Below, piece after piece: positions 1 to 64,000 of a stretch of 64,000 nt of DNA. A model generated the notes under the pieces. The model was not told where the DNA came from and searched no databases. It worked only from the letters and a program-made list of their open reading frames with translations. The translations under genes and the position numbers were made by a program. This DNA is from Aliiglaciecola sp. CAU 1673 (GTDB taxonomy: Bacteria; Pseudomonadota; Gammaproteobacteria; Enterobacterales; Alteromonadaceae): positions 124,001 through 188,000 of the forward strand of contig NZ_JARHUG010000007.1 of NCBI RefSeq assembly GCF_029223185.1. The letters run 5' to 3'. Numbering within the stretch: the stretch's first letter is position 1; each line of letters begins with the position of its first letter.

Positions 1-154
1 TGGTGATTTGCATGCCTGCCGCGTCGTCAGCAGCGCTGTTGATACGCAAGCCTGACGACAAACGCTTAAATGCGGAATCCAACTGGCTGCCTGAATTAAG
101 CAGTTGGCGTTGAGCATTGAGCGAAGACACGTTGGTGTTGACAAATAAAGCCAT
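1..154 (-). CDS. Flagellin, N-terminal part only (cut by window edge)
   Basis: The first 51 codons of a third flagellin are visible; the rest lies left of the window. The translated end begins [18 protein letters not shown] and continues through the conserved helical D0/D1 segment ([16 protein letters not shown]), nearly identical to the flagellin at 2754-3680. A strong AGGAGG ribosome site precedes the ATG. It would be exported through the flagellar type III system and polymerise in the filament. Its sigma-28 promoter lies about 190 bases upstream, giving an unusually long leader. Confidence 0.93.
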
Positions 155-300
155 GTTAGCCTCCTAAAATTTTCACTCACTCGGGTACTCCGTTTCGGAA
201 TCCACCCGACCAGCATCTTTAAGACAGGGGGAACCAATTCCCTGCCGGTATGATGATTCCGGGTTATTTCCTGAACCGAAACACCCCGGTGAAGCAATCG

Positions 301-318
301 AGCTCGTGTCCCAAACAC
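301..318 (+). repeat. Dispersed repeat copy A (AGCTCGTGTCCCAAACAC)
   Basis: This 18-base sequence is identical to positions 2687-2704. It starts with the heptamer AGCTCGT that is tandemly repeated 12 times at 18875-18958. It lies inside the transcribed leader of the first flagellin. Confidence 0.8.
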
Positions 319-341
319 AGGTTAGATTAGCCTCATATCTG

Positions 342-368
342 TTAACGGCACCGATTCCCGAAGCTTTA
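342..368 (-). promoter_or_regulatory. Sigma-28 (FliA) promoter of the edge-cut flagellin
   Basis: Read on the minus strand: TAAA, exactly 15 bases, then GCCGTTAA (consensus TAAA-N15-GCCGATAA; one mismatch). Spacing matches the other two flagellin promoters. The start codon is at 154, so the leader is about 180 bases. Confidence 0.75.
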
Positions 369-696
369 GGGCTGAATTTAAAATATTTTCGCCAAAAAAC
401 GTAAGAAGCTGATTTTATTCAATTTTTACTTATGAAAAATCTTCAGGCAATAGCGGCAAAGATTGCCGCCAGGGGACAGACAGAGGTCGATAATGGAGAC
501 TAAGCAATATCGCCGAAAGCTGAATGTCCCTTTACTAAATAAGAACAGGGCTTTTATGCAATAGGCTCAGATTTACCTGGAGCAAAGTGAAACGTTGGAG
601 GCAGGGCAATGGACCGAAGAACCGCCAAGTGCTTAATGCAGATGCACGGACGTTTTCTATCGCCAAAAATTTCGGCATACCGTTTATCTTGGACAT
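369..696. other. Gene-free stretch between flagellin genes
   Basis: No ORF with a plausible ribosome site and no recognisable RNA gene is seen between the first flagellin promoter and the terminator of the second flagellin. It is AT-rich near 369-440. Confidence 0.5.
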
Positions 697-719
697 AAAA
701 AAGCCCGCTTGCGCGGGCT
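697..719 (-). terminator. Rho-independent terminator after flagellin 747-1676
   Basis: On the minus strand AGCCCGC, loop GCAA, GCGGGCT is followed by a run of six T. It lies 28 bases past the flagellin stop codon, so this flagellin is a single-gene transcript. Confidence 0.9.
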
Positions 720-746
720 AATGAGCTAGTGCTCAGGAGGCGGTTA

Positions 747-1676
747 TTAACCTTGCAGTAGAGAAAGCGCGGCCTGTGGACGCTGATTGGCCTGAGACAG
801 AATAGTTGTACTGGCCTGCTGCAGAATCTGCGCTTTGGTCAGCGCTGCGGTCTCTGCCGCGAAGTCGGCATCACGAATACGTGATTGAGCAGCCGACAGG
901 TTCTCTGAAATATTTGATTGGTTACGGATGGTGGATGCAAAACGGTTCTGAACCGCACCCAACTCCGCACGCTTGCGGTCAAATACTTCAATCAGGGCGT
1001 CTACCGCGTTCATTGTTGACTGCGCGTTGGCCTGTGATGTTAACGAGAAGGCCGTTCTTGCTGCAAATACCGTTGCTGCACTGGCTTGTCCGGTTGTCGC
1101 CAAAGATCCTACGATACCTGATACTGCGGCTGCAATATCGCTCAACTTAAAGCTGGTGACGGAATATTCACTGTTATCAAAACCTTTCACCGATGTCATG
1201 GTGAAGCTGATAGTTTGGTTAGCATCGGCACCCACCTGGAAAGATGATGCATAAGTGCCGTCCAACAGTTTCTGTCCGCCAAAGGTAGTGTCGTTGGCGA
1301 TACGGTCGATTTCTGTCCACAGTTGATCAATTTCCTGAGCAATCGCCTGGCGATCCTTATCGGTGTTTGAACCGTTAGCTGCCTGAGCGGCCAGGGTACG
1401 AATACGCTGCAATGAGTTAGTGATTTCGTCCATTGCACCTTCGGCTGTTTGCGCCAAAGAAATACCGTCATTGGCGTTACGGTTGCCCTGATTCAGACCA
1501 TTTATCTGAGAAGTCAAACGGTCGCTGATTTGCAAACCGGCGGCATCGTCGGCAGCGCTATTGATCCGCAAACCTGAAGACAGACGCTTGAAGGCTGTAT
1601 CAAGCATTTGGCCTGAGCCCACCAGTTGACGTTGGGCGTTTAAAGCAGATACGTTGGTGTTTACATATAATGGCAT
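747..1676 (-). CDS. Flagellin (second copy)
   Basis: Filament subunit of 309 residues. The N-terminal D0/D1 helices (about 1-140, [14 protein letters not shown] and [17 protein letters not shown]) and C-terminal D1/D0 helices (about 215-309, ending [12 protein letters not shown]) are joined by a short middle region, so the variable D2/D3 domains are nearly absent. It starts MPLYVNT where the two neighbours start MALFVNT, and is the more divergent copy. It has its own sigma-28 promoter and terminator. Which fla/flg number it would carry in a named species cannot be told from sequence alone. Confidence 0.97.
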
Positions 1677-1766
1677 GGCTAAGTTCTCCTAAGTTTCACT
1701 ATTAAGCTCTATTTCAGCCTCTTGTCAGGTCTGCTTTTTGTTTTTTTGTATCTCCTGACACCCTAT

Positions 1767-1793
1767 GTATCGCCAAACGAAAAAAAACCTTTA
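1767..1793 (-). promoter_or_regulatory. Sigma-28 promoter of flagellin 747-1676
   Basis: Minus strand: TAAA, 15 bases, GGCGATAC (two mismatches to GCCGATAA). The implied 5' leader is about 85 bases. Confidence 0.65.
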
Positions 1794-2679
1794 AGGATTT
1801 TTTTAAATTTCAAATTTAGATATAAATATCAATAAGTTACACAAATTAAAATTCAGATAAGATGCAGATAACTAATACATAAAAGCAGCACCAATCGCCT
1901 GCTTTTTTTTGCGTTAACATCAAATCGACATGGCTAGAGCAGCAAATTGGCTTGAAGCGACCATTTTCTTAGAAGAGCCGCATTATCGGCATATCTGAAT
2001 TTAACTTGAGCACTTTTTTGAAAATGCCTAATGAGTAAATCTTGGATTGGGAGACAGTACACAGACTGAAGTCCCGTTTTGCCCCTTTCCAGTATAAGCA
2101 ACTCTCAATCTGGGCATCCATCAGATACTCAAGCAGAGACCAAACGTACTTGCTCTTAAACTGACAACATAAATAGAGACGTAACACATAGGGTCTCATA
2201 ACAACCTAACCTCGCAATCTTCTGTACCGGGAAGGAGAGGCCTGTTTCAAACCTCATCACAGGCAGTGAAGAACAGATGCTGTTACAAGCCAACTCAGGC
2301 AATCGCTGCTAAGCCACAGTACTGTCCAGCATGGAAACGGTCTCTGCTGATTAGACACAAATCAATAATGAGAGAAGTTATACAGGCAAATAAAGAAGAA
2401 AATGACCGTATGCAAGCTTGTGCCCGAATCAAGTGAAATGGTTCACTGGCATGTAGCAGGGCGCAGCAGACTAACCACGTATTAACTGAAAAACTGTACA
2501 AAGCCTACTTCTTGCTATTGGGAATTCGCCAGAGCATGAAGGGTGGTGAGAATGTTTGCCAAGAGAAGATGTCGGAAAAAAAGGCTTAAAGTTGGAATGG
2601 TTGTTGCTTAAAATATAGCATGCGTTTTGCGCATATTTTGGGTCACTGAGCCTCTGGTGACTCAATCACTCTCCAGTGA
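1794..2679. other. Long gene-poor spacer between flagellin genes
   Basis: Almost 0.9 kb without a convincing gene. The longest reading frame with some ribosome-site support is 1969-2199 on the minus strand (76 residues, GAGG about 10 bases upstream, basic, five cysteines, no family recognised). No flagellin-like remnant could be read in any frame. Either this is decayed accessory DNA or it holds an unrecognised small RNA or peptide. Confidence 0.4.
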
Positions 2680-2704
2680 AGCTCGTAGCTCGTGTCCCAA
2701 ACAC
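2680..2704 (+). repeat. Dispersed repeat copy B with two AGCTCGT heptamers
   Basis: Two tandem AGCTCGT units (2680-2693) run into GTCCCAAACAC, reproducing the 18-base sequence at 301-318. It adjoins the hairpin downstream of flagellin 2754-3680. Confidence 0.8.
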
Positions 2705-2713
2705 TGGGGATTA

Positions 2714-2742
2714 GCGAAGGCGGTCTGAACCACCGCCTTCGC
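2714..2742 (-). terminator. Hairpin downstream of flagellin 2754-3680
   Basis: A perfect 11-base inverted repeat (GCGAAGGCGGT / ACCGCCTTCGC, 7-base loop) starts 12 bases past the stop codon. The minus-strand tail is TAATCCCC, not a T-run, so it may act as a 3' stabiliser rather than a classical terminator. Confidence 0.55.
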
Positions 2743-2753
2743 CTTTTACATTA

Positions 2754-3680
2754 TTATCCCAGCAGCGACAGGGCGGCCTGTGGACGCTGGTTGGCCTGCG
2801 CCAGAATAGTGGTGCTAGCCTGCTGCAGAATCTGCGCCTTAGTCAGAGCAGCTGTTTCGGCGGCGAAGTCAGCATCTTTAATGCGGGACTGAGCAGCAGA
2901 AAGGTTCTCGGCGATGTTTGACTGGTTACGAATGGTTGAGGCAAAACGGTTTTGCACCGCCCCCAATTCCGCACGCTTACGGTCAAACACTTCGATCATG
3001 GCATCAACAGCGTTCAGTGTAGACTGAGCGTTCGCCTGTGAGGTCAACGAGAATGCGGTTCTGGCACCGAATACTGTCGCCGCGCTGGCTTGGCCGGACG
3101 TGGACAAAGAACCAACGATACTGGAAACAGACGCAGCAATATCACTCAACTTAAAGCTGGTGACGGAGTTTTGACTACCGTCGAAACCTTTTATTGCGGT
3201 CATCGTGAAGCTGATGGTCTGGTTAGCGTCTGCCCCCACCTGGAAGCTGGCCCCATAGCTACCATCAAGCAGCTTCTGACCACCAAAGGTAGTGTCATTA
3301 GCGATTCGGTCTACTTCGGTCCACAGTTGGTCAATTTCCTGGGCGATTGCCTGACGATCCTTGTCGGTGTTAGAACCGTTAGCAGCCTGAGCAGCCAATG
3401 TACGGATACGCTGCAAGCTGTTAGTAACTTCATCCAGTGCACCTTCAGCAGTCTGTGCCAGAGAGATACCGTCGTTGGCGTTGCGGTTACCCTGGTTTAA
3501 ACCGTTGATCTGAGAGGTCAGACGATCGGTGATCTGCAAACCTGCAGCATCATCTGCTGCACTGTTGATCCGTAAACCGGAGGACAAGCGTTTAAATGCT
3601 GTATCCAGCTGAGAACCTGAACTGAGCAACTGACGCTGCGCGTTCAGGGATGAAACGTTAGTATTGACAAACAAGGCCAT
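2754..3680 (-). CDS. Flagellin (third copy)
   Basis: Filament subunit of 308 residues, very similar to the copies at 747-1676 and 1-154. It has the conserved D0/D1 start [18 protein letters not shown], the same short middle domain and the end [11 protein letters not shown]. It is nearest to flgL and is preceded by its own sigma-28 promoter, with a terminator ending the flgF-L transcript just upstream. Differences between copies cluster in the central part, about residues 140-200. Confidence 0.97.
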
Positions 3681-3802
3681 AATAGACTCCTACAAACACA
3701 TTCCAGCCAGCGCTGGTGACAGGCTCGCGCCCAATATTTAAAAACACTTTCAAAACAATCACTTCTGAACAAAGTCACTGTTCATGGTGTTCTCGCTTAT
3801 AG

Positions 3803-3829
3803 TTATCGACGCGCCTTGACCGTCCTTTA
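3803..3829 (-). promoter_or_regulatory. Sigma-28 promoter of flagellin 2754-3680
   Basis: Minus strand: TAAA, exactly 15 bases, GTCGATAA (one mismatch to consensus). It lies about 120 bases before the start codon. Confidence 0.8.
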
Positions 3830-3852
3830 GCAAGATTTTGCCGCTTGACAAC

Positions 3853-3875
3853 AAAAAGCGGCAATTATTTGCCGC
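3853..3875 (-). terminator. Rho-independent terminator of the flgFGHIJKL transcript
   Basis: Minus strand: GCGGCAA, 4-base loop, TTGCCGC followed by TTTTT. It sits between flgL and the promoter of the next flagellin, insulating the sigma-28 unit from the sigma-54 operon. Confidence 0.85.
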
Positions 3876-4000
3876 CGCAAGTATAAAAAAATCATAATTT
3901 TCATATAATTATGTTTTTTGATAATTTTTTAATCAGAGAAGAAAGTAGAGATTTGGAGACTTGGAGCTTAAATCTGATGAAAAAGACAAAAAAACAAAAC

Positions 4001-4022
4001 AAATCATAATATTTTATGATTT
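4001..4022 (-). other. AT-rich inverted repeat, possible additional terminator
   Basis: AAATCATAA, 4-base loop, TTATGATTT; on the minus strand it is followed by a T-rich tract (GTTTTGTTTTTTTG). It is nearer to flgL than the GC-rich terminator, but the stem is weak. Confidence 0.4.
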
Positions 4023-4171
4023 TTCCTAAAGTTTTCTTAGGGTTTGCCGATAGCTTGAGTTACGGCCAACTGCGCACAAATGTGCAGAAAAAACAGCGCT
4101 GAAAGAAGTCAGGAGTCTGTGAGTCAGACTCTATTAGTAAAGACAAATACGATTTAGGTAGAAACGCTGAG

Positions 4172-5398
4172 CTAGCGAATAAAATCAAACAGCGTCAACC
4201 CGGTAACACGGGAAAAGGTAGATTGTGCGGCCTGCAAAGCCGTTTCCTGTCGGGTAAGGTCTGACACTGCCTGTGCATAATCCACATCCTGAATATCCGA
4301 GCGTGTTGATTTGGTGGCTATCTCCAAATCAATGTTGGAGTTGTAGATAGAGTCCGCCACTCTGATACGTCCTCCAACCGAGGCTGTCGCGGCACCTAAC
4401 GCATTGGTTCCATTATCCATCCCAATCAACACATCATCCAAAGCATCAAGAAAAGCCTCGCTACTTAGCGAACTGTCCCTCAGTGCAACAAAAAAATCAT
4501 CCAGGGTCTGCGCCAAATTCTTCTTTTGGGGTGGGTCCAGTTGAAAGTCTACGGTATCACCGGGCCCACCTGTAATTTTGAATTCAATACCGTTGAAGGT
4601 AAAAGGTTCACCTGATGCAAAGTTGAAGGTACCCAAGTTAGCACCTGTTCCCACATTGGTAACTGTCACCTGATTACCGGCACCATTGATGGTAATGCGG
4701 AAATTATTGTTGGCCGGGGTCACCGCATCATAGTTATTTCGATGAAAGGCATCAAAAACCGGCTGAACCTCTATTGATGAACTGGAAGCCGCTGCAGTGC
4801 CGCCCGTGATGCTGGACTTCAGTCGGGCAAATACATCCTCAAACACGGTTTTACCTGAGTCATTTCCGTTTAACTTGACTGAGGAAGATAATTGGATTTG
4901 ATTAACCCCTTCATCTCCCTGGAAGAAATATTTATTGCCTGAAGCCGTGGGATCATAGACAAAAGCAGGAGACTTGGACTGAAAACCGGCAAAAATATAT
5001 TCACCGGAAGCATTTCTTGCATTCATCAGATCAAAGACTTCGTCGCGAATTTGCCCAATTTCAATACTGATGCCTTCCTTATCTTTGGCAGACATCACGC
5101 CATTACCGGCCTGTATTGCCAACTGCCTGGCGCGGGTAACAGCATCGTTAATATTGCGCATCACCGCTTCCTGCTGTTCCAACTTGCTCTTAAGCACATC
5201 GTTATTACGCTGGAACTGTGTAATTTGATCCAACTCTTCCGTCAGTCGGATAACCTTTGATGCCCCCACCGGATCATCAGAAGGACGCAACAGTTTCTTG
5301 CCCGATGCGAGACGTTGCTGGATATCGGAGAGATCACCTTGGTTGTCCAAAATGTTTTGGATACTGCGATCATAAAGCTGATTAGTTGAAATACGCAT
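4172..5398 (-). CDS. flgL: Flagellar hook-filament junction protein FlgL (HAP3)
   Basis: FlgL forms the outer of the two rings joining hook to filament. The 408-residue protein starts MRISTNQLYDRSIQNILDNQ, has the flagellin-like N-terminal helices (RLASGKKLLRPSDDPVGA) and ends with flagellin-type C-terminal helices (DYAQAVSDLTRQETALQAA). Its middle is shorter in identity to relatives than the ends, as usual. It is the last gene of the flgF-L unit, 16 bases after flgK. Confidence 0.97.
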   Translation of the reverse strand: MRISTNQLYDRSIQNILDNQGDLSDIQQRLASGKKLLRPSDDPVGASKVIRLTEELDQITQFQRNNDVLKSKLEQQEAVMRNINDAVTRARQLAIQAGNGVMSAKDKEGISIEIGQIRDEVFDLMNARNASGEYIFAGFQSKSPAFVYDPTASGNKYFFQGDEGVNQIQLSSSVKLNGNDSGKTVFEDVFARLKSSITGGTAAASSSSIEVQPVFDAFHRNNYDAVTPANNNFRITINGAGNQVTVTNVGTGANLGTFNFASGEPFTFNGIEFKITGGPGDTVDFQLDPPQKKNLAQTLDDFFVALRDSSLSSEAFLDALDDVLIGMDNGTNALGAATASVGGRIRVADSIYNSNIDLEIATKSTRSDIQDVDYAQAVSDLTRQETALQAAQSTFSRVTGLTLFDFIR

Positions 5399-5414
5399 CG
5401 CTGGCTATTACCCG

Positions 5415-7562
5415 TTATCTGACCACGCCCAATATAGTATCGAATATATTTTGGGCCGCCGACAAGATCCTTGCAGAGGCACTATAGGCCTGTTGGAACC
5501 TGACCAAGTTTGCCGCTTCTTCATCCAAGCTCACTCCAGAAATGGAGTTAAACCAATCTTCTGACTGGGTTTTCATGGCGGTGGCGGCCTGTACATTTAT
5601 ATCGGCCGTTGCCGATTTTTCTCCAACGGAACTCACTAAGTTTCCGTAAGCCCCATGGAAAGTGGTGCCATTCTGGTTACTAAAGCCGGTACTGACGTCG
5701 CGACGAATGGTATTGGCATCCTGTAATCCAGCCAGTTCAAGGCCGTTTCGGTTGTCATCCACACCATTAGTGTTATAGCTGATGGTGAAAGTGTCACCTG
5801 CCTTAGGCACCCCTTTTAGGCTGATATCATAGCCAGGGTAGTCCGTTAGTGCCGAGAAACCTGCAGGCCAGGCCGGACCAGCACCGCTAGCCTGTCCTTG
5901 TGCCAGCAGGTTATTCAGGTTGGGCGGATTGGTCACCGTGGTAATCACCGTGCCTGCGCTGTCACGTACTTCAAACACATTGGAAGCTGTAAAAACGATT
6001 TGTGTTGGAGCGCCCAAACCCGGCACCGGTGAGGCACCTGGACCATGGATACCACCCGCACCATTAAAAGCAGAGGCTTGGTTGGTCGCAAAAGCGTTGT
6101 CTACGGTCGTGTTAGTGACTGAAGTGGACAAAACACTGGCAGATCCGAGGTTGGTGATAGCGCCCTCGCCCTTGATGGGAGAAGCGAAAGCCAAATCTTC
6201 ACCACGCACAATGGCGGTGGCTATTTGCCCTGCACTCTGGCGGGTAGGCTGTAGTAAGAAAGCGTCTCCCACGGCATAGCCCGCGCCATCGGGAAACTCA
6301 AGTTCTAAACCATCGAGTATCGGTGCAAAAGTGCCGCTGGCAGCCGTTAAACCGGCAAAGTTTTGTGTAATTGGTGCGCCGTTGACATCCAACGATGGCG
6401 TGCCATCTGGATTCAGTAGATCAACGGTGACATCCACGCTATTGGGGACACCGGCGTTAACGGCGGTAATAGTAACACGGTAGTCTGAAGTGCTAAGTTG
6501 CTCGGCATTTCCAGCCTCGACCCTGCCATTCATACGCAGCGTTGCCGAGGAGTTGGCGGCATAGTTCAATCCAGCGGTAGTGGGCAATTGAAAAATGTCA
6601 GCGCCAAGCTGGCCATCCAAATCCATGCCAAGACGATTCTGCTCATTCATTGAGTCGGCAAAGGCCAGCGCCATTTGCCCTAACTGCCTTTGACTGGGTG
6701 CGAGCACTTGATCCCGAAAAGCAAACAATGCTCCCATTTTCCCACCCAAGGTGGTTTGTGCCACATTCACAGTGGTGGGTTTGCCAGCACTGACAAGGCT
6801 CAAGGTTTTGCGGGTAATATCCGGATCGCCATTGACTTGAAAAACGTTGAAACGACCACTTTCCAACACCAAGGATTGGCCAGAGGTTAAATTCACTAAG
6901 GTCGTGCCATCGTCCAGATTGCGTGTTTCAATAGAGGCAATTTCTGCCAATTTCATGATCGCTTTATCGCGCTGGTTCTTTAGCGCGCCAGGCTCTTCAA
7001 AAGCGTTGGAAAAACGGGTCTCGCGGATTTGCGTATTGAGATCGGCAATACTCTTAATCAGATCATTGGCTTCCCGTGTGACACTCTCCAGCTCAGTGTT
7101 AAGCTCTTTTTCGGTGACATCCATGTAGCGTGACAAGCTGGATACACGCTCCAACATGGAGTTGGCTTCACCTATCACCAAGTTTCTTGCGGCCACATTA
7201 CTGGGTTCATCGATAGCCGTTTGCAGTGAGGCAAAGTATCGGCTTAAGCTACCTGAGATACTGTTAGACTCGCTGGCCAGCACATTGTCCATCTGGAAGA
7301 TACGCTGGTAGAAAGTTTCCGCTTCGGCCAATTTGGTGGTATCACGGCGAAACTGATTCTGTGCAAAAACATTAAGCACCCGCTCAGTGTAGCCCTTGCC
7401 TACGCCTCCACTTAACTCATCAACAAAATTGGTGCGCTCACGGACATAACCTTCAGTGTTAACGTTGGCTATATTATGGCTGGTTGTCTGCAGCAGCCGA
7501 TTGTGAGCTTGCACCCCGCTGGTCGCGATTGAGAAGAGATCTGCAGTTCTGGTAATAGCCAT
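5415..7562 (-). CDS. flgK: Flagellar hook-associated protein FlgK (HAP1)
   Basis: FlgK forms the first junction ring on the hook tip. The 715-residue protein has the rod/hook-type N-terminal motif (ATSGVQAHNRLLQTTSHNIANVNTEGY) and a C-terminal helical end (VSLDEEAANLVRFQQAYSASARIL) shared by the axial family. At 715 residues it is longer than the enterobacterial protein (about 550); the extra length is in a Gly/Ala/Asn-rich central surface domain. It is followed by flgL and preceded by flgJ. Confidence 0.97.
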   Translation of the reverse strand: MAITRTADLFSIATSGVQAHNRLLQTTSHNIANVNTEGYVRERTNFVDELSGGVGKGYTERVLNVFAQNQFRRDTTKLAEAETFYQRIFQMDNVLASESNSISGSLSRYFASLQTAIDEPSNVAARNLVIGEANSMLERVSSLSRYMDVTEKELNTELESVTREANDLIKSIADLNTQIRETRFSNAFEEPGALKNQRDKAIMKLAEIASIETRNLDDGTTLVNLTSGQSLVLESGRFNVFQVNGDPDITRKTLSLVSAGKPTTVNVAQTTLGGKMGALFAFRDQVLAPSQRQLGQMALAFADSMNEQNRLGMDLDGQLGADIFQLPTTAGLNYAANSSATLRMNGRVEAGNAEQLSTSDYRVTITAVNAGVPNSVDVTVDLLNPDGTPSLDVNGAPITQNFAGLTAASGTFAPILDGLELEFPDGAGYAVGDAFLLQPTRQSAGQIATAIVRGEDLAFASPIKGEGAITNLGSASVLSTSVTNTTVDNAFATNQASAFNGAGGIHGPGASPVPGLGAPTQIVFTASNVFEVRDSAGTVITTVTNPPNLNNLLAQGQASGAGPAWPAGFSALTDYPGYDISLKGVPKAGDTFTISYNTNGVDDNRNGLELAGLQDANTIRRDVSTGFSNQNGTTFHGAYGNLVSSVGEKSATADINVQAATAMKTQSEDWFNSISGVSLDEEAANLVRFQQAYSASARILSAAQNIFDTILGVVR

Positions 7563-7613
7563 AGCTTATTTGTCTCAATATACCCTGGACAGGCGCCGCT
7601 GTTTTTGGAGCCG

Positions 7614-8615
7614 TTATTCTGAAGCCGATGGAGCTGAGAACAGTTCAGCCTGATCGCCTTGCGGATTACCCTGCATAAATCGTGCAAATGTTTCACTGTT
7701 CAGCACACTCAAGACCTTCTTGGCATAGAGAGGGTCGGTCGCATAGCCCGCTTTTTGCAGCGCATCGAAGTAGGCGCTACTATCACCAGCATTGTCCAAT
7801 GCCTGCTGATACCTCGGGTTTTCCTTTACAAAAGACACATAGTCACGCATGGATTCTGTAAAGGAGGGATAAGCACGAAACGGTGCCTTTTCGGTCCTGG
7901 CGATACCGTCTTCATATTCGAGGGTGTTAACCACGGCTTTGTCCCCCTGCCATCGCTTATCGGCCTTGATGCCGAAAAGATTATGGCTGTTACTGCCGTC
8001 AGTCATATGGATCATCTTTTGTCCCCACCCCGTCTCCAGCGCAGCCTGCGCCACCAAAGCTCTGGCATCAATTCCAAGTTCCTTAGCCACTTTCTCGGCA
8101 TGGGGCAGTAATTGGCTGACGAATTCCTCGGGACTGTCAAAAGCTGCCTGCTTGTTGGCAGGCATTGTTTTAGGCCCTAACACAAAATCTTGCGCAGAAG
8201 CCGTTTGCTGAGCTCTTTTACGATTGATAGATGACAAATTTGCATCGTTGCGTAAAACCGATGCCGGACGAAAATTCTCTATATCCTGCCCTAGCTGCTG
8301 GACAATGATGTCGGCCAATCCAATACTGCCATTGGCAGCCAGATCGCTGGCCATCTGCTGATCGTGCATGTCTCGGTAGAATTTCACCTGCTCTGAGTTA
8401 AACGGGCTATCGCTGTCCGAGAGCACATCGGAGGCGGCGCGCATGGACTTAAGCATCATGCGCACAAAAATTCCCTCGAACTGTTTGGCGGCCTCATGCA
8501 AAGCTTCTTTATCGCCAGCTTTGGCCGCTTTTCGCAAGCTGTCGAGACCTTGCACATCATGCACATTACGCGCTTGATGTAACTGGTCCTGAACTTTTAA
8601 GTCGAGGTTTTCCAT
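7614..8615 (-). CDS. flgJ: Flagellar rod assembly protein / peptidoglycan hydrolase FlgJ
   Basis: Two-domain FlgJ of 333 residues. The N-terminal rod-capping domain (about 20-110) contains AAKQFEGIFVRMMLKSMR. The C-terminal glucosaminidase domain (about 165-315) contains ALVAQAALETGWGQ, with the catalytic glutamate, and GIKADKRWQG. It opens the peptidoglycan locally so the rod can pass. It starts 4 bases after flgI with only a weak ribosome site, suggesting translational coupling. Confidence 0.96.
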   Translation of the reverse strand: MENLDLKVQDQLHQARNVHDVQGLDSLRKAAKAGDKEALHEAAKQFEGIFVRMMLKSMRAASDVLSDSDSPFNSEQVKFYRDMHDQQMASDLAANGSIGLADIIVQQLGQDIENFRPASVLRNDANLSSINRKRAQQTASAQDFVLGPKTMPANKQAAFDSPEEFVSQLLPHAEKVAKELGIDARALVAQAALETGWGQKMIHMTDGSNSHNLFGIKADKRWQGDKAVVNTLEYEDGIARTEKAPFRAYPSFTESMRDYVSFVKENPRYQQALDNAGDSSAYFDALQKAGYATDPLYAKKVLSVLNSETFARFMQGNPQGDQAELFSAPSASE

Positions 8616-8619
8616 GATC

Positions 8620-9732
8620 TTAAATTACAACCAATTGACCTTGCAGCGCACCGGCCTGACGAAGCGCCTCCAGTATCGCCATTAAGTCGCCAGGTGCAGC
8701 ACCGACTTCATTCACCGCGCGTACTAACTGATCCAATGTCACGCCGGGATTAAAGGTAAACATACGGCTGTCATCGAGATTCACGTCCACCACCGATTGC
8801 GTCGTTACTACCGTCTCACCTTCAGCCAATACTCCCGGTTGTGACACCTGCTGGTTTTCGGTAATGGTGACGGTCAAACCGCCATGGGTAACGGCAGCAG
8901 GCAACAAGCGTACATCTTTGCCTACTACAATAGTGCCGGTGCGGCTGTTGATAATGATCTTGGCCGGTGCATCTGCCGGCTCAAAGGTGAAATTCTCTAA
9001 TGTCGCCAGGAAGTTTACTCGCTGACCCACTTCGCGGGGCGCAGACACTCTCACTGATGCAGCGTCAATAGGGGTAGCAATGGTAATGCCCTTGGCTGGA
9101 TCAGCGCCCAAATGAGCATTGATGGCATCTGCCAGATTACGGGCGGTGGAGAAATCTGGATAGTGCAGATTCAGGGTCAGGAAATCGTTCTGCATCAGAC
9201 CGCTTTGCACCGTTCTCTCAACAATCGCACCATTGGCAATGGTGCCCACAGTGGGTGTATTGGAGACGATTTTGGAGCCATCTGCGCCTTCTGCACCAAA
9301 GCCACTAACCACCAGGCTACCTTGCGCCACGGCATACACATTGCCGTCCAAGCCTTTAAGGAAGGTCTGTAACAAGGTGCCGCCACGCAAACTACCGGCC
9401 TCCCCAATGGAAGACACTGTCACATCTATCGTTTGGCCAGGTTTAACGAAAGGCGGCAACTCAGCATGCACGGCAACCGCTGCCACGTTTTTGATTTTTG
9501 GCTTTAAGGTGCTGGGCAACATAATGCCAAAGTTAGACAGCATGGTGCGAAAGCTTTGTTCGGTAAAGGGGCTTTGTTCCCCGGTACCTGGCAACCCCAC
9601 CACCAAACCATATCCCACCAGTTGGTTGCTTCGCACACCCTGGATAGACACAAGATCTTTGATGCGCTGCGCCGCTTGTAACGGTGCAGTCATCCCTATC
9701 AACAACATTAAAAACAGGGAAATAACACGCAT
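8620..9732 (-). CDS. flgI: Flagellar P-ring protein FlgI
   Basis: The periplasmic P-ring is built from FlgI, chaperoned by FlgA. The ATG at 9732 is chosen because AGGAGG lies 4 bases upstream and the protein then begins with a clean signal peptide ([13 protein letters not shown]...LQA). Family motifs include [25 protein letters not shown]-type sequence after the signal and the conserved C-terminal [18 protein letters not shown]. Length about 370 residues, normal for FlgI. Only 8 bases separate it from flgH. Confidence 0.96.
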
Positions 9733-9740
9733 AATGCCTC

Positions 9741-10421
9741 CTAGAAGGGCCACCATTGTGATGAGAAGAAGCGAGTCAGCCAGCCTTGCTCCTGAGCATT
9801 GGCAAAGGTACCGGTACCACTGTATTGAATTCTGGCATTGGCAATTTTGGTTGAAGCCACCTGGTTATCGGGGCTGATATCGGCTGCCCTGACAATGCCA
9901 GTCAGGCGGATATACTCATCGCCGTTATTAATGGTTAGCCATTTTTCACCGCGCACAACCAGATTTTGGTTCGGCATGACCTGAATCACCGTCACAGAAA
10001 TGTTACCGCGAAGGTTATTGCTCTGATTGGCCGTGGCGCTACCAGAGAAATCGTTGGAAGAATCCAATCCCAACTGAATGGACTGGCTGCCAATATTCAC
10101 CGCATTGCCACCTAAGCCCGTAATAGGCTGTAGATCTATTTCATTGGTTTTGGAGGTATTGGTGCCTGCGCTCTTAGTGGCATTTGTATTTTCCTGCAAC
10201 ACCACAGTAATAATGTCGCCAACGCGTCTGGCCTTCACATCTGAATACAGGCTGTTGGCAAAATCTGCATGAAATATGGAGCCGTCATCATTGATTTTTT
10301 GCTCCGGCATATCCGGCATCGCCGGGGCATAATAGGGATCGTTGGGCGAAGGCGCATGCACCGAAGTACTGGCACACCCTGCCAACATCAATATCCCACC
10401 AAGCAAGAGCAAAGCTTTCAT
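9741..10421 (-). CDS. flgH: Flagellar L-ring lipoprotein FlgH
   Basis: This outer-membrane lipoprotein forms the L-ring around the distal rod. The 226-residue product has a lipobox LAGC with Cys16, the conserved [19 protein letters not shown] and the motif [24 protein letters not shown]. The order flgG-flgH-flgI matches the canonical operon. Nothing unusual was seen. Confidence 0.97.
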
Positions 10422-10433
10422 TTTAGTTACCCA

Positions 10434-11222
10434 TTAAAGCTGCTGAATCACCTGACCAAGCATCTGATCGACTGAACTGATTACCTTGGAGTTCATCTCA
10501 TACAGTCGCTGGCTTTCGATCAGATTGACCAATTCTTCGGTGACGTTGACGTTAGAGGTTTCCAATGTACCTTGTTGCAAGCTACCCAGGCCTTCCAGAC
10601 CAGGAATCCCCTGAATCGGCGCACCACTCACGGCAGTTTCCACATACAGGTTCTGACCAATAGGCTGTAAGCCAGCGGGGTTGATAAAGTCAGCAATATT
10701 CAGCTGTCCGAGGACGACAGGTTCGGCCTGTCCACGCACACTGGCAGAGACTTCGCCATCCTGAGAGATAGTGATCTGCTGGGCGTCCTCGGGCACTGCA
10801 ATTACCGGCTGTAGCTGGAAACCCGCTCCCGGTGTGACCATTTGACCTTGGTCATTTAAGGTAAACTGACCGTTTCGGGTGTAGGCAATGGTGCCATCGG
10901 GCTGCAGGATCTCGAAAAAGCCGCGCCCCTGAATAGAGACATCCAGCGCATTGTCTGTGGTCAGCATATTGCCTTGAGTGAAGGCTTTTTGAACGGCAAC
11001 CACTTTCGTTCCGGCGCCAAGCATCAAGCCTGAAGGCAGCTCGGTATCGGCAGACGAGCGGCCACCTGGCTGATTAATGTTCTGGTACAACAAATCCTCG
11101 AAAATCGCTCTGCCCTTTTTAAAGCCTACGGTACTGGCGTTTGCTAGGTTGTTGGAAATGACCGATACATCGGTTTGGGCCGCATCCAGGCCGGTTTTAC
11201 TGATCCATAATGCCGGGTGCAT
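10434..11222 (-). CDS. flgG: Flagellar distal rod protein FlgG
   Basis: FlgG is the distal-rod axial protein, usually 260-262 residues; this one has 262. It begins MHPALWISKTGLDAAQTDVSVISNNLANASTVGFK, the axial N-terminal motif, and ends with SNVNVTEELVNLIESQRLYEMNSKVIS. The FlgG-specific segment (GRGFFEILQPDG, YTRNGQFTL) is present. It sits between flgF and flgH, as in other gammaproteobacteria. Confidence 0.97.
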   Translation of the reverse strand: MHPALWISKTGLDAAQTDVSVISNNLANASTVGFKKGRAIFEDLLYQNINQPGGRSSADTELPSGLMLGAGTKVVAVQKAFTQGNMLTTDNALDVSIQGRGFFEILQPDGTIAYTRNGQFTLNDQGQMVTPGAGFQLQPVIAVPEDAQQITISQDGEVSASVRGQAEPVVLGQLNIADFINPAGLQPIGQNLYVETAVSGAPIQGIPGLEGLGSLQQGTLETSNVNVTEELVNLIESQRLYEMNSKVISSVDQMLGQVIQQL

Positions 11223-11251
11223 AAGCTACCTCCACCTTTAAAATCAATTCG

Positions 11252-11995
11252 TTACAGGATTTGCAGCAGGCTGTTTGCCTGGCGATCAAGGTTCTCTGCC
11301 TTATCCATCAGTTTTACCTGCATCTCGTAATGACGTTGCAGGGTGATCATGCTGACCATCTCTTCAATGGGGTTGACGTTACTGCCTTCGAGCATCCCAT
11401 TGCGCAGCCGAACATCGGCATCGACGCCCGCTAAATTGCCGTCGCGCATGCGATATAAACCATCGTCACCTTTGATCATTTCGCGCTTCTCTGGGTTGAC
11501 CAGCTTCAATCTGCCCACCTCAGCCAGCACAGTTTCGGGCGCCCCCTGAGGGCGAATAGAGATGGTGCCATCAGAAGCGATATCTATTTTCGACAGCGGT
11601 AATGGCAGGAAAATAGGACCACCATCGCCAATCACAGTATTACCATGTCCATCCTCAAGCACACCGTCCGGACCTAACTGAAAATTGCCGGCCCGGGTAT
11701 AGGCTTCATTGCCTTGATCATCCTGTACGGAGAACCAGCCATCACCTTGAATTGCCAGATCTAATTCGCGATCTGTCTGGATCATGGCGCCGTCTTCAAA
11801 ATCATTAGCCGGGCTTTCTGTCATTGAAAAAACCCGCGTGGGCAACCCTTCACCAAATGCTGGCATCGCGCGGGCTTGTTCCAGTTGCGCTTTGAAACCG
11901 TTGGTTTGCGCATTGGCCAGGTTATTGGCGCGAATTGAGACCGCCAGCAGATCCTGCTTGGCACCGCTGGCGGCGATATAGAGCATTTTATCCAT
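11252..11995 (-). CDS. flgF: Flagellar proximal rod protein FlgF
   Basis: FlgF is a proximal rod subunit. The 247-residue protein has the axial N-terminal motif (SIRANNLANAQTNGFK), the central domain with QGDGWFSVQDDQGNEAYTR and the C-terminal helix (SNVNPIEEMVSMITLQRHYEMQ). It is the first gene of a separate transcription unit: a terminator after flgE and a near-perfect sigma-54 promoter lie in the 228-base gap upstream. Confidence 0.96.
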   Translation of the reverse strand: MDKMLYIAASGAKQDLLAVSIRANNLANAQTNGFKAQLEQARAMPAFGEGLPTRVFSMTESPANDFEDGAMIQTDRELDLAIQGDGWFSVQDDQGNEAYTRAGNFQLGPDGVLEDGHGNTVIGDGGPIFLPLPLSKIDIASDGTISIRPQGAPETVLAEVGRLKLVNPEKREMIKGDDGLYRMRDGNLAGVDADVRLRNGMLEGSNVNPIEEMVSMITLQRHYEMQVKLMDKAENLDRQANSLLQIL

Positions 11996-12035
11996 GACGA
12001 TTCTTTGACTCGAAAACCTTAGTTACAGGATATTC

Positions 12036-12051
12036 TGCAAGGAAAGTGCCA
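12036..12051 (-). promoter_or_regulatory. Sigma-54 promoter of flgFGHIJKL
   Basis: Minus strand: TGGCAC, 5 bases, TTGCA, an essentially perfect -24/-12 element. It lies about 40 bases before the flgF start. An FlrC/FleR-type activator is expected from known polar-flagellar systems (inference). Confidence 0.88.
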
Positions 12052-12166
12052 ATGTGGGAGATAGAGATTCCCGCTATCTACATGCGGGCATGTTCGCGAT
12101 TACTACCAAAGGATTGGCTGTCTGAAATGCGGGAAGATGCCTGAAATGGTTATCGGGCATCTCTAA

Positions 12167-12202
12167 TAAAAAGGACGAGGCGGGCTTTCACCACACCTCG
12201 TC
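12167..12202 (-). terminator. Terminator of the flgBCDE transcript
   Basis: Minus strand: GACGAGG, about 15-base loop, CCTCGTC followed by CTTTTTATT. It lies 22 bases past the flgE stop and before the flgF sigma-54 promoter. Confidence 0.75.
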
Positions 12203-12223
12203 TATCTCCTGAGCAACTTATTT

Positions 12224-13615
12224 TTATCGGATGTTCAATACCGTCTGGTTCAGGGTGTTATTCACTTCCAAGGCCCTGGAGTTAGCCTGGAAGTTACGCT
12301 GAGCAATAATCATATCGATTAACTCAGACGTGAGGTTAACGTTGGCTTGCTCTAAAGCAGAGGAATTAATGGTACCAAAGGTACCGGTAGTCGCTTCACC
12401 TGCTAACGCTTCACCAGAAAGAATACTCTCCTTCCACTGAGTATTACCAATTTGGGTTAGTCCCTGCTCGTTAGCAAATCGCACTAGGGAAACGCGACTT
12501 AGGGGAGAGGAGGTACCGTTTGAATAGGTGGCACGCACCAATCCATCTGGACCGATATCGATGCCTGTTAGACGCCCAACCGGCAAGCCATCCTGTTGAA
12601 GTGCAGTCACTTCAAAACCAGAGGCAAACTGAGTGGGTTCATTTGGCGTGGCAGTAGTAGTATTGAGATTGAAATCAATAACAATTGTCTGGGTTGGATC
12701 TGAACCGTTGGACAGAATAGTTGCGCCTAGTGCAGTTGTCGTCAGCTTACCATCCGGTTGGGCAACACCGTTACCCGATTGAATCGCTATAAAGTCACCA
12801 CCAGAACTAAATGTAAGGCGAGAGCCAGTCACCGCATTACCGGTGTTGGTGCCGGCAGAGTTGGGTGATGCACCTGGTGCCGTTAACGTTGTGGCATCAT
12901 CGTCGGTAATGTTAACCAAATTACCGTCAATGGCCGTCACCATTATCCATTGGTTAGCAGTAGGTCCGGCAATGGCGTCTTTTATAAAATAGTAAGTCTG
13001 AACATGGCTATCCCCCAGAGAGTCATAGATAGTCACCGAAGTCGCTGCGTTGTAAGTCAGCGGATCGGTAGGGTCGAAATCGGCCGGATTCAATGCTGCA
13101 TCGCCTGCAGGAAGGTTCATTTTAATATCCACTTCACGGGTACGCTGCGGTATACCGGAAGAATCTGGAACACGAATGGGCTGAGCAGTGCTTAGTGCAA
13201 CCGAAGCAGAACTACCATCAACGTTGACTGGAAACCCCAACAGGTGATGACCGTTGGAGTTCACCACAAAGTTTTCCGAATTAAGCTTAAACATACCCGC
13301 GCGGGTAAAGGAGAAGTCTCTGGATGTGGTTTCTGGAATAGTAGCAAAAAAGCCGTTACCAGTAATAGCCAGATCCAACGCGTTATTAGTGAATTGCAAA
13401 CTACCCTGGGTAAATTGCTGAGCGACCACTGAGGTCAATACACCATCCCCCACCTTGGTTTTGGCACCAGCCAACAAAGAGGCTGCATAGACGTCACCAA
13501 ATTCGGCCCGCGACTCTTTAAAGCCCACGGTATTGACGTTGGCGATGTTGTTAGCCGTGGTATCCAGGTCTTTTTGTGCAGCGTTGACGCCGCTCAGTGC
13601 AATATTAAAGGACAT
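12224..13615 (-). CDS. flgE: Flagellar hook protein FlgE
   Basis: Hook subunit of 463 residues. The N-terminal axial motif (MSFNIALSGVNAAQKDLDTTANNIANVNTVGFKESR) and the C-terminal helix (LEQANVNLTSELIDMIIAQRNFQANSRALE) are both present. The middle carries the hook surface domains (LTYNAATSVTIYDSLGDSH). It follows flgD, the hook cap, by 13 bases and closes the flgBCDE unit. Confidence 0.97.
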   Translation of the reverse strand: MSFNIALSGVNAAQKDLDTTANNIANVNTVGFKESRAEFGDVYAASLLAGAKTKVGDGVLTSVVAQQFTQGSLQFTNNALDLAITGNGFFATIPETTSRDFSFTRAGMFKLNSENFVVNSNGHHLLGFPVNVDGSSASVALSTAQPIRVPDSSGIPQRTREVDIKMNLPAGDAALNPADFDPTDPLTYNAATSVTIYDSLGDSHVQTYYFIKDAIAGPTANQWIMVTAIDGNLVNITDDDATTLTAPGASPNSAGTNTGNAVTGSRLTFSSGGDFIAIQSGNGVAQPDGKLTTTALGATILSNGSDPTQTIVIDFNLNTTTATPNEPTQFASGFEVTALQQDGLPVGRLTGIDIGPDGLVRATYSNGTSSPLSRVSLVRFANEQGLTQIGNTQWKESILSGEALAGEATTGTFGTINSSALEQANVNLTSELIDMIIAQRNFQANSRALEVNNTLNQTVLNIR

Positions 13616-13628
13616 AACAGTCTCCTAA

Positions 13629-14306
13629 TTAACCACCAATTTCCAATACGTCAGTTAGCTTAATGCTCTGATTACCGGAAAGGTTAAGAATCACGCCCTG
13701 GCTGCTGGAAGCCAGACTAACGCTGTTGACATGACGATGCATGGCCAGGGGAACTTCCTTCACTTCATTGCCAACCTTGGCCCTGGCGGTAAACTTGTAG
13801 TCACCGGGCGGCAAAACATTGCCGCGTCCATCGGTACCGTCCCAGCTAAATTCGATATTGCCGGGTTGATTGGAGCCTAGTTCAAGTACCCGTACAGTTT
13901 GGCCAATGCCGTTTTCAATGGTGATCTTCATCTCATGACCGGCTTTTTCATTGACAATCACGCCGGACACGTCGCTACCGGACTTGAGCACGCCTTGGTT
14001 ACCCAGCACCAATACGTTCTGCCCTATCAGGCTTGAAGCCTGCAGTGCCTGGTTAGAAGTCATGGAGGCAGCAAAATTCTCAAAGTTGGTATTGAGCTTA
14101 TTCAGGCTATCGGCCATGGTGAAGCTGGTCATCTGGGCAATCATCTGATCGTTGTCCACCGGTTTGGTGGGATCCTGCATAGACAACTGTTCGGTCAGCA
14201 AAGAGAAGAAATCCTCCTGGGTCAACTGGCCGTTTTTGTTTTCCGGCACACCCGTTTCTTCTTGCCAACGCAGGTTTGAGAGGTTGCTGTTGTTAATGGT
14301 GTTCAT
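13629..14306 (-). CDS. flgD: Flagellar hook capping protein FlgD
   Basis: FlgD caps the growing hook and is released when FlgK assembles. The 225-residue protein has the conserved N-terminal segment (LTQEDFFSLLTEQLSMQDPTKPVDN) and FLNa/Tudor-like C-terminal domains (FSWDGTDGRGNVLPPGDYKF). It lies 20 bases after flgC and before flgE, the canonical position. Confidence 0.96.
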   Translation of the reverse strand: MNTINNSNLSNLRWQEETGVPENKNGQLTQEDFFSLLTEQLSMQDPTKPVDNDQMIAQMTSFTMADSLNKLNTNFENFAASMTSNQALQASSLIGQNVLVLGNQGVLKSGSDVSGVIVNEKAGHEMKITIENGIGQTVRVLELGSNQPGNIEFSWDGTDGRGNVLPPGDYKFTARAKVGNEVKEVPLAMHRHVNSVSLASSSQGVILNLSGNQSIKLTDVLEIGG

Positions 14307-14326
14307 TGCTTATCCCCGCTTAGGCC

Positions 14327-14749
14327 TTAGTTCTGACCCAGTTGCAGAACGCGTCTGAAAATACGCTTGGTGGTATCTGCCACCTGTACATTGGTTTCAT
14401 AGGCAGTGGAAGCGGACAACATATCAGCCATTTCCTCAACCACATTGACGTTGGGCTTATAGATGTAGCCGTCTTTATCTGCCATAGGGTGATTGGGGTT
14501 AAATTCCACCTGCAGTGGTGCGTCGCTCTCCACCACACCAAGGACCTTTACCCCGGTGCCGCCTTTTTGTGCTTCGATGGCATTTTCCATCTCGGCTGCA
14601 AATACCGGCTTGCGGGCCCGGTAAGTGGCGTCGTAGCTGCTACTGACACTGTTGGCGTTGGCGATATTACTGGCAGTGGTGTTGAGGCGAACGCTTTCTG
14701 CGCTCATGCCAGTGCTGGCAATATTCATCACATTGAACAAACTACTCAT
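14327..14749 (-). CDS. flgC: Flagellar proximal rod protein FlgC
   Basis: Small axial rod protein of 140 residues. The N-terminus MSSLFNVMNIASTGMSAESVRLNTTASNIANANSV carries the shared axial motif, and NPNHPMADKDGYIYKPNVNVVEEMADM is the FlgC signature. It follows flgB by 4 bases, consistent with co-translation. Confidence 0.97.
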   Translation of the reverse strand: MSSLFNVMNIASTGMSAESVRLNTTASNIANANSVSSSYDATYRARKPVFAAEMENAIEAQKGGTGVKVLGVVESDAPLQVEFNPNHPMADKDGYIYKPNVNVVEEMADMLSASTAYETNVQVADTTKRIFRRVLQLGQN

Positions 14750-14753
14750 CTAC

Positions 14754-15152
14754 TTATCCCCCACTGCTCAAGGCTTTTTTCATGCCGGTCAGTTTGCCGC
14801 TTAAAAATTCCATGGTGGCTTGATAGCGCATGCCGTTTTCCAGAAAACTATTACGCTCAGTCTGTACATCCACGGTATTGCCGTCGCCGGTATCCGGCTG
14901 GTCTGGCACGCGGTACATTAACTCTCCGGGGTTACGGACCTGGACATCAAAATGCTTCTCATGGGTGCGACTGAGACGCTGCGAGCGCTCAGACTGTGCC
15001 GCCTTCATTGCGGACTGGAAATCGATATCACGGGCTTTGTACCCAGGTGTATTGGCATTCGCCAAATTACCGGCAATCACTTCCATGCGGTCATTTCGGA
15101 CCTGCAGCGCCTTGTGATGAAATCCAACGAGTTTGTCTAAGCTGATCGCCAT
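14754..15152 (-). CDS. flgB: Flagellar proximal rod protein FlgB
   Basis: The rod protein closest to the MS-ring and export gate; 132 residues. The motif NLANANTPGYKARDIDF and the C-terminal stretch RNSFLENGMRYQATMEFL are typical of FlgB. It is the first gene of the flgBCDE unit and has a sigma-54 promoter just upstream. Confidence 0.97.
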   Translation of the reverse strand: MAISLDKLVGFHHKALQVRNDRMEVIAGNLANANTPGYKARDIDFQSAMKAAQSERSQRLSRTHEKHFDVQVRNPGELMYRVPDQPDTGDGNTVDVQTERNSFLENGMRYQATMEFLSGKLTGMKKALSSGG

Positions 15153-15190
15153 TTATGCTCTCCCATGGCGGAATACTATGGCTAGAGCAA

Positions 15191-15206
15191 AGCAATTGAT
15201 GTGCCA
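15191..15206 (-). promoter_or_regulatory. Sigma-54 promoter of flgBCDE
   Basis: Minus strand: TGGCAC, 5 bases, TTGCT, matching the -24/-12 consensus. It lies about 40 bases before the flgB start, the same geometry as the flgF promoter. Confidence 0.87.
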
Positions 15207-15271
15207 AAAAGGGAAAACGTGCTTGATTTGAATCTGCAAACCTCGCCTTCCCTGGCAAGGACATGACATAA

Positions 15272-15298
15272 GCCTTTATTTTTTAAGGTAATAAAGGC
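15272..15298 (-). other. Hairpin overlapping the cheR stop codon
   Basis: A 9-base inverted repeat (GCCTTTATT / AATAAAGGC) spans the last cheR codons and the stop. No T-run follows, so it may be a weak terminator or mRNA 3'-end element between cheR and the flgB promoter. Confidence 0.4.
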
Positions 15299-16106
15299 CA
15301 GGATTACAGCGAATCATGGAAAAGGCGTCGGACAATCCAGACATGGATTCCGAGGCACCGAGGAACAAAATACCTGCAGACGGCAGGCAAGCGGCAATTT
15401 GTTGCAGTATTTGCGTTTTGACCTGCGGCGAGAAGTAAATCAATACATTGCGACAGAAGACCATATCGAAGCGGCCCAATGAAGCATAAGACTCAAGCAA
15501 ATTAATGGGACGGAAGCTGACCATCGCCGTCACCTGAGATTTAAGCCGCATAGAGCCATTGTCCATCGTCTCAAAAAATTGGCGCTTACGCTCTTCTGAC
15601 AGCCCACGGGATAAAGACAGATTATCGTACTCTGCAGCCTTACAGCGGCTTAGCATATCCGTTGAAATATCGGTTCCCACAATCTGTACCCCGCCGGGGA
15701 AGGCGCCGGGGTTGCGCTGCAGGTACTCCAACACGCAAATAGCGATGGAATAGGGCTCTTGCCCCGAGGAGCAGGCCGCCGACCATATTTTCAACGGGCC
15801 AGACTTACCTTTGAATTTGCTGAGCAATTCAGATTTCAGTAATTCATAGGGGTAGGAGTCGCGAAACCACAGGGTTTCGTTAGTGGTCATGGCATCGATC
15901 ACCGCCTCTCGCAATGTACGATCATGGCCATTCACCACTTTTCTCAGTAGTTGTGACAAATCCGGTATATCGAAGCGACGCAATAGCGGTGACAAGCGAC
16001 TGCGCACCAAATACTGCTTGTTGTCACCCAATACAATACCGCACTGACGTTCCAGATAGTCTCTGAACGTCACATAATCTTGGTTTCCTAATTCTTGTTC
16101 TGGCAC
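15276..16106 (-). CDS. cheR: Chemotaxis protein methyltransferase CheR
   Basis: CheR transfers methyl groups from S-adenosylmethionine to glutamates of chemoreceptors, setting adaptation. The 276-residue protein has the N-terminal helical CheR_N domain and the methyltransferase domain with IWSAACSSGQEPYSIA (SAM-binding), IVGTDIS and FDMVFCRNVLIYF. It follows cheV by 19 bases. cheV-cheR-flgB is a common arrangement in polar-flagellated gammaproteobacteria. Confidence 0.97.
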   Translation of the reverse strand: MPEQELGNQDYVTFRDYLERQCGIVLGDNKQYLVRSRLSPLLRRFDIPDLSQLLRKVVNGHDRTLREAVIDAMTTNETLWFRDSYPYELLKSELLSKFKGKSGPLKIWSAACSSGQEPYSIAICVLEYLQRNPGAFPGGVQIVGTDISTDMLSRCKAAEYDNLSLSRGLSEERKRQFFETMDNGSMRLKSQVTAMVSFRPINLLESYASLGRFDMVFCRNVLIYFSPQVKTQILQQIAACLPSAGILFLGASESMSGLSDAFSMIRCNPGLYYLKK

Positions 16107-16125
16107 TGGGTTACTCAGATAGGGG

Positions 16126-17043
16126 TTAATCCAACCATTTCTTTACTGCGTTGGCGAGTTCATCAGGGTGGAACTTCGCGATAAAATCATCGGCGCCAAC
16201 CTTCTTCACCATGGCCTGATTAAACACGCCGCTTAAAGAGGTATGCAAGATCACATGCAGGTTCTTAAGCTCAGGTGAATTTTTTATTTCCGCTGTTAAG
16301 GTGTAGCCATCCATTTCCGGCATTTCAATGTCAGACACCAAAACACCCACCTTATCGGTAACATCGCCGGTCTCTTTGGCCAGCTCTCTGAGCATAGTCA
16401 GGGCTTCCATACCGTTCTTGGCGGCGACAATATTAAGACCAAGGGTAGTCAGAGCCTTGGTGACCTGATTGCGGGCAACGGAAGAATCGTCGGCGATAAA
16501 GATAATCTTGTCTTTGATGTTAGAGAGATCCAAGCCTTCGGTAACCGACGCGCTGACATCGGTTTTAAGTGGAGAGATTTCGTTGAGGATTTTCTCCACA
16601 TCCAAGATTTCCACTAATTCCTTATCCACTTCGGTCACAGCCGTCAAATAACTGGCGCGTCCGGAGCCTTTGGGGGGCGGCAGAATGGAATCCCAATTGA
16701 TGTTGATGATTCGCTCTACCGAACTCACCAGAAAACCCTGCACCGAGCGGTTGTATTCGGCAATGATGATAAAACATTTTTTGAGATCTTCGATCTTGCC
16801 ACCACCGGTGGCCAGACTTAAATCAATCACGGAAATGGTCTGTCCACGAATATGGGCAACACCTCTGACGAAAGGGTTAAGTTTTGGCATGGCGGTCAGC
16901 GGAGGACATTGCAGCACTTCCCGCACTTTAAATACGTTGATGCCAAAGCGCTGTCTTCCTTTAAGCTTGAATAAAAGAAGCTCTAATCGGTTTTGCCCCA
17001 CCAGTTGTGTGCGCTGGTTGACCGAATCGAGAATGCCTGCCAT
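16126..17043 (-). CDS. cheV: Chemotaxis coupling/response regulator CheV
   Basis: CheV links receptors to CheA through a CheW-like domain and carries a receiver domain that tunes the coupling. The start at 17043 (MAGILDSVNQRTQLVG) has GAGGGG 7 bases upstream. The CheW domain covers about 15-155, and the receiver about 180-300 with acidic pocket IADDSS, phosphoacceptor region VSDIEMPEMDGY and the later T/K positions (LHTSLSG, GADDFIAKF). It heads the cheV-cheR pair. Confidence 0.96.
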   Translation of the reverse strand: MAGILDSVNQRTQLVGQNRLELLLFKLKGRQRFGINVFKVREVLQCPPLTAMPKLNPFVRGVAHIRGQTISVIDLSLATGGGKIEDLKKCFIIIAEYNRSVQGFLVSSVERIININWDSILPPPKGSGRASYLTAVTEVDKELVEILDVEKILNEISPLKTDVSASVTEGLDLSNIKDKIIFIADDSSVARNQVTKALTTLGLNIVAAKNGMEALTMLRELAKETGDVTDKVGVLVSDIEMPEMDGYTLTAEIKNSPELKNLHVILHTSLSGVFNQAMVKKVGADDFIAKFHPDELANAVKKWLD

Positions 17044-17071
17044 TCCATCACCCCTCAATATAAATTCGATC

Positions 17072-17087
17072 CGGCACAAAACTTGCC
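17072..17087 (+). promoter_or_regulatory. Sigma-54 promoter of flgA
   Basis: Plus strand: CGGCAC, AAAAC, TTGCC, with the invariant GG and GC at -24/-12. It lies about 100 bases before flgA, in the gap shared with divergent cheV. Confidence 0.7.
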
Positions 17088-17186
17088 GTCATCGAGGTAG
17101 AGATTCTTGTATCGCCAGTCTTTTGACGGCTTCACTATGTTACAAGAATTTGTTCATAAGCATAGACAAAGTGGCAAGAACTGAAT

Positions 17187-17903
17187 ATGAAAAATTTGCC
17201 TATTATCCTGAAGAGATTGAGATTTTTACCTTTTGCCCTGCTTGTAGCCGGACAATCGATGGGCGCATTGGCAAGCGCGGTAAATCACTCACAAGTAGAA
17301 GCAGCAGCCATCCAGCACGTGGCTACTGCACTCAATGTTGAGGTGCAGGGAGACCCCAATGTAGACATAACCATGTCACCATTGGATGAGCGCATCCAGG
17401 TTCCCCATTGCAGCGTGCCACTTAACGCAGAGACAGACAGCAACAGTCTTAGCCAGGCCAATGTCACGGTCAGGGTTTTCTGCCCCAGTTCCAACTGGTT
17501 CTTGTATGTGATGGTCAAAGTGACACATCTGCAGGATGTGGTTGTGGTAAAGACCGCCATTTCACCGGGCACAATGCTGGATAGCAGCAACCTGGAAGTG
17601 GTAAAACTGGAAAAAAGTCAGTTACGAAGCACAACCTTCTCTTCAGAGGATGAAGTGCTAGGTGCCCGCAGCAAACGTAGATTAAGACCGGGGCAACCTG
17701 TGGAGCCGTCACAACTTTGCTTTGTATGCAAAGGTGACAGCATCGTTATCCATGCAGATATGGGGGGCCTTCGCATCAAAGCGAGTGGCATCGCTCAGCA
17801 AGACGGCAATTTGGGCGACACCATTATGGTAAAGAACCAATCTTCCAACAAAATAATTGATGCCAAAGTGACCAGCCCCAATCAGGTGAGCGTGCGTATT
17901 TGA
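17187..17903 (+). CDS. flgA: P-ring assembly chaperone FlgA
   Basis: Periplasmic chaperone needed for FlgI polymerisation into the P-ring. The 238-residue precursor has an N-terminal signal peptide (about 1-30), a beta-domain, and a C-terminal SAF domain (about 118-238; TAISPGTMLDSSNLE, LRPGQPVEPSQL). It is divergent from cheV, with a sigma-54 site upstream, and is followed by flgM after 206 bases. Confidence 0.95.
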   Translation: MKNLPIILKRLRFLPFALLVAGQSMGALASAVNHSQVEAAAIQHVATALNVEVQGDPNVDITMSPLDERIQVPHCSVPLNAETDSNSLSQANVTVRVFCPSSNWFLYVMVKVTHLQDVVVVKTAISPGTMLDSSNLEVVKLEKSQLRSTTFSSEDEVLGARSKRRLRPGQPVEPSQLCFVCKGDSIVIHADMGGLRIKASGIAQQDGNLGDTIMVKNQSSNKIIDAKVTSPNQVSVRI

Positions 17904-18044
17904 AGGCTTGAAAACATTTTTAAGGCCTGAATAAACTTCCCTGAGAAGACGCCGATAAAGTAAGTACCAAGCCCCATTGATGAAATGGATTTGGTAGGAA
18001 GGCAGCAAAAGTGGTATTTCATTAAAGGTTAAAGGATAATCTAT

Positions 18045-18071
18045 TAAAGTATCAATTTTAGCTGCCGATAA
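18045..18071 (+). promoter_or_regulatory. Perfect sigma-28 promoter of flgMN
   Basis: TAAA, exactly 15 bases, GCCGATAA: no mismatch to the FliA consensus. It lies 38 bases before the flgM start. It places the anti-sigma factor gene under the sigma factor it inhibits. Confidence 0.93.
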
Positions 18072-18109
18072 AGTCTTAAGAGGTTTTTACAGGTAGTGGG
18101 TGATTAACC

Positions 18110-18445
18110 ATGTCCGTCAACAACATTAATGGCAACATGAGCAAGGCTCAGATTGAAAGCCAGAAGCTGCAACAGCAGCAACAGACGCAGAATCAGGCTG
18201 CGCAAAGCGGCGCTGCCAAAGCGCAAACAGCCGCTCTGGCGCCACGCCAAGATTCGGTGTCGCTAACGCAATCTGCCCAGCAATTGTCTCAGGTGCAGAA
18301 GAAAGGCAATGATGCGCCGGTTGACCAGGCCAAGGTGGATCGTCTTAAGAAGGCGATTCAATCAGGCGAATATCGGATCAATCCTGAAGTGCTGGCGCAA
18401 AAGATCGCCAAGCTGGAAGCCGAGTTGTTTGGTGTTAAGTCCTAA
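18110..18445 (+). CDS. flgM: Anti-sigma-28 factor FlgM
   Basis: FlgM binds and silences FliA until it is exported through the finished hook. The 111-residue product has a Gln/Ala-rich, probably disordered N-terminal half (about 15-45) and the conserved C-terminal sigma-binding part (DSVSLTQSAQQLSQVQK, then VDRLKKAIQSGEYRINPEVLAQKIAKLE). flgN follows 3 bases later. Confidence 0.95.
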   Translation: MSVNNINGNMSKAQIESQKLQQQQQTQNQAAQSGAAKAQTAALAPRQDSVSLTQSAQQLSQVQKKGNDAPVDQAKVDRLKKAIQSGEYRINPEVLAQKIAKLEAELFGVKS

Positions 18446-18448
18446 TCT

Positions 18449-18868
18449 ATGAGTCAGATTGCGGAAGCTTTAGCCATTCAACTCACCCACTTGGATCGTC
18501 TCCAGTCTTTGCTGGACCAAGAGCTTTCGCTAATTAGTAACAGGGATGCAGAAGCCTTGATCACCTTGGTCAAGGAAAAGGAAGCACTGCTAGATGCTAT
18601 TCAGGCGCTAGATGAGAAATTAAAAACTGCTCTGTCATCGGACATCGAAGAAGATGTCGCTATTGCCGATTTGAAACAGCAGATCCTGAGCAAAGTCGAA
18701 GAGTGCAAATATCGCACTAAGATCAATGCTACAGCCGTTGAACAAGGGCAACTACGTCTTGAGCATTTACGTGGATTGATTATGGAAGCCAGAGCTAAAG
18801 AAAGCCTGACTTACGACAAAGCCGGCAAAAAACAATCCGGCACCAAAAGCGGCGGTATCAGCGCTTAA
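18449..18868 (+). CDS. flgN: Flagellar export chaperone FlgN
   Basis: FlgN is the cytoplasmic chaperone for FlgK and FlgL. The 139-residue, almost wholly helical product (LTHLDRLQSLLDQELSLIS, then VKEKEALLDAIQALDEKL) matches the family in size and pattern and is directly downstream of flgM. The C-terminal tail is Lys/Gly/Ser-rich. A 12-unit heptamer array starts 6 bases after the stop codon. Confidence 0.92.
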   Translation: MSQIAEALAIQLTHLDRLQSLLDQELSLISNRDAEALITLVKEKEALLDAIQALDEKLKTALSSDIEEDVAIADLKQQILSKVEECKYRTKINATAVEQGQLRLEHLRGLIMEARAKESLTYDKAGKKQSGTKSGGISA

Positions 18869-18874
18869 CTCTCA

Positions 18875-18958
18875 AGCTCGTAGCTCGTAGCTCGTAGCTC
18901 GTAGCTCGTAGCTCGTAGCTCGTAGCTCGTAGCTCGTAGCTCGTAGCTCGTAGCTCGT
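18875..18958 (+). repeat. Heptanucleotide tandem array, 12 perfect copies of AGCTCGT
   Basis: Exactly 84 bases, 12 uninterrupted identical 7-base units, lying between the convergent ends of flgN and flgP (2 bases before the flgP stop codon). The unit recurs as one or two copies beside flagellin genes at 301 and 2680. No spacers are present, so it is not CRISPR. It takes the place where a shared terminator would be expected. Confidence 0.97.
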
Positions 18959-18960
18959 CA

Positions 18961-19425
18961 CTAATAATACTTCACATCCCGAATACGCTTAGGCTTGGCC
19001 GTTGACAGGTAAATGTCATAGACCCGACGCATATCCAATTCCAGTTCAGTGGCATAAGTGTCATCGCCGATGGGATAGCTTTTAACAATGCGGGCCCCGC
19101 GAATAACGCCATCCACATTGGATTTTAACCTGGCGTCTTGCAGCACCATATCGGATAAGGTTTCCTGACCGGACAACTTGTGACCATACACCTGCTCAGC
19201 CAATTCGCGGTAGGCATCCAATTTTGACGCTTTAACAGCTTGTAGCATTTTGACACTGTCACTATTGCCCCGTTGAGCATCGATAGGGGCATAGCCAATC
19301 GCAGTCAGTACCGGATATTCTTCAGGCTCCACATATTCCCATTCCACATGCTTGTCGAAGAAGGTAGAACAGCCGGTGAGGACGAAAAACGCCATTAACA
19401 CCCCTGCAGATTGTTTCAGTTTCAT
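18961..19425 (-). CDS. flgP: Flagellar outer-membrane lipoprotein FlgP-like (LPP20 family)
   Basis: FlgP-type lipoproteins form an outer-membrane disc or H-ring element in polar flagella. The start at 19425 follows GGAGAG and gives a signal with lipobox LTGC (Cys19); mature protein about 136 residues. The segment VKASKLDAYRELAEQVYGHKL and later VDGVIRGARIVKSY are typical of the LPP20/FlgP fold. It is divergent from flgT, as in Vibrio, but the usual partner flgO is not between them. FlgP rather than another LPP20 lipoprotein is supported by context. Confidence 0.85.
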   Translation of the reverse strand: MKLKQSAGVLMAFFVLTGCSTFFDKHVEWEYVEPEEYPVLTAIGYAPIDAQRGNSDSVKMLQAVKASKLDAYRELAEQVYGHKLSGQETLSDMVLQDARLKSNVDGVIRGARIVKSYPIGDDTYATELELDMRRVYDIYLSTAKPKRIRDVKYY

Positions 19426-19489
19426 CATTCTCTCCACATCGAAAATGGGCCTCAGCATGGCCAACTAACCTTTTTGTCACTTAGTTGAC

Positions 19490-19505
19490 TGCAATTACCG
19501 TACCT
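19490..19505 (-). promoter_or_regulatory. Possible sigma-54 promoter of flgP
   Basis: Minus strand: AGGTAC, GGTAA, TTGCA; GG and GC of the -24/-12 elements are kept but the -24 box is imperfect. It lies about 65 bases before the flgP start. Confidence 0.5.
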
Positions 19506-19544
19506 AGATGCTAAAAAACACCATGACAAACCAATAATGCGTAT

Positions 19545-19560
19545 AGGCACATTTCCTGCA
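19545..19560 (+). promoter_or_regulatory. Possible sigma-54 promoter of flgT
   Basis: Plus strand: AGGCAC, ATTTC, CTGCA, close to TGGCAC-N5-TTGCA. It lies about 50 bases before the chosen flgT start. Confidence 0.6.
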
Positions 19561-19609
19561 AAGTCCAGTGTCATTAATAACGGATTCTTGTCATGCGTTA
19601 CGAGGTATT

Positions 19610-20746
19610 GTGGTGAAACCCCTATTTTTGCTTATTTGCCTGATGGCCTTCCCAAGCTATGGCGTATGGTTTGAAGCGAGCGGACAGGCCCTGATTATCA
19701 ATGGGGACAAACAGCACGCACGAAAAATGGCAACTCAGGAAGCCATCAAACAGGCGTTGATGTTCGCCGGGGCCAAGGTCAGTAGCGTACAACAACTGGC
19801 CGATGGATTACTTCGTGACGATCTATTGGAAGTTCGCGCCGGCGGTGAGGTCGATAGGGTTGAGCTTATCGATGAGCATATCGGCAGCGATATCGTTACG
19901 GTGTCGATTCGTGCCGATATTTTCCCGCAGGAAAGCATGTGTGATGGTTCAGATTATCGTAAAAGCCTTGTCACCGCTTGGTTCCCCATAAGATACAAGC
20001 AACAAGCCAGTCTTGGGCAAATCTACGATTTGGGTAAATCGGTACCCATCCAGTTGAAAGAATTCTTCAAGCTTACCAGCCGCAATGCTGATATCGACTC
20101 TGTGCAGCATTTCTATCTTACCCCCGACAAGGATCTGAGCCAGCAAGCCATCATGTTGGCACGCAAGGCAGGCGGACAGTTTGTATTGGTGGCGGACATT
20201 GTCGACCTAAGCAGTGAACAGTTGGACGGCAATATTTTGACGTTTTGGCGTCAAGCCCCCATCAAACGCACGTTTGCCATCGAATTCCATCTTGTTAACG
20301 GTATCACCGGCGAAGTTCTGCTTTCTGAGCAAATAAGCACCTTGGCGGAATGGACATTTGAACCACACGCGACCATAGATGCCAATAGCAGCATTTTTTG
20401 GGACTCCAACTATGGCCGTGCTATTCAGGCCCTGCTGCAAGACGTAGCCCAGCGTATTGACGAACAAGTGGCCTGCCAACCAGCTCATGGCAGAGTACTG
20501 CAAAGCAGTAATGAGAAGCTTGCGGTGAATCTGGGCAAGACCCATGGTGTGAACATTGGCGACAGAATGCGCTTATTCAAGCTAAAGCAGTTCTTCGATC
20601 CGATGGGCAACCTGCACTATCAATATCAACTGCACCCGGAAGAAGTACAGGTCATTCAGCTCTCACTAAACTCCTCTGTGGTAGAGACGGTAAGCGGTGC
20701 CCCACTCTCCAATATCCAACCTAACGACTTCGTTTCAAAGCGCTAG
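19610..20746 (+). CDS. flgT: Flagellar H/T-ring protein FlgT
   Basis: FlgT is a periplasmic protein that builds the H-ring around the LP ring and supports the T-ring in sodium-driven polar motors. The GTG at 19610 is preferred: CGAGG is 4 bases upstream and the product then opens with a signal peptide (VKPLFLLICLMAFPSYG). The N-terminal domain (GQALIINGDKQHARKMATQEAIKQALMFAGA) and the C-terminal SH3-like part (LAVNLGKTHGVNIGDRMRLF) match the family. Length about 378 residues. A longer start at 19568 (GTG) is possible. Confidence 0.92.
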   Translation: MVKPLFLLICLMAFPSYGVWFEASGQALIINGDKQHARKMATQEAIKQALMFAGAKVSSVQQLADGLLRDDLLEVRAGGEVDRVELIDEHIGSDIVTVSIRADIFPQESMCDGSDYRKSLVTAWFPIRYKQQASLGQIYDLGKSVPIQLKEFFKLTSRNADIDSVQHFYLTPDKDLSQQAIMLARKAGGQFVLVADIVDLSSEQLDGNILTFWRQAPIKRTFAIEFHLVNGITGEVLLSEQISTLAEWTFEPHATIDANSSIFWDSNYGRAIQALLQDVAQRIDEQVACQPAHGRVLQSSNEKLAVNLGKTHGVNIGDRMRLFKLKQFFDPMGNLHYQYQLHPEEVQVIQLSLNSSVVETVSGAPLSNIQPNDFVSKR

Positions 20747-20760
20747 GAATAGATGAATCG

Positions 20761-20804
20761 CGCAGTTTTTATGCACTTGTTCCGGGCAGACTTCAAAACT
20801 GCGC
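20761..20804 (+). other. Inverted repeat after flgT
   Basis: CGCAGTTTT and AAAACTGCG are separated by about 26 bases, starting 14 bases past the flgT stop. No T-run follows on the plus strand; possibly a weak terminator. Confidence 0.35.
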
Positions 20805-20875
20805 GGCATTAAGTAATAATGCCGCTCGGCTAAGCTGCCCGGCAAACCGTCGGTTCTTTTACAAGCCCATGCCAG

Positions 20876-20950
20876 GTCCCCATAGTTTAATGGATAAAAC
20901 GAGCCCCTCCTAAGGGCTAGATCTAGGTTCGATTCCTGGTGGGGACGCCA
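20876..20950 (+). tRNA. tRNA-Arg (anticodon CCT)
   Basis: A complete cloverleaf with encoded CCA: acceptor GTCCCCA pairs with TGGGGAC, anticodon stem AGCCC/GGGCT encloses the loop CTCCTAA (anticodon CCT, reads AGG), and the T-arm carries GGTTCGATTCC. Length 75 bases including CCA. Confidence 0.96.
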
Positions 20951-21528
20951 TTTCCAAAATCTCGCATCATCTGTATTAATCGAAACCCATCTAAAGCTAT
21001 ATAAATCAGTGTGTTAAGCATTAACGTATCAATTTTCTACTTTAATCAAAATAGACCTGAATTAGCCCAAAATTGACGCCGCATGTAGCACATATGCAGT
21101 AAGGGATTTGGTACTGCAAGCCAGTGATATAAGACAGTTGTTACTATCTAGTTGCAAAGGCGGGAGTGGCGGCAATGATACCGGAATAAATGCCTGACAC
21201 AGCTCTCACCCGGCAACGCTGGGGACATACTGTCCAGTGGTGTCACGTTGCAAGGTACTTTCTAAAGTTAACAGAACCAAGAGTATTAATTTAACTAAAC
21301 CCCAAAGATAAAATAACAACCTTGTTTAGGTTAGATTTCTGACGACGCCTAGTAACCGAGTAATAAGCTGCTTTGTCATTGGTAGCTTGCGGCCAGATGG
21401 CCTTACCTTACTCATCCAGCAACAGATCCAACTGATTGGCCCATACTTTAGGCAACCAAACCGATGCAGACTTAGGCAGTACTGCAGGGGCATTCATCGT
21501 CTTTAAACATAATGTTGAGGAAATCAAA
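20951..21528. other. Gene-poor stretch after tRNA-Arg
   Basis: No integrase, attachment duplicate or convincing gene was seen. One frame around 21109-21192 reads RQLLLSSCKGGSGGNDTG before a stop, resembling a lipoprotein signal end and Gly-rich linker, perhaps a decayed lipoprotein start. A promoter for the following operon presumably lies near its right end. Confidence 0.4.
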
Positions 21529-22056
21529 ATGCGTAACTTGCTGGTATTAGTGCTTTTTCTGAGTACAACGTTAGGATTAGGAGGTTGTGTGGGAATGGCA
21601 GCAGAGGGCGTGCGAGCGGCAGACAGTGAAAACACTCGAGCAGTCTATATGGAATCCGCGATGGCCGGAGACGCCGACGCTCAGTTTAAGGTAGGCAGTG
21701 CCTATTGCTGTACGCCTGGGGACAGTCAGGATGGCTATTATGACAACTTTAAGGCCACCGAGTTTTTATGCATGGCCGCCAGGCAAGGCCATGCAGATGC
21801 GGCCTTGAAACTGGGTAAAATCCACAGTGGCGATCGCATAGACGGTGTGCGCTTGCTACGACGGGCGGTGACAGCAGTGGCAGGCAGTGACAAAGCCAAC
21901 CTGCAAGTCGCCGCCTATTGGCTAACCCAGGCACAACAACAGGGCAGTGAAGAAGCCCAAAGCCTGTTGGCAAAATTGCCAACACAGGATATCAGCGAAT
22001 TTTCCGCTTCTGACAGCGCCCCTTGCACCTGGCAACAGGTTTACGGCGACCAGTAA
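21529..22056 (+). CDS. Sel1-repeat lipoprotein
   Basis: The 175-residue product begins with a signal and lipobox LGGC (Cys20). It carries Sel1-like helical repeats: GDADAQFKVGSAYCC, then EFLCMAARQGHADAALKLGKI and AAYWLTQAQQQGSEEAQSLL. Such repeats mediate protein contacts at the envelope. The start at 21529 has GAGG 8 bases upstream. It is 15 bases before the RND adaptor gene, so it is probably co-transcribed and may be an accessory factor of the pump, or an independent envelope protein. Confidence 0.8.
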   Translation: MRNLLVLVLFLSTTLGLGGCVGMAAEGVRAADSENTRAVYMESAMAGDADAQFKVGSAYCCTPGDSQDGYYDNFKATEFLCMAARQGHADAALKLGKIHSGDRIDGVRLLRRAVTAVAGSDKANLQVAAYWLTQAQQQGSEEAQSLLAKLPTQDISEFSASDSAPCTWQQVYGDQ

Positions 22057-22071
22057 ATAAGGACAGTGACG

Positions 22072-23154
22072 ATGCGACATCAAACATTTGGCGTTTTTTC
22101 CACGGGCAGCCTGCTTGGCTTAGTACTCACTCTTAGTGGTTGCAGCGAACCTGAGGCCCCCGAAGTACAGGTCCAGCCCCGTCTGGTAAATACCTATACC
22201 ATCAGCCGCCAATCAGTGCAGGACTGGTTAGAATTTCCCGGGGTTGTAGAGGCCGCCCAATCGGCCGATTTAGGATTCAGGGTGACCGGAAAACTGGCGA
22301 CCCTGGAGGTCAATGAAGGGGACACAGTCACCACAGGCCAGGTTCTGGCAACACTGGATGATACTGACTATCAGATCCAATTGAGCAGCCGTCAGGCCGA
22401 GTTTGACCAGACCAATGCCGATTTCAACCGGGCCCAAAACCTGCTGAGCCAAAACCTTATCGCCCGGGCTGACTATGACAAGCTCGAAGCTCAGCGCGCA
22501 GCATCACTGGCCGCCCTGACCGCCGCCAAGCAGAATGTGCAATACACCAAACTCACCGCCCCATTTGATGGTCGCATCGCCCGTCGCCATGTGGACAACT
22601 TTGAAGATGTGTCCACCATGCAGCCCATCTTCACCCTGCAGGACTTGTCCTCTTTGCATATTAAAGTGGATATTCCGGAAACCGTGATGATCAAGTTACG
22701 CCAGGATCGGGCATCGAAGATTTTCGCCTCATTTGACTCACTGTCAGACAAACAGTATCCACTGGCCCTGCAGGCCGTCTCCACCGAAGCAGATCCGAGT
22801 TCACGAACTTATACCGTGACCCTGAGTATGCCAAGGGTGCCGGATTTGAATATTTTGCCCGGCATGTCCGTTACCGTCAGAGGTTCACAGCAGGAAGACA
22901 TAGACAGCGCAGTGGTGATGGTGCCGACCCAATCCGTGGTGGAAACCAATGAGGGACGGATTGTCTTTGTGGTGGAAGAGCAGGAACAAGGACTGGGAAT
23001 TGTGCGCGTGCGTCAAGTCACTACCGGCAAAGTCTCGCAAAACGGTATCCAGGTCACGTCGGGGCTGACCCTGGGCGATAGGGTTGTCACCGCCGGCATG
23101 AGCAAGATGGCTGATGGACTGACCGTGCGCACCAGCAAGGAGTGGTCCAAGTGA
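22072..23154 (+). CDS. RND efflux periplasmic adaptor (membrane fusion protein)
   Basis: Lipid-anchored adaptor linking an RND pump to an outer-membrane channel. The 360-residue protein has lipobox LSGC (Cys24), the N-terminal barrel-sandwich piece (VEAAQSADLGFRVTGKL, VNEGDTVTTGQVLATLD), a coiled-coil hairpin (about 100-150) and the second lipoyl half (VQYTKLTAPFDGRIARR). The ATG at 22072 follows AAGGA by 8 bases. It overlaps the pump gene by 4 bases. Substrate not predictable; the pair resembles drug/hydrophobe pumps rather than metal pumps. Confidence 0.93.
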   Translation: MRHQTFGVFSTGSLLGLVLTLSGCSEPEAPEVQVQPRLVNTYTISRQSVQDWLEFPGVVEAAQSADLGFRVTGKLATLEVNEGDTVTTGQVLATLDDTDYQIQLSSRQAEFDQTNADFNRAQNLLSQNLIARADYDKLEAQRAASLAALTAAKQNVQYTKLTAPFDGRIARRHVDNFEDVSTMQPIFTLQDLSSLHIKVDIPETVMIKLRQDRASKIFASFDSLSDKQYPLALQAVSTEADPSSRTYTVTLSMPRVPDLNILPGMSVTVRGSQQEDIDSAVVMVPTQSVVETNEGRIVFVVEEQEQGLGIVRVRQVTTGKVSQNGIQVTSGLTLGDRVVTAGMSKMADGLTVRTSKEWSK

Positions 23155-26100
23155 ATATCACTCGCCTAGCCATAGAGAACAACCGCATTACCCTGGTCTT
23201 GCTGGTGTTGATTTTCTTCGCCGGCTTTCAGACCTTTAACCAGATGCCACGGGCCTATGATCCGGGTTTTATTGTGCGCACCGCTCAGGTACTGACCTAT
23301 TTCCCCGGCGCCAGCCCGCAGCGGGTGGAACAGCTGGTGTCGGCACAAATCGAAGAGGCCGTGAAGGAGATCCCGGAACTGGACTTTGTTAAAAGCGAGT
23401 CCCGCACCGGCGTGTCTATTGTACTGGTCAACATTAAAGCCGCTTATAAAGACATGCGCCCTATCTGGGACAATCTGCGCCGCAAGATTGAAGACAAGGT
23501 GCCGGATCTGCCCGACAACATTGGCGGGCCATTTATCAATGACGAGTTCGGAGATGTGTATGGCATTGTGCTGACAATCACCGGCGAAGGCTTTGACAAT
23601 GCCCGCCTGCAGGACGTGGCCGATGAGGTAAAAGACACCCTGCAACAGATTCCCGATGCGGCCAAAATTGATATTCTCGGCGCTCAGGAAGAGCGTATTT
23701 TTGTGGAATACGACAACGCCCGGTTGTCAGAGTTGGGGATATCTCCCCATCAACTGGCGCAGATGTTAGAGGCCCGCAATATCGTGATTTCCGGTGGCGC
23801 CTTTAACCTTGGCAATGAGCGTATAGCGCTGGAACCCACCGGCAACTTTGAATCTGTGGAGGATATCGGAAAGACCGTTATCACCTCGCCTCAGAGTAAA
23901 CGTCTGGTGATGCTCAGGGACATCGCTCATATTTCCCGCGGCTATGTGGATCCTCCCAGCACACTGGTACACAGCAGTGGTCAGCGCGCCCTGGCAGTGG
24001 CAGTTTCCATGCGTGAGGGCGGTAATAATATCGTCCTGGGTGAACAGGTGCTGGCTGCGGTCAACCGCCTCGAACAACGATTTCCCCACGGTATTGAATT
24101 TGACCTGGTGAATTTCTCGCCCGCCGAAGTCGATGCCAAGGTTAAGGACTTTATGTCTAACCTGCTGCAGGCCATTGCCGTGGTCACGCTGGTGATGCTG
24201 GTCAGCCTGGGTATGCGCACCGGCCTGGTGGTAGCCATGTTAATTCCCACCACTATGTTGCTGTCGCTGATTGTGATGTCATTATTTGACATAGGACTGG
24301 ACCAGATCTCTTTAGCGGCCCTGATTATTGCCCTGGGCATGTTGGTGGACAATGGCATTGTCATGTCCGAAAGCATCATGGTGCAGATGGAGAAAGGCAC
24401 CAAAGCGCTGGACGCCGCCATTGCCTCTGCCAATGAACTTAAAGTGCCGCTGCTGACGGCCTCGTTAACCACCTCTGCGGCCTTCCTGCCCATTTATCTG
24501 GCAGAGTCCGATGTAGGTGAATTCACTGCGTCACTGTTCAAAGTGGTCACCATCACCCTGCTCTGTTCCTGGGTTATTTCCCTGACCATTATTCCCCTGT
24601 TGTGTGTGAAATTCCTGAAAATCACACCCTCAGGCGAGGAATTGAATAAACCGGCCTATGAGTACTATCGTAACTTGTTGAGCTGGATGCTCAGACATAA
24701 AGCCGTCACCTTATTGATCACCTCTGCGGTGTTCGCCGTGGCTATCTCCGGGTTGTCCTTATTGCCGAAAATCTTCTTCCCGCCTTCGGATCGCAGTTAC
24801 TTCAAAATGGAACTGGAATTACCCACCGCTTACACCATTGAAGGTACCGAAGCGGTGGTGGATGCGGTGGAGGGCTTTCTGGCTGACGAGTTGCAGGTCA
24901 ATGAAGCGCGTCCAGAAGGGATCACCAACTGGGTCAGTTATGTGGGTGATGCCGGACCGCGCTTTTTGCTCTCCCACAATCCTAAACCCTCAAGTTCAAA
25001 CTATGCCCTGATCGTGGCGAATGTGTCTGATGTTTCGGCTATCCCCAACGCTATGGCGAAGATCCGCCAATATGCGCAGGATCACCATCCGGATCTAACC
25101 CTCAAACTCAAACTGATTGAAAATGGTCCCTCGGTGGAAAACCCGGTAGAAGTAAGATTGTCGGGGCTTGATTCAGATCTGCTATTTTTTGCTGTGGAAG
25201 AACTTCGCGGCCATTTGCGGCAGATGCCGCAGTTGCAGAATGTCACCGACGACTGGGGACAGCGGATCAAGAAATTACGCATCGACATCGATCAGGTCCG
25301 TGCCCAGCGCGCCGGGGTCACCAGTCAGGATATTGCGATCTCCCTGCAATCCGGCCTCACCGGAATGGAGCTGACAGAATACCGGGAGGAGGAAGACTCA
25401 ATTCCCGTGTTACTGCGCACCGAGGCCAGCGGCCGACAGACGCTCAGCAAGGTAGAGTCTTTATCCGTCTACGCCCAGTCCAGTGGCCATGCCGTGCCCC
25501 TGAGCCAGGTGGCCAGCGTGGAAATGGTCTGGGACATTGCCAAAGTGTATCGCCGTAATGGTATCCGTACGGTAACGCTGGGAGCACAGCTTGTGGGAGA
25601 CGCCAATGCGGCCGCTGTGGTCAGTCAGTTAGATGGCTGGCTGCAAGAACAGCTTCCCCGCTGGCAGAACAGGGTCAGCTATTCATTTGGCGGTGAGCAG
25701 GAAAGTTCTGCCAAAGCCAATCAGTCCATTGCAGATAAGCTGTCCATCGCCGGCATGATTATTCTGGTGTTGCTGGTTGCTCAGTTTAACAGTGTACGTA
25801 AGTCGCTGATCGTGCTTTCTACTATCCCGCTGGGACTCATTGGCGTAGTCATCGGCTTGTTGGTGGCCCGCTCATACTTTGGCTTTATGACCATTCTGGG
25901 GATCGTGTCGCTGGCCGGAATTGTGATCAATAACGCCATTGTTCTGCTGGAACGGATCCAGATTGAACTGGATGCCGGCGTCGCACACTTCGAGGCCATT
26001 ATCAGTGCCGCTTTGCAGCGTGCCCGGCCGATCCTGCTCACCACCGCCACCACGGTGTTAGGATTGATCCCGTTGTATCTGGGGGGAGGAGCCATGTGGG

Positions 26101-26213
26101 AGCCGATGGCCATCGCTATCATGGCAGGACTGCTGTTTTCCACCGTTCTCACCCTTGGGGTTATTCCCGTACTGTATGCCTGGCTTTATGGCGTAAAGGC
26201 CAAAACAAGCTAG
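23151..26213 (+). CDS. RND efflux inner-membrane transporter
   Basis: Proton-driven RND pump of about 1020 residues with the typical twofold layout: TM1, a large periplasmic loop, TM2-6 (LLQAIAVVTLVMLVSLGMRTG and the LIIALGMLVDNGIV segment with the conserved Asp), then TM7, the second loop and TM8-12 (LGIVSLAGIVINNAIVLLERI). The GTG start at 23151 overlaps the adaptor stop (GTGA), so the two are translationally coupled. No outer-membrane channel gene follows; a shared TolC elsewhere is expected (inference). Confidence 0.95.
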   Translation: MNITRLAIENNRITLVLLVLIFFAGFQTFNQMPRAYDPGFIVRTAQVLTYFPGASPQRVEQLVSAQIEEAVKEIPELDFVKSESRTGVSIVLVNIKAAYKDMRPIWDNLRRKIEDKVPDLPDNIGGPFINDEFGDVYGIVLTITGEGFDNARLQDVADEVKDTLQQIPDAAKIDILGAQEERIFVEYDNARLSELGISPHQLAQMLEARNIVISGGAFNLGNERIALEPTGNFESVEDIGKTVITSPQSKRLVMLRDIAHISRGYVDPPSTLVHSSGQRALAVAVSMREGGNNIVLGEQVLAAVNRLEQRFPHGIEFDLVNFSPAEVDAKVKDFMSNLLQAIAVVTLVMLVSLGMRTGLVVAMLIPTTMLLSLIVMSLFDIGLDQISLAALIIALGMLVDNGIVMSESIMVQMEKGTKALDAAIASANELKVPLLTASLTTSAAFLPIYLAESDVGEFTASLFKVVTITLLCSWVISLTIIPLLCVKFLKITPSGEELNKPAYEYYRNLLSWMLRHKAVTLLITSAVFAVAISGLSLLPKIFFPPSDRSYFKMELELPTAYTIEGTEAVVDAVEGFLADELQVNEARPEGITNWVSYVGDAGPRFLLSHNPKPSSSNYALIVANVSDVSAIPNAMAKIRQYAQDHHPDLTLKLKLIENGPSVENPVEVRLSGLDSDLLFFAVEELRGHLRQMPQLQNVTDDWGQRIKKLRIDIDQVRAQRAGVTSQDIAISLQSGLTGMELTEYREEEDSIPVLLRTEASGRQTLSKVESLSVYAQSSGHAVPLSQVASVEMVWDIAKVYRRNGIRTVTLGAQLVGDANAAAVVSQLDGWLQEQLPRWQNRVSYSFGGEQESSAKANQSIADKLSIAGMIILVLLVAQFNSVRKSLIVLSTIPLGLIGVVIGLLVARSYFGFMTILGIVSLAGIVINNAIVLLERIQIELDAGVAHFEAIISAALQRARPILLTTATTVLGLIPLYLGGGAMWEPMAIAIMAGLLFSTVLTLGVIPVLYAWLYGVKAKTS

Positions 26214-26232
26214 ATAAGGTTCAGCCAACACC

Positions 26233-26255
26233 GGGCAGCACACGCTGCCCTTTTT
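26233..26255 (+). terminator. Rho-independent terminator of the RND operon
   Basis: GGGCAGC, loop ACAC, GCTGCCC, then TTTTT, 20 bases past the pump stop codon. A strong intrinsic terminator. Confidence 0.93.
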
Positions 26256-26264
26256 ATTGGAGTC

Positions 26265-26432
26265 ATGATGGTATTCGCCCTTGGCCTCTGGATTGCCAAA
26301 CAAGAACGCTGGCCGATAAAAAGGCATATGGGGCTGTTACCCAAAAAACAAAGAGATAGGCCACGGCTATGCGCTGATAGCTATCTGATATATCAAGCTT
26401 CAACCCACAGCAGAAGACTGGACAGTCCCTGA
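26265..26432 (+). CDS. Possible 55-residue small protein
   Basis: A short frame with tandem ATG codons and GGAG just upstream begins right after the RND terminator. The product is basic with one short hydrophobic start (MMVFALGLWIAKQ) and no known family. It overlaps the 3' end of the convergent gene at 26393. It would depend on terminator read-through or its own promoter; it may be chance. Confidence 0.2.
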   Translation: MMVFALGLWIAKQERWPIKRHMGLLPKKQRDRPRLCADSYLIYQASTHSRRLDSP

Positions 26433-26815
26433 TCTTTAATCAACGTCAGGGACATTTGATATGGTTCTGGATTAGAGATGTGATAATCCAGGGTTTCACG
26501 ATACGGCAGAAAATCATGCACTTTTTGCGGGCTTCCAAAAAGCGCGATAATTTCTTGTTCATCCATGCCGGGTCGAAGAGCCAGTCCCAACCGCCCCAGA
26601 ATTTCATCCACTTTATGCAGGGGCAATTCGACCATATCCAGGGCAATTAGCCGGAGTTCATCCGGATGTTTTTTTGAGCGCAAAAATTCGGTTGCGCCAA
26701 ATGCCTCACCCAGCCAGTCGCGGCCCATAAAACGCCAGCTGTCAAAGGTCTCAATAGTTTCCGGGGCCAGAAACTGAGCCAATCTGAGACTGAAGAAATG
26801 TTTATGCGGCAGCAA
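26393..26815 (-). CDS. Conserved-looking hypothetical protein
   Basis: About 140 residues, no signal peptide, no recognised family. The C-terminal half (MDEQEIIALFGSPQKVHDFLPYRETLDYHI, then MSLTLIKDQGLSSLLLWVEA) looks like a compact alpha/beta domain. The likely start is TTG at 26815 with AAGGA 6 bases upstream; the frame stays open to about 26896 without an ATG, so either a rare start is used or the 5' end is damaged. Confidence 0.6.
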   Translation of the reverse strand: MLPHKHFFSLRLAQFLAPETIETFDSWRFMGRDWLGEAFGATEFLRSKKHPDELRLIALDMVELPLHKVDEILGRLGLALRPGMDEQEIIALFGSPQKVHDFLPYRETLDYHISNPEPYQMSLTLIKDQGLSSLLLWVEA

Positions 26816-27037
26816 AGGACGTCCTTGAATGTCGTCAAAGCAGCGCTGATTTATCCTACCTCTGATAAACGACGCTTTACCAACTGGCTGTTTTCTTTAG
26901 CTTAAGTATTGCATAAGTCGCGCAGGTCGTTAGGGATATCGAAGCTTACATGGGAAATTGTTGAGGACGAAGCATCGATTGAAATGCATCTCCACCAAAG
27001 AAGGCTCCAATTTTAAGTAAAAAAATGCGGGGACTTA

Positions 27038-28288
27038 TCAGCCCTTATCCACAAAATAGCTGATGCGGGCGCGTGGATTGAGGTATTCAAATACCGGTTG
27101 TGGTAACTGGGCGGGTTTGAGCACCCTATCGATTTTGACGTCGCTGTCCTTGAGATCGATCATCGGCGCTTCAGTGCTGGGTACACTGCCATCATATAGC
27201 AGCACCGAGGGATTAAGCAGGTCGGCGGTATTCACCGACATCACCATACCAACCCGCTTGTCAGTAAGTTGAACTAAAGAGCCCGGTGGATAAACACCAA
27301 GCAAGGTCACCAGGACCTTGGTTTCCCGATCGGCCAGCTTGCCCTTCATCTGCTTAAACAGATGAGAAAGCGCAGCATAAGGGATCTTACCTGGCTCGCC
27401 CCGGTTGGGATGACAGAGATTGTCATATTGATTGACCAGGACCAGGATCTTGGCCAAGGGATGCATATCCGTGCCCTTAAGGCCGCGGGGGTAACCACTG
27501 CCGTCTTCAAATTCGTGGTGTTGCAGCACCAAAGGTAATAGTGACTTGGGGAAGTTATCGGACAACGACAATAATTCGACGCCATACTGGCAGTGCATCT
27601 TCAGCAGGTTTTCTTCGGGTTTAGTCAGGGCGCCAGGCTTTCTCAGGACCGAGGTTGGGATCTTGAGCTTCCCCACATCGTGAAACAGTGCCGCCAGCCC
27701 AAGATCTTTTGCATCCTGCTTACTCAATTTGCATTGCTTCGCCATCATCATGGCCAGCACAGAGACATTCAGCGAATGAAAGTAGAGATCTTCACCTTGT
27801 TTGTCTGGGTTCATCAGGTGCAAGACCACACTGCCCTCATCCATGATCATATCGGCCATATCACCGATCATCTGCTGGGCATCCTCAATCGCTTCCAGTG
27901 GACGGCTACCCAACTTGCCCATCAGGTTGCGAACCTGGATCATACTGCGTTGAAAGGCTTTCTCGGTTCTTTGCAGACTGCGACGGAAATCCTTTAAGCG
28001 CTCAATCCGCTCCCTTTTCTCCCTTTCCATCTGCTCTTTGAGTTTGAGTACTTCCGGATCTTCTGCCTCTACCACAACAGGCTTTTTAGGCATGGGCGGT
28101 ACGGCAACATCACTTTTATCCTGGTCAATGACCACAAAGGGCAGTTTCAGGGAGCGGATCACCCGGATCTGTTCATCGGTGGAGAGCTTAAAGCTGTTGA
28201 ACAGGAAAGGATGCTTCATCCAACCCGAAGGCAATCTCACATACATACCAACCAGCAGTTGATCGGGATGGATTTTCAGCTTAGCCAC
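27038..28288 (-). CDS. HD-GYP domain protein, probable c-di-GMP phosphodiesterase
   Basis: The 416-residue product has an N-terminal DUF3391 domain (about 1-65), a charged coiled region (about 78-125) and an HD-GYP domain (about 150-350). Metal-binding HD is at 203-204 (LFHDVGKLKIP) and the GYP loop at 257-267 (HHEFEDGSGYP), so the active site appears intact. These enzymes hydrolyse cyclic di-GMP. It starts 4 bases after mazG and is thus the last gene of the relA-mazG run, an unusual partner for (p)ppGpp metabolism. Confidence 0.93.
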   Translation of the reverse strand: MAKLKIHPDQLLVGMYVRLPSGWMKHPFLFNSFKLSTDEQIRVIRSLKLPFVVIDQDKSDVAVPPMPKKPVVVEAEDPEVLKLKEQMEREKRERIERLKDFRRSLQRTEKAFQRSMIQVRNLMGKLGSRPLEAIEDAQQMIGDMADMIMDEGSVVLHLMNPDKQGEDLYFHSLNVSVLAMMMAKQCKLSKQDAKDLGLAALFHDVGKLKIPTSVLRKPGALTKPEENLLKMHCQYGVELLSLSDNFPKSLLPLVLQHHEFEDGSGYPRGLKGTDMHPLAKILVLVNQYDNLCHPNRGEPGKIPYAALSHLFKQMKGKLADRETKVLVTLLGVYPPGSLVQLTDKRVGMVMSVNTADLLNPSVLLYDGSVPSTEAPMIDLKDSDVKIDRVLKPAQLPQPVFEYLNPRARISYFVDKG

Positions 28289-28292
28289 AGAA

Positions 28293-29102
28293 TTAGTCCT
28301 TCTTTACCCGCTGCCACACTCTTTCCATCTCCTCCAGGCTACAATCAGCTAGCTGTTTGCCCTGTTTGTGAATATGGTCTTCTACCTGACGAAAGCGCTT
28401 TTCAAATTTATTGTTGGCGCGCCTTAGCAATGTTTCCGGATCCTTTTTCAGCTTACGGGCAAGGTTGACGGTAGCGAAGAGTAAATCACCCAGTTCTTCT
28501 TCCAGGGCTTGTTCATCAAGATGGGGCTTGTTCAGTTCTACTTTGACCTCCAGGATCTCTTCCTGGATTTTGTCGAATACACCGTCCGTATCAGGCCAGT
28601 CAAAGCCAACAGTGGCACAACGTTTTTGCAACTTGGCAGCACGTTTTAAGGCGGGCAGCGTTTGCGGAATATTGTCTAACAGGCTGGCGATACCCTCGCT
28701 TAATTTGTCCTGACGCTCTTTGGCCTTTTCCGCTTCCCAGTTGGCTTTAACCTGTGACTCATCAAAATCCTGGTTGGCAAATACATGGGGATGACGGCGG
28801 ATAAGCTTTTCCACCATGCCCCCTGCGATGGCATCAAAATCAAACCAGGCTTTTTCCTTTCCCAATCTGGCATAGAACACCACTTGAAACAGCAAGTCAC
28901 CGAGCTCTTCGCGAATATCCTCAGGATTGCCCTTTTCGATGGCATCTACCACCTCATATACCTCTTCGATGGTAAAAGGCACGATGGTGGAAAAATCCTG
29001 CTTGAGATCCCAGGGACAGCCCCCTACCGGATCCCTCAGCCTGTCCATCACCCAAAGCAGTTGTTCGATGGCGCTATGTGAGGGATCAGGCTGCTGTTTC
29101 AA
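28293..29102 (-). CDS. mazG: Nucleoside triphosphate pyrophosphohydrolase MazG
   Basis: MazG hydrolyses (d)NTPs to monophosphates and pyrophosphate. The 269-residue protein has two tandem MazG domains, each with a metal-binding acidic helix (IREELGDLLFQVVFYARL and LEEELGDLLFATVNLAR), plus the start DRLRDPVGGCPWDLKQ. It lies 16 bases after relA, the same neighbour as in Escherichia coli. Confidence 0.97.
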   Translation of the reverse strand: MKQQPDPSHSAIEQLLWVMDRLRDPVGGCPWDLKQDFSTIVPFTIEEVYEVVDAIEKGNPEDIREELGDLLFQVVFYARLGKEKAWFDFDAIAGGMVEKLIRRHPHVFANQDFDESQVKANWEAEKAKERQDKLSEGIASLLDNIPQTLPALKRAAKLQKRCATVGFDWPDTDGVFDKIQEEILEVKVELNKPHLDEQALEEELGDLLFATVNLARKLKKDPETLLRRANNKFEKRFRQVEDHIHKQGKQLADCSLEEMERVWQRVKKD

Positions 29103-29118
29103 AGGCTAACTCCGGTGA

Positions 29119-31266
29119 TTAGTGCTCGATACGCTTGATTTCATGAATGCCGTTTATCTGCTTGATCCTGGCCATCATCTTGGCCAGCGCGTTAAGATCC
29201 TTAACCTCAATTTTAAGCACAATTCGGGCGTGGTGATCTTTATGATTGCTGTGGCTGTTAACCGCCAGCAAGCCGACTTTCTCATTGGCCAACACCGTGG
29301 TGATGTCTCTTAAGATGCCATCCCTGTCAGCACAGCGAATATCCACTTCTGTCTGAAACGCACCACTGGGCGCTCCAGCCCAATGCACATCCAGCATACG
29401 CTCAGGATGTTCCTCTGTCAGATGCGCCAATTGTTCACAATCTTCGCGGTGGACGCTAACGCCTCGGCCAATGGTGATATAGCCAACTATGGGGTCTCCC
29501 GGCAGCGGCTGACAACATCCGGCTAATTGGGTCATTAAATTGCCCACGCCTTCGACCACCACGGCGCCTTTACCCTGCCCCTGACCGGAGCGAGTTTTAA
29601 TTCTGGGATCCATGCTTGGCGGCGGCGCATGGCGCTGCTGCAGGAAATTAACCACCTGATTCAAACGCAGATCGCCACCACCAATGGCCACATAGAGATC
29701 ATCCAGGCTGGCCATATTGAATTTCTCAAGAGCCTCAGCCGCTTCCTTGGCAGGCAGGCCAACACGCTGCAGTTCTTTTTCCAGTGTCTCTTTACCGGCG
29801 GCCAGATTTTTATCCCGGTCCAGCTTCTTAAACCAGGTGTGGATCTTGGCGCGGGCCCTTGAGGAATGCACATAGCCTAAGTTCGGATTCATCCAGTCGC
29901 GGCTGGGATTAGGTTGTTTACCAGTGAGGATTTCCACCTGATCGCCGGTTTGCAACTGGTAAGTAAAAGGCACAATCCGACCTGATACCTTAGCGCCGAT
30001 ACAGCGATGGCCCACATTACTATGAATGTAATAGGCGAAATCCAGCGGTGTGGAGCCAAGAGGCAAATCCACCACATCGCCTTTGGGGGTAAACACATAA
30101 ACCCGGTCATCAAATACCTGACTACGCAGTTCTTCAACCAAATCGCCCGACTCGGCCATTTCTTCCTGCCACAGCAGAATCTTGCGTAGCCAGTTAATCT
30201 TATCTTCATAGCCGGAACGCCCGCCGGCGGTACCTTCTTTGTATTTCCAGTGGGCCGCCACCCCCAGCTCCGCATCTTGATGCATCTGCTGGGTACGAAT
30301 TTGAATTTCCACCGAACGGCCGGCCGGTCCCACAATCACCGTATGAATAGACTGATAACCATTAGGTTTAGGTGTAGCGATATAATCATCGAACTCGCGT
30401 GGAATATGCTTCCAATTGGCATGAACGGTGCCTAATGCGCCATAACAATCCTGAAGCCTGTCGGCGATAATACGCACTGCACGGATATCGAAAAGCTCGT
30501 CAAAATCAAGATGCTTCTTCTGCATCTTCTTCCAGATACTGTATATATGCTTGGGACGACCATAGACCTGGGCGCGAATTTGCTGCTCTTCTAATTTGGC
30601 CTGCAAACTGGTGACGAAATCGTCTATATAACGCTCTCTGTCCTCGCGCTTTTCATCCAATAACTTGGCAATCTGCTTGTAGGTCTCAGGGTGCAGGAAG
30701 CGAAAGGCCATATCCTCCAGCTCCCATTTCAGCTGTCCTATGCCTAATCGATTGGCCAGAGGCGCATAAATACTGGCGCACTCCCGAGCCACCAGTACCC
30801 GGGTTTCCTCATCGGCACTTTTCACCTGATGCAGCGCACAGACCCGTTCGGCGAGCTTGATCACCACCGCACGCACATCTTCCACCATAGACAACAACAT
30901 ACGGCGCAGGTTATCAATTTGCGCTTCGTCTTTACGGGCATGTTTACTGTGCAGATTGCGGATAGCCGCCATGCGACGCACACCTTCCACCAGCTTCCAG
31001 ACATTGGCACCCAAGCGATCGGTGATCTGCTGCTCAGTCCACTGCTCTGCTTCCACCAGGGGCAGCATCAGCGCCGTTTGCAGAGTCTCATCGTCCATAT
31101 GCAGTTCGTGCAGGATTTCCACCATCTCACGTCCTGCACTGGGCAAATTAAAACGGTCCTGCAAGGCTTGTAGCTTGTCGGCAGTGCCTTTAGGCAGTTG
31201 CAAAGACGTCAACCATTCCTCGAATGGCACGCTGACCTGTTTATGCACTTTGCGAATTGAGACCAT
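29119..31266 (-). CDS. relA: GTP pyrophosphokinase RelA
   Basis: The ribosome-associated (p)ppGpp synthetase of the stringent response. The 715-residue RSH protein has an N-terminal pseudo-hydrolase domain lacking an intact HD motif, the synthetase domain with EFDDYIATPKPNGYQSIHT (the acidic EXDD signature of RelA rather than SpoT), a TGS domain (about 400-460, VYVFTPKGDVVDLPLG) and a C-terminal ACT domain. It follows rlmD by 26 bases. Intact by length and motifs. Confidence 0.97.
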   Translation of the reverse strand: MVSIRKVHKQVSVPFEEWLTSLQLPKGTADKLQALQDRFNLPSAGREMVEILHELHMDDETLQTALMLPLVEAEQWTEQQITDRLGANVWKLVEGVRRMAAIRNLHSKHARKDEAQIDNLRRMLLSMVEDVRAVVIKLAERVCALHQVKSADEETRVLVARECASIYAPLANRLGIGQLKWELEDMAFRFLHPETYKQIAKLLDEKREDRERYIDDFVTSLQAKLEEQQIRAQVYGRPKHIYSIWKKMQKKHLDFDELFDIRAVRIIADRLQDCYGALGTVHANWKHIPREFDDYIATPKPNGYQSIHTVIVGPAGRSVEIQIRTQQMHQDAELGVAAHWKYKEGTAGGRSGYEDKINWLRKILLWQEEMAESGDLVEELRSQVFDDRVYVFTPKGDVVDLPLGSTPLDFAYYIHSNVGHRCIGAKVSGRIVPFTYQLQTGDQVEILTGKQPNPSRDWMNPNLGYVHSSRARAKIHTWFKKLDRDKNLAAGKETLEKELQRVGLPAKEAAEALEKFNMASLDDLYVAIGGGDLRLNQVVNFLQQRHAPPPSMDPRIKTRSGQGQGKGAVVVEGVGNLMTQLAGCCQPLPGDPIVGYITIGRGVSVHREDCEQLAHLTEEHPERMLDVHWAGAPSGAFQTEVDIRCADRDGILRDITTVLANEKVGLLAVNSHSNHKDHHARIVLKIEVKDLNALAKMMARIKQINGIHEIKRIEH

Positions 31267-31292
31267 TTTCTATCCTGTAGAACGCTGGCGGG

Positions 31293-32627
31293 TTATTTGG
31301 GTACCAATAATGCCATGAGTTCGGTATGGGCGGTGCCCGGGAACATATCCATCAGACCTATTCTATCCAGTCGCCAACCTTTCTCAACCAACAGACCTGC
31401 ATCCCGGGCGAAGGTCGCCGGATTGCAGGACACATAAAGCACTTGCTTAGGTGCAAGACGAGGAAGATATGGCATCAGGGCCTGTGCCCCGGCTCGTGCC
31501 GGGTCAAGCAATATCTTATCCACCTGCCCAATGCTTTTTATTAAGGCGTCGAGCTGTTTGCTATCGGATAAATCCACTTGCTTGAATTGAGCATCCAATC
31601 CATGTGCCTGTGCATTGCCTAAAGCTCTTTCCACCATCGGCTTCAGGCCTTCAAAGCCGCTGACTTGCGCCCCTTGTTTTGCCATGGGCAGGCTGAAATT
31701 GCCCACCCCACAGAAAAAATCCAAAACCTTTTCACCAGGCTGAATGTCCAGCCAGGACAGAGCCTGTGCCACCATCGCCTGGTTTAGTGGGCCGTTGACC
31801 TGCACGAAATCGTTGGTCCCGACCTTAAGACTGATATCCGGCATTGGGGCGTAGCTTGCTTCTCCTTGGGGCCCCGCCAAATGCTCGAACTGTCCCTGAT
31901 TGTTTTCAAGCAGCAATTGGCAACCATGTTTATCGGCAAAATCCACCAGCGCGTTGCGATCTGCCTCGCTAAGCGGGCGGGTGACGCGAAGACACAACTG
32001 CAGCAGATTATCGGCATCAAACAGACTGATATGGCCCAGGTGTTTTACCCCTTTAAGGCGTTTCAGCAGCGGCAACAAGGCTGGCAGCAGGGCTTGTAAC
32101 GCGCTGGTGAGCACCTGACATTCGTGAATGCCCACCACTTTGTCGCTAGCCTTGGCGCGAAAACCAATACGTACATCATTGTCACGCTGGGCATCAATGG
32201 CCAGTCGTGCCTTACGCCGGTAGCCTTTGTCCGCTCCCATCAGCGCCGCTTGCCATGGCAGTGTATCGATATGTCCAAGACGAGAGAGCAACTCTCCCAC
32301 AGCCTTTGTTTTGTGCCGCAATAAATCAGCCTGGCCGATATGCTGATTCTGACAGCCACCACAGTCGTTAATATGTGGACAAAAAGGGACAATACGTTCG
32401 TTGGACGCTTTTTGCACCTTGGTGGCAATGCCATGCCAGACTTTGCTTTTCTGCTCGGTGATGCGCACATCCACCTGCTCGCCAGGTAATGCCCCTTCCA
32501 CAAACACCACAGGTTGATGGCTGCGACAGACCCCAAGACCGCCATGCTCCATGTCATCAATGACCAGGCTGACCTTGCCAACCGGCTTGGACTTAGGCTT
32601 CTTTGGCGCCTTATAAATCTGTACCAT
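31293..32627 (-). CDS. rlmD: 23S rRNA (uracil-1939-C5)-methyltransferase RlmD
   Basis: The 444-residue protein has an N-terminal TRAM domain, the iron-sulfur cysteines (CPHINDCGGCQ) and a SAM-dependent domain with the catalytic motif YVSCNPATFARD after LDPARAGA. It methylates U1939 of 23S rRNA. It overlaps the acpS stop by one base (TGATG). rlmD-relA-mazG order is conserved in gammaproteobacteria. Confidence 0.96.
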   Translation of the reverse strand: MVQIYKAPKKPKSKPVGKVSLVIDDMEHGGLGVCRSHQPVVFVEGALPGEQVDVRITEQKSKVWHGIATKVQKASNERIVPFCPHINDCGGCQNQHIGQADLLRHKTKAVGELLSRLGHIDTLPWQAALMGADKGYRRKARLAIDAQRDNDVRIGFRAKASDKVVGIHECQVLTSALQALLPALLPLLKRLKGVKHLGHISLFDADNLLQLCLRVTRPLSEADRNALVDFADKHGCQLLLENNQGQFEHLAGPQGEASYAPMPDISLKVGTNDFVQVNGPLNQAMVAQALSWLDIQPGEKVLDFFCGVGNFSLPMAKQGAQVSGFEGLKPMVERALGNAQAHGLDAQFKQVDLSDSKQLDALIKSIGQVDKILLDPARAGAQALMPYLPRLAPKQVLYVSCNPATFARDAGLLVEKGWRLDRIGLMDMFPGTAHTELMALLVPK

Positions 32628-33007
32628 CAGACACGCTCCAAAATCACTGTTGCCACGGCGTAGTGCTGCTCATCGGCGATGCTGATGTGGCTGTGAGTCA
32701 CGCCCATTTGCTCACAGTGGGTCAGTAATTGCCCCGACAAACGCAAGCAAGGCTGGCCGGACTCATGATGGCCAATTTCCATCTGCTGGAAACTGATCCC
32801 CCTGCCAATGCCTACACCAGCGGCTTTGACCGCCGCTTCTTTGGCAGCAAAACGTTTGGCCAGGAAGCGCTCCGGAAACTTACTCTGACGAAACTCCGCC
32901 AGCTCCACCTCAGTGAGCACACGCTCAGCCAGACGCCCGGACTTTTCCAGTTGCGCTTGCATACGGGCGATTTCAACGATATCTGTGCCAATGCCGACTA
33001 TAGACAT
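32627..33007 (-). CDS. acpS: Holo-[acyl-carrier-protein] synthase
   Basis: AcpS transfers the phosphopantetheine arm from CoA to ACP. The 126-residue protein begins MSIVGIGTDIVEIARM, with the metal-binding aspartate, and has RFLAKRFAAKEAAVKA, the family signature. It is preceded by pdxJ with a 52-base gap and overlaps rlmD. Confidence 0.97.
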   Translation of the reverse strand: MSIVGIGTDIVEIARMQAQLEKSGRLAERVLTEVELAEFRQSKFPERFLAKRFAAKEAAVKAAGVGIGRGISFQQMEIGHHESGQPCLRLSGQLLTHCEQMGVTHSHISIADEQHYAVATVILERV

Positions 33008-33059
33008 AGCGAATCCCGGTTAGGCATAAGGGGTGAGGGGTAAGAACTGAGGCAGTGCA

Positions 33060-33791
33060 TTATTGGCGAGCCTCTAACATCAGACGCTTCATGTCGGCCA
33101 CGGCTTTGTGCAAGCCGTCAAAAACGGCGCGCCCGACAATGGCATGGCCGATATTCAGCTCAACAATCTCTTTAATGGCAGCGACAGGTTTGACGTTATG
33201 ATAGGTCAGGCCATGGCCGGCGTTGACTTTCAAACCCAGGCTATGGGCGTATTTTACCCCGTCGATAATCTTAACAAGCTCTGCCTGCTGGGCCTTTTCA
33301 CCATGGGCTTCGGCATATTGGCCGGTATGGATCTCAATATACTCGGCGCCACTGGCTTTGGCCGCGTCAATTTGCCTTTTGTCAGCATCAATAAACAAGG
33401 ACACGATGATGTCCTCTGCAGCCAGCTGCGCGCAGGCTTGCTTGATACGCTCCTGATTACCAGCCACATCCAACCCGCCTTCGGTGGTCAACTCTTCGCG
33501 TTTTTCTGGCACCAGGCAGCAGAATTCCGGCTTGATCCGAAGCGCTATGGCCAGCATTTCTTCGGTTACCGCCATTTCCAGATTCATGCGGGTTTGCAGC
33601 GTCTGGCGTAATAGCTCCACATCACGATCGATAATATGTCGACGATCTTCACGCAAATGAATGGTGATACCGTCAGCACCGGCGCGCTCAGCGATTTCAG
33701 CCGCATGCACAGGATCAGGATAGGCAGTGCCCCTGGCGTTACGAAGCGTGGCGACGTGGTCGATATTGACGCCAAGGAGAATGTCTTTCAT
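33060..33791 (-). CDS. pdxJ: Pyridoxine 5'-phosphate synthase PdxJ
   Basis: PdxJ condenses deoxyxylulose phosphate with aminoacetone phosphate to give pyridoxine phosphate. The start at 33791 ([21 protein letters not shown]) follows GGAG by 8 bases. The segment [16 protein letters not shown] and the C-terminal [14 protein letters not shown] are diagnostic. About 243 residues, typical size. It follows recO by 20 bases. Confidence 0.97.
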
Positions 33792-33811
33792 TAAATATGC
33801 TCCACTCATTT

Positions 33812-34507
33812 CTACTGTCCGGATATAAAAAGTTCTCTGCTTTTCAGGGGTTTATCCCCTAACAACGGGCGCAGGGCAAGCCTGGTTAACAGTTTAGCCG
33901 CCTTTAAGGATTGCGGATGCCAGTCAGCACGGCCAATGGCCAGCAACTGATCGCCCTCAAAACACACTGGCGCATTGTGCAGTACCCTGACAAACCCCAT
34001 TTCATGCTCAAAGCGGTAGCGTTGCAGTGGCTCAATAGGTGCGCCAGACTCCGCTTCATTAACGAAGTCCAGTTCATAGCCTAACTGAGACAACAACAAC
34101 AACTCATATTCGCGCAGGATCGGCTCAATGGCTTCTCCCGCACATAGCTGCTGCAAACATTGCTGATAGGCATGAAAGAGCGCCGGAAATGGCAACTCTG
34201 AGGGCAATAAGCGTTGTAGCAACTCGTTCAAATACAGCCCGCAAAACAGGGCATTGCCTTGTAGCTGAAAATGCTGGCCGGCAGATTCAACCGAGCGCAG
34301 GGTTTTCAGTTCGTGCTTACCTACCAAGCATAATTCGATAGGCTGGAAGGGCTGAAGTAAACTACGATTGGCGCTTTTCGCACTGCGCACCCCTTTGGCC
34401 ACCAGGCTCTGCCGACCTTGTTCGGCACTGAAGATATCCACCAGGAAACTGGTTTCCCGGTATGGACGTCTGTGCAACACAAATGCCTGGCACAACCCGC
34501 TATTCAA
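33812..34507 (-). CDS. recO: DNA repair protein RecO
   Basis: RecO loads RecA on SSB-coated DNA in the RecFOR pathway. The 231-residue protein has the N-terminal OB-fold start ([20 protein letters not shown]) and a helical remainder. The TTG start at 34507 has AAGG 7 bases upstream. The usual upstream partners rnc-era are absent; a plus-strand lipoprotein gene lies there instead, marking a rearrangement boundary. Confidence 0.93.
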
Positions 34508-34628
34508 GTTCTTGCCTTTGGTTTTAAAAAAGGAGCGTCAGTATAAGGTAATCTGTGATCCCGCCATAGGTTTCTCTTGAGTATCTAAGCTGCTATCCCT
34601 ATGCTGTTGCGGCGAAATTGAGGGACCT

Positions 34629-35285
34629 ATGCGAATTTCTAGCTTACTTTGCCTATGCGTGATTGCCATCACTGGCTGCGATAATCAACCTGTAAAAACA
34701 GACTCCATGCTGCACCTTGAGAAAGTACAGCAACAAGTGCAGCTGCTGATCGATAAGTTGGATGCGCAAATGACGCCTGAAGTTTTAGCAGTACCGCAGC
34801 AAAATGTGTCGACCATCCTTTATGCCTACGAACTGCTGGCGCAAATTGATGAAGTCTATCGACAGGGACAGGTAAAGGATCTACGTCCAGCATCGTTGCG
34901 TGCAATCGAGAATGACCTGCGTTCCCTTAATACTGCACTGGCGACCTACAGCATCGAACTGATGGACCAACTGGTAGAGAAGACCTTGTCACTGCGGCAA
35001 AAAATCTCAGCGATAAAAATGGCTGAGGTGGGCGCAGCAAAGGCTTCCAGTGAAACTTCCATTGCCATTTTTGCAAAACATTACAACGAGGATATAGAGG
35101 CCTGTTGTTTGAGGGATATTTATAAAGTCCGACAGATTCTGGCCACTTATGAACGGAAGCAATTTGAGGCACTTATTGCTTTTTCAGGCAACGTCACTTC
35201 AGAGCTGGTGTCAATTCTGCAGGACCCTGACGCTGCGCACGCTTATAAACAGAAACTAACTCAGCTGCACCCCTCTCAGCTCTGA
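34629..35285 (+). CDS. Hypothetical lipoprotein
   Basis: The 218-residue product has a signal and lipobox ITGC (Cys17), then a largely helical body (LEKVQQQVQLLIDKLDAQ, a further helix around 75-130, and a C-terminal helical end). No family recognised. It has its own strand, diverges from recO and converges on the recJ-linked small gene, overlapping it by 10 bases. Confidence 0.75.
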   Translation: MRISSLLCLCVIAITGCDNQPVKTDSMLHLEKVQQQVQLLIDKLDAQMTPEVLAVPQQNVSTILYAYELLAQIDEVYRQGQVKDLRPASLRAIENDLRSLNTALATYSIELMDQLVEKTLSLRQKISAIKMAEVGAAKASSETSIAIFAKHYNEDIEACCLRDIYKVRQILATYERKQFEALIAFSGNVTSELVSILQDPDAAHAYKQKLTQLHPSQL

Positions 35286-35548
35286 CGAATGCGCACTACC
35301 TTCATATACTCAAAGTCGATGCCCGCCACCTGCTCAGTTTGCGGATAGTAGGTCACATTCACTAGTGCGCCTTTTAAGCTTTTGTAAGGCTTTTTACGCC
35401 TGAACTTAAAAGGCACATCTACATCCTCCAGCATGATGGTATTCACAAACCAATCGTCCTCCTCCCGCTGTACATGGGAGGCGACCTTCATTTGCTCGGA
35501 ATGAACCAGGTTCGGGTGTTTTTCGAGGAGTTTTTTGATCTTCTTCAT
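35276..35548 (-). CDS. Small conserved-type hypothetical protein downstream of recJ
   Basis: 90 residues, basic, no signal, no cysteines. It has a helical start (MKKIKKLLEKHPNLVHSEQM) followed by a beta-rich part (VPFKFRRKKPYKSLKGALVN). Its ATG overlaps the recJ stop (ATGA, 4 bases), indicating translational coupling to recJ. The 3' end overlaps the convergent lipoprotein gene by 10 bases. No known domain recognised. Confidence 0.75.
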   Translation of the reverse strand: MKKIKKLLEKHPNLVHSEQMKVASHVQREEDDWFVNTIMLEDVDVPFKFRRKKPYKSLKGALVNVTYYPQTEQVAGIDFEYMKVVRIRQS

Positions 35549-37269
35549 AAGGGTGCAAGGGCATCCACCAGCAACTGCAAACTGGTTTTACCGCGAAAAT
35601 GGTTGATATCCAGCTTATAGGCTAGCTGGGCCTGACGAATTTGACGATTTGGCCATACCGACAAGTCCACATTAAAAGCGATGGCATCAAGCAAGGTGCC
35701 AGCGGGATGGCGGACCATCATCTTTAAGTGTTTATCGCCCACCAGGCGCTGATCTACCAGTTCAAATTTGCCATCAAACAGAGGCTCCTCAAAGCCTTGT
35801 CCCCAGGGACCTGCGTCCTTAAGTAATTGCGCAAATTCCAGGGTCAGTTCATCGCCTTCAAGCTCGCCATCACTGATAATTTCACCCTCCAGAGCACGCC
35901 CGGCCAGCCACTCAGAGGCCACTTGTTGATAGACCTGCTCAAAAGCGGGCAGATTAGCCTGTTTAAGTGACAACCCAGCCGCCATGGCATGACCGCCGAA
36001 CTTATCGATGATCCCCGGATAACGGCTATTGATCTCTTCCAGTAAGTCGCGAATATGCAGACCCGGGATAGAGCGGGCAGACCCCTTGATCACTTCGTCA
36101 TCCTGATGGGCAAAAGCGATAGTAGGCCTGAAATACTTATCCTTAATTCGACCGGCCAAGATGCCGATCACCCCCTGATGCCAATCGGGTTGATAAAGCA
36201 CTAAGCCGGCAGGCAAGCTTTGCTCATTAAATTGCAGTGTCTCCAGACTTTGCAGCGCTTCGGCCTGCATTCCGCTTTCTATCTCCCGTCGCTCTCGATT
36301 GAGGCTGTCCAGCTGTATAGCAATGGAGCGGGCCAGAGCGGTATCTTCTGCCAGCAGGCATTCGATACCCAATGCCATATCCTCTAAACGACCAGCAGCA
36401 TTGAGTCTTGGCCCCAGCACAAATCCCAGATCCGATGCCTGGATTTGGTGCGGTGTGCGTCCTGCTACTTCAAGCATGGCCAAAATACCTGGTCTGCAGC
36501 GACCACTGCGAATACGTTGCAACCCCTGATGGACCAAAATTCGGTTGTTGCGATCCAGGCGTACCACATCAGCTACGGTGCCCAATGCCACTAAGTCCAA
36601 CAGTTCTACCAACTTGGGAACAGGCATATTGCGCGCTGCAAACCAACCTTGCTGCTCCAGATGGCGACAAAGTGCCAGCATCAGATAAAAGGCGACGCCG
36701 ACACCGGCCAAATGTTTGGAGGGGAAATCGCAGCCGGGCAGATTAGGATTCACGATGGCCTCGGCGTCGGGCAGTTGGGATGCAGGTAAGTGATGATCGG
36801 TAATCACCAGTTCCAGCCCCAATGCTTTTGCCTGCGCCGCTCCCTGCAAACAGGCAATACCGTTGTCGACAGTGATCAGGACTTCTGCACCCTGACGATG
36901 GGCCAACTCGACTATCTGTGGACTTAAGCCATAGCCAAAATCGAAGCGGTTGGGCACAAGATAGCCGAGCTTGTTGGCGCCCATGGCTTTCAGAGCAAGC
37001 ATACAAAGTGCAGTGCTGGTAGCACCATCGGCATCAAAATCACCAATAATGGTCAGGGCTTTACCCTGCTCCAAGGCGCAGGCCAGCACCTGTACCGCTT
37101 GGTCAATGCCTTTTAATGCCTGGTAATGTGCCAAATCTTTATTACTGCGGGCCAACTGCTGCGCACAATCAACGCCACGGGCGGCATAGATGGCTTGCAG
37201 TCTGGCGGGCAGTTCAGAGGCGTTATCCTGCCAGGAGGACGACTCCCGACGTTTTATCTTTAATTTCAT
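35545..37269 (-). CDS. recJ: Single-stranded-DNA-specific 5'-3' exonuclease RecJ
   Basis: RecJ degrades ssDNA 5' to 3' in recombination and mismatch repair. The 574-residue protein has the DHH phosphoesterase motifs (IGDFDADGATSTA, VLITVDNGIA, VITDHHLP) and the DHHA1 domain (GGHAMAAGLSL). The ATG at 37269 (MKLKIKRRE) matches known RecJ starts. No ribosome site is visible because a terminator T-run ends 4 bases before the ATG. Coupled downstream to a 90-residue ORF. Confidence 0.96.
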   Translation of the reverse strand: MKLKIKRRESSSWQDNASELPARLQAIYAARGVDCAQQLARSNKDLAHYQALKGIDQAVQVLACALEQGKALTIIGDFDADGATSTALCMLALKAMGANKLGYLVPNRFDFGYGLSPQIVELAHRQGAEVLITVDNGIACLQGAAQAKALGLELVITDHHLPASQLPDAEAIVNPNLPGCDFPSKHLAGVGVAFYLMLALCRHLEQQGWFAARNMPVPKLVELLDLVALGTVADVVRLDRNNRILVHQGLQRIRSGRCRPGILAMLEVAGRTPHQIQASDLGFVLGPRLNAAGRLEDMALGIECLLAEDTALARSIAIQLDSLNRERREIESGMQAEALQSLETLQFNEQSLPAGLVLYQPDWHQGVIGILAGRIKDKYFRPTIAFAHQDDEVIKGSARSIPGLHIRDLLEEINSRYPGIIDKFGGHAMAAGLSLKQANLPAFEQVYQQVASEWLAGRALEGEIISDGELEGDELTLEFAQLLKDAGPWGQGFEEPLFDGKFELVDQRLVGDKHLKMMVRHPAGTLLDAIAFNVDLSVWPNRQIRQAQLAYKLDINHFRGKTSLQLLVDALAPL

Positions 37270-37273
37270 GGGC

Positions 37274-37296
37274 AAAAAAAGGGAGCATCTGCCCCC
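37274..37296 (-). terminator. Intrinsic terminator between dsbC and recJ, abutting the recJ start
   Basis: Minus strand: GGGGGCAGATGCTCCC (6-base stem with one G-T pair, 4-base loop) followed by seven T. It begins directly after the dsbC TAA and ends 4 bases before the recJ ATG. Either it ends dsbC transcripts or it attenuates recJ. Confidence 0.8.
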
Positions 37297-38019
37297 TTAA
37301 GAATGATTTTCGCGAAGAATTTCGGCCAATTGCTCAGGCGGCTGATAGCCTGGGATCATACTGCCATCGTCAAGGATAATGGCGGGCGTACCCTGAATAC
37401 CAATTTGCTGACCAAAGTCATATTGCTCGCCCACTTTGCTGGGACAGCTTTTTCCTTTAACAGACTTACCGGCTTTGGCCATGGTCAGCGCTTCCTGACG
37501 ATTCTCAGCGCACCAAACGGAGATCATATTTTCAAAACCTTCACTACCTGGTCCACCACGCGGGAATGCCAGATAGTTAACAGTGATACCGAGGCGATTG
37601 TATTCATCAATCTGTGAGTGAAGTTTGCGGCAATAACCGCAGGTAATATCAGTGAATACAGATACCTGATACTTCTCGTTTTTGGCTTTAAAGCTGATTG
37701 CCGAACCATTGAAGCCTTTGATACCTTCAAGACGAAGCGCCGAAAGAGCTTCCTCGGTCTCGTTACGAAGACCTTCGTTCAGATTAAACACCCGGCCATG
37801 AAGCAGAAACTGACCATTTTCGCTGACATAGAACAATCCACGATTGGTAAAGGCCTGTAACAAACCTGGCACCGGAGAGGGTTCAATAGTAGTGACAGTA
37901 AAACCCAGCTCACCGGTGAGTTTTGCCAGCGCTTCGGCGTATTTATCCTCAGCACTGCTGCCCAAAGAAACTAATGAGAGCAGCACAGCGGCCAGGGAAA
38001 TCTTAAGTTTTGTCTTCAT
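37297..38019 (-). CDS. dsbC: Periplasmic thiol-disulfide isomerase DsbC
   Basis: DsbC reshuffles wrong disulfides in the periplasm and is kept reduced by DsbD. The 240-residue precursor has a signal peptide (about 1-23), the N-terminal dimerisation domain (about 25-85) and a thioredoxin domain with active site CGYC (127-130) and the cis-proline loop GIQGTPAIILDDG. In many relatives xerD-dsbC-recJ is one operon; here xerD is separated by an inserted EAL gene. Confidence 0.97.
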   Translation of the reverse strand: MKTKLKISLAAVLLSLVSLGSSAEDKYAEALAKLTGELGFTVTTIEPSPVPGLLQAFTNRGLFYVSENGQFLLHGRVFNLNEGLRNETEEALSALRLEGIKGFNGSAISFKAKNEKYQVSVFTDITCGYCRKLHSQIDEYNRLGITVNYLAFPRGGPGSEGFENMISVWCAENRQEALTMAKAGKSVKGKSCPSKVGEQYDFGQQIGIQGTPAIILDDGSMIPGYQPPEQLAEILRENHS

Positions 38020-38172
38020 CTATATCTTCGCTACCAAGTGAATCTAATCGTTAGACCAGCATTAACTGAAAAAGGTTACAGAGCGATGCATTGTAAACGT
38101 AACTGATGACGGATACCAAGGCGGCAATTATACCTATATAACCACAGAGGGAGCGTTGACCGCGCGAATGTG

Positions 38173-38189
38173 CTTAACTACAAGTTAAG
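38173..38189. promoter_or_regulatory. Palindrome upstream of the GAF-EAL gene
   Basis: CTTAACT, 3 bases, AGTTAAG: a perfect 7-base inverted repeat about 90 bases before the EAL gene start, in the gap shared with divergent dsbC. A possible operator; no regulator can be named. Confidence 0.35.
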
Positions 38190-38278
38190 ACTTGAATTAT
38201 TGCTGGCCAATGGCATTTACTGGGTGAGCTGCAAGAGCCTCTTATGACATTAAACATCGAGTTTGTTAAGGAAGTCTG

Positions 38279-39508
38279 ATGTCTGATAGCGGTTTGTCAG
38301 AGTTTTTACTGAAAAAAATGGATTTAGAAATGGATGATCAGGATTTGGATAGCCTGCTAAAAGGTGTCCGCACACACCTTGGCATGGAAGTCGCCTTTAT
38401 TGGCGAATTCAGCGACGGCCAGCGCATAATTTCTTATGTGAATACAGACCATGGCAATCTCAGCATAGCGGCAGGCATGTCTTCTCCGCTAAGCCAAACC
38501 TACTGCCACAAAATTGTCGAGGGGCTGCTGCCCAGACTTATTCCTGATGCCATCCAACATCCCATCACCAAAGACCTCAAGGTGACCAAGTCATTGAAAA
38601 TAGGAGCTTATGTGGGGGTTCCCATCAGGCTCACCAACGATGCCGTCTATGGTACCTTATGCTGTTACAGCCCACAGCCGGATCCCAGCTTGCAGCAGAA
38701 GGATGTCAGTTTTTTGGAACTGTTCGCCGATATGCTGGGTAAACAACTCAGCCGTAAGCGCGATGAAAAACAACTAAAAACACAAAAATTGCAGCGGGTT
38801 AAAAACGTGATGGATAATGTCTCGCTGAATATGGTTTACCAGCCGATTCTGAGTCTGGAAACCGGCAATTTTCTGGGTTTCGAAGCCCTGACCCGATTCA
38901 CCGATGAGCCTTATCGCTCACCAGATATCTGGTTTAAGGAGGCAGCCGAGGTGGGATTAGGTGAAAATCTTGAGCTGTTGGCTATTCGCAAAGCATTGCA
39001 GCACTCAGACAGAATCCCCAGAGGCAGCTATCTGTCCATCAATATTTCAGCGGAATATCTGCTCAAAGATCAGTTGATGGCACTACTTAGCGAATCGGCA
39101 GACACCCGCATTATGTTTGAGGTGACTGAGCACGAAAAAATCCTGGACTACAGCAAACTCTCGGACGCCCTGTGCGAACTTCGTGAACAAGGGATTCGCA
39201 TTGCATTGGATGATGCCGGCGCCGGCTATGCGAGTTTCCAACATATTCTGGATTTGCAGGTCGATGTGCTCAAGCTCGATCTCAGCTTGATCCGCAATAT
39301 CCATCTGGACAAGCGCCGGCAAGCGCTGGCGGCGGGGCTGATTGCCTTTGCCCAAACCACCGGTGTCGATGTGATTGCCGAGGGTATCGAACAACATGAA
39401 GAACTGAAGACCTTAAGAGCCCTGGGTGTCAGCAAAATGCAGGGCTATCTGATTGGTCGCCCTATGCCATTTGAAGAAGCTATGGCGCATCGCCCTCTTC
39501 TATCCTGA
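38279..39508 (+). CDS. GAF-EAL protein, probable c-di-GMP phosphodiesterase
   Basis: The 409-residue protein has an N-terminal GAF sensor domain (about 20-155), a short linker and an EAL domain (about 178-405). Catalytic residues are present: EAL at 202-204, FEVTEH near 280, DDAGAGYAS at 311-319 (DDFGTG variant), KLD at 332-334 and AEGIE near 368. No GGDEF domain. A good ribosome site (AAGGA) precedes the ATG. It sits in opposite orientation inside the otherwise conserved xerD-dsbC-recJ block. Confidence 0.93.
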   Translation: MSDSGLSEFLLKKMDLEMDDQDLDSLLKGVRTHLGMEVAFIGEFSDGQRIISYVNTDHGNLSIAAGMSSPLSQTYCHKIVEGLLPRLIPDAIQHPITKDLKVTKSLKIGAYVGVPIRLTNDAVYGTLCCYSPQPDPSLQQKDVSFLELFADMLGKQLSRKRDEKQLKTQKLQRVKNVMDNVSLNMVYQPILSLETGNFLGFEALTRFTDEPYRSPDIWFKEAAEVGLGENLELLAIRKALQHSDRIPRGSYLSINISAEYLLKDQLMALLSESADTRIMFEVTEHEKILDYSKLSDALCELREQGIRIALDDAGAGYASFQHILDLQVDVLKLDLSLIRNIHLDKRRQALAAGLIAFAQTTGVDVIAEGIEQHEELKTLRALGVSKMQGYLIGRPMPFEEAMAHRPLLS

Positions 39509-39525
39509 GCGAGCAACATGCAGGC

Positions 39526-40458
39526 TCAGGCTCTTGGATGATGTTGCTCAATCAAGCGCTGCAATCTTTCGGTGGCCACATGGGTGTAAATTTGGGTGGT
39601 GGAAAGGTCAGCGTGTCCCAACAACATCTGCACCACACGCAGATCGGCCCCATGGTTAAGTAAATGGGTGGCAAAGGCATGGCGAAGGGTATGCGGTGAC
39701 AGGGCATCCTGATCGATGCCGGCACCCAAAGCATGCAGCTTTATGCGATGCCAGAAGGTCTGGCGCGTCATTTGCTGGCCTCTGCTCGAAGGAAACAACA
39801 CATCAGACGGAGACTGTAGTAACGCAGTCCTGCCCTCTTTGAGAAATCGCTGGATCCATTCCACCGCTTCTTCCCCCAAAGGCACCAGGCGCTCTTTATT
39901 TCCCTTTCCCGTGACCCTGGCAACCCCTTGGGCCAGACTTAGCTGCCCCAAACGCAGACTAACCAATTCACTGACCCTCAGACCCGATGCATACAAGACC
40001 TCCAACATGGCCCGATCACGCAGATGGACAGGATCGGACACATTGGGGGCGGCCAATAAGTCCTCCACCTGACGCTCAGACAAGGTTTTAGGCAAAGATT
40101 TGCTTAACTTGGGGTTTTGCAACAAGGCCATGGGATCGTCTTCCCGCTCACCACGTTGCACCAGATATCCGGTGTAGGCCCGCAAGGTCGAGAGAAAACG
40201 CGCGGTGCTGCGCTCTGACAACCCGAGATCGTAGCGATGGGCCAGGTAACTTTGGATTTGCTCCGTTGTGATCTGCGGCAGTAGCACAGCATCGGCCCAC
40301 AGATGCTGGGCAAACTTGCTTAAATCGCTGCGATAAGCGCTTAAGGTATTGTCGCTTAAGCCTTTTTCCAGCCACAACATATCGATAAAGGCATTGATCG
40401 GCGCTTCATATTGTAACTTGTTGTTATTTGGCTTGACTGCGGCGCGGCTTTTTTTCAC
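39526..40458 (-). CDS. xerD: Site-specific tyrosine recombinase XerD
   Basis: With XerC, XerD resolves chromosome dimers at dif. The protein has the N-terminal SAM-like core-binding domain (FIDMLWLEKGLSDNTLSAYRSDL) and the catalytic domain with R (ASGLRVSEL), HTLRHAFATHLL, the later LGH and nucleophile Tyr (TTQIYTHV). XerD rather than XerC is supported by dsbC-recJ nearby. The GTG at 40458 gives about 310 residues; a GTG at 40488 in the same frame is possible. Confidence 0.93.
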   Translation of the reverse strand: MKKSRAAVKPNNNKLQYEAPINAFIDMLWLEKGLSDNTLSAYRSDLSKFAQHLWADAVLLPQITTEQIQSYLAHRYDLGLSERSTARFLSTLRAYTGYLVQRGEREDDPMALLQNPKLSKSLPKTLSERQVEDLLAAPNVSDPVHLRDRAMLEVLYASGLRVSELVSLRLGQLSLAQGVARVTGKGNKERLVPLGEEAVEWIQRFLKEGRTALLQSPSDVLFPSSRGQQMTRQTFWHRIKLHALGAGIDQDALSPHTLRHAFATHLLNHGADLRVVQMLLGHADLSTTQIYTHVATERLQRLIEQHHPRA

Positions 40459-40490
40459 GCTGGTACCACTGCTTGTTGGGACGCACACCT

Positions 40491-42191
40491 ATGTTATCAC
40501 TGGTGGATGATATTGCCGATGCCATACTCAGTGGCTTTGAACGCCATTATCAAACCTTTCTGGAAATCACCCGCGGCGCCAGAGACAGATTTGAGCGCGG
40601 TGACTGGCGCTCGGTACAGCAAGCCTCCGCTCGGCGGCTGCAGTCTTACGACAGGCGCGTTGGCGACAACATCGCCATGCTGCAAAACCGATTTGGCCAG
40701 AAGACCCTGAATCAGAACCAGTGGCAGTGGGTTAAAACCGCATACAGCCGCAAGCTACTGACACATCCACAGCCCGAACTGGCGGAAAGTTTCTATACCT
40801 CGGTGTTCTGTCATATGTTCGATAGGAGCTATTTCCACAACGACAATATCTTTGTGGAAACCGAGATTGCCCCCTTGGATTGCACCCAGCGCCCGGTACT
40901 GCAGTGTTATCCCTTGGGTGAGAAAACTGCACACAGCCTGGGTGAGTTGCTAGCTAAGTTACCTCTTACCCTGCCCTTTGAGAACATCACGCGAGATTTG
41001 GCTTTACTCACCCGCGCTTTTTCCTGCTACGGCAGCGCGTCGGAGTTACAGGTACTGAAGCCACTTTTTTTTCGCAACAAGGCCGCTTATCTGATCGGTC
41101 GGGTAAAACAACAAGGGAGCTGGTTGCCGTGCATTATTCCTATCCTTAATAACGAGAAGGGCCAGCTCTTTGTGGATTGCCTGGTGTCAGATCCCTCAGA
41201 GGCGTCTGTTATATTCGGTTTTGCCCGTGCCTACTTTATGGTTGATACCCCCTATCCCGGCGCCATAGTGAATTTCCTGCAATCTTTTATAACCAACAAA
41301 TCGAGCGCCGCCCTGTACACCAGCATTGGCTTGCAGAAACATGGCAAGACTTTGTTTTACAGAGACTTTTTACATCATTTGGAGAATACACAAGACCACT
41401 TTGTCAGCGCTCCGGGCATAAAGGGCATGGTGATGGAAGTGTTTACCCTGCCCTCCTACCCTTTTGTGTTTAAGGTGATTAGGGACAAGTTCGCACCGCA
41501 AAAAGATCTCACCCGCCAAACGGTGATGGAAAAGTATCAATTGGTTAAAAACCATGATCGGGTAGGACGCATGGCCGATACCTGGGAATTCTCCTACGTG
41601 GCCTTTCCACTTAACCGCTTTGACGATGCGCTAATTAAAGCGCTGAAACAGAGTATTGCCAGCCAGCTATCAGAAGAAGACGGCTACCTGATTATCCGCC
41701 ATTGCTATATCGAAAGGCGCATGGAGCCCATGAACCTGTATTTGGACAGGCAACCAGACAAAACCAATATAGAAGCCGTCATCAAAGAATATGGTGACGC
41801 CATAAAGCAGATGGCCGGCGCTAATATTTTTCCTGGCGACATGTTGTTTAAAAACTTTGGGGTAACCCGTCACAAGCGGGTGATTTTCTACGACTATGAT
41901 GAAATCTGTTACCTCACAGAGTGTAATTTTCGCAAGATCCCGCCGCCGCGCCATCCTGAAGATGAGTTAAGTGGTGAGCCTTGGTATTCGGTGGGGCCTA
42001 ATGATGTTTTTCCAGAAGAGTTCGCCGACTTTCTATTGTGCGATCCCAACGTTAGCGACATTTTTCGGGCCCTGCATGCCGATCTGCTCGATGCCGGTTT
42101 GTGGCAACAAAAACAAGCGAATATCCGGGCCGGGATTTATGAGGATGTATTTCCCTATGCCCAGGAGAAGCGCTTTATTCATCAGTACTGA
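40491..42191 (+). CDS. aceK: Isocitrate dehydrogenase kinase/phosphatase AceK
   Basis: AceK phosphorylates isocitrate dehydrogenase to divert carbon to the glyoxylate shunt, and reverses this. The 566-residue protein has the regulatory N-terminal half and a kinase-like C-terminal half with the ATP loop GIKGMVM (309-315) followed by FVFKVIRD (catalytic Lys). The ATG at 40491 is chosen; the upstream part of the frame only has TTG. It stands alone, without aceBA, and starts only 32 bases from divergent xerD. Confidence 0.96.
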   Translation: MLSLVDDIADAILSGFERHYQTFLEITRGARDRFERGDWRSVQQASARRLQSYDRRVGDNIAMLQNRFGQKTLNQNQWQWVKTAYSRKLLTHPQPELAESFYTSVFCHMFDRSYFHNDNIFVETEIAPLDCTQRPVLQCYPLGEKTAHSLGELLAKLPLTLPFENITRDLALLTRAFSCYGSASELQVLKPLFFRNKAAYLIGRVKQQGSWLPCIIPILNNEKGQLFVDCLVSDPSEASVIFGFARAYFMVDTPYPGAIVNFLQSFITNKSSAALYTSIGLQKHGKTLFYRDFLHHLENTQDHFVSAPGIKGMVMEVFTLPSYPFVFKVIRDKFAPQKDLTRQTVMEKYQLVKNHDRVGRMADTWEFSYVAFPLNRFDDALIKALKQSIASQLSEEDGYLIIRHCYIERRMEPMNLYLDRQPDKTNIEAVIKEYGDAIKQMAGANIFPGDMLFKNFGVTRHKRVIFYDYDEICYLTECNFRKIPPPRHPEDELSGEPWYSVGPNDVFPEEFADFLLCDPNVSDIFRALHADLLDAGLWQQKQANIRAGIYEDVFPYAQEKRFIHQY

Positions 42192-42269
42192 GTGAAATAG
42201 TCATTCCCCCCTTCCATTGCTTTGACCTAGACTGTGTTTTATACGTGGCATCAACGACTTGAGGAACTT

Positions 42270-42761
42270 ATGGCCGGTGAACAACGACAACAAACCCTAC
42301 GCTTTCTGGCCGAACCGGCCGATGTCAATTTCGGTGGTAAGGTGCATGGCGGCGCGGTAATGAAGTGGATAGATCTAGCGGCCTATGCCTGTGCCGCTGG
42401 TTGGAGCGGAAAATATTGCATCACCGCTTATGCCGGCGGTATCCGCTTTGTACGACCCATATTAGTAGGTAGCCTGGTAGAAGTTCGGGCCAGGATTATC
42501 TATACCGGCCGGACCTCCATGCATTTAGCACTGGATGTAATGGCGGGCGACCCCAAGCAATCGGACCGTCATCTGACAACCCACTGTATTGTGATCATGG
42601 TGGCAGTAGACGATGAAGGTAAACCCACCCCAGTACCGCAATGGCTTCCTCAATCCGAAGAAGACAAGTTCCTGCAGGAATCGGCGTTAAGATTGGTGCA
42701 AATGCGGGAGAAAATCGGCGAGGAAATGCAGGCCCATATTAATCTGTTGGGCGTCGATTAA
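42270..42761 (+). CDS. Acyl-CoA thioesterase, YciA/ACOT hotdog family
   Basis: The 163-residue hotdog protein hydrolyses acyl-CoA esters. The ATG at 42270 follows GAGGA by 4 bases. Motifs: LAEPADVNFGGKVHGGAVMKWID, with the hotdog catalytic acid region, and GGIRFVRPILVGSLVEVRARI. It is the last gene before the hairpin at 42764. Substrate chain length cannot be read from sequence. Confidence 0.9.
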   Translation: MAGEQRQQTLRFLAEPADVNFGGKVHGGAVMKWIDLAAYACAAGWSGKYCITAYAGGIRFVRPILVGSLVEVRARIIYTGRTSMHLALDVMAGDPKQSDRHLTTHCIVIMVAVDDEGKPTPVPQWLPQSEEDKFLQESALRLVQMREKIGEEMQAHINLLGVD

Positions 42762-42763
42762 TA

Positions 42764-42781
42764 GAGGGGCGTAAGCCCCTC
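42764..42781. terminator. Shared hairpin between convergent genes
   Basis: GAGGGGC, loop GTAA, GCCCCTC lies between the thioesterase stop and the outer-membrane barrel stop. T-runs are short on both sides, so termination may be modest in both directions. Confidence 0.6.
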
Positions 42782-42788
42782 AAATTAC

Positions 42789-43373
42789 TCAGAAGCTGTA
42801 GCGGGCAGAGATGGTGAATAAATCCATATCATCACCCACCTTATATCCCGCACCTACTGCAAATTGAGGAGCAAAATAGTAGGCAACACTGCCTTCAATG
42901 AAGGTCTCGGCATCTTCGATGTCTATGCGAGAAATCACACCTTTTAATTCAATGTTGTCGTTGAGCATCGAGCGAACGCCAATTGCAAGACCGTAACCAT
43001 TGTCATCTTCTGACTCTGAATCAAAACGGCTGGAGGCAGACAACTCGACAGACTCATAAGAAACGATACCAAACACATCAGTATTACCAGTTATGGCGTG
43101 ACGATATCCCATTCCAATAGACGTCCAATCAAGGTCGACATCTACACCGAAAATTTCATCGGAAACAGACAAAAAATTGCCCTGTAGGATATAGTTCGAA
43201 CCCACTAACACTGAACCAGACAAGTCAAGACCATTGGCGGAGATATCCGTATCATCAATGTCAAGTTTGGCATAGGAAAGTTGTACGTTGTTCCAATTAG
43301 GCTGTGCGGCCAGAACAGACGCTGAGAACATTGCGGCACCGGTCAGAGCGGCAAGAAGAATGCGATTGGTCAT
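42789..43373 (-). CDS. Small outer-membrane beta-barrel protein
   Basis: 194 residues with a signal peptide ending AVLAA-like (MTNRILLAALTGAAMFSASVLAAQ) and alternating hydrophobic strands of 8-strand barrel type (VQLSYAKLDI, WTSIGMGYRHAITG, FAVGAGYKVG) ending in Phe (ISARYSF), the BAM recognition signal. The start at 43373 has AAGGA upstream. Belongs to the OmpX/Ail or OmpA-like barrel class; exact role unknown. Confidence 0.85.
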   Translation of the reverse strand: MTNRILLAALTGAAMFSASVLAAQPNWNNVQLSYAKLDIDDTDISANGLDLSGSVLVGSNYILQGNFLSVSDEIFGVDVDLDWTSIGMGYRHAITGNTDVFGIVSYESVELSASSRFDSESEDDNGYGLAIGVRSMLNDNIELKGVISRIDIEDAETFIEGSVAYYFAPQFAVGAGYKVGDDMDLFTISARYSF

Positions 43374-43560
43374 ATTTTTTCCTTTTTCATACAAACACGT
43401 CAAACCTTATGACGCGGGCGGCATTATGCCCTAAGCCTTTGCTGTGTAAACAAAAACACCATAGAAATCTGTAACAACAAATCATCAAACGCCACCCAAC
43501 TGGATCTCGAGTCAAGTAACAAGCACAATAGCGCCCATTCTTTTTAAGATTGCGAGCGTA

Positions 43561-44103
43561 ATGACAGATCCTGCGTTAAAAATCGGCCTGTTTTATGGCT
43601 CTACCACCTGTTACACCGAAATGGCGGCGGAAAAGATCAAAGCCGCCCTCGATGAGCTGCTCGGCGAGAACACGGTGGATATTCACAATATTAAGGACGT
43701 GCCTCTTAGCCAGGCCCAAGCCTACGACATCCTTATCTTCGGCATTTCCACCTGGGACTTTGGCGAACTTCAGGAAGACTGGGAATCCCATTGGGACGAT
43801 ATCCGCCCTTTGCAGCTCAAAGGCAAGATAGTCGCCCTCTATGGTCTGGGTGACCAGTTAGGTTATGCCGACTGGTATCAGGATGCCCTGGGTATGCTGC
43901 ATGATGAGCTTCAAGTCCTCGGCTGCCAGTGCATCGGCTATTGGCCCAATCAAGGCTATGAGTTCTCTGCATCAAAAGCGCTAACCAGTGATAAAAGCCA
44001 GTTTGTGGGCTTGGCTTTAGACGATGAAAACCAATTCGATCAGACTGATGAACGCATAGGTCGCTGGACAGCACAATTAATCGATGAACTCTCTGCCCTT
44101 TAA
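43561..44103 (+). CDS. fldB: Flavodoxin (FldB-like)
   Basis: Long-chain flavodoxin of 180 residues. The FMN phosphate loop is YGSTTCYTE (14-22); ISTWDFGELQEDW and ALYGLGDQLGYADWYQDALG line the flavin and mark the long-chain type. It is an electron carrier. It is followed by folM at 30 bases and the HExxH gene after that. Whether it is FldB or FldA cannot be settled by motif; the folM context favours FldB. Confidence 0.9.
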   Translation: MTDPALKIGLFYGSTTCYTEMAAEKIKAALDELLGENTVDIHNIKDVPLSQAQAYDILIFGISTWDFGELQEDWESHWDDIRPLQLKGKIVALYGLGDQLGYADWYQDALGMLHDELQVLGCQCIGYWPNQGYEFSASKALTSDKSQFVGLALDDENQFDQTDERIGRWTAQLIDELSAL

Positions 44104-44133
44104 CGGCGTACTAGTGAGATTTTGAGGGATCCT

Positions 44134-44841
44134 ATGCCAGGTTCACCCATTTTATTTACCGGCGCCGCGCAGCGCGTTGGCCTGTATTGTGTCAAGGCCC
44201 TGCATGCCCAGGGTCATCAGCTTGTTGTCAGCTATCGTACCCGTCGTGACAGTATCAATGCCTTGGAGAAATTGGGTATAGATTGCATCCAGGCCGATTT
44301 CGCCAGCGACGAGGGGATTCATGGCTTTGTCCACCAGGTAAAGTCGCGCTACGTCAGCCTGCGTGCCATCGTCCACAATGCCTCCGACTGGTTGCCTGAC
44401 GATAACCTTCGTCAGGCACAGATCTTCGACACCATGATGGCGGTACATGCAAAGGCACCGCTTTTGATCAACCAAGCCCTGGCACCACTGTTGAATCAAG
44501 ATAAAGCCGATATCATTCATCTGACCGATTTTGTTGCCCAAACCGGCAGCGCCAAGCATATGGCCTACGCCGCGTCTAAAGCTGCTCTTGAAAACCTGAC
44601 CATGTCTTTCGCCCGTGCCCTGGCGCCAAGAGTCAAAGTGAATGCCATAGCCCCTGCGCTAATTTGCTTTAATAAGCATGATGACGAGGCCTATCGCCAG
44701 AAAACCCTTAAAAAATCCTTACTGGGTACTGAGCCAGGCGAGCAGGAAGTGTTTAAAGCCATTAGCTGGCTGTTGGACAGCGACTATATGACCGGACGTA
44801 TTATCGGTCTTGATGGTGGACGACCGCTGAATCTGCCGTAA
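44134..44841 (+). CDS. folM: Dihydromonapterin reductase FolM (SDR family)
   Basis: FolM reduces dihydromonapterin (and dihydrofolate weakly) with NADPH. The 235-residue SDR protein has the N-terminal TGAAQRVG pteridine-reductase-type dinucleotide site, NAS at the NNAG position, and the catalytic YAASK. The ATG at 44134 follows GAGGG by 5 bases. It abuts the next gene with no gap. Confidence 0.9.
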   Translation: MPGSPILFTGAAQRVGLYCVKALHAQGHQLVVSYRTRRDSINALEKLGIDCIQADFASDEGIHGFVHQVKSRYVSLRAIVHNASDWLPDDNLRQAQIFDTMMAVHAKAPLLINQALAPLLNQDKADIIHLTDFVAQTGSAKHMAYAASKAALENLTMSFARALAPRVKVNAIAPALICFNKHDDEAYRQKTLKKSLLGTEPGEQEVFKAISWLLDSDYMTGRIIGLDGGRPLNLP

Positions 44842-45627
44842 ATGACCACATCCAGGCTGCATCGCCCCTACTTTCGTAATGGCCCCGATCATCGGGAGGG
44901 GCAGGATGTTAGTTTTGCCGATATCGTGCGGGCATTTGGCTTTCGTACCGTCAGCATCGGCAAATGGGTCACCAAAGAAGAGCAGCAACTGGCGGCCAAC
45001 TTGTTTTTCGATGCACTATGTGACTTGATGTTGTTGCTTGGCGTACCGGAACAGGTCATTTCCTTAAACGGCTCATTGTCGCTGGCCTTTGGCACCGGTG
45101 GGCAAAAGTACGCCAGCGCCCATTACGAGTCAGGCAGTAAAACCCTGGCCCTGGCTAAAAACGCCGGTGGCGGTGCCCTGGCGCATGAATGGTTCCATGC
45201 CTTCGACCACTATATCTGTCGTCATCTGTTCACCAATACCAGTAGACAACAGTTCGCCTCTGAATGCTGGTTAAAAGACGCTAACCTGATTGCGCACCCG
45301 CTTAATCAGCGTTTATCCAGGTGTTTTCATTGCTTGTTTCTTGAAGATAACGGCAAAGAAAGCAATGCCTATCTGAAACGTGCGGTTGCGCTCGACAAAT
45401 CGCTGCAAACCTTTTACTACGCCCAACCTCAGGAACTTGCGGCACGCGCTTTTGAAGCGGTGATACAGCACCAATCTCTAAAAAATGCCTTTTTAGTGCA
45501 AGGCACCAAACAAAGTAATGAGGCCAAACTGGGTCTTTATCCTCAGGATGAGCACCTTGAGGCACTTTCTGTTGCCTGGTTGGATTATTTCTATTGGTTG
45601 GGACAAGCCATTGAACATAAGGCGTAA
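44842..45627 (+). CDS. CLCA_X / LPD1-like protein with HEWFH metal site
   Basis: 261 residues, cytoplasmic (no signal). It has a putative zinc-peptidase site HEWFHAFDH at 115-123 preceded by NAGGGALA, as in the LPD1-type domain found in large polyvalent phage and plasmid proteins. The rest is helical (EEQQLAANLFFDALCDLML; QELAARAFEAVIQH, where a downstream Glu could be a third ligand). The ATG follows the folM TAA directly, so it is co-translated with folM. Enzymatic activity unproven. Confidence 0.75.
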   Translation: MTTSRLHRPYFRNGPDHREGQDVSFADIVRAFGFRTVSIGKWVTKEEQQLAANLFFDALCDLMLLLGVPEQVISLNGSLSLAFGTGGQKYASAHYESGSKTLALAKNAGGGALAHEWFHAFDHYICRHLFTNTSRQQFASECWLKDANLIAHPLNQRLSRCFHCLFLEDNGKESNAYLKRAVALDKSLQTFYYAQPQELAARAFEAVIQHQSLKNAFLVQGTKQSNEAKLGLYPQDEHLEALSVAWLDYFYWLGQAIEHKA

Positions 45628-45690
45628 TGAGAAAACTTGACTACAATCTGAGCAAGACATCATCCTCAAACGGACCAAAAGGAGCTCTTG

Positions 45691-46110
45691 ATGGACGTCA
45701 TCTACAAGGCCAGTGCGACAGCAACCGGTGGACGAGATGGGCAGGCACGCTCCAGTGATGGTGTCTTAGATGTAAAACTGGCGGTCCCCAAGGAAATGGG
45801 CGGGGCCGGTGGCAAGGCAACTAATCCTGAACAATTGTTTGCGGCAGGCTACTCGGCCTGCTTTATCGGTGCCTTAAAATTTGTCGGCGGCCAGATGCAA
45901 GTTGCCGTGCCTACAGATGTCAGTGTACGAGCAGAAGTAGGCATCGGTAAAATCGAAGGGGGATTTGGTCTGGATATTGACCTGTATGTGCTCCTACCCG
46001 GCATGGATGCTGACAAAGCCAAACGTTTAATGGAAAAAGCACATCAGGTTTGTCCTTATTCCAACGCTACCCGCAATAATGTGACCGTGCGCTTGCATCT
46101 CACCGTTTGA
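45691..46110 (+). CDS. ohr: Organic hydroperoxide resistance protein Ohr (first copy)
   Basis: Ohr reduces fatty-acid and other organic hydroperoxides through two cysteines, using lipoylated proteins. The 139-residue protein has the first reactive Cys in the segment GYSACFIGALKF and the second in VCPYSNATRNN. ATG at 45691 follows AAGGAG by 6 bases. It is 60% or more like the second copy at 46790 by eye. A regulator gene lies between the two copies. Confidence 0.95.
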   Translation: MDVIYKASATATGGRDGQARSSDGVLDVKLAVPKEMGGAGGKATNPEQLFAAGYSACFIGALKFVGGQMQVAVPTDVSVRAEVGIGKIEGGFGLDIDLYVLLPGMDADKAKRLMEKAHQVCPYSNATRNNVTVRLHLTV

Positions 46111-46198
46111 ATTGACAAGGGATGCTCTTTGTCCAAGTCCTTGAAAATTGTTTTGCAAACTCCCACTATGCCTTTATCACTATGAGCCGGTCCCCCCG

Positions 46199-46663
46199 AT
46201 GAACGACGACGCCTGCGAAAATCTCAGATTAGACAACCAGTTATGTTTCGCACTTTATTCTACGTCGCTGGCGATGAGTAAGCTGTATAAGCCCCTGTTA
46301 GCTGAGTTAGGGCTTACCTATCCTCAATATCTGTTGATGATGGTGCTATGGGAGAAGGATGGCATCACTTCCACTTTGCTTGGCAAAAAGTTAGTGCAGG
46401 ATCTGGGCGCCCTCAGCCCGGTTATCAAGCGCCTAGCAGCCCAGGGACTGATAGAGCGTCGCCGCAATCCCAAAGATGACCGGGAAGTGTTGATTTATCT
46501 CACCAAGCAGGGAAAGAGCCTACGCCAAAAGGCCCTGCCGCTGCCAGAGAACCTGATCTGCGCCAGTGGATTGTCGCTTCCCGAAGTCGTCGCGCTGCGT
46601 AAGCAACTGGAGAGCTTGCGCACACATCTGCATCAATATTCGTCACAGCAACCACAAAAGTAG
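46199..46663 (+). CDS. ohrR: MarR-family peroxide sensor OhrR
   Basis: OhrR represses ohr and is released when a cysteine is oxidised by organic peroxide. The 154-residue winged-helix protein has Cys16 (DNQLCFALY, the peroxidatic position) and Cys121 (ENLICASGL, a resolving position), so it looks like a 2-Cys type, plus the wing ERRRNPKDDREVLIYLT. Start at 46199 chosen; a second frame ATG at 46148 is less likely. Confidence 0.93.
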   Translation: MNDDACENLRLDNQLCFALYSTSLAMSKLYKPLLAELGLTYPQYLLMMVLWEKDGITSTLLGKKLVQDLGALSPVIKRLAAQGLIERRRNPKDDREVLIYLTKQGKSLRQKALPLPENLICASGLSLPEVVALRKQLESLRTHLHQYSSQQPQK

Positions 46664-46710
46664 TGGTCTGATACCTATTCGAAATTTCCTATCGACCAGT
46701 TCTAAAAATA

Positions 46711-46746
46711 TAATTATCGCAACAACTATTATCGCACTAATATAAT
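46711..46746 (+). promoter_or_regulatory. Promoter/operator region of the second ohr gene
   Basis: A direct repeat ATTATCGCA at 46713-46721 and 46728-46736 (15-base pitch) precedes a perfect -10 box TATAAT at 46741-46746. OhrR is the obvious candidate regulator, but its usual box is a TACAATT-type palindrome, so the repeat may be for another factor. Confidence 0.45.
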
Positions 46747-46789
46747 GTCCACTTTAAGAACGCTATTAATTGATTAAGAGGACATCACC

Positions 46790-47209
46790 ATGCAAGTACT
46801 TTACAAAGCCAGTGTTACATCAACCGGTGGTCGTGACGGCCATGCCAAATCCAGCGATGGCATATTGGATGTGAAACTAACCACCCCCAAAGAACTTGGT
46901 GGACAAGGCGGACAGGCTACCAATCCTGAGCAATTGTTCGCTGCAGGATACTCTGCTTGCTTTATCGGGGCGCTAAAATTTGTCGCTGGCCAACAGAAAA
47001 AGGCACTACCAGGCGATACCAGCGTTAGTGCTGACGTGGGAATCGGTAAAATAGAAGGCGGATTTGGCTTGGATATCGATTTGTTTATCAACCTGCCGGG
47101 GTTGGAAAAGGCCGTAGCTAACGCTTTGGCAGAAGACGCCCACAAAGTGTGCCCTTACTCCAATGCCACACGAAACAATGTAGCGGTTAGACTGCATGTT
47201 TCAGTGTAA
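46790..47209 (+). CDS. ohr: Organic hydroperoxide resistance protein Ohr (second copy)
   Basis: A 139-residue paralogue of the protein at 45691, with both reactive cysteines kept (GYSACFIGALKF; VCPYSNATRNN). Ribosome site AAGAGGA precedes the ATG. It follows ohrR by 126 bases with a separate promoter region. Both genes appear intact. Confidence 0.95.
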   Translation: MQVLYKASVTSTGGRDGHAKSSDGILDVKLTTPKELGGQGGQATNPEQLFAAGYSACFIGALKFVAGQQKKALPGDTSVSADVGIGKIEGGFGLDIDLFINLPGLEKAVANALAEDAHKVCPYSNATRNNVAVRLHVSV

Positions 47210-47238
47210 TTTTGCCACCAGCCAATAGATCAAGGTTC

Positions 47239-47259
47239 AGGCGCCACATGCTGGCGCCT
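47239..47259. terminator. Hairpin between convergent genes
   Basis: AGGCGCCA, loop CATGC, TGGCGCCT, an 8-base perfect stem between the second ohr and the convergent solute-binding protein. No T-run follows; bidirectional terminator-like. Confidence 0.5.
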
Positions 47260-48001
47260 AATCATCTGCTTTTGCCAAACTCTGCCAAAAGGCTTTCGCG
47301 TTATCACTGTATTGTTGGTAGAAGCCTTTGGAAAAAGGAATATGCCAATAGGCCACCATAAAAGGTCTTGATGAGGCCTTTATACGGTGTGTTTCACCGA
47401 TATTGGCAACAATATATTTGCCAATCTTTTCCTCTACCACATAACCATCCAGCCGACCTTGCGCTAACTGTCTGAGACCTTCCTGCGGGGTATATTTCAT
47501 TCGGCTTAGGATCCCTGACTGACTGAGTTTGGCTTCAGCAACATAGCCAATGGGCGCGCCTATCCCCATCTTCACGTTTGAGAAGGCCGCACCATTCCAA
47601 ACGGTATGAGAAGCACGCTGAAAAACCGGGTAATTGACCTTCTCCAAGGCCAGATTGTGATCCACCTGGCCATCCGCAGTTTTAGGAAAAACCGCCCAGT
47701 CATCTCGCTCGGGGGTCCAGATCATGGAAAAGGTCGCATCGGTTTCATTGTTTTGCAGATCGCGGATACAGCGTTTCCAGGCTGAGCGATAGAATTGCAC
47801 TTTCAGTCCTACCGCCTCTGCTGCCCGTTTAATTTTTTGTGGCAATATTCCGGTGTTTTCGGCGGGCACTTCGAAGTTACCCAGCATATAAGGGGGATTC
47901 GCGTCTGACTCGTAACACACCCTGAATACCAAGTCGTCAGCCTGCACAGGGGGCGCAAATGGGAGAAGGAAGAGTAAGCCGAAGACAACAAATTTGAACA
48001 T
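47258..48001 (-). CDS. Periplasmic solute-binding protein, family 3 (orphan)
   Basis: The 247-residue precursor has a signal peptide (MFKFVVFGLLFLLPFAPPVQA) and the two-lobed SBP_bac_3 fold: NPPYMLGNF at the start, the second half around LSRMKYTPQEGLRQLAQGRLDGYVVEE. No ABC permease or ATPase gene is adjacent. It could serve a distant transporter, or be a sensor-type binding protein; ligand unknown. Confidence 0.75.
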   Translation of the reverse strand: MFKFVVFGLLFLLPFAPPVQADDLVFRVCYESDANPPYMLGNFEVPAENTGILPQKIKRAAEAVGLKVQFYRSAWKRCIRDLQNNETDATFSMIWTPERDDWAVFPKTADGQVDHNLALEKVNYPVFQRASHTVWNGAAFSNVKMGIGAPIGYVAEAKLSQSGILSRMKYTPQEGLRQLAQGRLDGYVVEEKIGKYIVANIGETHRIKASSRPFMVAYWHIPFSKGFYQQYSDNAKAFWQSLAKADD

Positions 48002-48092
48002 GCTGGACCTGTCAAATAACCCTTAAGCACAAGTCCGTATATGCCTAGACTTTCTGACACCTTATCGCCTGAAGACAATACTGACAAGCACA

Positions 48093-48120
48093 TTGACATA
48101 TGACATTTCATATATATGAT
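48093..48120 (+). promoter_or_regulatory. arsR promoter with overlapping palindrome
   Basis: TTGACA, 16 bases, TATGAT gives a strong sigma-70 promoter. It overlaps a dyad around CATATGA ... TTCATATG (48096-48130), a plausible ArsR operator. Confidence 0.7.
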
Positions 48121-48148
48121 TTTTCATATGTGAGTAATGGAATTCGTG

Positions 48149-48490
48149 ATGGACCCTATTCAATTTTTCAAATGCCTGGCACAAGATACCCGATTGAAAA
48201 GCCTGCTGCTGATTGAGCAACATCAGGAACTTTGTGTTTGCGATCTCATCGATGCATTGGCACTAAGCCAGCCTAAAGTCTCAAGGCACTTAGCCGAGCT
48301 TCGCAAGTGCGAGCTGCTGGTGGATGAGCGCAGGGGAAAGTGGGTTTACTACAAACTCCATCCCTCTCTACCCCATTGGGCCAAGCAGATTCTGGCGACA
48401 ACCCGCTTACAAAATCCCTCCTTTTTGCATGAAGAGCTGTGCCGACTGCAAACAAACGGTATTGCAGATGCAACGCGCTGTTGTCCTTAA
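48149..48490 (+). CDS. arsR: Arsenical-responsive repressor ArsR
   Basis: Winged-helix ArsR/SmtB repressor, about 113 residues. Cys29-Val-Cys31 in ELCVCDL is the classic As(III) site at the DNA-recognition helix (third Cys of the R773 site is replaced); LSQPKVSRHLAELRKCELL is the recognition helix. The start at 48149 is preferred (MDPIQFFKCL); an ATG at 48137 is in frame. It heads a five-gene arsenic operon. Confidence 0.92.
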   Translation: MDPIQFFKCLAQDTRLKSLLLIEQHQELCVCDLIDALALSQPKVSRHLAELRKCELLVDERRGKWVYYKLHPSLPHWAKQILATTRLQNPSFLHEELCRLQTNGIADATRCCP

Positions 48491-48499
48491 GGAAAGACC

Positions 48500-48970
48500 A
48501 TGAAGATCCTTTATATCTGTACCCACAATCGCTGCCGCAGCATCTTATCCGAAGCCGTTACCAATCATCTGGCCAATGGCCGTATCCAAGCCAGAAGTGC
48601 CGGTAGTCAACCAGCCGGCGAAGTCCATCCGTTGACCCTCAAGTATCTGGCCGAGGCCGGCATAAATACGGATGGGCTGGAGAGCCAGTCATGGGATGAT
48701 TTTGCCGACTTTAAACCGGATCTGGTTATCACTGTGTGTGACAGTGCCGCTGGGGAAAGCTGCCCACTGTGGATGGGTGAGAGCCTGAAGATGCACTGGG
48801 GATTGGCCGACCCGTCCAAGTTACAAGGCAGCGAGGAGGATATCGCCGCGGCTTTTCACAAAGTAATGGATGAAATCAAGAGCAGGGTCAAAGGACTTCT
48901 CAGGCTGGATCTTGAGCATTTGCAGCGGGCAAACCTGAAACACGCATTGCAATCCTTGGGAGCCCGGTAA
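48500..48970 (+). CDS. arsC: Arsenate reductase, LMW-phosphatase family ArsC
   Basis: The 156-residue protein has the low-molecular-weight phosphatase loop CTHNRCRS (Cys7, Arg13) and the later WGLADPS acid region. This type reduces As(V) with thioredoxin through cysteine relay (Cys12 and Cys79/86-type residues are also present). It follows arsR by 9 bases and overlaps arsH by one base. Confidence 0.92.
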
Positions 48971-49689
48971 TGAGCGTATTGGATTTGACACTACCGAATG
49001 TCGATAACGGTCAATTCAAAACACCGCAGCTAGCAGATTTCAGCGCCTCAGCGCCAACGCATAAGCCACGGATATTGCTGTTATACGGTTCATTACGCGC
49101 TCGCTCCTATAGCAAACTGGTTATAGAAGAAAGTGCCAGACTGCTGGAAGCGATGGGCGCAGAAACGCGCATATTCGATCCCTCTGGGTTGCCGCTACCC
49201 GACGATGAGCCAGCTGAACACCATAAGGTTCAGGAACTTCGCGAACTGGTGCGCTGGTCCGAAGGCCAGGTCTGGTGCTCGCCAGAGCGCCACGGGGCCA
49301 TGACCGGCATAATGAAAGCACAAATCGACTGGATCCCTTTATCCGAAGGAGCAGTGCGCCCGACCCAGGGCAAAACTCTGGCGGTAATGCAGGTCTGTGG
49401 CGGCTCTCAGTCGTTTAATGCAGTCAATCAAATGCGGGTGCTGGGACGTTGGATGCGTATGCTTTGTATTCCTAATCAATCTTCTGTGGCCAAGGCCTTT
49501 TTGGAATTTGAGGAAAATGGTCGTATGAAGCCTTCCGGCTACTACAACCGCATCGTCGATGTGTTGGAAGAACTGATGAAATTTACCCTGCTCACCCGCG
49601 CCCACAATGCCTATCTCACCGACAGATATTCAGAGCGGGTGGAAAGCGCCGAACAACTGATGCAACGCGTCAATCAACGCAGTATTTAG
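48970..49689 (+). CDS. arsH: Arsenical resistance flavoprotein ArsH
   Basis: ArsH is an NADPH-FMN reductase that oxidises trivalent organoarsenicals such as methylarsenite. The 239-residue protein has the FMN loop [11 protein letters not shown] (40-50) and the ArsH signature [21 protein letters not shown]. It overlaps arsC by one base (TAATG) and precedes acr3 by 10 bases. Confidence 0.93.
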
Positions 49690-49699
49690 GAACAACACA

Positions 49700-50716
49700 A
49701 TGGGATTATTTGAACGTTATCTTTCGGTCTGGGTGGCCCTTTGTATTGCTACAGGCGTAGTGCTGGGCTCCATGCTACCTGGCGTCTTCGAACTGATTGC
49801 TACTTGGCAGTATGCCAACGTCAATCTGGTGGTAGCGGTGCTGATTTGGCTGATGATCTACCCGATGATGATCCAGGTGGATTTCGCTGCACTCAAGGAT
49901 GTGGGTAAAAAGCCGAAGGGCCTGGTACTGACACTCATCATCAACTGGCTGATTAAGCCCTTTACCATGGCGCTACTGGGCTGGCTGTTCTTTAAGGGCC
50001 TGTTTGCCGACTGGGTCGACCCGCAAACCGCCAATGAATATATCGCCGGTATGATCTTATTGGGTGTAGCGCCCTGCACCGCCATGGTGTTTGTCTGGAG
50101 CCAACTGACCAAAGGCGACCCCAATTACACGCTGGTGCAGGTGTCTATCAACGACATCATTATGATTTTCGCCTTTGCCCCTATTGCCGCCTTTTTGTTG
50201 GGCGTCTCCGATATCCAGGTGCCCTGGGAAACCTTGCTTTTGTCGGTGGTGCTTTATGTGGTGTTGCCACTTTTGGCCGGCGCCTGGACCCGCAAGCATC
50301 TGGACAAGGAACACGACCACGCTCGTCTTAATGGCTTTGTGGCAAAACTGAAGCCCTGGTCCATTGTCGGACTGCTAACCACCGTGGTGCTGCTATTTGG
50401 TTTTCAGGCGCAAACCATTTTGGCCAATCCATTGGCCATTGTGTTGATTGCCATCCCCTTACTACTGCAAACCTATGGCATCTTTGCCATCGCCTACTTT
50501 GCTGCCAAGCAGATGAAATTGCCCCACAACGTTGCCGCCCCGGCCTGTATGATTGGCACCTCAAACTTTTTTGAACTGGCAGTGGCAGTGGCGATTTCAC
50601 TATTTGGATTGCAATCGGGTGCTGCCCTGGCCACGGTGGTCGGGGTGTTAGTGGAAGTACCGGTGATGTTATCGCTGGTGTATTTTGCCAATCGCACCCG
50701 CCACTGGTTTGCCTGA
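49700..50716 (+). CDS. acr3: Arsenite efflux transporter ACR3 family
   Basis: Ten-helix arsenite exporter of 338 residues. Signatures: [15 protein letters not shown] (the conserved Cys in helix 4), [13 protein letters not shown] and the helix-9/10 segment [20 protein letters not shown]3 rather than ArsB is supported by length and these motifs. Exports As(III) generated by ArsC. Confidence 0.96.
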
Positions 50717-50749
50717 GTATTGACGCTACGATTTCGCAAAGGAACAGAT

Positions 50750-51238
50750 ATGCAGATTCGTTATGCCAAAGGGGAAGATGTTCCCGCCATTACCGCTATC
50801 TATAACGCCGGCATCGCCGCCGGCACAGGTACCTTTGAAACCCGGCTGCGCAAAAAGCAAGAAGTCGCCACCTGGCTGAAAGGTGATGCCTTGTATCCCG
50901 TGTTAGTGGCCGAAAAGGATGGCAAAATCCTCGGGTGGGCGCGGCTGATGCAGTACCGGCCACGGGACTGTTATGCCCATATTGCCGAATTCTCTATTTA
51001 CCTGGATGAAAGCGCCACCGGTCAGGGTATCGGTACACAACTGCTGAGTAAACTGCTGGAAGTTGCCAAGGTGTGGGGATTCCACAAAGTACTTTCTCGC
51101 ATCTTTACCTTTAACCAAGCCAGCCGCGCACTATGCAAAAAACTCGGCTTTCGCGAAGTGGGTATCTATGAGCGACACGGCCTCCTTAATGGCGAGTGGC
51201 TGGATGTGGTAATTGTGGAAAAACAGGTGCAAGAATAG
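50750..51238 (+). CDS. GNAT acetyltransferase, ArsN1/phosphinothricin type
   Basis: The 162-residue GNAT protein has the acetyl-CoA loop ESATGQGIGTQLLSKLLE and the typical start RYAKGEDVPAITAIYNAGI, matching phosphinothricin/methionine-sulfone N-acetyltransferases; ArsN1 members sit in ars operons and acetylate arsenicals such as arsinothricin. ATG at 50750 has AAGGA upstream. It ends the ars operon; the substrate is inferred from context only. Confidence 0.8.
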   Translation: MQIRYAKGEDVPAITAIYNAGIAAGTGTFETRLRKKQEVATWLKGDALYPVLVAEKDGKILGWARLMQYRPRDCYAHIAEFSIYLDESATGQGIGTQLLSKLLEVAKVWGFHKVLSRIFTFNQASRALCKKLGFREVGIYERHGLLNGEWLDVVIVEKQVQE

Positions 51239-51348
51239 CGTTGTTATCAGCGCAGCACTTCGGGTACACGATTTGTTACCCCGGTTGTATTTATTTTATT
51301 TGGAAAAACCATAGAATACGGCCCACTTTAACCTGACTACGGAATGTC

Positions 51349-52176
51349 ATGAAAAAACACGCGTTATTGCTTCCCCTGCTGGCACTGTCCTCTGCGGCCA
51401 TGGCCGAGGATTATCAACTCTTCGGCTCGGCCCATTACGATAAAATGGACGCCGACAGCTTTGAGCAGGATGTCCATAGTCTGTATGCCAAATACTACTT
51501 TGATAAAAAGTCCACCCTTGGCCCCTTGGCAGAGCTGGATTACATCAATAGCAAAAGCAATGTTTTTGCTCTTTACTCCAGAAGCGAAACTTCCAATGCC
51601 AATTTAAGCTACAAGGATACCGACTACTATAAGGTGGGTGGCGAGCTATTCGTCAACAACTTCCTGATTGGCGCCTCTTACAGTTATGCCGACAGTGGCT
51701 CCAGCGACTATGACAACAAAACCTATAGCCTGGGTTATCTGATCAACAAAGACTTGTTGGTTAAGGTCGTCGCTTCCGATCCGGAAAATGGCGATACCAC
51801 TTACCTATTTAGTGGCCAATATACCCACAGGTTGGGCGGCAATGACTATCTGGGCGTAACGGTCAGTGCGGATGATGAGTTCGATTATCGTGAAGTAACC
51901 AGTAAGTACTTCCGTTCTTTGGGTGAGGATCGTTACCTCTCTGCTTATGTCTTCTTATCCGATGACGAAAATTTTGGCAGTAATTGGTATCTGGGTGGCG
52001 ATTTCTACTTTAATCGCTATGTCTCGGTGGGCGTGAATTACAGCAAGAATGATTACTACAGCCTCAGGGCACAGTATTTCTTCAACAGCAATTGGTCGCT
52101 GTCTGCCCAATATAGTAGCAATGCCGATATTAGCGATTACGACGGCTATTCACTTAACTTGGAAGGTCGCTGGTAA
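51349..52176 (+). CDS. Putative porin / outer-membrane beta-barrel
   Basis: The 275-residue precursor has a signal peptide ending AMA (about residue 19) and about 12-14 amphipathic strands rich in Tyr, Ser and Asp (YYKVGGELFVNNFLIG, YTHRLGGNDYLGVTV), ending in Trp (NLEGRW). It resembles small general porins of marine bacteria. It has its own promoter region and a strong terminator. Not obviously linked to the ars operon. Confidence 0.8.
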   Translation: MKKHALLLPLLALSSAAMAEDYQLFGSAHYDKMDADSFEQDVHSLYAKYYFDKKSTLGPLAELDYINSKSNVFALYSRSETSNANLSYKDTDYYKVGGELFVNNFLIGASYSYADSGSSDYDNKTYSLGYLINKDLLVKVVASDPENGDTTYLFSGQYTHRLGGNDYLGVTVSADDEFDYREVTSKYFRSLGEDRYLSAYVFLSDDENFGSNWYLGGDFYFNRYVSVGVNYSKNDYYSLRAQYFFNSNWSLSAQYSSNADISDYDGYSLNLEGRW

Positions 52177-52195
52177 GCAGCTCTGCAGGAAACCC

Positions 52196-52232
52196 AAAAG
52201 CGGCTTGGTCGGGCAGACCAAGTCGCTTTTTT
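52196..52232. terminator. Bidirectional rho-independent terminator
   Basis: AAAAGCGGCTTGGTC, loop GGGCA, GACCAAGTCGCTTTTTT: about 12 paired bases with one mismatch, T-run on the plus side and a complementary A/T run on the minus side. It serves the porin (plus) and the Usp/SulP transcript (minus). Confidence 0.9.
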
Positions 52233-52245
52233 CTATTCCACTTTA

Positions 52246-53112
52246 TTAGCGTAACATCAACAAAGGCACATTGGATTGGGTCAGCATCTTTAAGGTCAGG
52301 CTGCCCAGGATCATCTCGCGCAGACGGCTGTGGCCAAACGACCCCATCACCATTAACTGGATATCTTCGGCTTGCTGGTAGACCAGCAATTGCTGTTCGG
52401 GAGAGCCGTCGAGCTTGGCGCTAATCACCTCAAGACCGGCATTTTGTAACCTTGCCTTGGCTTCAATCAATAAATTGCCCGGCTGACGGCCTTGCCGACA
52501 GGCGTACACCAAGTGACACTGCATGCCCTTGTACAAAGGGCTGGTACAAAGCATATCCAATGCCTTGCCAGCCGCTTCGCTGCCGTCATAAGCCAGCATA
52601 ATGCGCTTGGGCACCTGGAAGTTGCGGTTCACCACCAATACCGGCTTATGTAAGCTGCGAATAATGGTTTCCAACTGATTGCCAAGCTTGCCGCTTTGCC
52701 CATCGTGCAGTTCGCCACGTACGCCCAGCACCAATACGCGGATATGATCTTCCCATTCCACCAGGGTTTCCGTCAGAGGTCCATGACGCTGACAGCTCTC
52801 GGCACCTGTCACACCGTTTTGTGCCGCGCGCTCCACTGCCTGGGAGAGCATCATCTTACCTTGTGTTACCAGCAGCTTGCCGCGCTTGGCTTCAAGCTCG
52901 GTGAGTTCATCCAACAGATGTTCCCGACTGCCGAGGCCAATGCTACCGGATAAATCGGCTACCGCCGGTGAAGGACTTTGCTCAATATTGTGCAAAAAGG
53001 CCAGTGGCGAGCCCACTGTTTTGGCGATCCAAGCCGCATAATCGGCTACCGCACCGCTGATGGAAGAGCCGTCAATACCGGCCAGTACCATATTTTGCAT
53101 TGGTTGCTGCAT
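52246..53112 (-). CDS. Tandem universal stress protein (two Usp domains)
   Basis: 288 residues with two UspA domains (about 8-140 and 155-288). The second carries LAYDGSEAAGKALDML and the ATP-loop-like GSFGHSRLREMILGS. The first starts VLAGIDGSSISGAVADYAA. Cytoplasmic. It is coupled to the SulP gene: their stop and start share one base. Confidence 0.9.
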   Translation of the reverse strand: MQQPMQNMVLAGIDGSSISGAVADYAAWIAKTVGSPLAFLHNIEQSPSPAVADLSGSIGLGSREHLLDELTELEAKRGKLLVTQGKMMLSQAVERAAQNGVTGAESCQRHGPLTETLVEWEDHIRVLVLGVRGELHDGQSGKLGNQLETIIRSLHKPVLVVNRNFQVPKRIMLAYDGSEAAGKALDMLCTSPLYKGMQCHLVYACRQGRQPGNLLIEAKARLQNAGLEVISAKLDGSPEQQLLVYQQAEDIQLMVMGSFGHSRLREMILGSLTLKMLTQSNVPLLMLR

Positions 53113-54605
53113 CAGTGCCCTCCCAGGACTTTTTCGATTTCTTCCGGTTTATCATGGATGCCGAAACGATCCACTATGGTTTCGCTGGCTTCATTCAGGC
53201 CAATCAGCTCTACGGTTGCACCTTCACGGCGGAATTTAATCACTACCTTATCCAGTGCTGCCACCGCTGATACATCCCAGAAATGGGCGCGGCTTAAATC
53301 AATCACCACCTTATCAACCACTTCTTTAAAATCAAAGGCTGCGGCAAATTTATCCGCAGAGTTGAAAAACACCTGGCCAATAATTTTATAGGTACGGGTG
53401 CTTTGCGCCTCGTCCAGGGTTTTGTCCACATACATAAAGTGACTGACTTTGTTGGCAAAGAACAAAGCGGCCAGCAGCACGCCTACAAATACGCCATAGG
53501 CGAGGTTATGGGTAAAGACAGTGACAATTACTGTGGCCAGCATCACCACGTTGTAAGACATGGGATGAGATTTAAGATTTCTGACCGACTCCCAGCTAAA
53601 GGTACCGATGGACACCATGATCATCACCGCCACCAGCGCCGCCATTGGGATTTGGCGAATCCAGTCGCTTAGAAACACCACCATAATCAGCAAAAACACG
53701 CCGGCCACCAGGGTCGATAAACGCCCGCGACCACCGGATTTAACGTTAATTACTGACTGGCCAATCATGGCGCAACCGGCCATACCACCAATCAAACCAG
53801 AGCCGATATTGGCAATGCCTTGTCCCTTACACTCGCGGTTCTTATCACTGCTGGTATCAGTTAAATCATCGACAATGGTGGCGGTCATCAAAGACTCGAG
53901 CAGACCTACTACAGCAAGGGCAGCGGAATAGGGGAAGATAATTGCCAGGGTGTCGAAATTCAGGGGCACTTCAGGCCACAGGAAAATGGGCAGCGTATCG
54001 GGCAGTTCGCCCATATCGCCAACGGTACGAATTTCCAGGCCCATCAGCATGGCTACTGCGGTCATGGAGAGGATGCACACCAACGGTGATGGCACCAACT
54101 TGCCGATTTTAGGCACATAGGGGAACAGATAGATAATGCCCAAACCGGCGGCCGTCATGGCATATACATGCCAGGTGACATTGGTCAGCTCCGGTAACTG
54201 GGCCATAAAAATCAGAATGGCCAGGGCATTTACAAAGCCGGTAACCACCGACTTGGAGACAAAGGACATCAAACTGCCCAGTTTCAAATATCCCGCCAGA
54301 ATCTGAAGCACGCCGGTTAACAGCGTGGCCGCCAGTAAGTATTGCAAGCCGTGCTCTTTGACCAGAGTCACCATCACCAGCGCCATGGCGCCGGTAGCAG
54401 CGGAAATCATGGCCGGGCGACCACCGATAAAAGCGATAATGGTGGCAATACAAAAGGAGGCATAGAGGCCGACTTTGGGATCGACCCCGGCAATAATGGA
54501 AAAAGCGATGGCTTCGGGGATAAGCGCCAGGGCTACGACCAGACCGGCCAGTACGTCGGCGCGCACATTACCAAACCAGTCCTGTTTTGTTGAATGTAAA
54601 AGCAT
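53112..54605 (-). CDS. SulP-family anion transporter with STAS domain
   Basis: About 497 residues: 10-14 membrane segments from [22 protein letters not shown] onward and a C-terminal STAS domain (about 405-495, [21 protein letters not shown]). The ATG at 54605 ([12 protein letters not shown]) follows GGAAG by 4 bases; the frame opens further upstream but without a better start. SulP members import sulfate or bicarbonate; the linked Usp protein fits the bicarbonate-type pairs of marine bacteria, but the substrate is unproven. Confidence 0.92.
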
Positions 54606-54761
54606 GAGTCTTCCGTCAATGAGTTGGCCGGCAGTTGCCAGCCTACGGCGAAAATAAGTCAGGGAGTTGTCGGCGCGGGATCTTACGGACTGCACCAGGT
54701 TATAGCAACCACGTGATCCAAAAGCCTGATGACTGACTAGACTTGAGCTAAACAATACTAA

Positions 54762-55889
<1,128 letters not shown>

Positions 55890-55897
55890 GGAGCGCC

Positions 55898-56782
55898 ATG
55901 AATCATCTTACCGAAAAGCAAACTGCCCGCGCTTTTGGCGGCTGGCAACAACGTTTTGAACATGCTTCAGAATGTCTGAATTGCACTATGCAATTCTCCG
56001 TGTATGTTCCGCCGCAAATCTATGCCAATCAGCCACTGCCTGTGTTGTATTGGTTATCGGGATTGACCTGCACCGATGAAAACTTTTCCACCAAATCCGG
56101 CGCCCAGCGTATTGCAGCCGAATTGGGGATGATGTTGGTGATCCCCGATACCAGCCCCAGGGGCGACGGTGTGCCCGATGCGCCAGATGGCGCCTATGAC
56201 TTAGGTCTGGGTGCAGGGTTTTACCTTAATGCCAAGCAATCGCCCTGGCAGCGCCATTACCGCATGTATGACTATATTCTGGAAGAACTGCCCGAGGTGC
56301 TGGCATCCCGCTTTGAGCTGGGTAAGGCGGCTATCGCCGGTCACTCCATGGGCGGTCACGGTGCTTTGGTGCTGGCCATGCGTAATCCGGATAAATACAG
56401 CTCTGTCTCGGCCTTTGCACCTATCGTCAATCCCAGTCAATGCCCCTGGGGCCAGAAAGCCTTCACGGCCTATTTGGGCGAAGACCGCGCCAGCTGGAAA
56501 TACTATGATGCCTGCCTGCTGGCCAGAGAAATGGGGGAAAACCTGAACATTCCCATGCTAATCGATCAGGGCCTGTCGGATAATTTTCTGGAGCCCCAAC
56601 AGCTCACCCGACCGCTGGAAGAAATCTGTCGCTATCAGGGCAACCCGGCGCGCTTTCGCTACCATGGTGACTATGACCATAGCTATTACTTTATCGCCAG
56701 CTTTATCGAAGACCATCTGCAATTCCATGCGCGTCATCTGGGATTAGACACCGCCAGCAACGGTTTTCTGGCAAAAGGCTGA
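55898..56782 (+). CDS. fghA: S-formylglutathione hydrolase
   Basis: Esterase that releases formate and glutathione, the step after frmA. The 294-residue protein has the nucleophile elbow GHSMGGHG, the motif [13 protein letters not shown] and the C-terminal catalytic His region ([11 protein letters not shown]). It is about 10 residues longer at the ends than enterobacterial FghA. Operon partner of frmA. Confidence 0.96.
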
Positions 56783-56834
56783 GAACTGTCTATTTTTCAA
56801 TAGGAAACCTTATACGCAGGGATAACACTGCACC

Positions 56835-57245
56835 ATGCTTCAGGCCTACCTTATCCGCGATGATATTGGCCCCGATTGCATCCGCGGCATGCTATATGCC
56901 GAAGGAGAGCTTTTCCATGTGCTGGAAAGGCCCTGGTTAAATAACAAACCCAACCAAAGTTGTATCTGCGCCGGACGCTATGAAGTAGATTTTTTAGCAC
57001 GCTCCGGCAGCGGTAAATACCGCGACGTTTACTGGTTACAAGATGTGCCGGGACGTAGCGGTATTCTTATCCACAAAGGCAATATCGTGGCCCATTCCAC
57101 GGGCTGTCTTATCCTCGGCAAACGCCGAGGTAAATTGGGAGGCCAGCGAGCTGTGCTGAATTCCCATACTGCCATGCAGGAATTTGTGGAACTAATGAAC
57201 AAGCAGGCATTTAGCCTGCAAATTCTAGGGAGCCAATCATGTTAG
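56835..57245 (+). CDS. DUF5675 protein (phage-associated family)
   Basis: 136 residues, no signal peptide, basic. The segment GRYEVDFLARSGSGKYRDVYWLQDVPGR and SGILIHKGNIVAHSTGCLILGK match the DUF5675 pattern, found mainly in phage and mobile elements near lysis genes. His and Ser/Thr residues in the HKGN...HSTGC segment look like a possible active site (inference). It overlaps the next gene by 7 bases and has a weak upstream ribosome site. Confidence 0.7.
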   Translation: MLQAYLIRDDIGPDCIRGMLYAEGELFHVLERPWLNNKPNQSCICAGRYEVDFLARSGSGKYRDVYWLQDVPGRSGILIHKGNIVAHSTGCLILGKRRGKLGGQRAVLNSHTAMQEFVELMNKQAFSLQILGSQSC

Positions 57246-57772
57246 AAGCCATCGTCGGGATCTTTTCCTCCTCAGGCCTTGGCGCCATTGTCGGTTTGTT
57301 TGGTAGCTGGCTGACCAAGCGCGAGGAGCGGCGCAATATGGCGCTGAAATTGGAGTTTGAGGTAAAAATGGCGGAGATCCGCAAAGCCGAAGCCGAGATG
57401 GAGTTCAATCACGAGTTGGCGCTGGCCGATAAGCAGATTGAGCGGGCTCAGGTGGAAGGGGAAATCCAGCGGGATGTGGCGGAAATGGCCGCCTTCAAAG
57501 AGAGCCTCAAAGAGCAGCAGCAGATGTATGAGATTAAATTTGTGGACGCCGTTCGTGGTTTGATGCGCCCGCTAATCACCGTCTATCTGCTGATTATCGC
57601 CACCTATGTGACCCTTAAAATCGGCGGTTTTGTGGGAGGAATGGAAGGCGCCATGCCAGAGCAAGAGATGGTCATCATGTACAAAGACACCATCGCCCAG
57701 GTGATGTTTTTGGTCACCACAGCCGTTACCTGGTGGTTTGGCTCACGGCCTTCCAGTCAGCGTAAAGGTTAA
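57239..57772 (+). CDS. Holin-like three-helix membrane protein
   Basis: 177 residues: TM1 about 4-22, a long charged coiled coil (about 28-100, REERRNMALKLEFEVKMAEI and on), TM2 about 110-130 and TM3 about 150-168 ending WWFGSRPS. This layout matches the three-TM holin family seen in gene-transfer agents and phages. AGGGAG lies 8 bases before the ATG, which overlaps the DUF5675 stop, so the two are coupled. It converges on the CDGSH-GltS gene with a 4-base overlap. Confidence 0.72.
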   Translation: MLEAIVGIFSSSGLGAIVGLFGSWLTKREERRNMALKLEFEVKMAEIRKAEAEMEFNHELALADKQIERAQVEGEIQRDVAEMAAFKESLKEQQQMYEIKFVDAVRGLMRPLITVYLLIIATYVTLKIGGFVGGMEGAMPEQEMVIMYKDTIAQVMFLVTTAVTWWFGSRPSSQRKG

Positions 57773-59322
57773 TTTCCTGGTGGCAACAAACCGCTGTATG
57801 TAATGCCGCTGAGTCTGGCCATGGGTTCACTCCATGTAGCCAAATCCTGCAAATTGAATTGATGCAGATGGTGGTGCCCACAGGCCCGGGCCATCACCTG
57901 CATCAATTCGCTACTGGCCTGTAGAAAATTAGCCAGTTGCCGGGCGCCTTTTTCCACATCCAATCGTTTACGCAACTTGGGATCCTGAGTGGCCACACCG
58001 GAAGGACAATTATTGGTGTTGCAGATACGCGCTGCCACACAGCCAATTGATTGTATAGCGCTATTGGCCAGGGCCACTCCATCCGCGCCAAGGGCCAGAG
58101 CTTTCACGAAATCCATCGGCAGGCGCAGACCACCGGTAATAATCAAGGTTACATCCCGTCCCACGCCTTGGGCATCCAGGAATCGCCTGGCCCGGGCCAA
58201 GGCGGGAATGGTGGGCACGCTGATATGATCACGAAACATGGTCGGGGCCGCACCGGTGCCGCCCCCACGACCATCGAGAATAATGTAGTCGGCGCCTGCT
58301 TCCAGGGCGAAGGCCATATCCTTTTCAATATGATTGGCACTGAGCTTAAAGCCGATGGGAATACCGCCGCTGATGCGCCGGACATCGTCGGCAAAGCGTC
58401 GGAAATCCTGGACATTTTTAAGGTCGCTAAAAGTAGGCGGTGACACCGCCGGCTTGCCTTCTTCAATGCCCCTGACTTTGGCGATTTTACCTATGTTCTT
58501 GTTGCCAGGCAGATGACCTCCGGTACCGGTCTTTGCGCCCTGTCCCCCCTTGAAATGAAAAGCTTGCACTTTTTCCAGTAACGCTTGCCGATATCCGAAT
58601 TTAGCGCTGGCCAGCTCATACATATATCGGGAATTCTCGGCCTGTTCCTCATCCAACATGCCCCCTTCACCTGAACAAATACCGGTGCCGGCAAGCTCAG
58701 CGCCTTTGGCCAGGGCAATCTTGGCCTCTTCAGATAAGGCGCCAAAACTCATATCCGACACAAATAACGGCATGGACAAACGCAGAGGTTTGTTTGCTTT
58801 TGGCCCGATAACAAACTCGGTACCGACCTTGTCTTCTTCCATCAGTGGTCGCGTGGCCAGCTGTGCCACCATCAGCTGAATATCGTCCCATTGCGGCAGC
58901 TGATTTCGAGGCACGCCCATGGCGGTCATCGGGCCGTGATGCCCGATTTTGGACAGCCCCTCTTTGGCCAGTTGGTGGATCAGGGCCACAGTGGGCTCTT
59001 CCTCGGTTGGCTCAGCCACGGGGATTCTGTCTTTCTCGACTTGTCCCGGCCCTTCTTTGCCTACCTGCTCGGCCTTGAACTGTTTGTGCGTGCCGTCACA
59101 GAAAGGCGCATTGCCGGTATGCTTGCAAACACAAAGCCAGGCATCACCGTCCTTTTCAGCGGTAAAGGCCTTGGGTGACAGTCCTGTGCCCTTATGCGAG
59201 CCGTCACAGAAAGGTTGCTCCTTGGAACGCCCGCAAACGCAGAAATAGTATTCCTTGTCTTTTTTAAGCTGTACCTGTGCTGGCTTGTTATCGGCGACGA
59301 TTGGTTTACTGGTCATGGACAT
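57769..59322 (-). CDS. CDGSH iron-sulfur / glutamate synthase-like fusion protein
   Basis: 517 residues. N-terminal: two CDGSH zinc-finger-type [2Fe-2S] motifs (about 28-45, CVCGRSKEQPFCDGSH, and about 63-80, CVCKHTGNAPFCDGTH). C-terminal (about 130-510): the FMN-binding half of glutamate synthase (SDMSFGALSEEAKIALAKGAE, GGQGAKTGTGGHLPG, YIILDGRGGGTGAAP, ALGADGVALANSAIQSIGC). There is no glutaminase domain. Probably a flavin oxidoreductase using the CDGSH clusters as electron relay; substrate unknown. Confidence 0.9.
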   Translation of the reverse strand: MSMTSKPIVADNKPAQVQLKKDKEYYFCVCGRSKEQPFCDGSHKGTGLSPKAFTAEKDGDAWLCVCKHTGNAPFCDGTHKQFKAEQVGKEGPGQVEKDRIPVAEPTEEEPTVALIHQLAKEGLSKIGHHGPMTAMGVPRNQLPQWDDIQLMVAQLATRPLMEEDKVGTEFVIGPKANKPLRLSMPLFVSDMSFGALSEEAKIALAKGAELAGTGICSGEGGMLDEEQAENSRYMYELASAKFGYRQALLEKVQAFHFKGGQGAKTGTGGHLPGNKNIGKIAKVRGIEEGKPAVSPPTFSDLKNVQDFRRFADDVRRISGGIPIGFKLSANHIEKDMAFALEAGADYIILDGRGGGTGAAPTMFRDHISVPTIPALARARRFLDAQGVGRDVTLIITGGLRLPMDFVKALALGADGVALANSAIQSIGCVAARICNTNNCPSGVATQDPKLRKRLDVEKGARQLANFLQASSELMQVMARACGHHHLHQFNLQDLATWSEPMARLSGITYSGLLPPGN

Positions 59323-59441
59323 GCCTACCTCTGTTGCAAAGCGGAAGGTACCGCTAACTGAATCAGATTCCTGGCACCAACCAACCTCACCAGGGTGAAT
59401 CTATGAAATAATAGACCCTAAGCACAGCAAACAGAGATCTT

Positions 59442-60068
59442 ATGCAGTCGGGTTACCCCATCCCCAGTGGTCGCTGCCAATTTGAGTTAGAGATAAAGCG
59501 CAGCAAATTCTTGTGTATTGCCGAGCATGCGCCGACTCCCGCCAGTGCCCAGGCGCTGATTCAGTCATTAAGAGCCGCCCACCCCGGTGCTAACCATGTA
59601 TGCTGGGCTTATATTGCCGGCGCCCCAAACGGCACCGATATGTCCATGAGCGATGATGGCGAGCCCAGCGGCACGGCCGGGCGCCCCATGCTGAATCTGT
59701 TGCAGCACAGCGGTCTGGGAGAAATCGTGGTGGCGGTGGTGCGCTACTTTGGCGGCACCAAGCTTGGCACAGGCGGATTACAGCGTGCCTATTCCGATGC
59801 CGTGGCGGGTGTGCTGGAGATAATGGAAACAACCCTAAAGGTACATCGCGCTCCGCTTATATTAAGCTTTGACTATGCTCTGGAAGCCAAAGTACGCCAT
59901 GTACTTAGTCAGTTTGATGTGACCGATGAACACTTTGAATATGGTCAGCAAGTTACCCTGTCTTTACGTTTAGAGGAAAAGACTCTGGAAGATTGTGCTC
60001 AACGTCTGACCGATCACTGTGCGGGTGCCATCAGTATCCAAGGCTTATCAGACAAGGCCAGCACCTAA
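59442..60068 (+). CDS. yigZ: YigZ/IMPACT family protein
   Basis: 208 residues with the UPF0029 N-terminal fold (KRSKFLCIAEHAPT; HVCWAYIAG; DDGEPSGTAGRPML; VVRYFGGTKLGTGGLQRAYSD) and a C-terminal DUF1949 ferredoxin-like domain. Function in bacteria is unclear; some members are implicated in translation. It is followed by a GFA-family gene 16 bases later. Confidence 0.96.
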   Translation: MQSGYPIPSGRCQFELEIKRSKFLCIAEHAPTPASAQALIQSLRAAHPGANHVCWAYIAGAPNGTDMSMSDDGEPSGTAGRPMLNLLQHSGLGEIVVAVVRYFGGTKLGTGGLQRAYSDAVAGVLEIMETTLKVHRAPLILSFDYALEAKVRHVLSQFDVTDEHFEYGQQVTLSLRLEEKTLEDCAQRLTDHCAGAISIQGLSDKAST

Positions 60069-60084
60069 AAAAAGGACAACAACC

Positions 60085-60528
60085 ATGGAAAAGCCCTATC
60101 AGGGACAGTGTCTGTGCAGAGCCGTTACCTTTAGCCTGCAGCCTCCTCTTCCCCATCTATACCAATGCCATTGCTCCATGTGTCGCAAGCTAAGCGGTTC
60201 ATCGTCCGATACCGCCATGTTCATCGATAAAGCACAATTTGCCTGGATTAAGGGCCAGCATAACATTGGCTCGTATCAAACTGATTCGGGCTATCGCAGT
60301 GATTTTTGCCAATGCTGTGGCAGTACCCTGCCCCATGCGATGCAAAACGGCCGTCAAATGTGGGTACCCGCCGGATTACTGCCTGGCAATATCCCCAGCC
60401 AGGTAAAGGCTCATCTGTTTGTGGATTCAAAAGCCCACTGGGATCCGTTGCTTAATGAACAAGAAAGCCTCTGCCACCCAACGATGCCACCGATGGAGGA
60501 GTTGGATAAATTGCTGCAAGGTGAATAG
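60085..60528 (+). CDS. GFA-family (glutathione-dependent formaldehyde-activating type) protein
   Basis: 147 residues with the zinc/sulfur ligand pattern GQCLCRAVTF, CHCSMCRKLSG and FCQCCGSTL of the Gfa fold. ATG at 60085 has AAGGA 9 bases upstream. Members are often annotated with formaldehyde detoxification, but most are of unknown substrate, so the link to frmA-fghA here is weak. Confidence 0.88.
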   Translation: MEKPYQGQCLCRAVTFSLQPPLPHLYQCHCSMCRKLSGSSSDTAMFIDKAQFAWIKGQHNIGSYQTDSGYRSDFCQCCGSTLPHAMQNGRQMWVPAGLLPGNIPSQVKAHLFVDSKAHWDPLLNEQESLCHPTMPPMEELDKLLQGE

Positions 60529-60633
60529 CATAACGTTGGTAAAGAGGGGGAGGCTCAAAGATGTCTCCTCTTCATATTTCGAATCTGGCATAAGACGATT
60601 AGGGGAAGTCTGTGTTAACTTGCCTATGCTTAG

Positions 60634-61533
60634 ATGAACTATTCGTTGTTTGAATATATGCGGGCCAACATTCTGAAAACTCCCCCTCATTTTTCACCGC
60701 TCAACATTGATCTTCTGCTGACGCTATTTGCGCTCTGCTGCTTGGCCTTATTGCCCCTGAAAAGTGATGCCACCGAAGTGCTTAAAGTGAGGATCAGTGA
60801 GAAGGCCTTCCCGGCTGGCTTTAAGGTCAATGACAGGTGGCAAGGCATGGATATTGATGTGCTGGATGAAATTACCAAGCGCACAGGTATACAGTACCAA
60901 GTGGTGGTGATGCCTTTTCAGCGGGCGATGACAGAGATAGCCAAAGGCGAAATCGACCTGATTGCCAATCTGACCAAGAACCCACAAAGAAGCCTCAATA
61001 TGGATTGGTTGGGGCCGGTCAGAGTTACCCAAACGGCGTTAGTGGTACAAAAATCTAATCCACTGTGTGAAATTGAAAGCATCGATCAACTCATCCAATT
61101 GCTTGAAACCAGTCAGCAACAGATTGGCCACGTTATCGGGGTCAGTTACAGCCCCATGTTGGATGATTATTTTGCTACTAATCAACGCTTTAAGGCAGTC
61201 GTATGGGATAGCGCGACCCGTTGGCAAATTGTTGAAATGTTGCAAAAAGGCAGAATTTTTGGCTTTTTCCAAGATGAATTTGAGGCGCGCAGTCTAATCG
61301 CCGCGAATCAGCATGATCCCAGCCATCCTTACGCCGGATTCAGCATTTGTCCGACGAATATCGATTCTTCGACCTCCGGCGCCTATTTCGGCTTATCCAA
61401 GCATCTTGATCCGGCAATCCACAAAAAGTTGCTAGCGGCATTTGCCGAGCTGGAAAGTGACGGCACCTTAGCGACCATCTATCAAAAATGGGATGGCAGT
61501 GGCACAGACCCCAATAACCCCCTACAAGACTGA
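60634..61533 (+). CDS. Periplasmic solute-binding protein, family 3 (orphan)
   Basis: About 299 residues from ATG 60634; a second in-frame ATG is at 60658. A hydrophobic signal segment (LLLTLFALCCLALLPLKSDA) is followed by the SBP_bac_3 fold (VRISEKAFPAGFKVNDRWQGMDIDVLDEI; RAMTEIAKGEIDLIANLTKNPQR). No transporter genes adjacent. Like the protein at 47258 it is an orphan; ligand unknown. Confidence 0.75.
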   Translation: MNYSLFEYMRANILKTPPHFSPLNIDLLLTLFALCCLALLPLKSDATEVLKVRISEKAFPAGFKVNDRWQGMDIDVLDEITKRTGIQYQVVVMPFQRAMTEIAKGEIDLIANLTKNPQRSLNMDWLGPVRVTQTALVVQKSNPLCEIESIDQLIQLLETSQQQIGHVIGVSYSPMLDDYFATNQRFKAVVWDSATRWQIVEMLQKGRIFGFFQDEFEARSLIAANQHDPSHPYAGFSICPTNIDSSTSGAYFGLSKHLDPAIHKKLLAAFAELESDGTLATIYQKWDGSGTDPNNPLQD

Positions 61534-61645
61534 AAACCTGTCGGCTTCCAAGGCTTAAGCATTTGATAGACAGAGATTTTACTGATAAAAATGTTGCTCT
61601 GTTCGCTAGTGGCGCCAAGCTGCACTTAGGAATCGCGACAAAAAC

Positions 61646-62047
61646 ATGGAATTACTAACCGGGCCAAAGCTGTGGGAGCTGATCAAGCACTTAAAGCAAT
61701 GGCTGACCAACCTTAACCGCGCCAATGAAAAACGCCAGGCTCAGTCTGTGGCAGCGCTGCGTTCGGTGATAGTCGCTGCCCGCAATACGGCAATTTATCT
61801 ACGCCAGGTGCAAGAGACAGGCAAATCCTGTCATAACAGCGAGGCAAAACTCTCAGAGCATTGGACCCGACTGGGATTTGAGTTGACAGATTTAGGCCTG
61901 AGCAAGTTGGCCAAACGTTGTGATATCACCGGCCGCTTTTGGGCAGAGCCTAAACAGTTCGACCAGGATTTTCTGGCGAAAGCCGATGTGGGTCTGGCCC
62001 GAATGGAACAATTGGCCAGGCAGATGCTGGCGCAAGTCACGCCTTAA
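61646..62047 (+). CDS. Hypothetical helical protein
   Basis: 133 residues, highly helical, no signal, no recognised domain. The middle (RSVIVAARNTAIYLRQ; WTRLGFELTDLGLSKLAKRC) suggests a helical bundle. Ends 9 bases from a convergent lipoprotein gene. Confidence 0.65.
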   Translation: MELLTGPKLWELIKHLKQWLTNLNRANEKRQAQSVAALRSVIVAARNTAIYLRQVQETGKSCHNSEAKLSEHWTRLGFELTDLGLSKLAKRCDITGRFWAEPKQFDQDFLAKADVGLARMEQLARQMLAQVTP

Positions 62048-62055
62048 AAGCGCGG

Positions 62056-62487
62056 TTATTCGTTTTCCTGTGCCGGCGGCACATAGATAGCAATGCCGCC
62101 GGCGCCGATATTGACCATCGGCCAGGACATACCGACACCAATACCCACATTACCATCGACGCCACCGGCGCCGGTGCCCACCGAACCGGTGATCTGTTCC
62201 TCGGTGTATTGCAGCAATACGCCATTGGCACCCAACGCCGCCGCCTCCATTTTCATGCGCTCAATGGCTTTATTGATCTTATCTTTCTCAGTCAGCGACC
62301 AGGAAAACTTACTGGTGGCTTTGAGGCGCGCAATTTCCTGATAGTCGGCCGGGGCATTGCGATAAACCATTACCTCGTCGGGGTCGATAGGCGCCCTGGC
62401 CTCGCCGGTCAAGACATGGGAGCTGGTGGCACAACCGCTAAGCGCCAGGAGGGTTAACAGGCCGACAATAAGATGTTTCAATGACAT
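62056..62487 (-). CDS. Small lipoprotein, glycine-rich end
   Basis: 143 residues with lipobox LSGC (Cys19), a mixed alpha/beta core (YQEIARLKATSKFSWSLTEKDK; AIERMKMEAAALGANGVLLQY) and a Gly/Val-rich C-terminus (TGAGGVDGNVGIGVGMSW). The core resembles bacterial DUF4156/RcsF-adjacent small lipoproteins loosely; function not assigned. Confidence 0.7.
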   Translation of the reverse strand: MSLKHLIVGLLTLLALSGCATSSHVLTGEARAPIDPDEVMVYRNAPADYQEIARLKATSKFSWSLTEKDKINKAIERMKMEAAALGANGVLLQYTEEQITGSVGTGAGGVDGNVGIGVGMSWPMVNIGAGGIAIYVPPAQENE

Positions 62488-62518
62488 AGGGTATTTTCAC
62501 TCAGCTCGCGATAATGAC

Positions 62519-63193
62519 TCAGGCTTGCAATAAGGCCTGAAGTTCCGTCAAACAAGACACTTCATGGTGGGGATCAATTCCTTCAATCCGTTGCTGACCA
62601 TGTCGGTTTAACCAGCAGGTATCAATACCGTAGCGCAAACCGCCGAGAATATCCGTATGCAGGTTGTCCCCGACCATCAATACCGCTGACTTTTCCGGAT
62701 TGTCCATTCTGGACAAGGCATGTTCGAATATACGCGCATCGGGCTTGGCCACGCCCAACTGCTCTGAAATCACCAAATGGGCGAATCTGTCTTGTACGCC
62801 GGTGCGGTTTAAGCGCTCCTGCTGCAAGGCGGTAAAGCCATTAGTGATAATCCCCAATTGCACCTTGCCATGCAGTGCATCCAAGAGCTCTCTCGCTCCT
62901 GGCAACAGCTCACAAATGTCGGCCATGGCCTGGATAAAACTGCCATTTAAATGGGAGGGACAAACGCCCAGTTTGGCTGCCCAGGGCTCGAAACGTTTGT
63001 GCTGAAGCTCGGTAGCGCTGATGCGTCCGGCCTCATAGTCTTTCCAAAGAGGCAGATTCAGTTGCTGATAACGGGCAAATTCCTGCTCGTCAAACGCGTG
63101 TTCGAAGGAGGCAAACATGCGTTGCAAACCACGATAAGCATCAAAATGAAACAAGGTTTCATCGGCATCAAAGAGAATGCACTGGTACTTCAT
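62519..63193 (-). CDS. yjjG: Pyrimidine 5'-nucleotidase YjjG (HAD family)
   Basis: 224 residues with HAD motifs: I, FDADETLF (the nucleophile Asp is the first D); II, ITNGFT; III/IV, KPDARIFEHAL and GDNLHTDILGG. The cap is of the YjjG/YrfG type. It dephosphorylates (d)UMP/dTMP and non-canonical nucleotides. Partner of yjjX, 3 bases away. Confidence 0.94.
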   Translation of the reverse strand: MKYQCILFDADETLFHFDAYRGLQRMFASFEHAFDEQEFARYQQLNLPLWKDYEAGRISATELQHKRFEPWAAKLGVCPSHLNGSFIQAMADICELLPGARELLDALHGKVQLGIITNGFTALQQERLNRTGVQDRFAHLVISEQLGVAKPDARIFEHALSRMDNPEKSAVLMVGDNLHTDILGGLRYGIDTCWLNRHGQQRIEGIDPHHEVSCLTELQALLQA

Positions 63194-63196
63194 TCA

Positions 63197-63739
63197 CTAT
63201 TCCAGGTACAAAGTGGGATGTAAAAACGGAGCCATGGCCAATAACATGGTTTGGGCATAAATACTTTCACGGGTGGCATGACCGTTAGTTAACAGGCCAA
63301 TGGCCCCACCCTTCTGTTTGATATTGTGAGTACCAAACAGTCTGTCCATCACGTCACCGAGCTCTTCACCTGCCAGTAGCGCCTGATAGGCAATATCTGG
63401 CAGTGGCAGGCTGGCGCTACGGCCAATAGTTTCGCGGTTTCCATCGCTTATAACCGCGTAGGCGAAGGTCGCGGGCCCTTCATCGAAACGATCCACACCG
63501 CCTTCCAAAGCCACATAGAAATCGGCGGTCTCCTGCCTGGCGCAATAGTGCACCCGATTGCGTGCACCCAAACGGGTTTCTTCCTCGTTCATGGGTTGAG
63601 CAGCCACGCCGGAGGGGGCATGCATGCCAGCGCATTCGACCTGATGATCAGGAAACAAGGTGCGAAACGCCGTCGCCACAGCACCGATTTTAACCGGGTT
63701 ATTGGAGCCAACGATAACGCGCAGTGGGTCAGCATGCAT
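63197..63739 (-). CDS. yjjX: Inosine/xanthosine triphosphatase YjjX
   Basis: House-cleaning (d)ITP/XTP pyrophosphatase, 180 residues from the ATG at 63739 (MHADPLRVIVGSNNPVKIGAVATAF). Conserved: SNNPVKIGA and KGGAIGLLTNG. With yjjG it forms a nucleotide-pool sanitation pair. A longer start at 63814 is less likely. Confidence 0.94.
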   Translation of the reverse strand: MHADPLRVIVGSNNPVKIGAVATAFRTLFPDHQVECAGMHAPSGVAAQPMNEEETRLGARNRVHYCARQETADFYVALEGGVDRFDEGPATFAYAVISDGNRETIGRSASLPLPDIAYQALLAGEELGDVMDRLFGTHNIKQKGGAIGLLTNGHATRESIYAQTMLLAMAPFLHPTLYLE

Positions 63740-63852
63740 AGCAAATGTCTCTTGATTGGCCAGGGCCGCTATTGTGCCACAGTGCAATAGATTTTGGGGA
63801 TTATCCTGTGCCAATTAGGGTGGATTAAGAACATCTGGTCTATCTTGTTATC

Positions 63853-64000
63853 ATGGAAAATCCCCTTCTCATCTACGATGGCTATTGCCGCTTCTGCCGA
63901 AGCTGGGTGCGCTATTGGCAGCGCCTGGTAGGCGCTGCCGTGCAGTTTGAACCTTACCAGAAGGCCGCCGCACGCATTACCGATATCAGCACCGAGCAGT
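63853..64000 (+). CDS. DCC-family thiol-disulfide oxidoreductase, N-terminal part (cut by window edge)
   Basis: 49 codons are visible. The start MENPLLIYDGYCRFCRSWVRYWQ carries the DCC/DUF393 CxxC motif (CRFC, Cys12 and Cys15). The rest lies beyond the window; an HTTM or other fusion cannot be excluded. Confidence 0.85.
   Translation, partial: MENPLLIYDGYCRFCRSWVRYWQRLVGAAVQFEPYQKAAARITDISTEQ

Follow-up and report, generated by a model that had tools for sequence, protein, structure and literature searches.

Two overlapping genes in the window, the whole 64,000-nucleotide stretch of Aliiglaciecola sp. CAU 1673 DNA that was analyzed, are likely to be a two-gene phage lysis cassette (endolysin and holin) captured without the remaining phage in one species of the genus. 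The presumed site of capture, downstream of frmA-fghA, is a variable one. The first gene, ORF A, would encode a soluble enzyme that cuts peptidoglycan, most likely as a cysteine peptidase that attacks peptide stems or crosslinks via His80 and Cys91, and the second, ORF B, would encode a three-transmembrane (TM) holin-type protein that lets the enzyme cross the inner membrane. On the best reading, the cassette lacks spanins and consists of endolysin and holin only. The chromosomal copy is an orphan that is probably ordinary in origin, and the case for DUF5675, the family of ORF A, as an overlooked endolysin family is the more interesting result.

The gene pair with a 7-base overlap that a preliminary description of this DNA had claimed is present on the + strand. 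ORF A (56835..57245) encodes a DUF5675 protein of 136 aa, recognized by PF18925, phrog_1501 and an AlphaFold (AF2) model. ORF B (57239..57772) encodes a three-TM protein of 177 aa with a central coiled coil, recognized by phrog_6637, its topology and the neighbors of its relatives. The overlap covers 57239..57245 on the + strand. Two open frames, and the family-invariant residues retained in ORF A, speak against mere decay, and the pair may still be able to lyse a cell. Inside the pair, no further + strand ORF of at least 60 aa was found that could serve as a spanin gene. The start of ORF A lies 52 nt behind the end of fghA, which is codirectional with the pair. A pattern scan for sigma-70-like promoters gave none for the pair, and the number of terminator-like sites (7) was roughly at shuffle level (5.3, sd 2.0). 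A relic, or a capture without dedicated regulation, is the most likely present role in the host. Foreign composition was rejected, as GC content (0.501 and 0.532 vs. a mean of 0.510, sd 0.025, over 66 ORFs) and codon use were unremarkable and host-like. A defense system was likewise rejected, as the pair had no PADLOC match.

ORF A matched DUF5675 (PF18925) with an E-value of 9.5e-25 and 87.1 bits against a curated cut-off of 26.7, in agreement with the identity first proposed for it, and matched phrog_1501 at E 3.8e-24. DUF5675 was its sole Pfam family at E 0.1, and YkuD (PF03734) gave no match. A signal peptide was not apparent by eye, so ORF A should depend on ORF B for its passage to the periplasm, following the classic holin-endolysin logic. 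Seven residues (E31, N37, S42, R74, H80, G90, and C91) were invariant in 83 of 83 aligned DUF5675 proteins, an alignment from which L177 and L164 were left out, and ORF A keeps all seven. The matching His was present in 81 and the matching Cys in 79 of 82 cellular DUF5675 ORFs. The codon of His80, the proposed catalytic residue, lies at 57072..57074 (+ strand), and that of Cys91, the proposed nucleophile in a Ser-Thr-Gly-Cys motif whose Gly-Cys is invariant, at 57105..57107 (+ strand).

For ORF A, AlphaFold predicts a beta-rich domain (mean pLDDT 96.1) in which a strand ends at His80 and Cys91 lies just before the next strand. The fold check proposed earlier thus returned a confident model and no fold assignment from solved structures: Foldseek gave no match to these at E ≤ 0.001, and the best match of the DUF5675 sequence profile to PDB chains was only E 1.2. 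A viral model library gave 12 matches to the ORF A model at E ≤ 0.001. One of these is named L,D-carboxypeptidase/transpeptidase (E 5.4e-8) and a weaker match is named endolysin (E 6.8e-3); both names are annotations, not assays. A published enzyme assay of DUF5675 was not found, and in the PMC literature searched the family appears only as a bare domain name, with no function, in phage gene lists (excerpts of PMC10671443 and PMC9229204).

The YkuD L,D-transpeptidases and the amidase DpaA share a His ... Ser/Thr-x-Gly-Cys site with DUF5675. Unlike this motif, neither a Pfam cross-match nor a PDB fold match connects DUF5675 with YkuD. The two motifs were superposed by hhalign with a probability of only 12.3%; a second set-up gave 4.6%, with a score (20.6) slightly above the best of 60 column-shuffled controls (19.2). 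An Arg following Gly-Cys-Ile/Val is missing in the displayed DUF5675 rows, whereas most YkuD rows have it, with 4 of 14 lacking it. DpaA, a hydrolase, lacks an arginine conserved in the transpeptidases (excerpt of PMC12729407), and in our reading this is the same arginine. The invariant His and Gly-Cys of DUF5675 resemble the YkuD active site in a way that is at most suggestive of homology, and the balance for and against kinship with the YkuD enzymes is about even. A cysteine peptidoglycan peptidase is the likeliest prediction for ORF A.

ORF B matched phrog_6637 at E 2e-14, with residues 14-170 aligned to positions 7-152 of 160, in a library that has no curated cut-off. It had no Pfam family above the cut-off and no NCBIfam match. 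Hydropathy peaks were found at residues 4-22, 112-130, and approximately 151-169, the third being weak (1.2-1.4). On the + strand, these correspond to TM1 (residues 4-22, 57248..57304), TM2 (residues 112-130, next to a conserved Arg110-Pro111, 57572..57628), and TM3 (residues ~151-168, 57689..57742), which ends with TWWFG before SR. The C-terminal end of the protein reads TWWFGSRPSSQRKG. Between TM1 and TM2, a charged, coiled-coil-like stretch at approximately residues 26-100 (57314..57538, + strand) was recognized from the sequence and the AF2 secondary structure. Helices in the AlphaFold model span residues 2-9, 12-69, 77-134, and 141-169 (mean pLDDT 80.7, pTM 0.57). Hydropathy and model therefore bear out the three-TM and coiled-coil layout of the holin-like protein initially described, with a weak TM3, but not its placement in the Pfam three-TM holin family: GTA_holin_3TM (PF11351) did not match ORF B at E 0.1 or 0.01. 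The same Pfam family matches 2 of 59 members of the ORF B family. In two loci (L199, 711-1956; L198, 1070-2016), an M15 peptidase adjoins an ORF B relative, and the ORF B-type protein of L199 matches GTA_holin_3TM (E 1.2e-7), a link between that family and phrog_6637-type proteins. ORF B would form the hole through which ORF A passes.

The DUF5675 and ORF B families are a recurrent phage pair, beyond chance. Using tblastn against 50,697 phage records, ORF A was found in 122 and ORF B in 39, and 31 of the 39 ORF B records were among the ORF A matches listed (40 of 122), with the two matches lying within ~160 nt of each other. The stretches around the ORF B relatives of ZP6 and J2-1 held no DUF5675 gene. 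Viral loci were also gathered via DUF5675 alone (the best 80 of at least 573), the ORF B profile having been made before these loci were fetched. An ORF B relative was present in 58 of these best 80, on the same strand in 58 of 58, and in 45 of them it lay no more than 100 nt from DUF5675 (40 downstream, 5 upstream). After removal of redundancy, 41 of 69 viral loci from the same best 80 had an ORF B relative within 100 nt, in a set that excludes two viral loci with 2302-aa proteins. Among the best 80 of 163 cellular DUF5675 loci, 11 had an ORF B relative, which was directly downstream and overlapping in all 11. These cellular pairs are partly redundant (L249, L252, and L264 repeat G323, G312, and G125, and L242 repeats the viral L124), and several of their loci read by eye as phage, such as the Mu-like L260. 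No ORF B relative was found in the other 22 of the best 80 viral loci or in 69 of the best 80 cellular loci. A Persicobacter plasmid of 48.8 kb carries both families side by side.

Among the phages with the pair are SIO-2-like vibriophages and PT11-V19, an Alteromonas podophage that we read as N4-type from its very long RNA polymerase gene. The vibriophages SIO-2, J26, R21Y, and Virtus and the Alteromonas podophages PT11-V19 and R22Y carry both families in identical order, adjacent or overlapping. In these phages, the pair lies within a complete genome, after the tail genes, whereas the window pair stands alone on a chromosome. With the two families adjacent in so many phages, the phage-type lysis layout first claimed for the pair is upheld. 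Neither an endolysin nor a holin is named in the annotations of J26 and PT11-V19. The table of the Virtus paper lists ORF1 as pfam18925 and ORF2 as a TMhelix protein, and its main text, as excerpted, uses neither "endolysin" nor "holin". The association therefore offers a specific and easily tested candidate lysis pair for phages like J26, PT11-V19, and Virtus.

The closest relatives of both window genes lie on one phage contig, L112 (60% and 59% identity), and both trees group the two genes with viral sequences. In these trees, ORF B is the sister of L112 (96/91), and ORF A falls with L112 in one 21-row clade (86/89, which is not strong support); the ORF B relative L150 was left out of the alignments. 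The L112 pair is followed by genes that read by eye as terminase and podovirus portal. Since the identity to L112 is only ~60%, the donor itself is not among the sequences seen.

The pair might instead be the remnant of a decayed prophage that once lay at the site, a reading which we consider possible, if rather unlikely, and which differs from capture of a cassette only in the route of arrival. The grouping with phage sequences in both trees would suit it, as would the presence of both families in prophage-reading loci of three Alteromonas genomes (G312, G323, and G125; L064-L066). In these, as in the window, a DUF5675 gene overlaps a three-TM gene, but the site reads by eye as prophage with tail genes and a repressor, and identity to the window pair is only ~22-33%. 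Against a remnant, no att-like direct repeats flank the pair, and the sole tRNA gene of the window lies 36 kb upstream, with only 6 kb of the downstream side falling in the window. In addition, further phage genes or their debris would not fit at the site, with only 52 nt to fghA on one side and an overlapping gene on the other. A prophage bounded by att sites was rejected from the lack of flanking repeats and from 15 neighbors without phage families.

Pfam families of five neighbors were those of a sulfate permease, genes reading as frmA and fghA, a glutamate-synthase-like protein with CDGSH domains, and a YigZ-type (UPF0029) protein; the frmA and fghA reading rests on zinc alcohol dehydrogenase and esterase families. 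Ten further neighbors comprised one without a family and nine with ordinary families (ArsR regulator, FMN reductase, SBF transporter, acetyltransferase, porin, Usp, GFA, solute-binding protein, and HAD). The pair is thus isolated among metabolic and housekeeping genes, as had been stated, and the further statement that the 64-kb window holds no phage gene can be affirmed for structural and integrase families in these 15 scanned neighbors. The frmA- and fghA-like genes (54771-56782) and the GFA-type protein, a glutathione-dependent formaldehyde-activating protein (60019-60528), flank the junction.

The glutamate-synthase-like gene (57769..59322, − strand; PF01645 and PF09360) runs toward the pair and shares 4 nt with the end of ORF B. 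Its protein has two N-terminal CDGSH stretches. Its best matches in all four congeners reached 34-37% over ~300 residues, and orthologues at 72-75% were found in five other genomes of the family and order. This gene, too, is lineage-specific, and it does not belong to the module.

The order porin, usp, sulP, frmA, fghA is kept in all four congeners, with some genes inserted, and neither ORF A nor ORF B was found in any of the four. A yigZ gene is present in five of five genomes, and its distance to fghA varies, reaching ~7 kb in G003. With the pair missing, the glutamate-synthase-like gene only distantly matched, and this distance varying, the site is a variable junction. Across 345 genomes of the family, four matched both families, three of them in what reads as prophage. 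ORF B profile matches in G135 and G198 (frames of 821 and 855 aa) and in G339 (internal stops), at E 3.3e-4 to 7.3e-4, were treated as chance, and a DUF5675 match in G318 (22.2 bits) lay below the curated cut-off and was missed by our own profile. The conservation check suggested at the outset hence argues against conserved domestication, and a domesticated system kept across the family was rejected from the absence in congeners and the sparse distribution in the family.

Domestication within this one lineage is a separate matter. The pair could be a holin and hydrolase module, of the type X secretion or programmed lysis kind, serving the signal-controlled release of proteins, vesicles, or cell content and possibly read through from frmA-fghA, although we regard this as improbable. 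Two open genes, seven family-invariant residues in ORF A, host-like composition, and a position 52 nt behind a codirectional fghA with no promoter of its own by pattern scan would all agree with such a role. There are precedents in TcdE/TcdL (PMC6200909), the DLP12 module (PMC7918800), and type 10 secretion (PMC12729407), each cited here from excerpts, in which a phage-type holin and a peptidoglycan hydrolase are kept by the host. The window pair differs from these systems in having no spanin, no evident secreted cargo gene adjoining it, and no conservation at genus level, and only one genome of the species was available. The captured-cassette reading leaves the chromosomal copy as an indication that a holin-endolysin pair can be carried without its phage, from which domestication into a release or cell-death system might start.

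The lysis reading of the two families rests on four lines of evidence, namely lysin exchange, gene position, the lack of another lysin, and domain fusion. First, ORF B relatives also adjoin other lysin genes: a GH24 Phage_lysozyme (PF00959, E 8.5e-43) in G008 (L069) and Peptidase_M15_3 in G059 and G162 (L198, E 2.3e-15; L199, E 9e-15), and DUF5675 was not found in these three stretches. Second, the DUF5675 gene of the P2/HP1-like phage PE001 is placed between the tail tube and tape measure genes, accompanied by genes for a three-TM-looking 173-aa protein and for a small one with a single apparent TM, and the record notes place HP1 genes nearby "in lys 3' region". In the Mu-like-reading prophage L063, DUF5675 is followed by a similar-looking 192-aa protein, a TraR-type zinc finger, and DUF2730. 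We take these two sites to be where HP1 and Mu-like phages have their lysis genes. The PE001 and L063 membrane proteins that accompany DUF5675 did not match the ORF B profile, which counts against the cassette reading.

Third, no other lysin was seen in PE001, either among 25 listed of 33 Pfam families (45 of 45 proteins scanned) or in 10 proteins searched singly, and none in J26 among nine Pfam families from 60 of its 120 proteins. Fourth, DUF5675 is fused behind an N-acetylmuramidase domain (PF11860) in two Bacteroidia MAGs (L273, E 2.4e-57; L279, E 2.3e-59), ahead of SH3_3 in L258, and behind SLT (PF01464, E 9.6e-13) in a 2302-aa tape-measure-like protein (L133, 1-6909) of a 221-kb viral contig. 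The last case suggests a virion-associated lysin. DUF5675 also occurs in a 2302-aa tape-measure-like protein in L142, as in L133, for which the domain families were checked. The associations with lysozyme, muramidase, and M15 peptidase make a membrane system unrelated to lysis, which had been raised as an option, unlikely. The four lines together suggest that DUF5675 is an overlooked peptidoglycan-hydrolase or endolysin family.

A different division of labor, with ORF A as a phage accessory protein (for example in wall crosslinking or remodeling, the work of true L,D-transpeptidases) and ORF B as an antiholin, spanin-like, or superinfection-exclusion protein, appears quite improbable. The motif of ORF A is YkuD-like and many YkuD enzymes are transpeptidases, lone DUF5675 genes occur on chromosomes (L059, L061, and L062), and in the P2-like-reading prophage of G023 (L068) an ORF B relative sits beside a LydA-type holin gene (PF16083) in a stretch with no DUF5675, so that this relative need not be the holin there. 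Set against this are the lysozyme and M15 genes beside ORF B relatives, the fusion of DUF5675 to a muramidase, and the proteins scanned in PE001 and J26, which included no other lysin. The YkuD Arg missing in the displayed DUF5675 rows, in our reading the one that the hydrolase DpaA lacks as well (PMC12729407, in excerpt), also speaks against this division.

Among the lone chromosomal genes, that of G100 (L059, 6499-8250) lies behind two small genes without a Pfam family in housekeeping surroundings, which by eye include a secG-like gene and a 631-aa gene before and a qmcA-like gene after, a non-lysis context. Two other chromosomal DUF5675 genes (L061, 7597-8211; L062, 7845-8342) have no ORF B relative in their stretches, and the protein of L062 starts with a signal-peptide-like stretch.

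The weakest alternative, a lysis module of a gene-transfer agent (GTA) with its structural cluster elsewhere in the genome, is highly improbable given that the host genome gave no Phage_portal (PF04860) match, in a search positive in 4 of 14 control genomes, and no convincing terminase match. For the latter, phrog_2, presumably the large terminase, gave two matches (26.5 and 27.2 bits; positive in 11 of 14 controls) that read by eye as RecD-like and PhoH-like proteins. From these searches, with one profile each, a GTA lysis cassette, and with it the link to a distant GTA entertained previously, is not supported. Rhodobacter capsulatus does provide a precedent, as its GTA cluster encodes no clear lytic enzyme and a putative lysozyme (rcc00555) and putative holin (rcc00556) lie outside it, with disruption of rcc00555 lowering gene transfer (PMC3423380, in excerpt). 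GTA_holin_3TM proteins resemble ORF B in having three TMs and a long middle part, and 2 of 59 relatives of ORF B match this family, but ORF B itself does not match and its nearest relatives are in a phage contig.

Should DUF5675 be an endolysin, a Pfam family found across phages, prophages, and several bacterial phyla would gain a function, and the lysin repertoire would gain a new catalytic type. A more far-reaching version is a long shot: DUF5675 would be an unrecognized class of DpaA-like cysteine peptidases, acting as endolysin of lytic, P2-like, and Mu-like phages, as virion-associated lysin, and as RHS-like C-terminal part, and the host-captured enzyme and holin would form a minimal lysis or release device run with the formaldehyde genes. 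In three bacterial MAGs, DUF5675 follows a short RHS match that is below the curated cut-off, in proteins of ~300 aa (L289, 8575-9489; L291, 4671-5663; L294, 2727-3614), and it could be the cell-wall-active C-terminal part of these RHS proteins.
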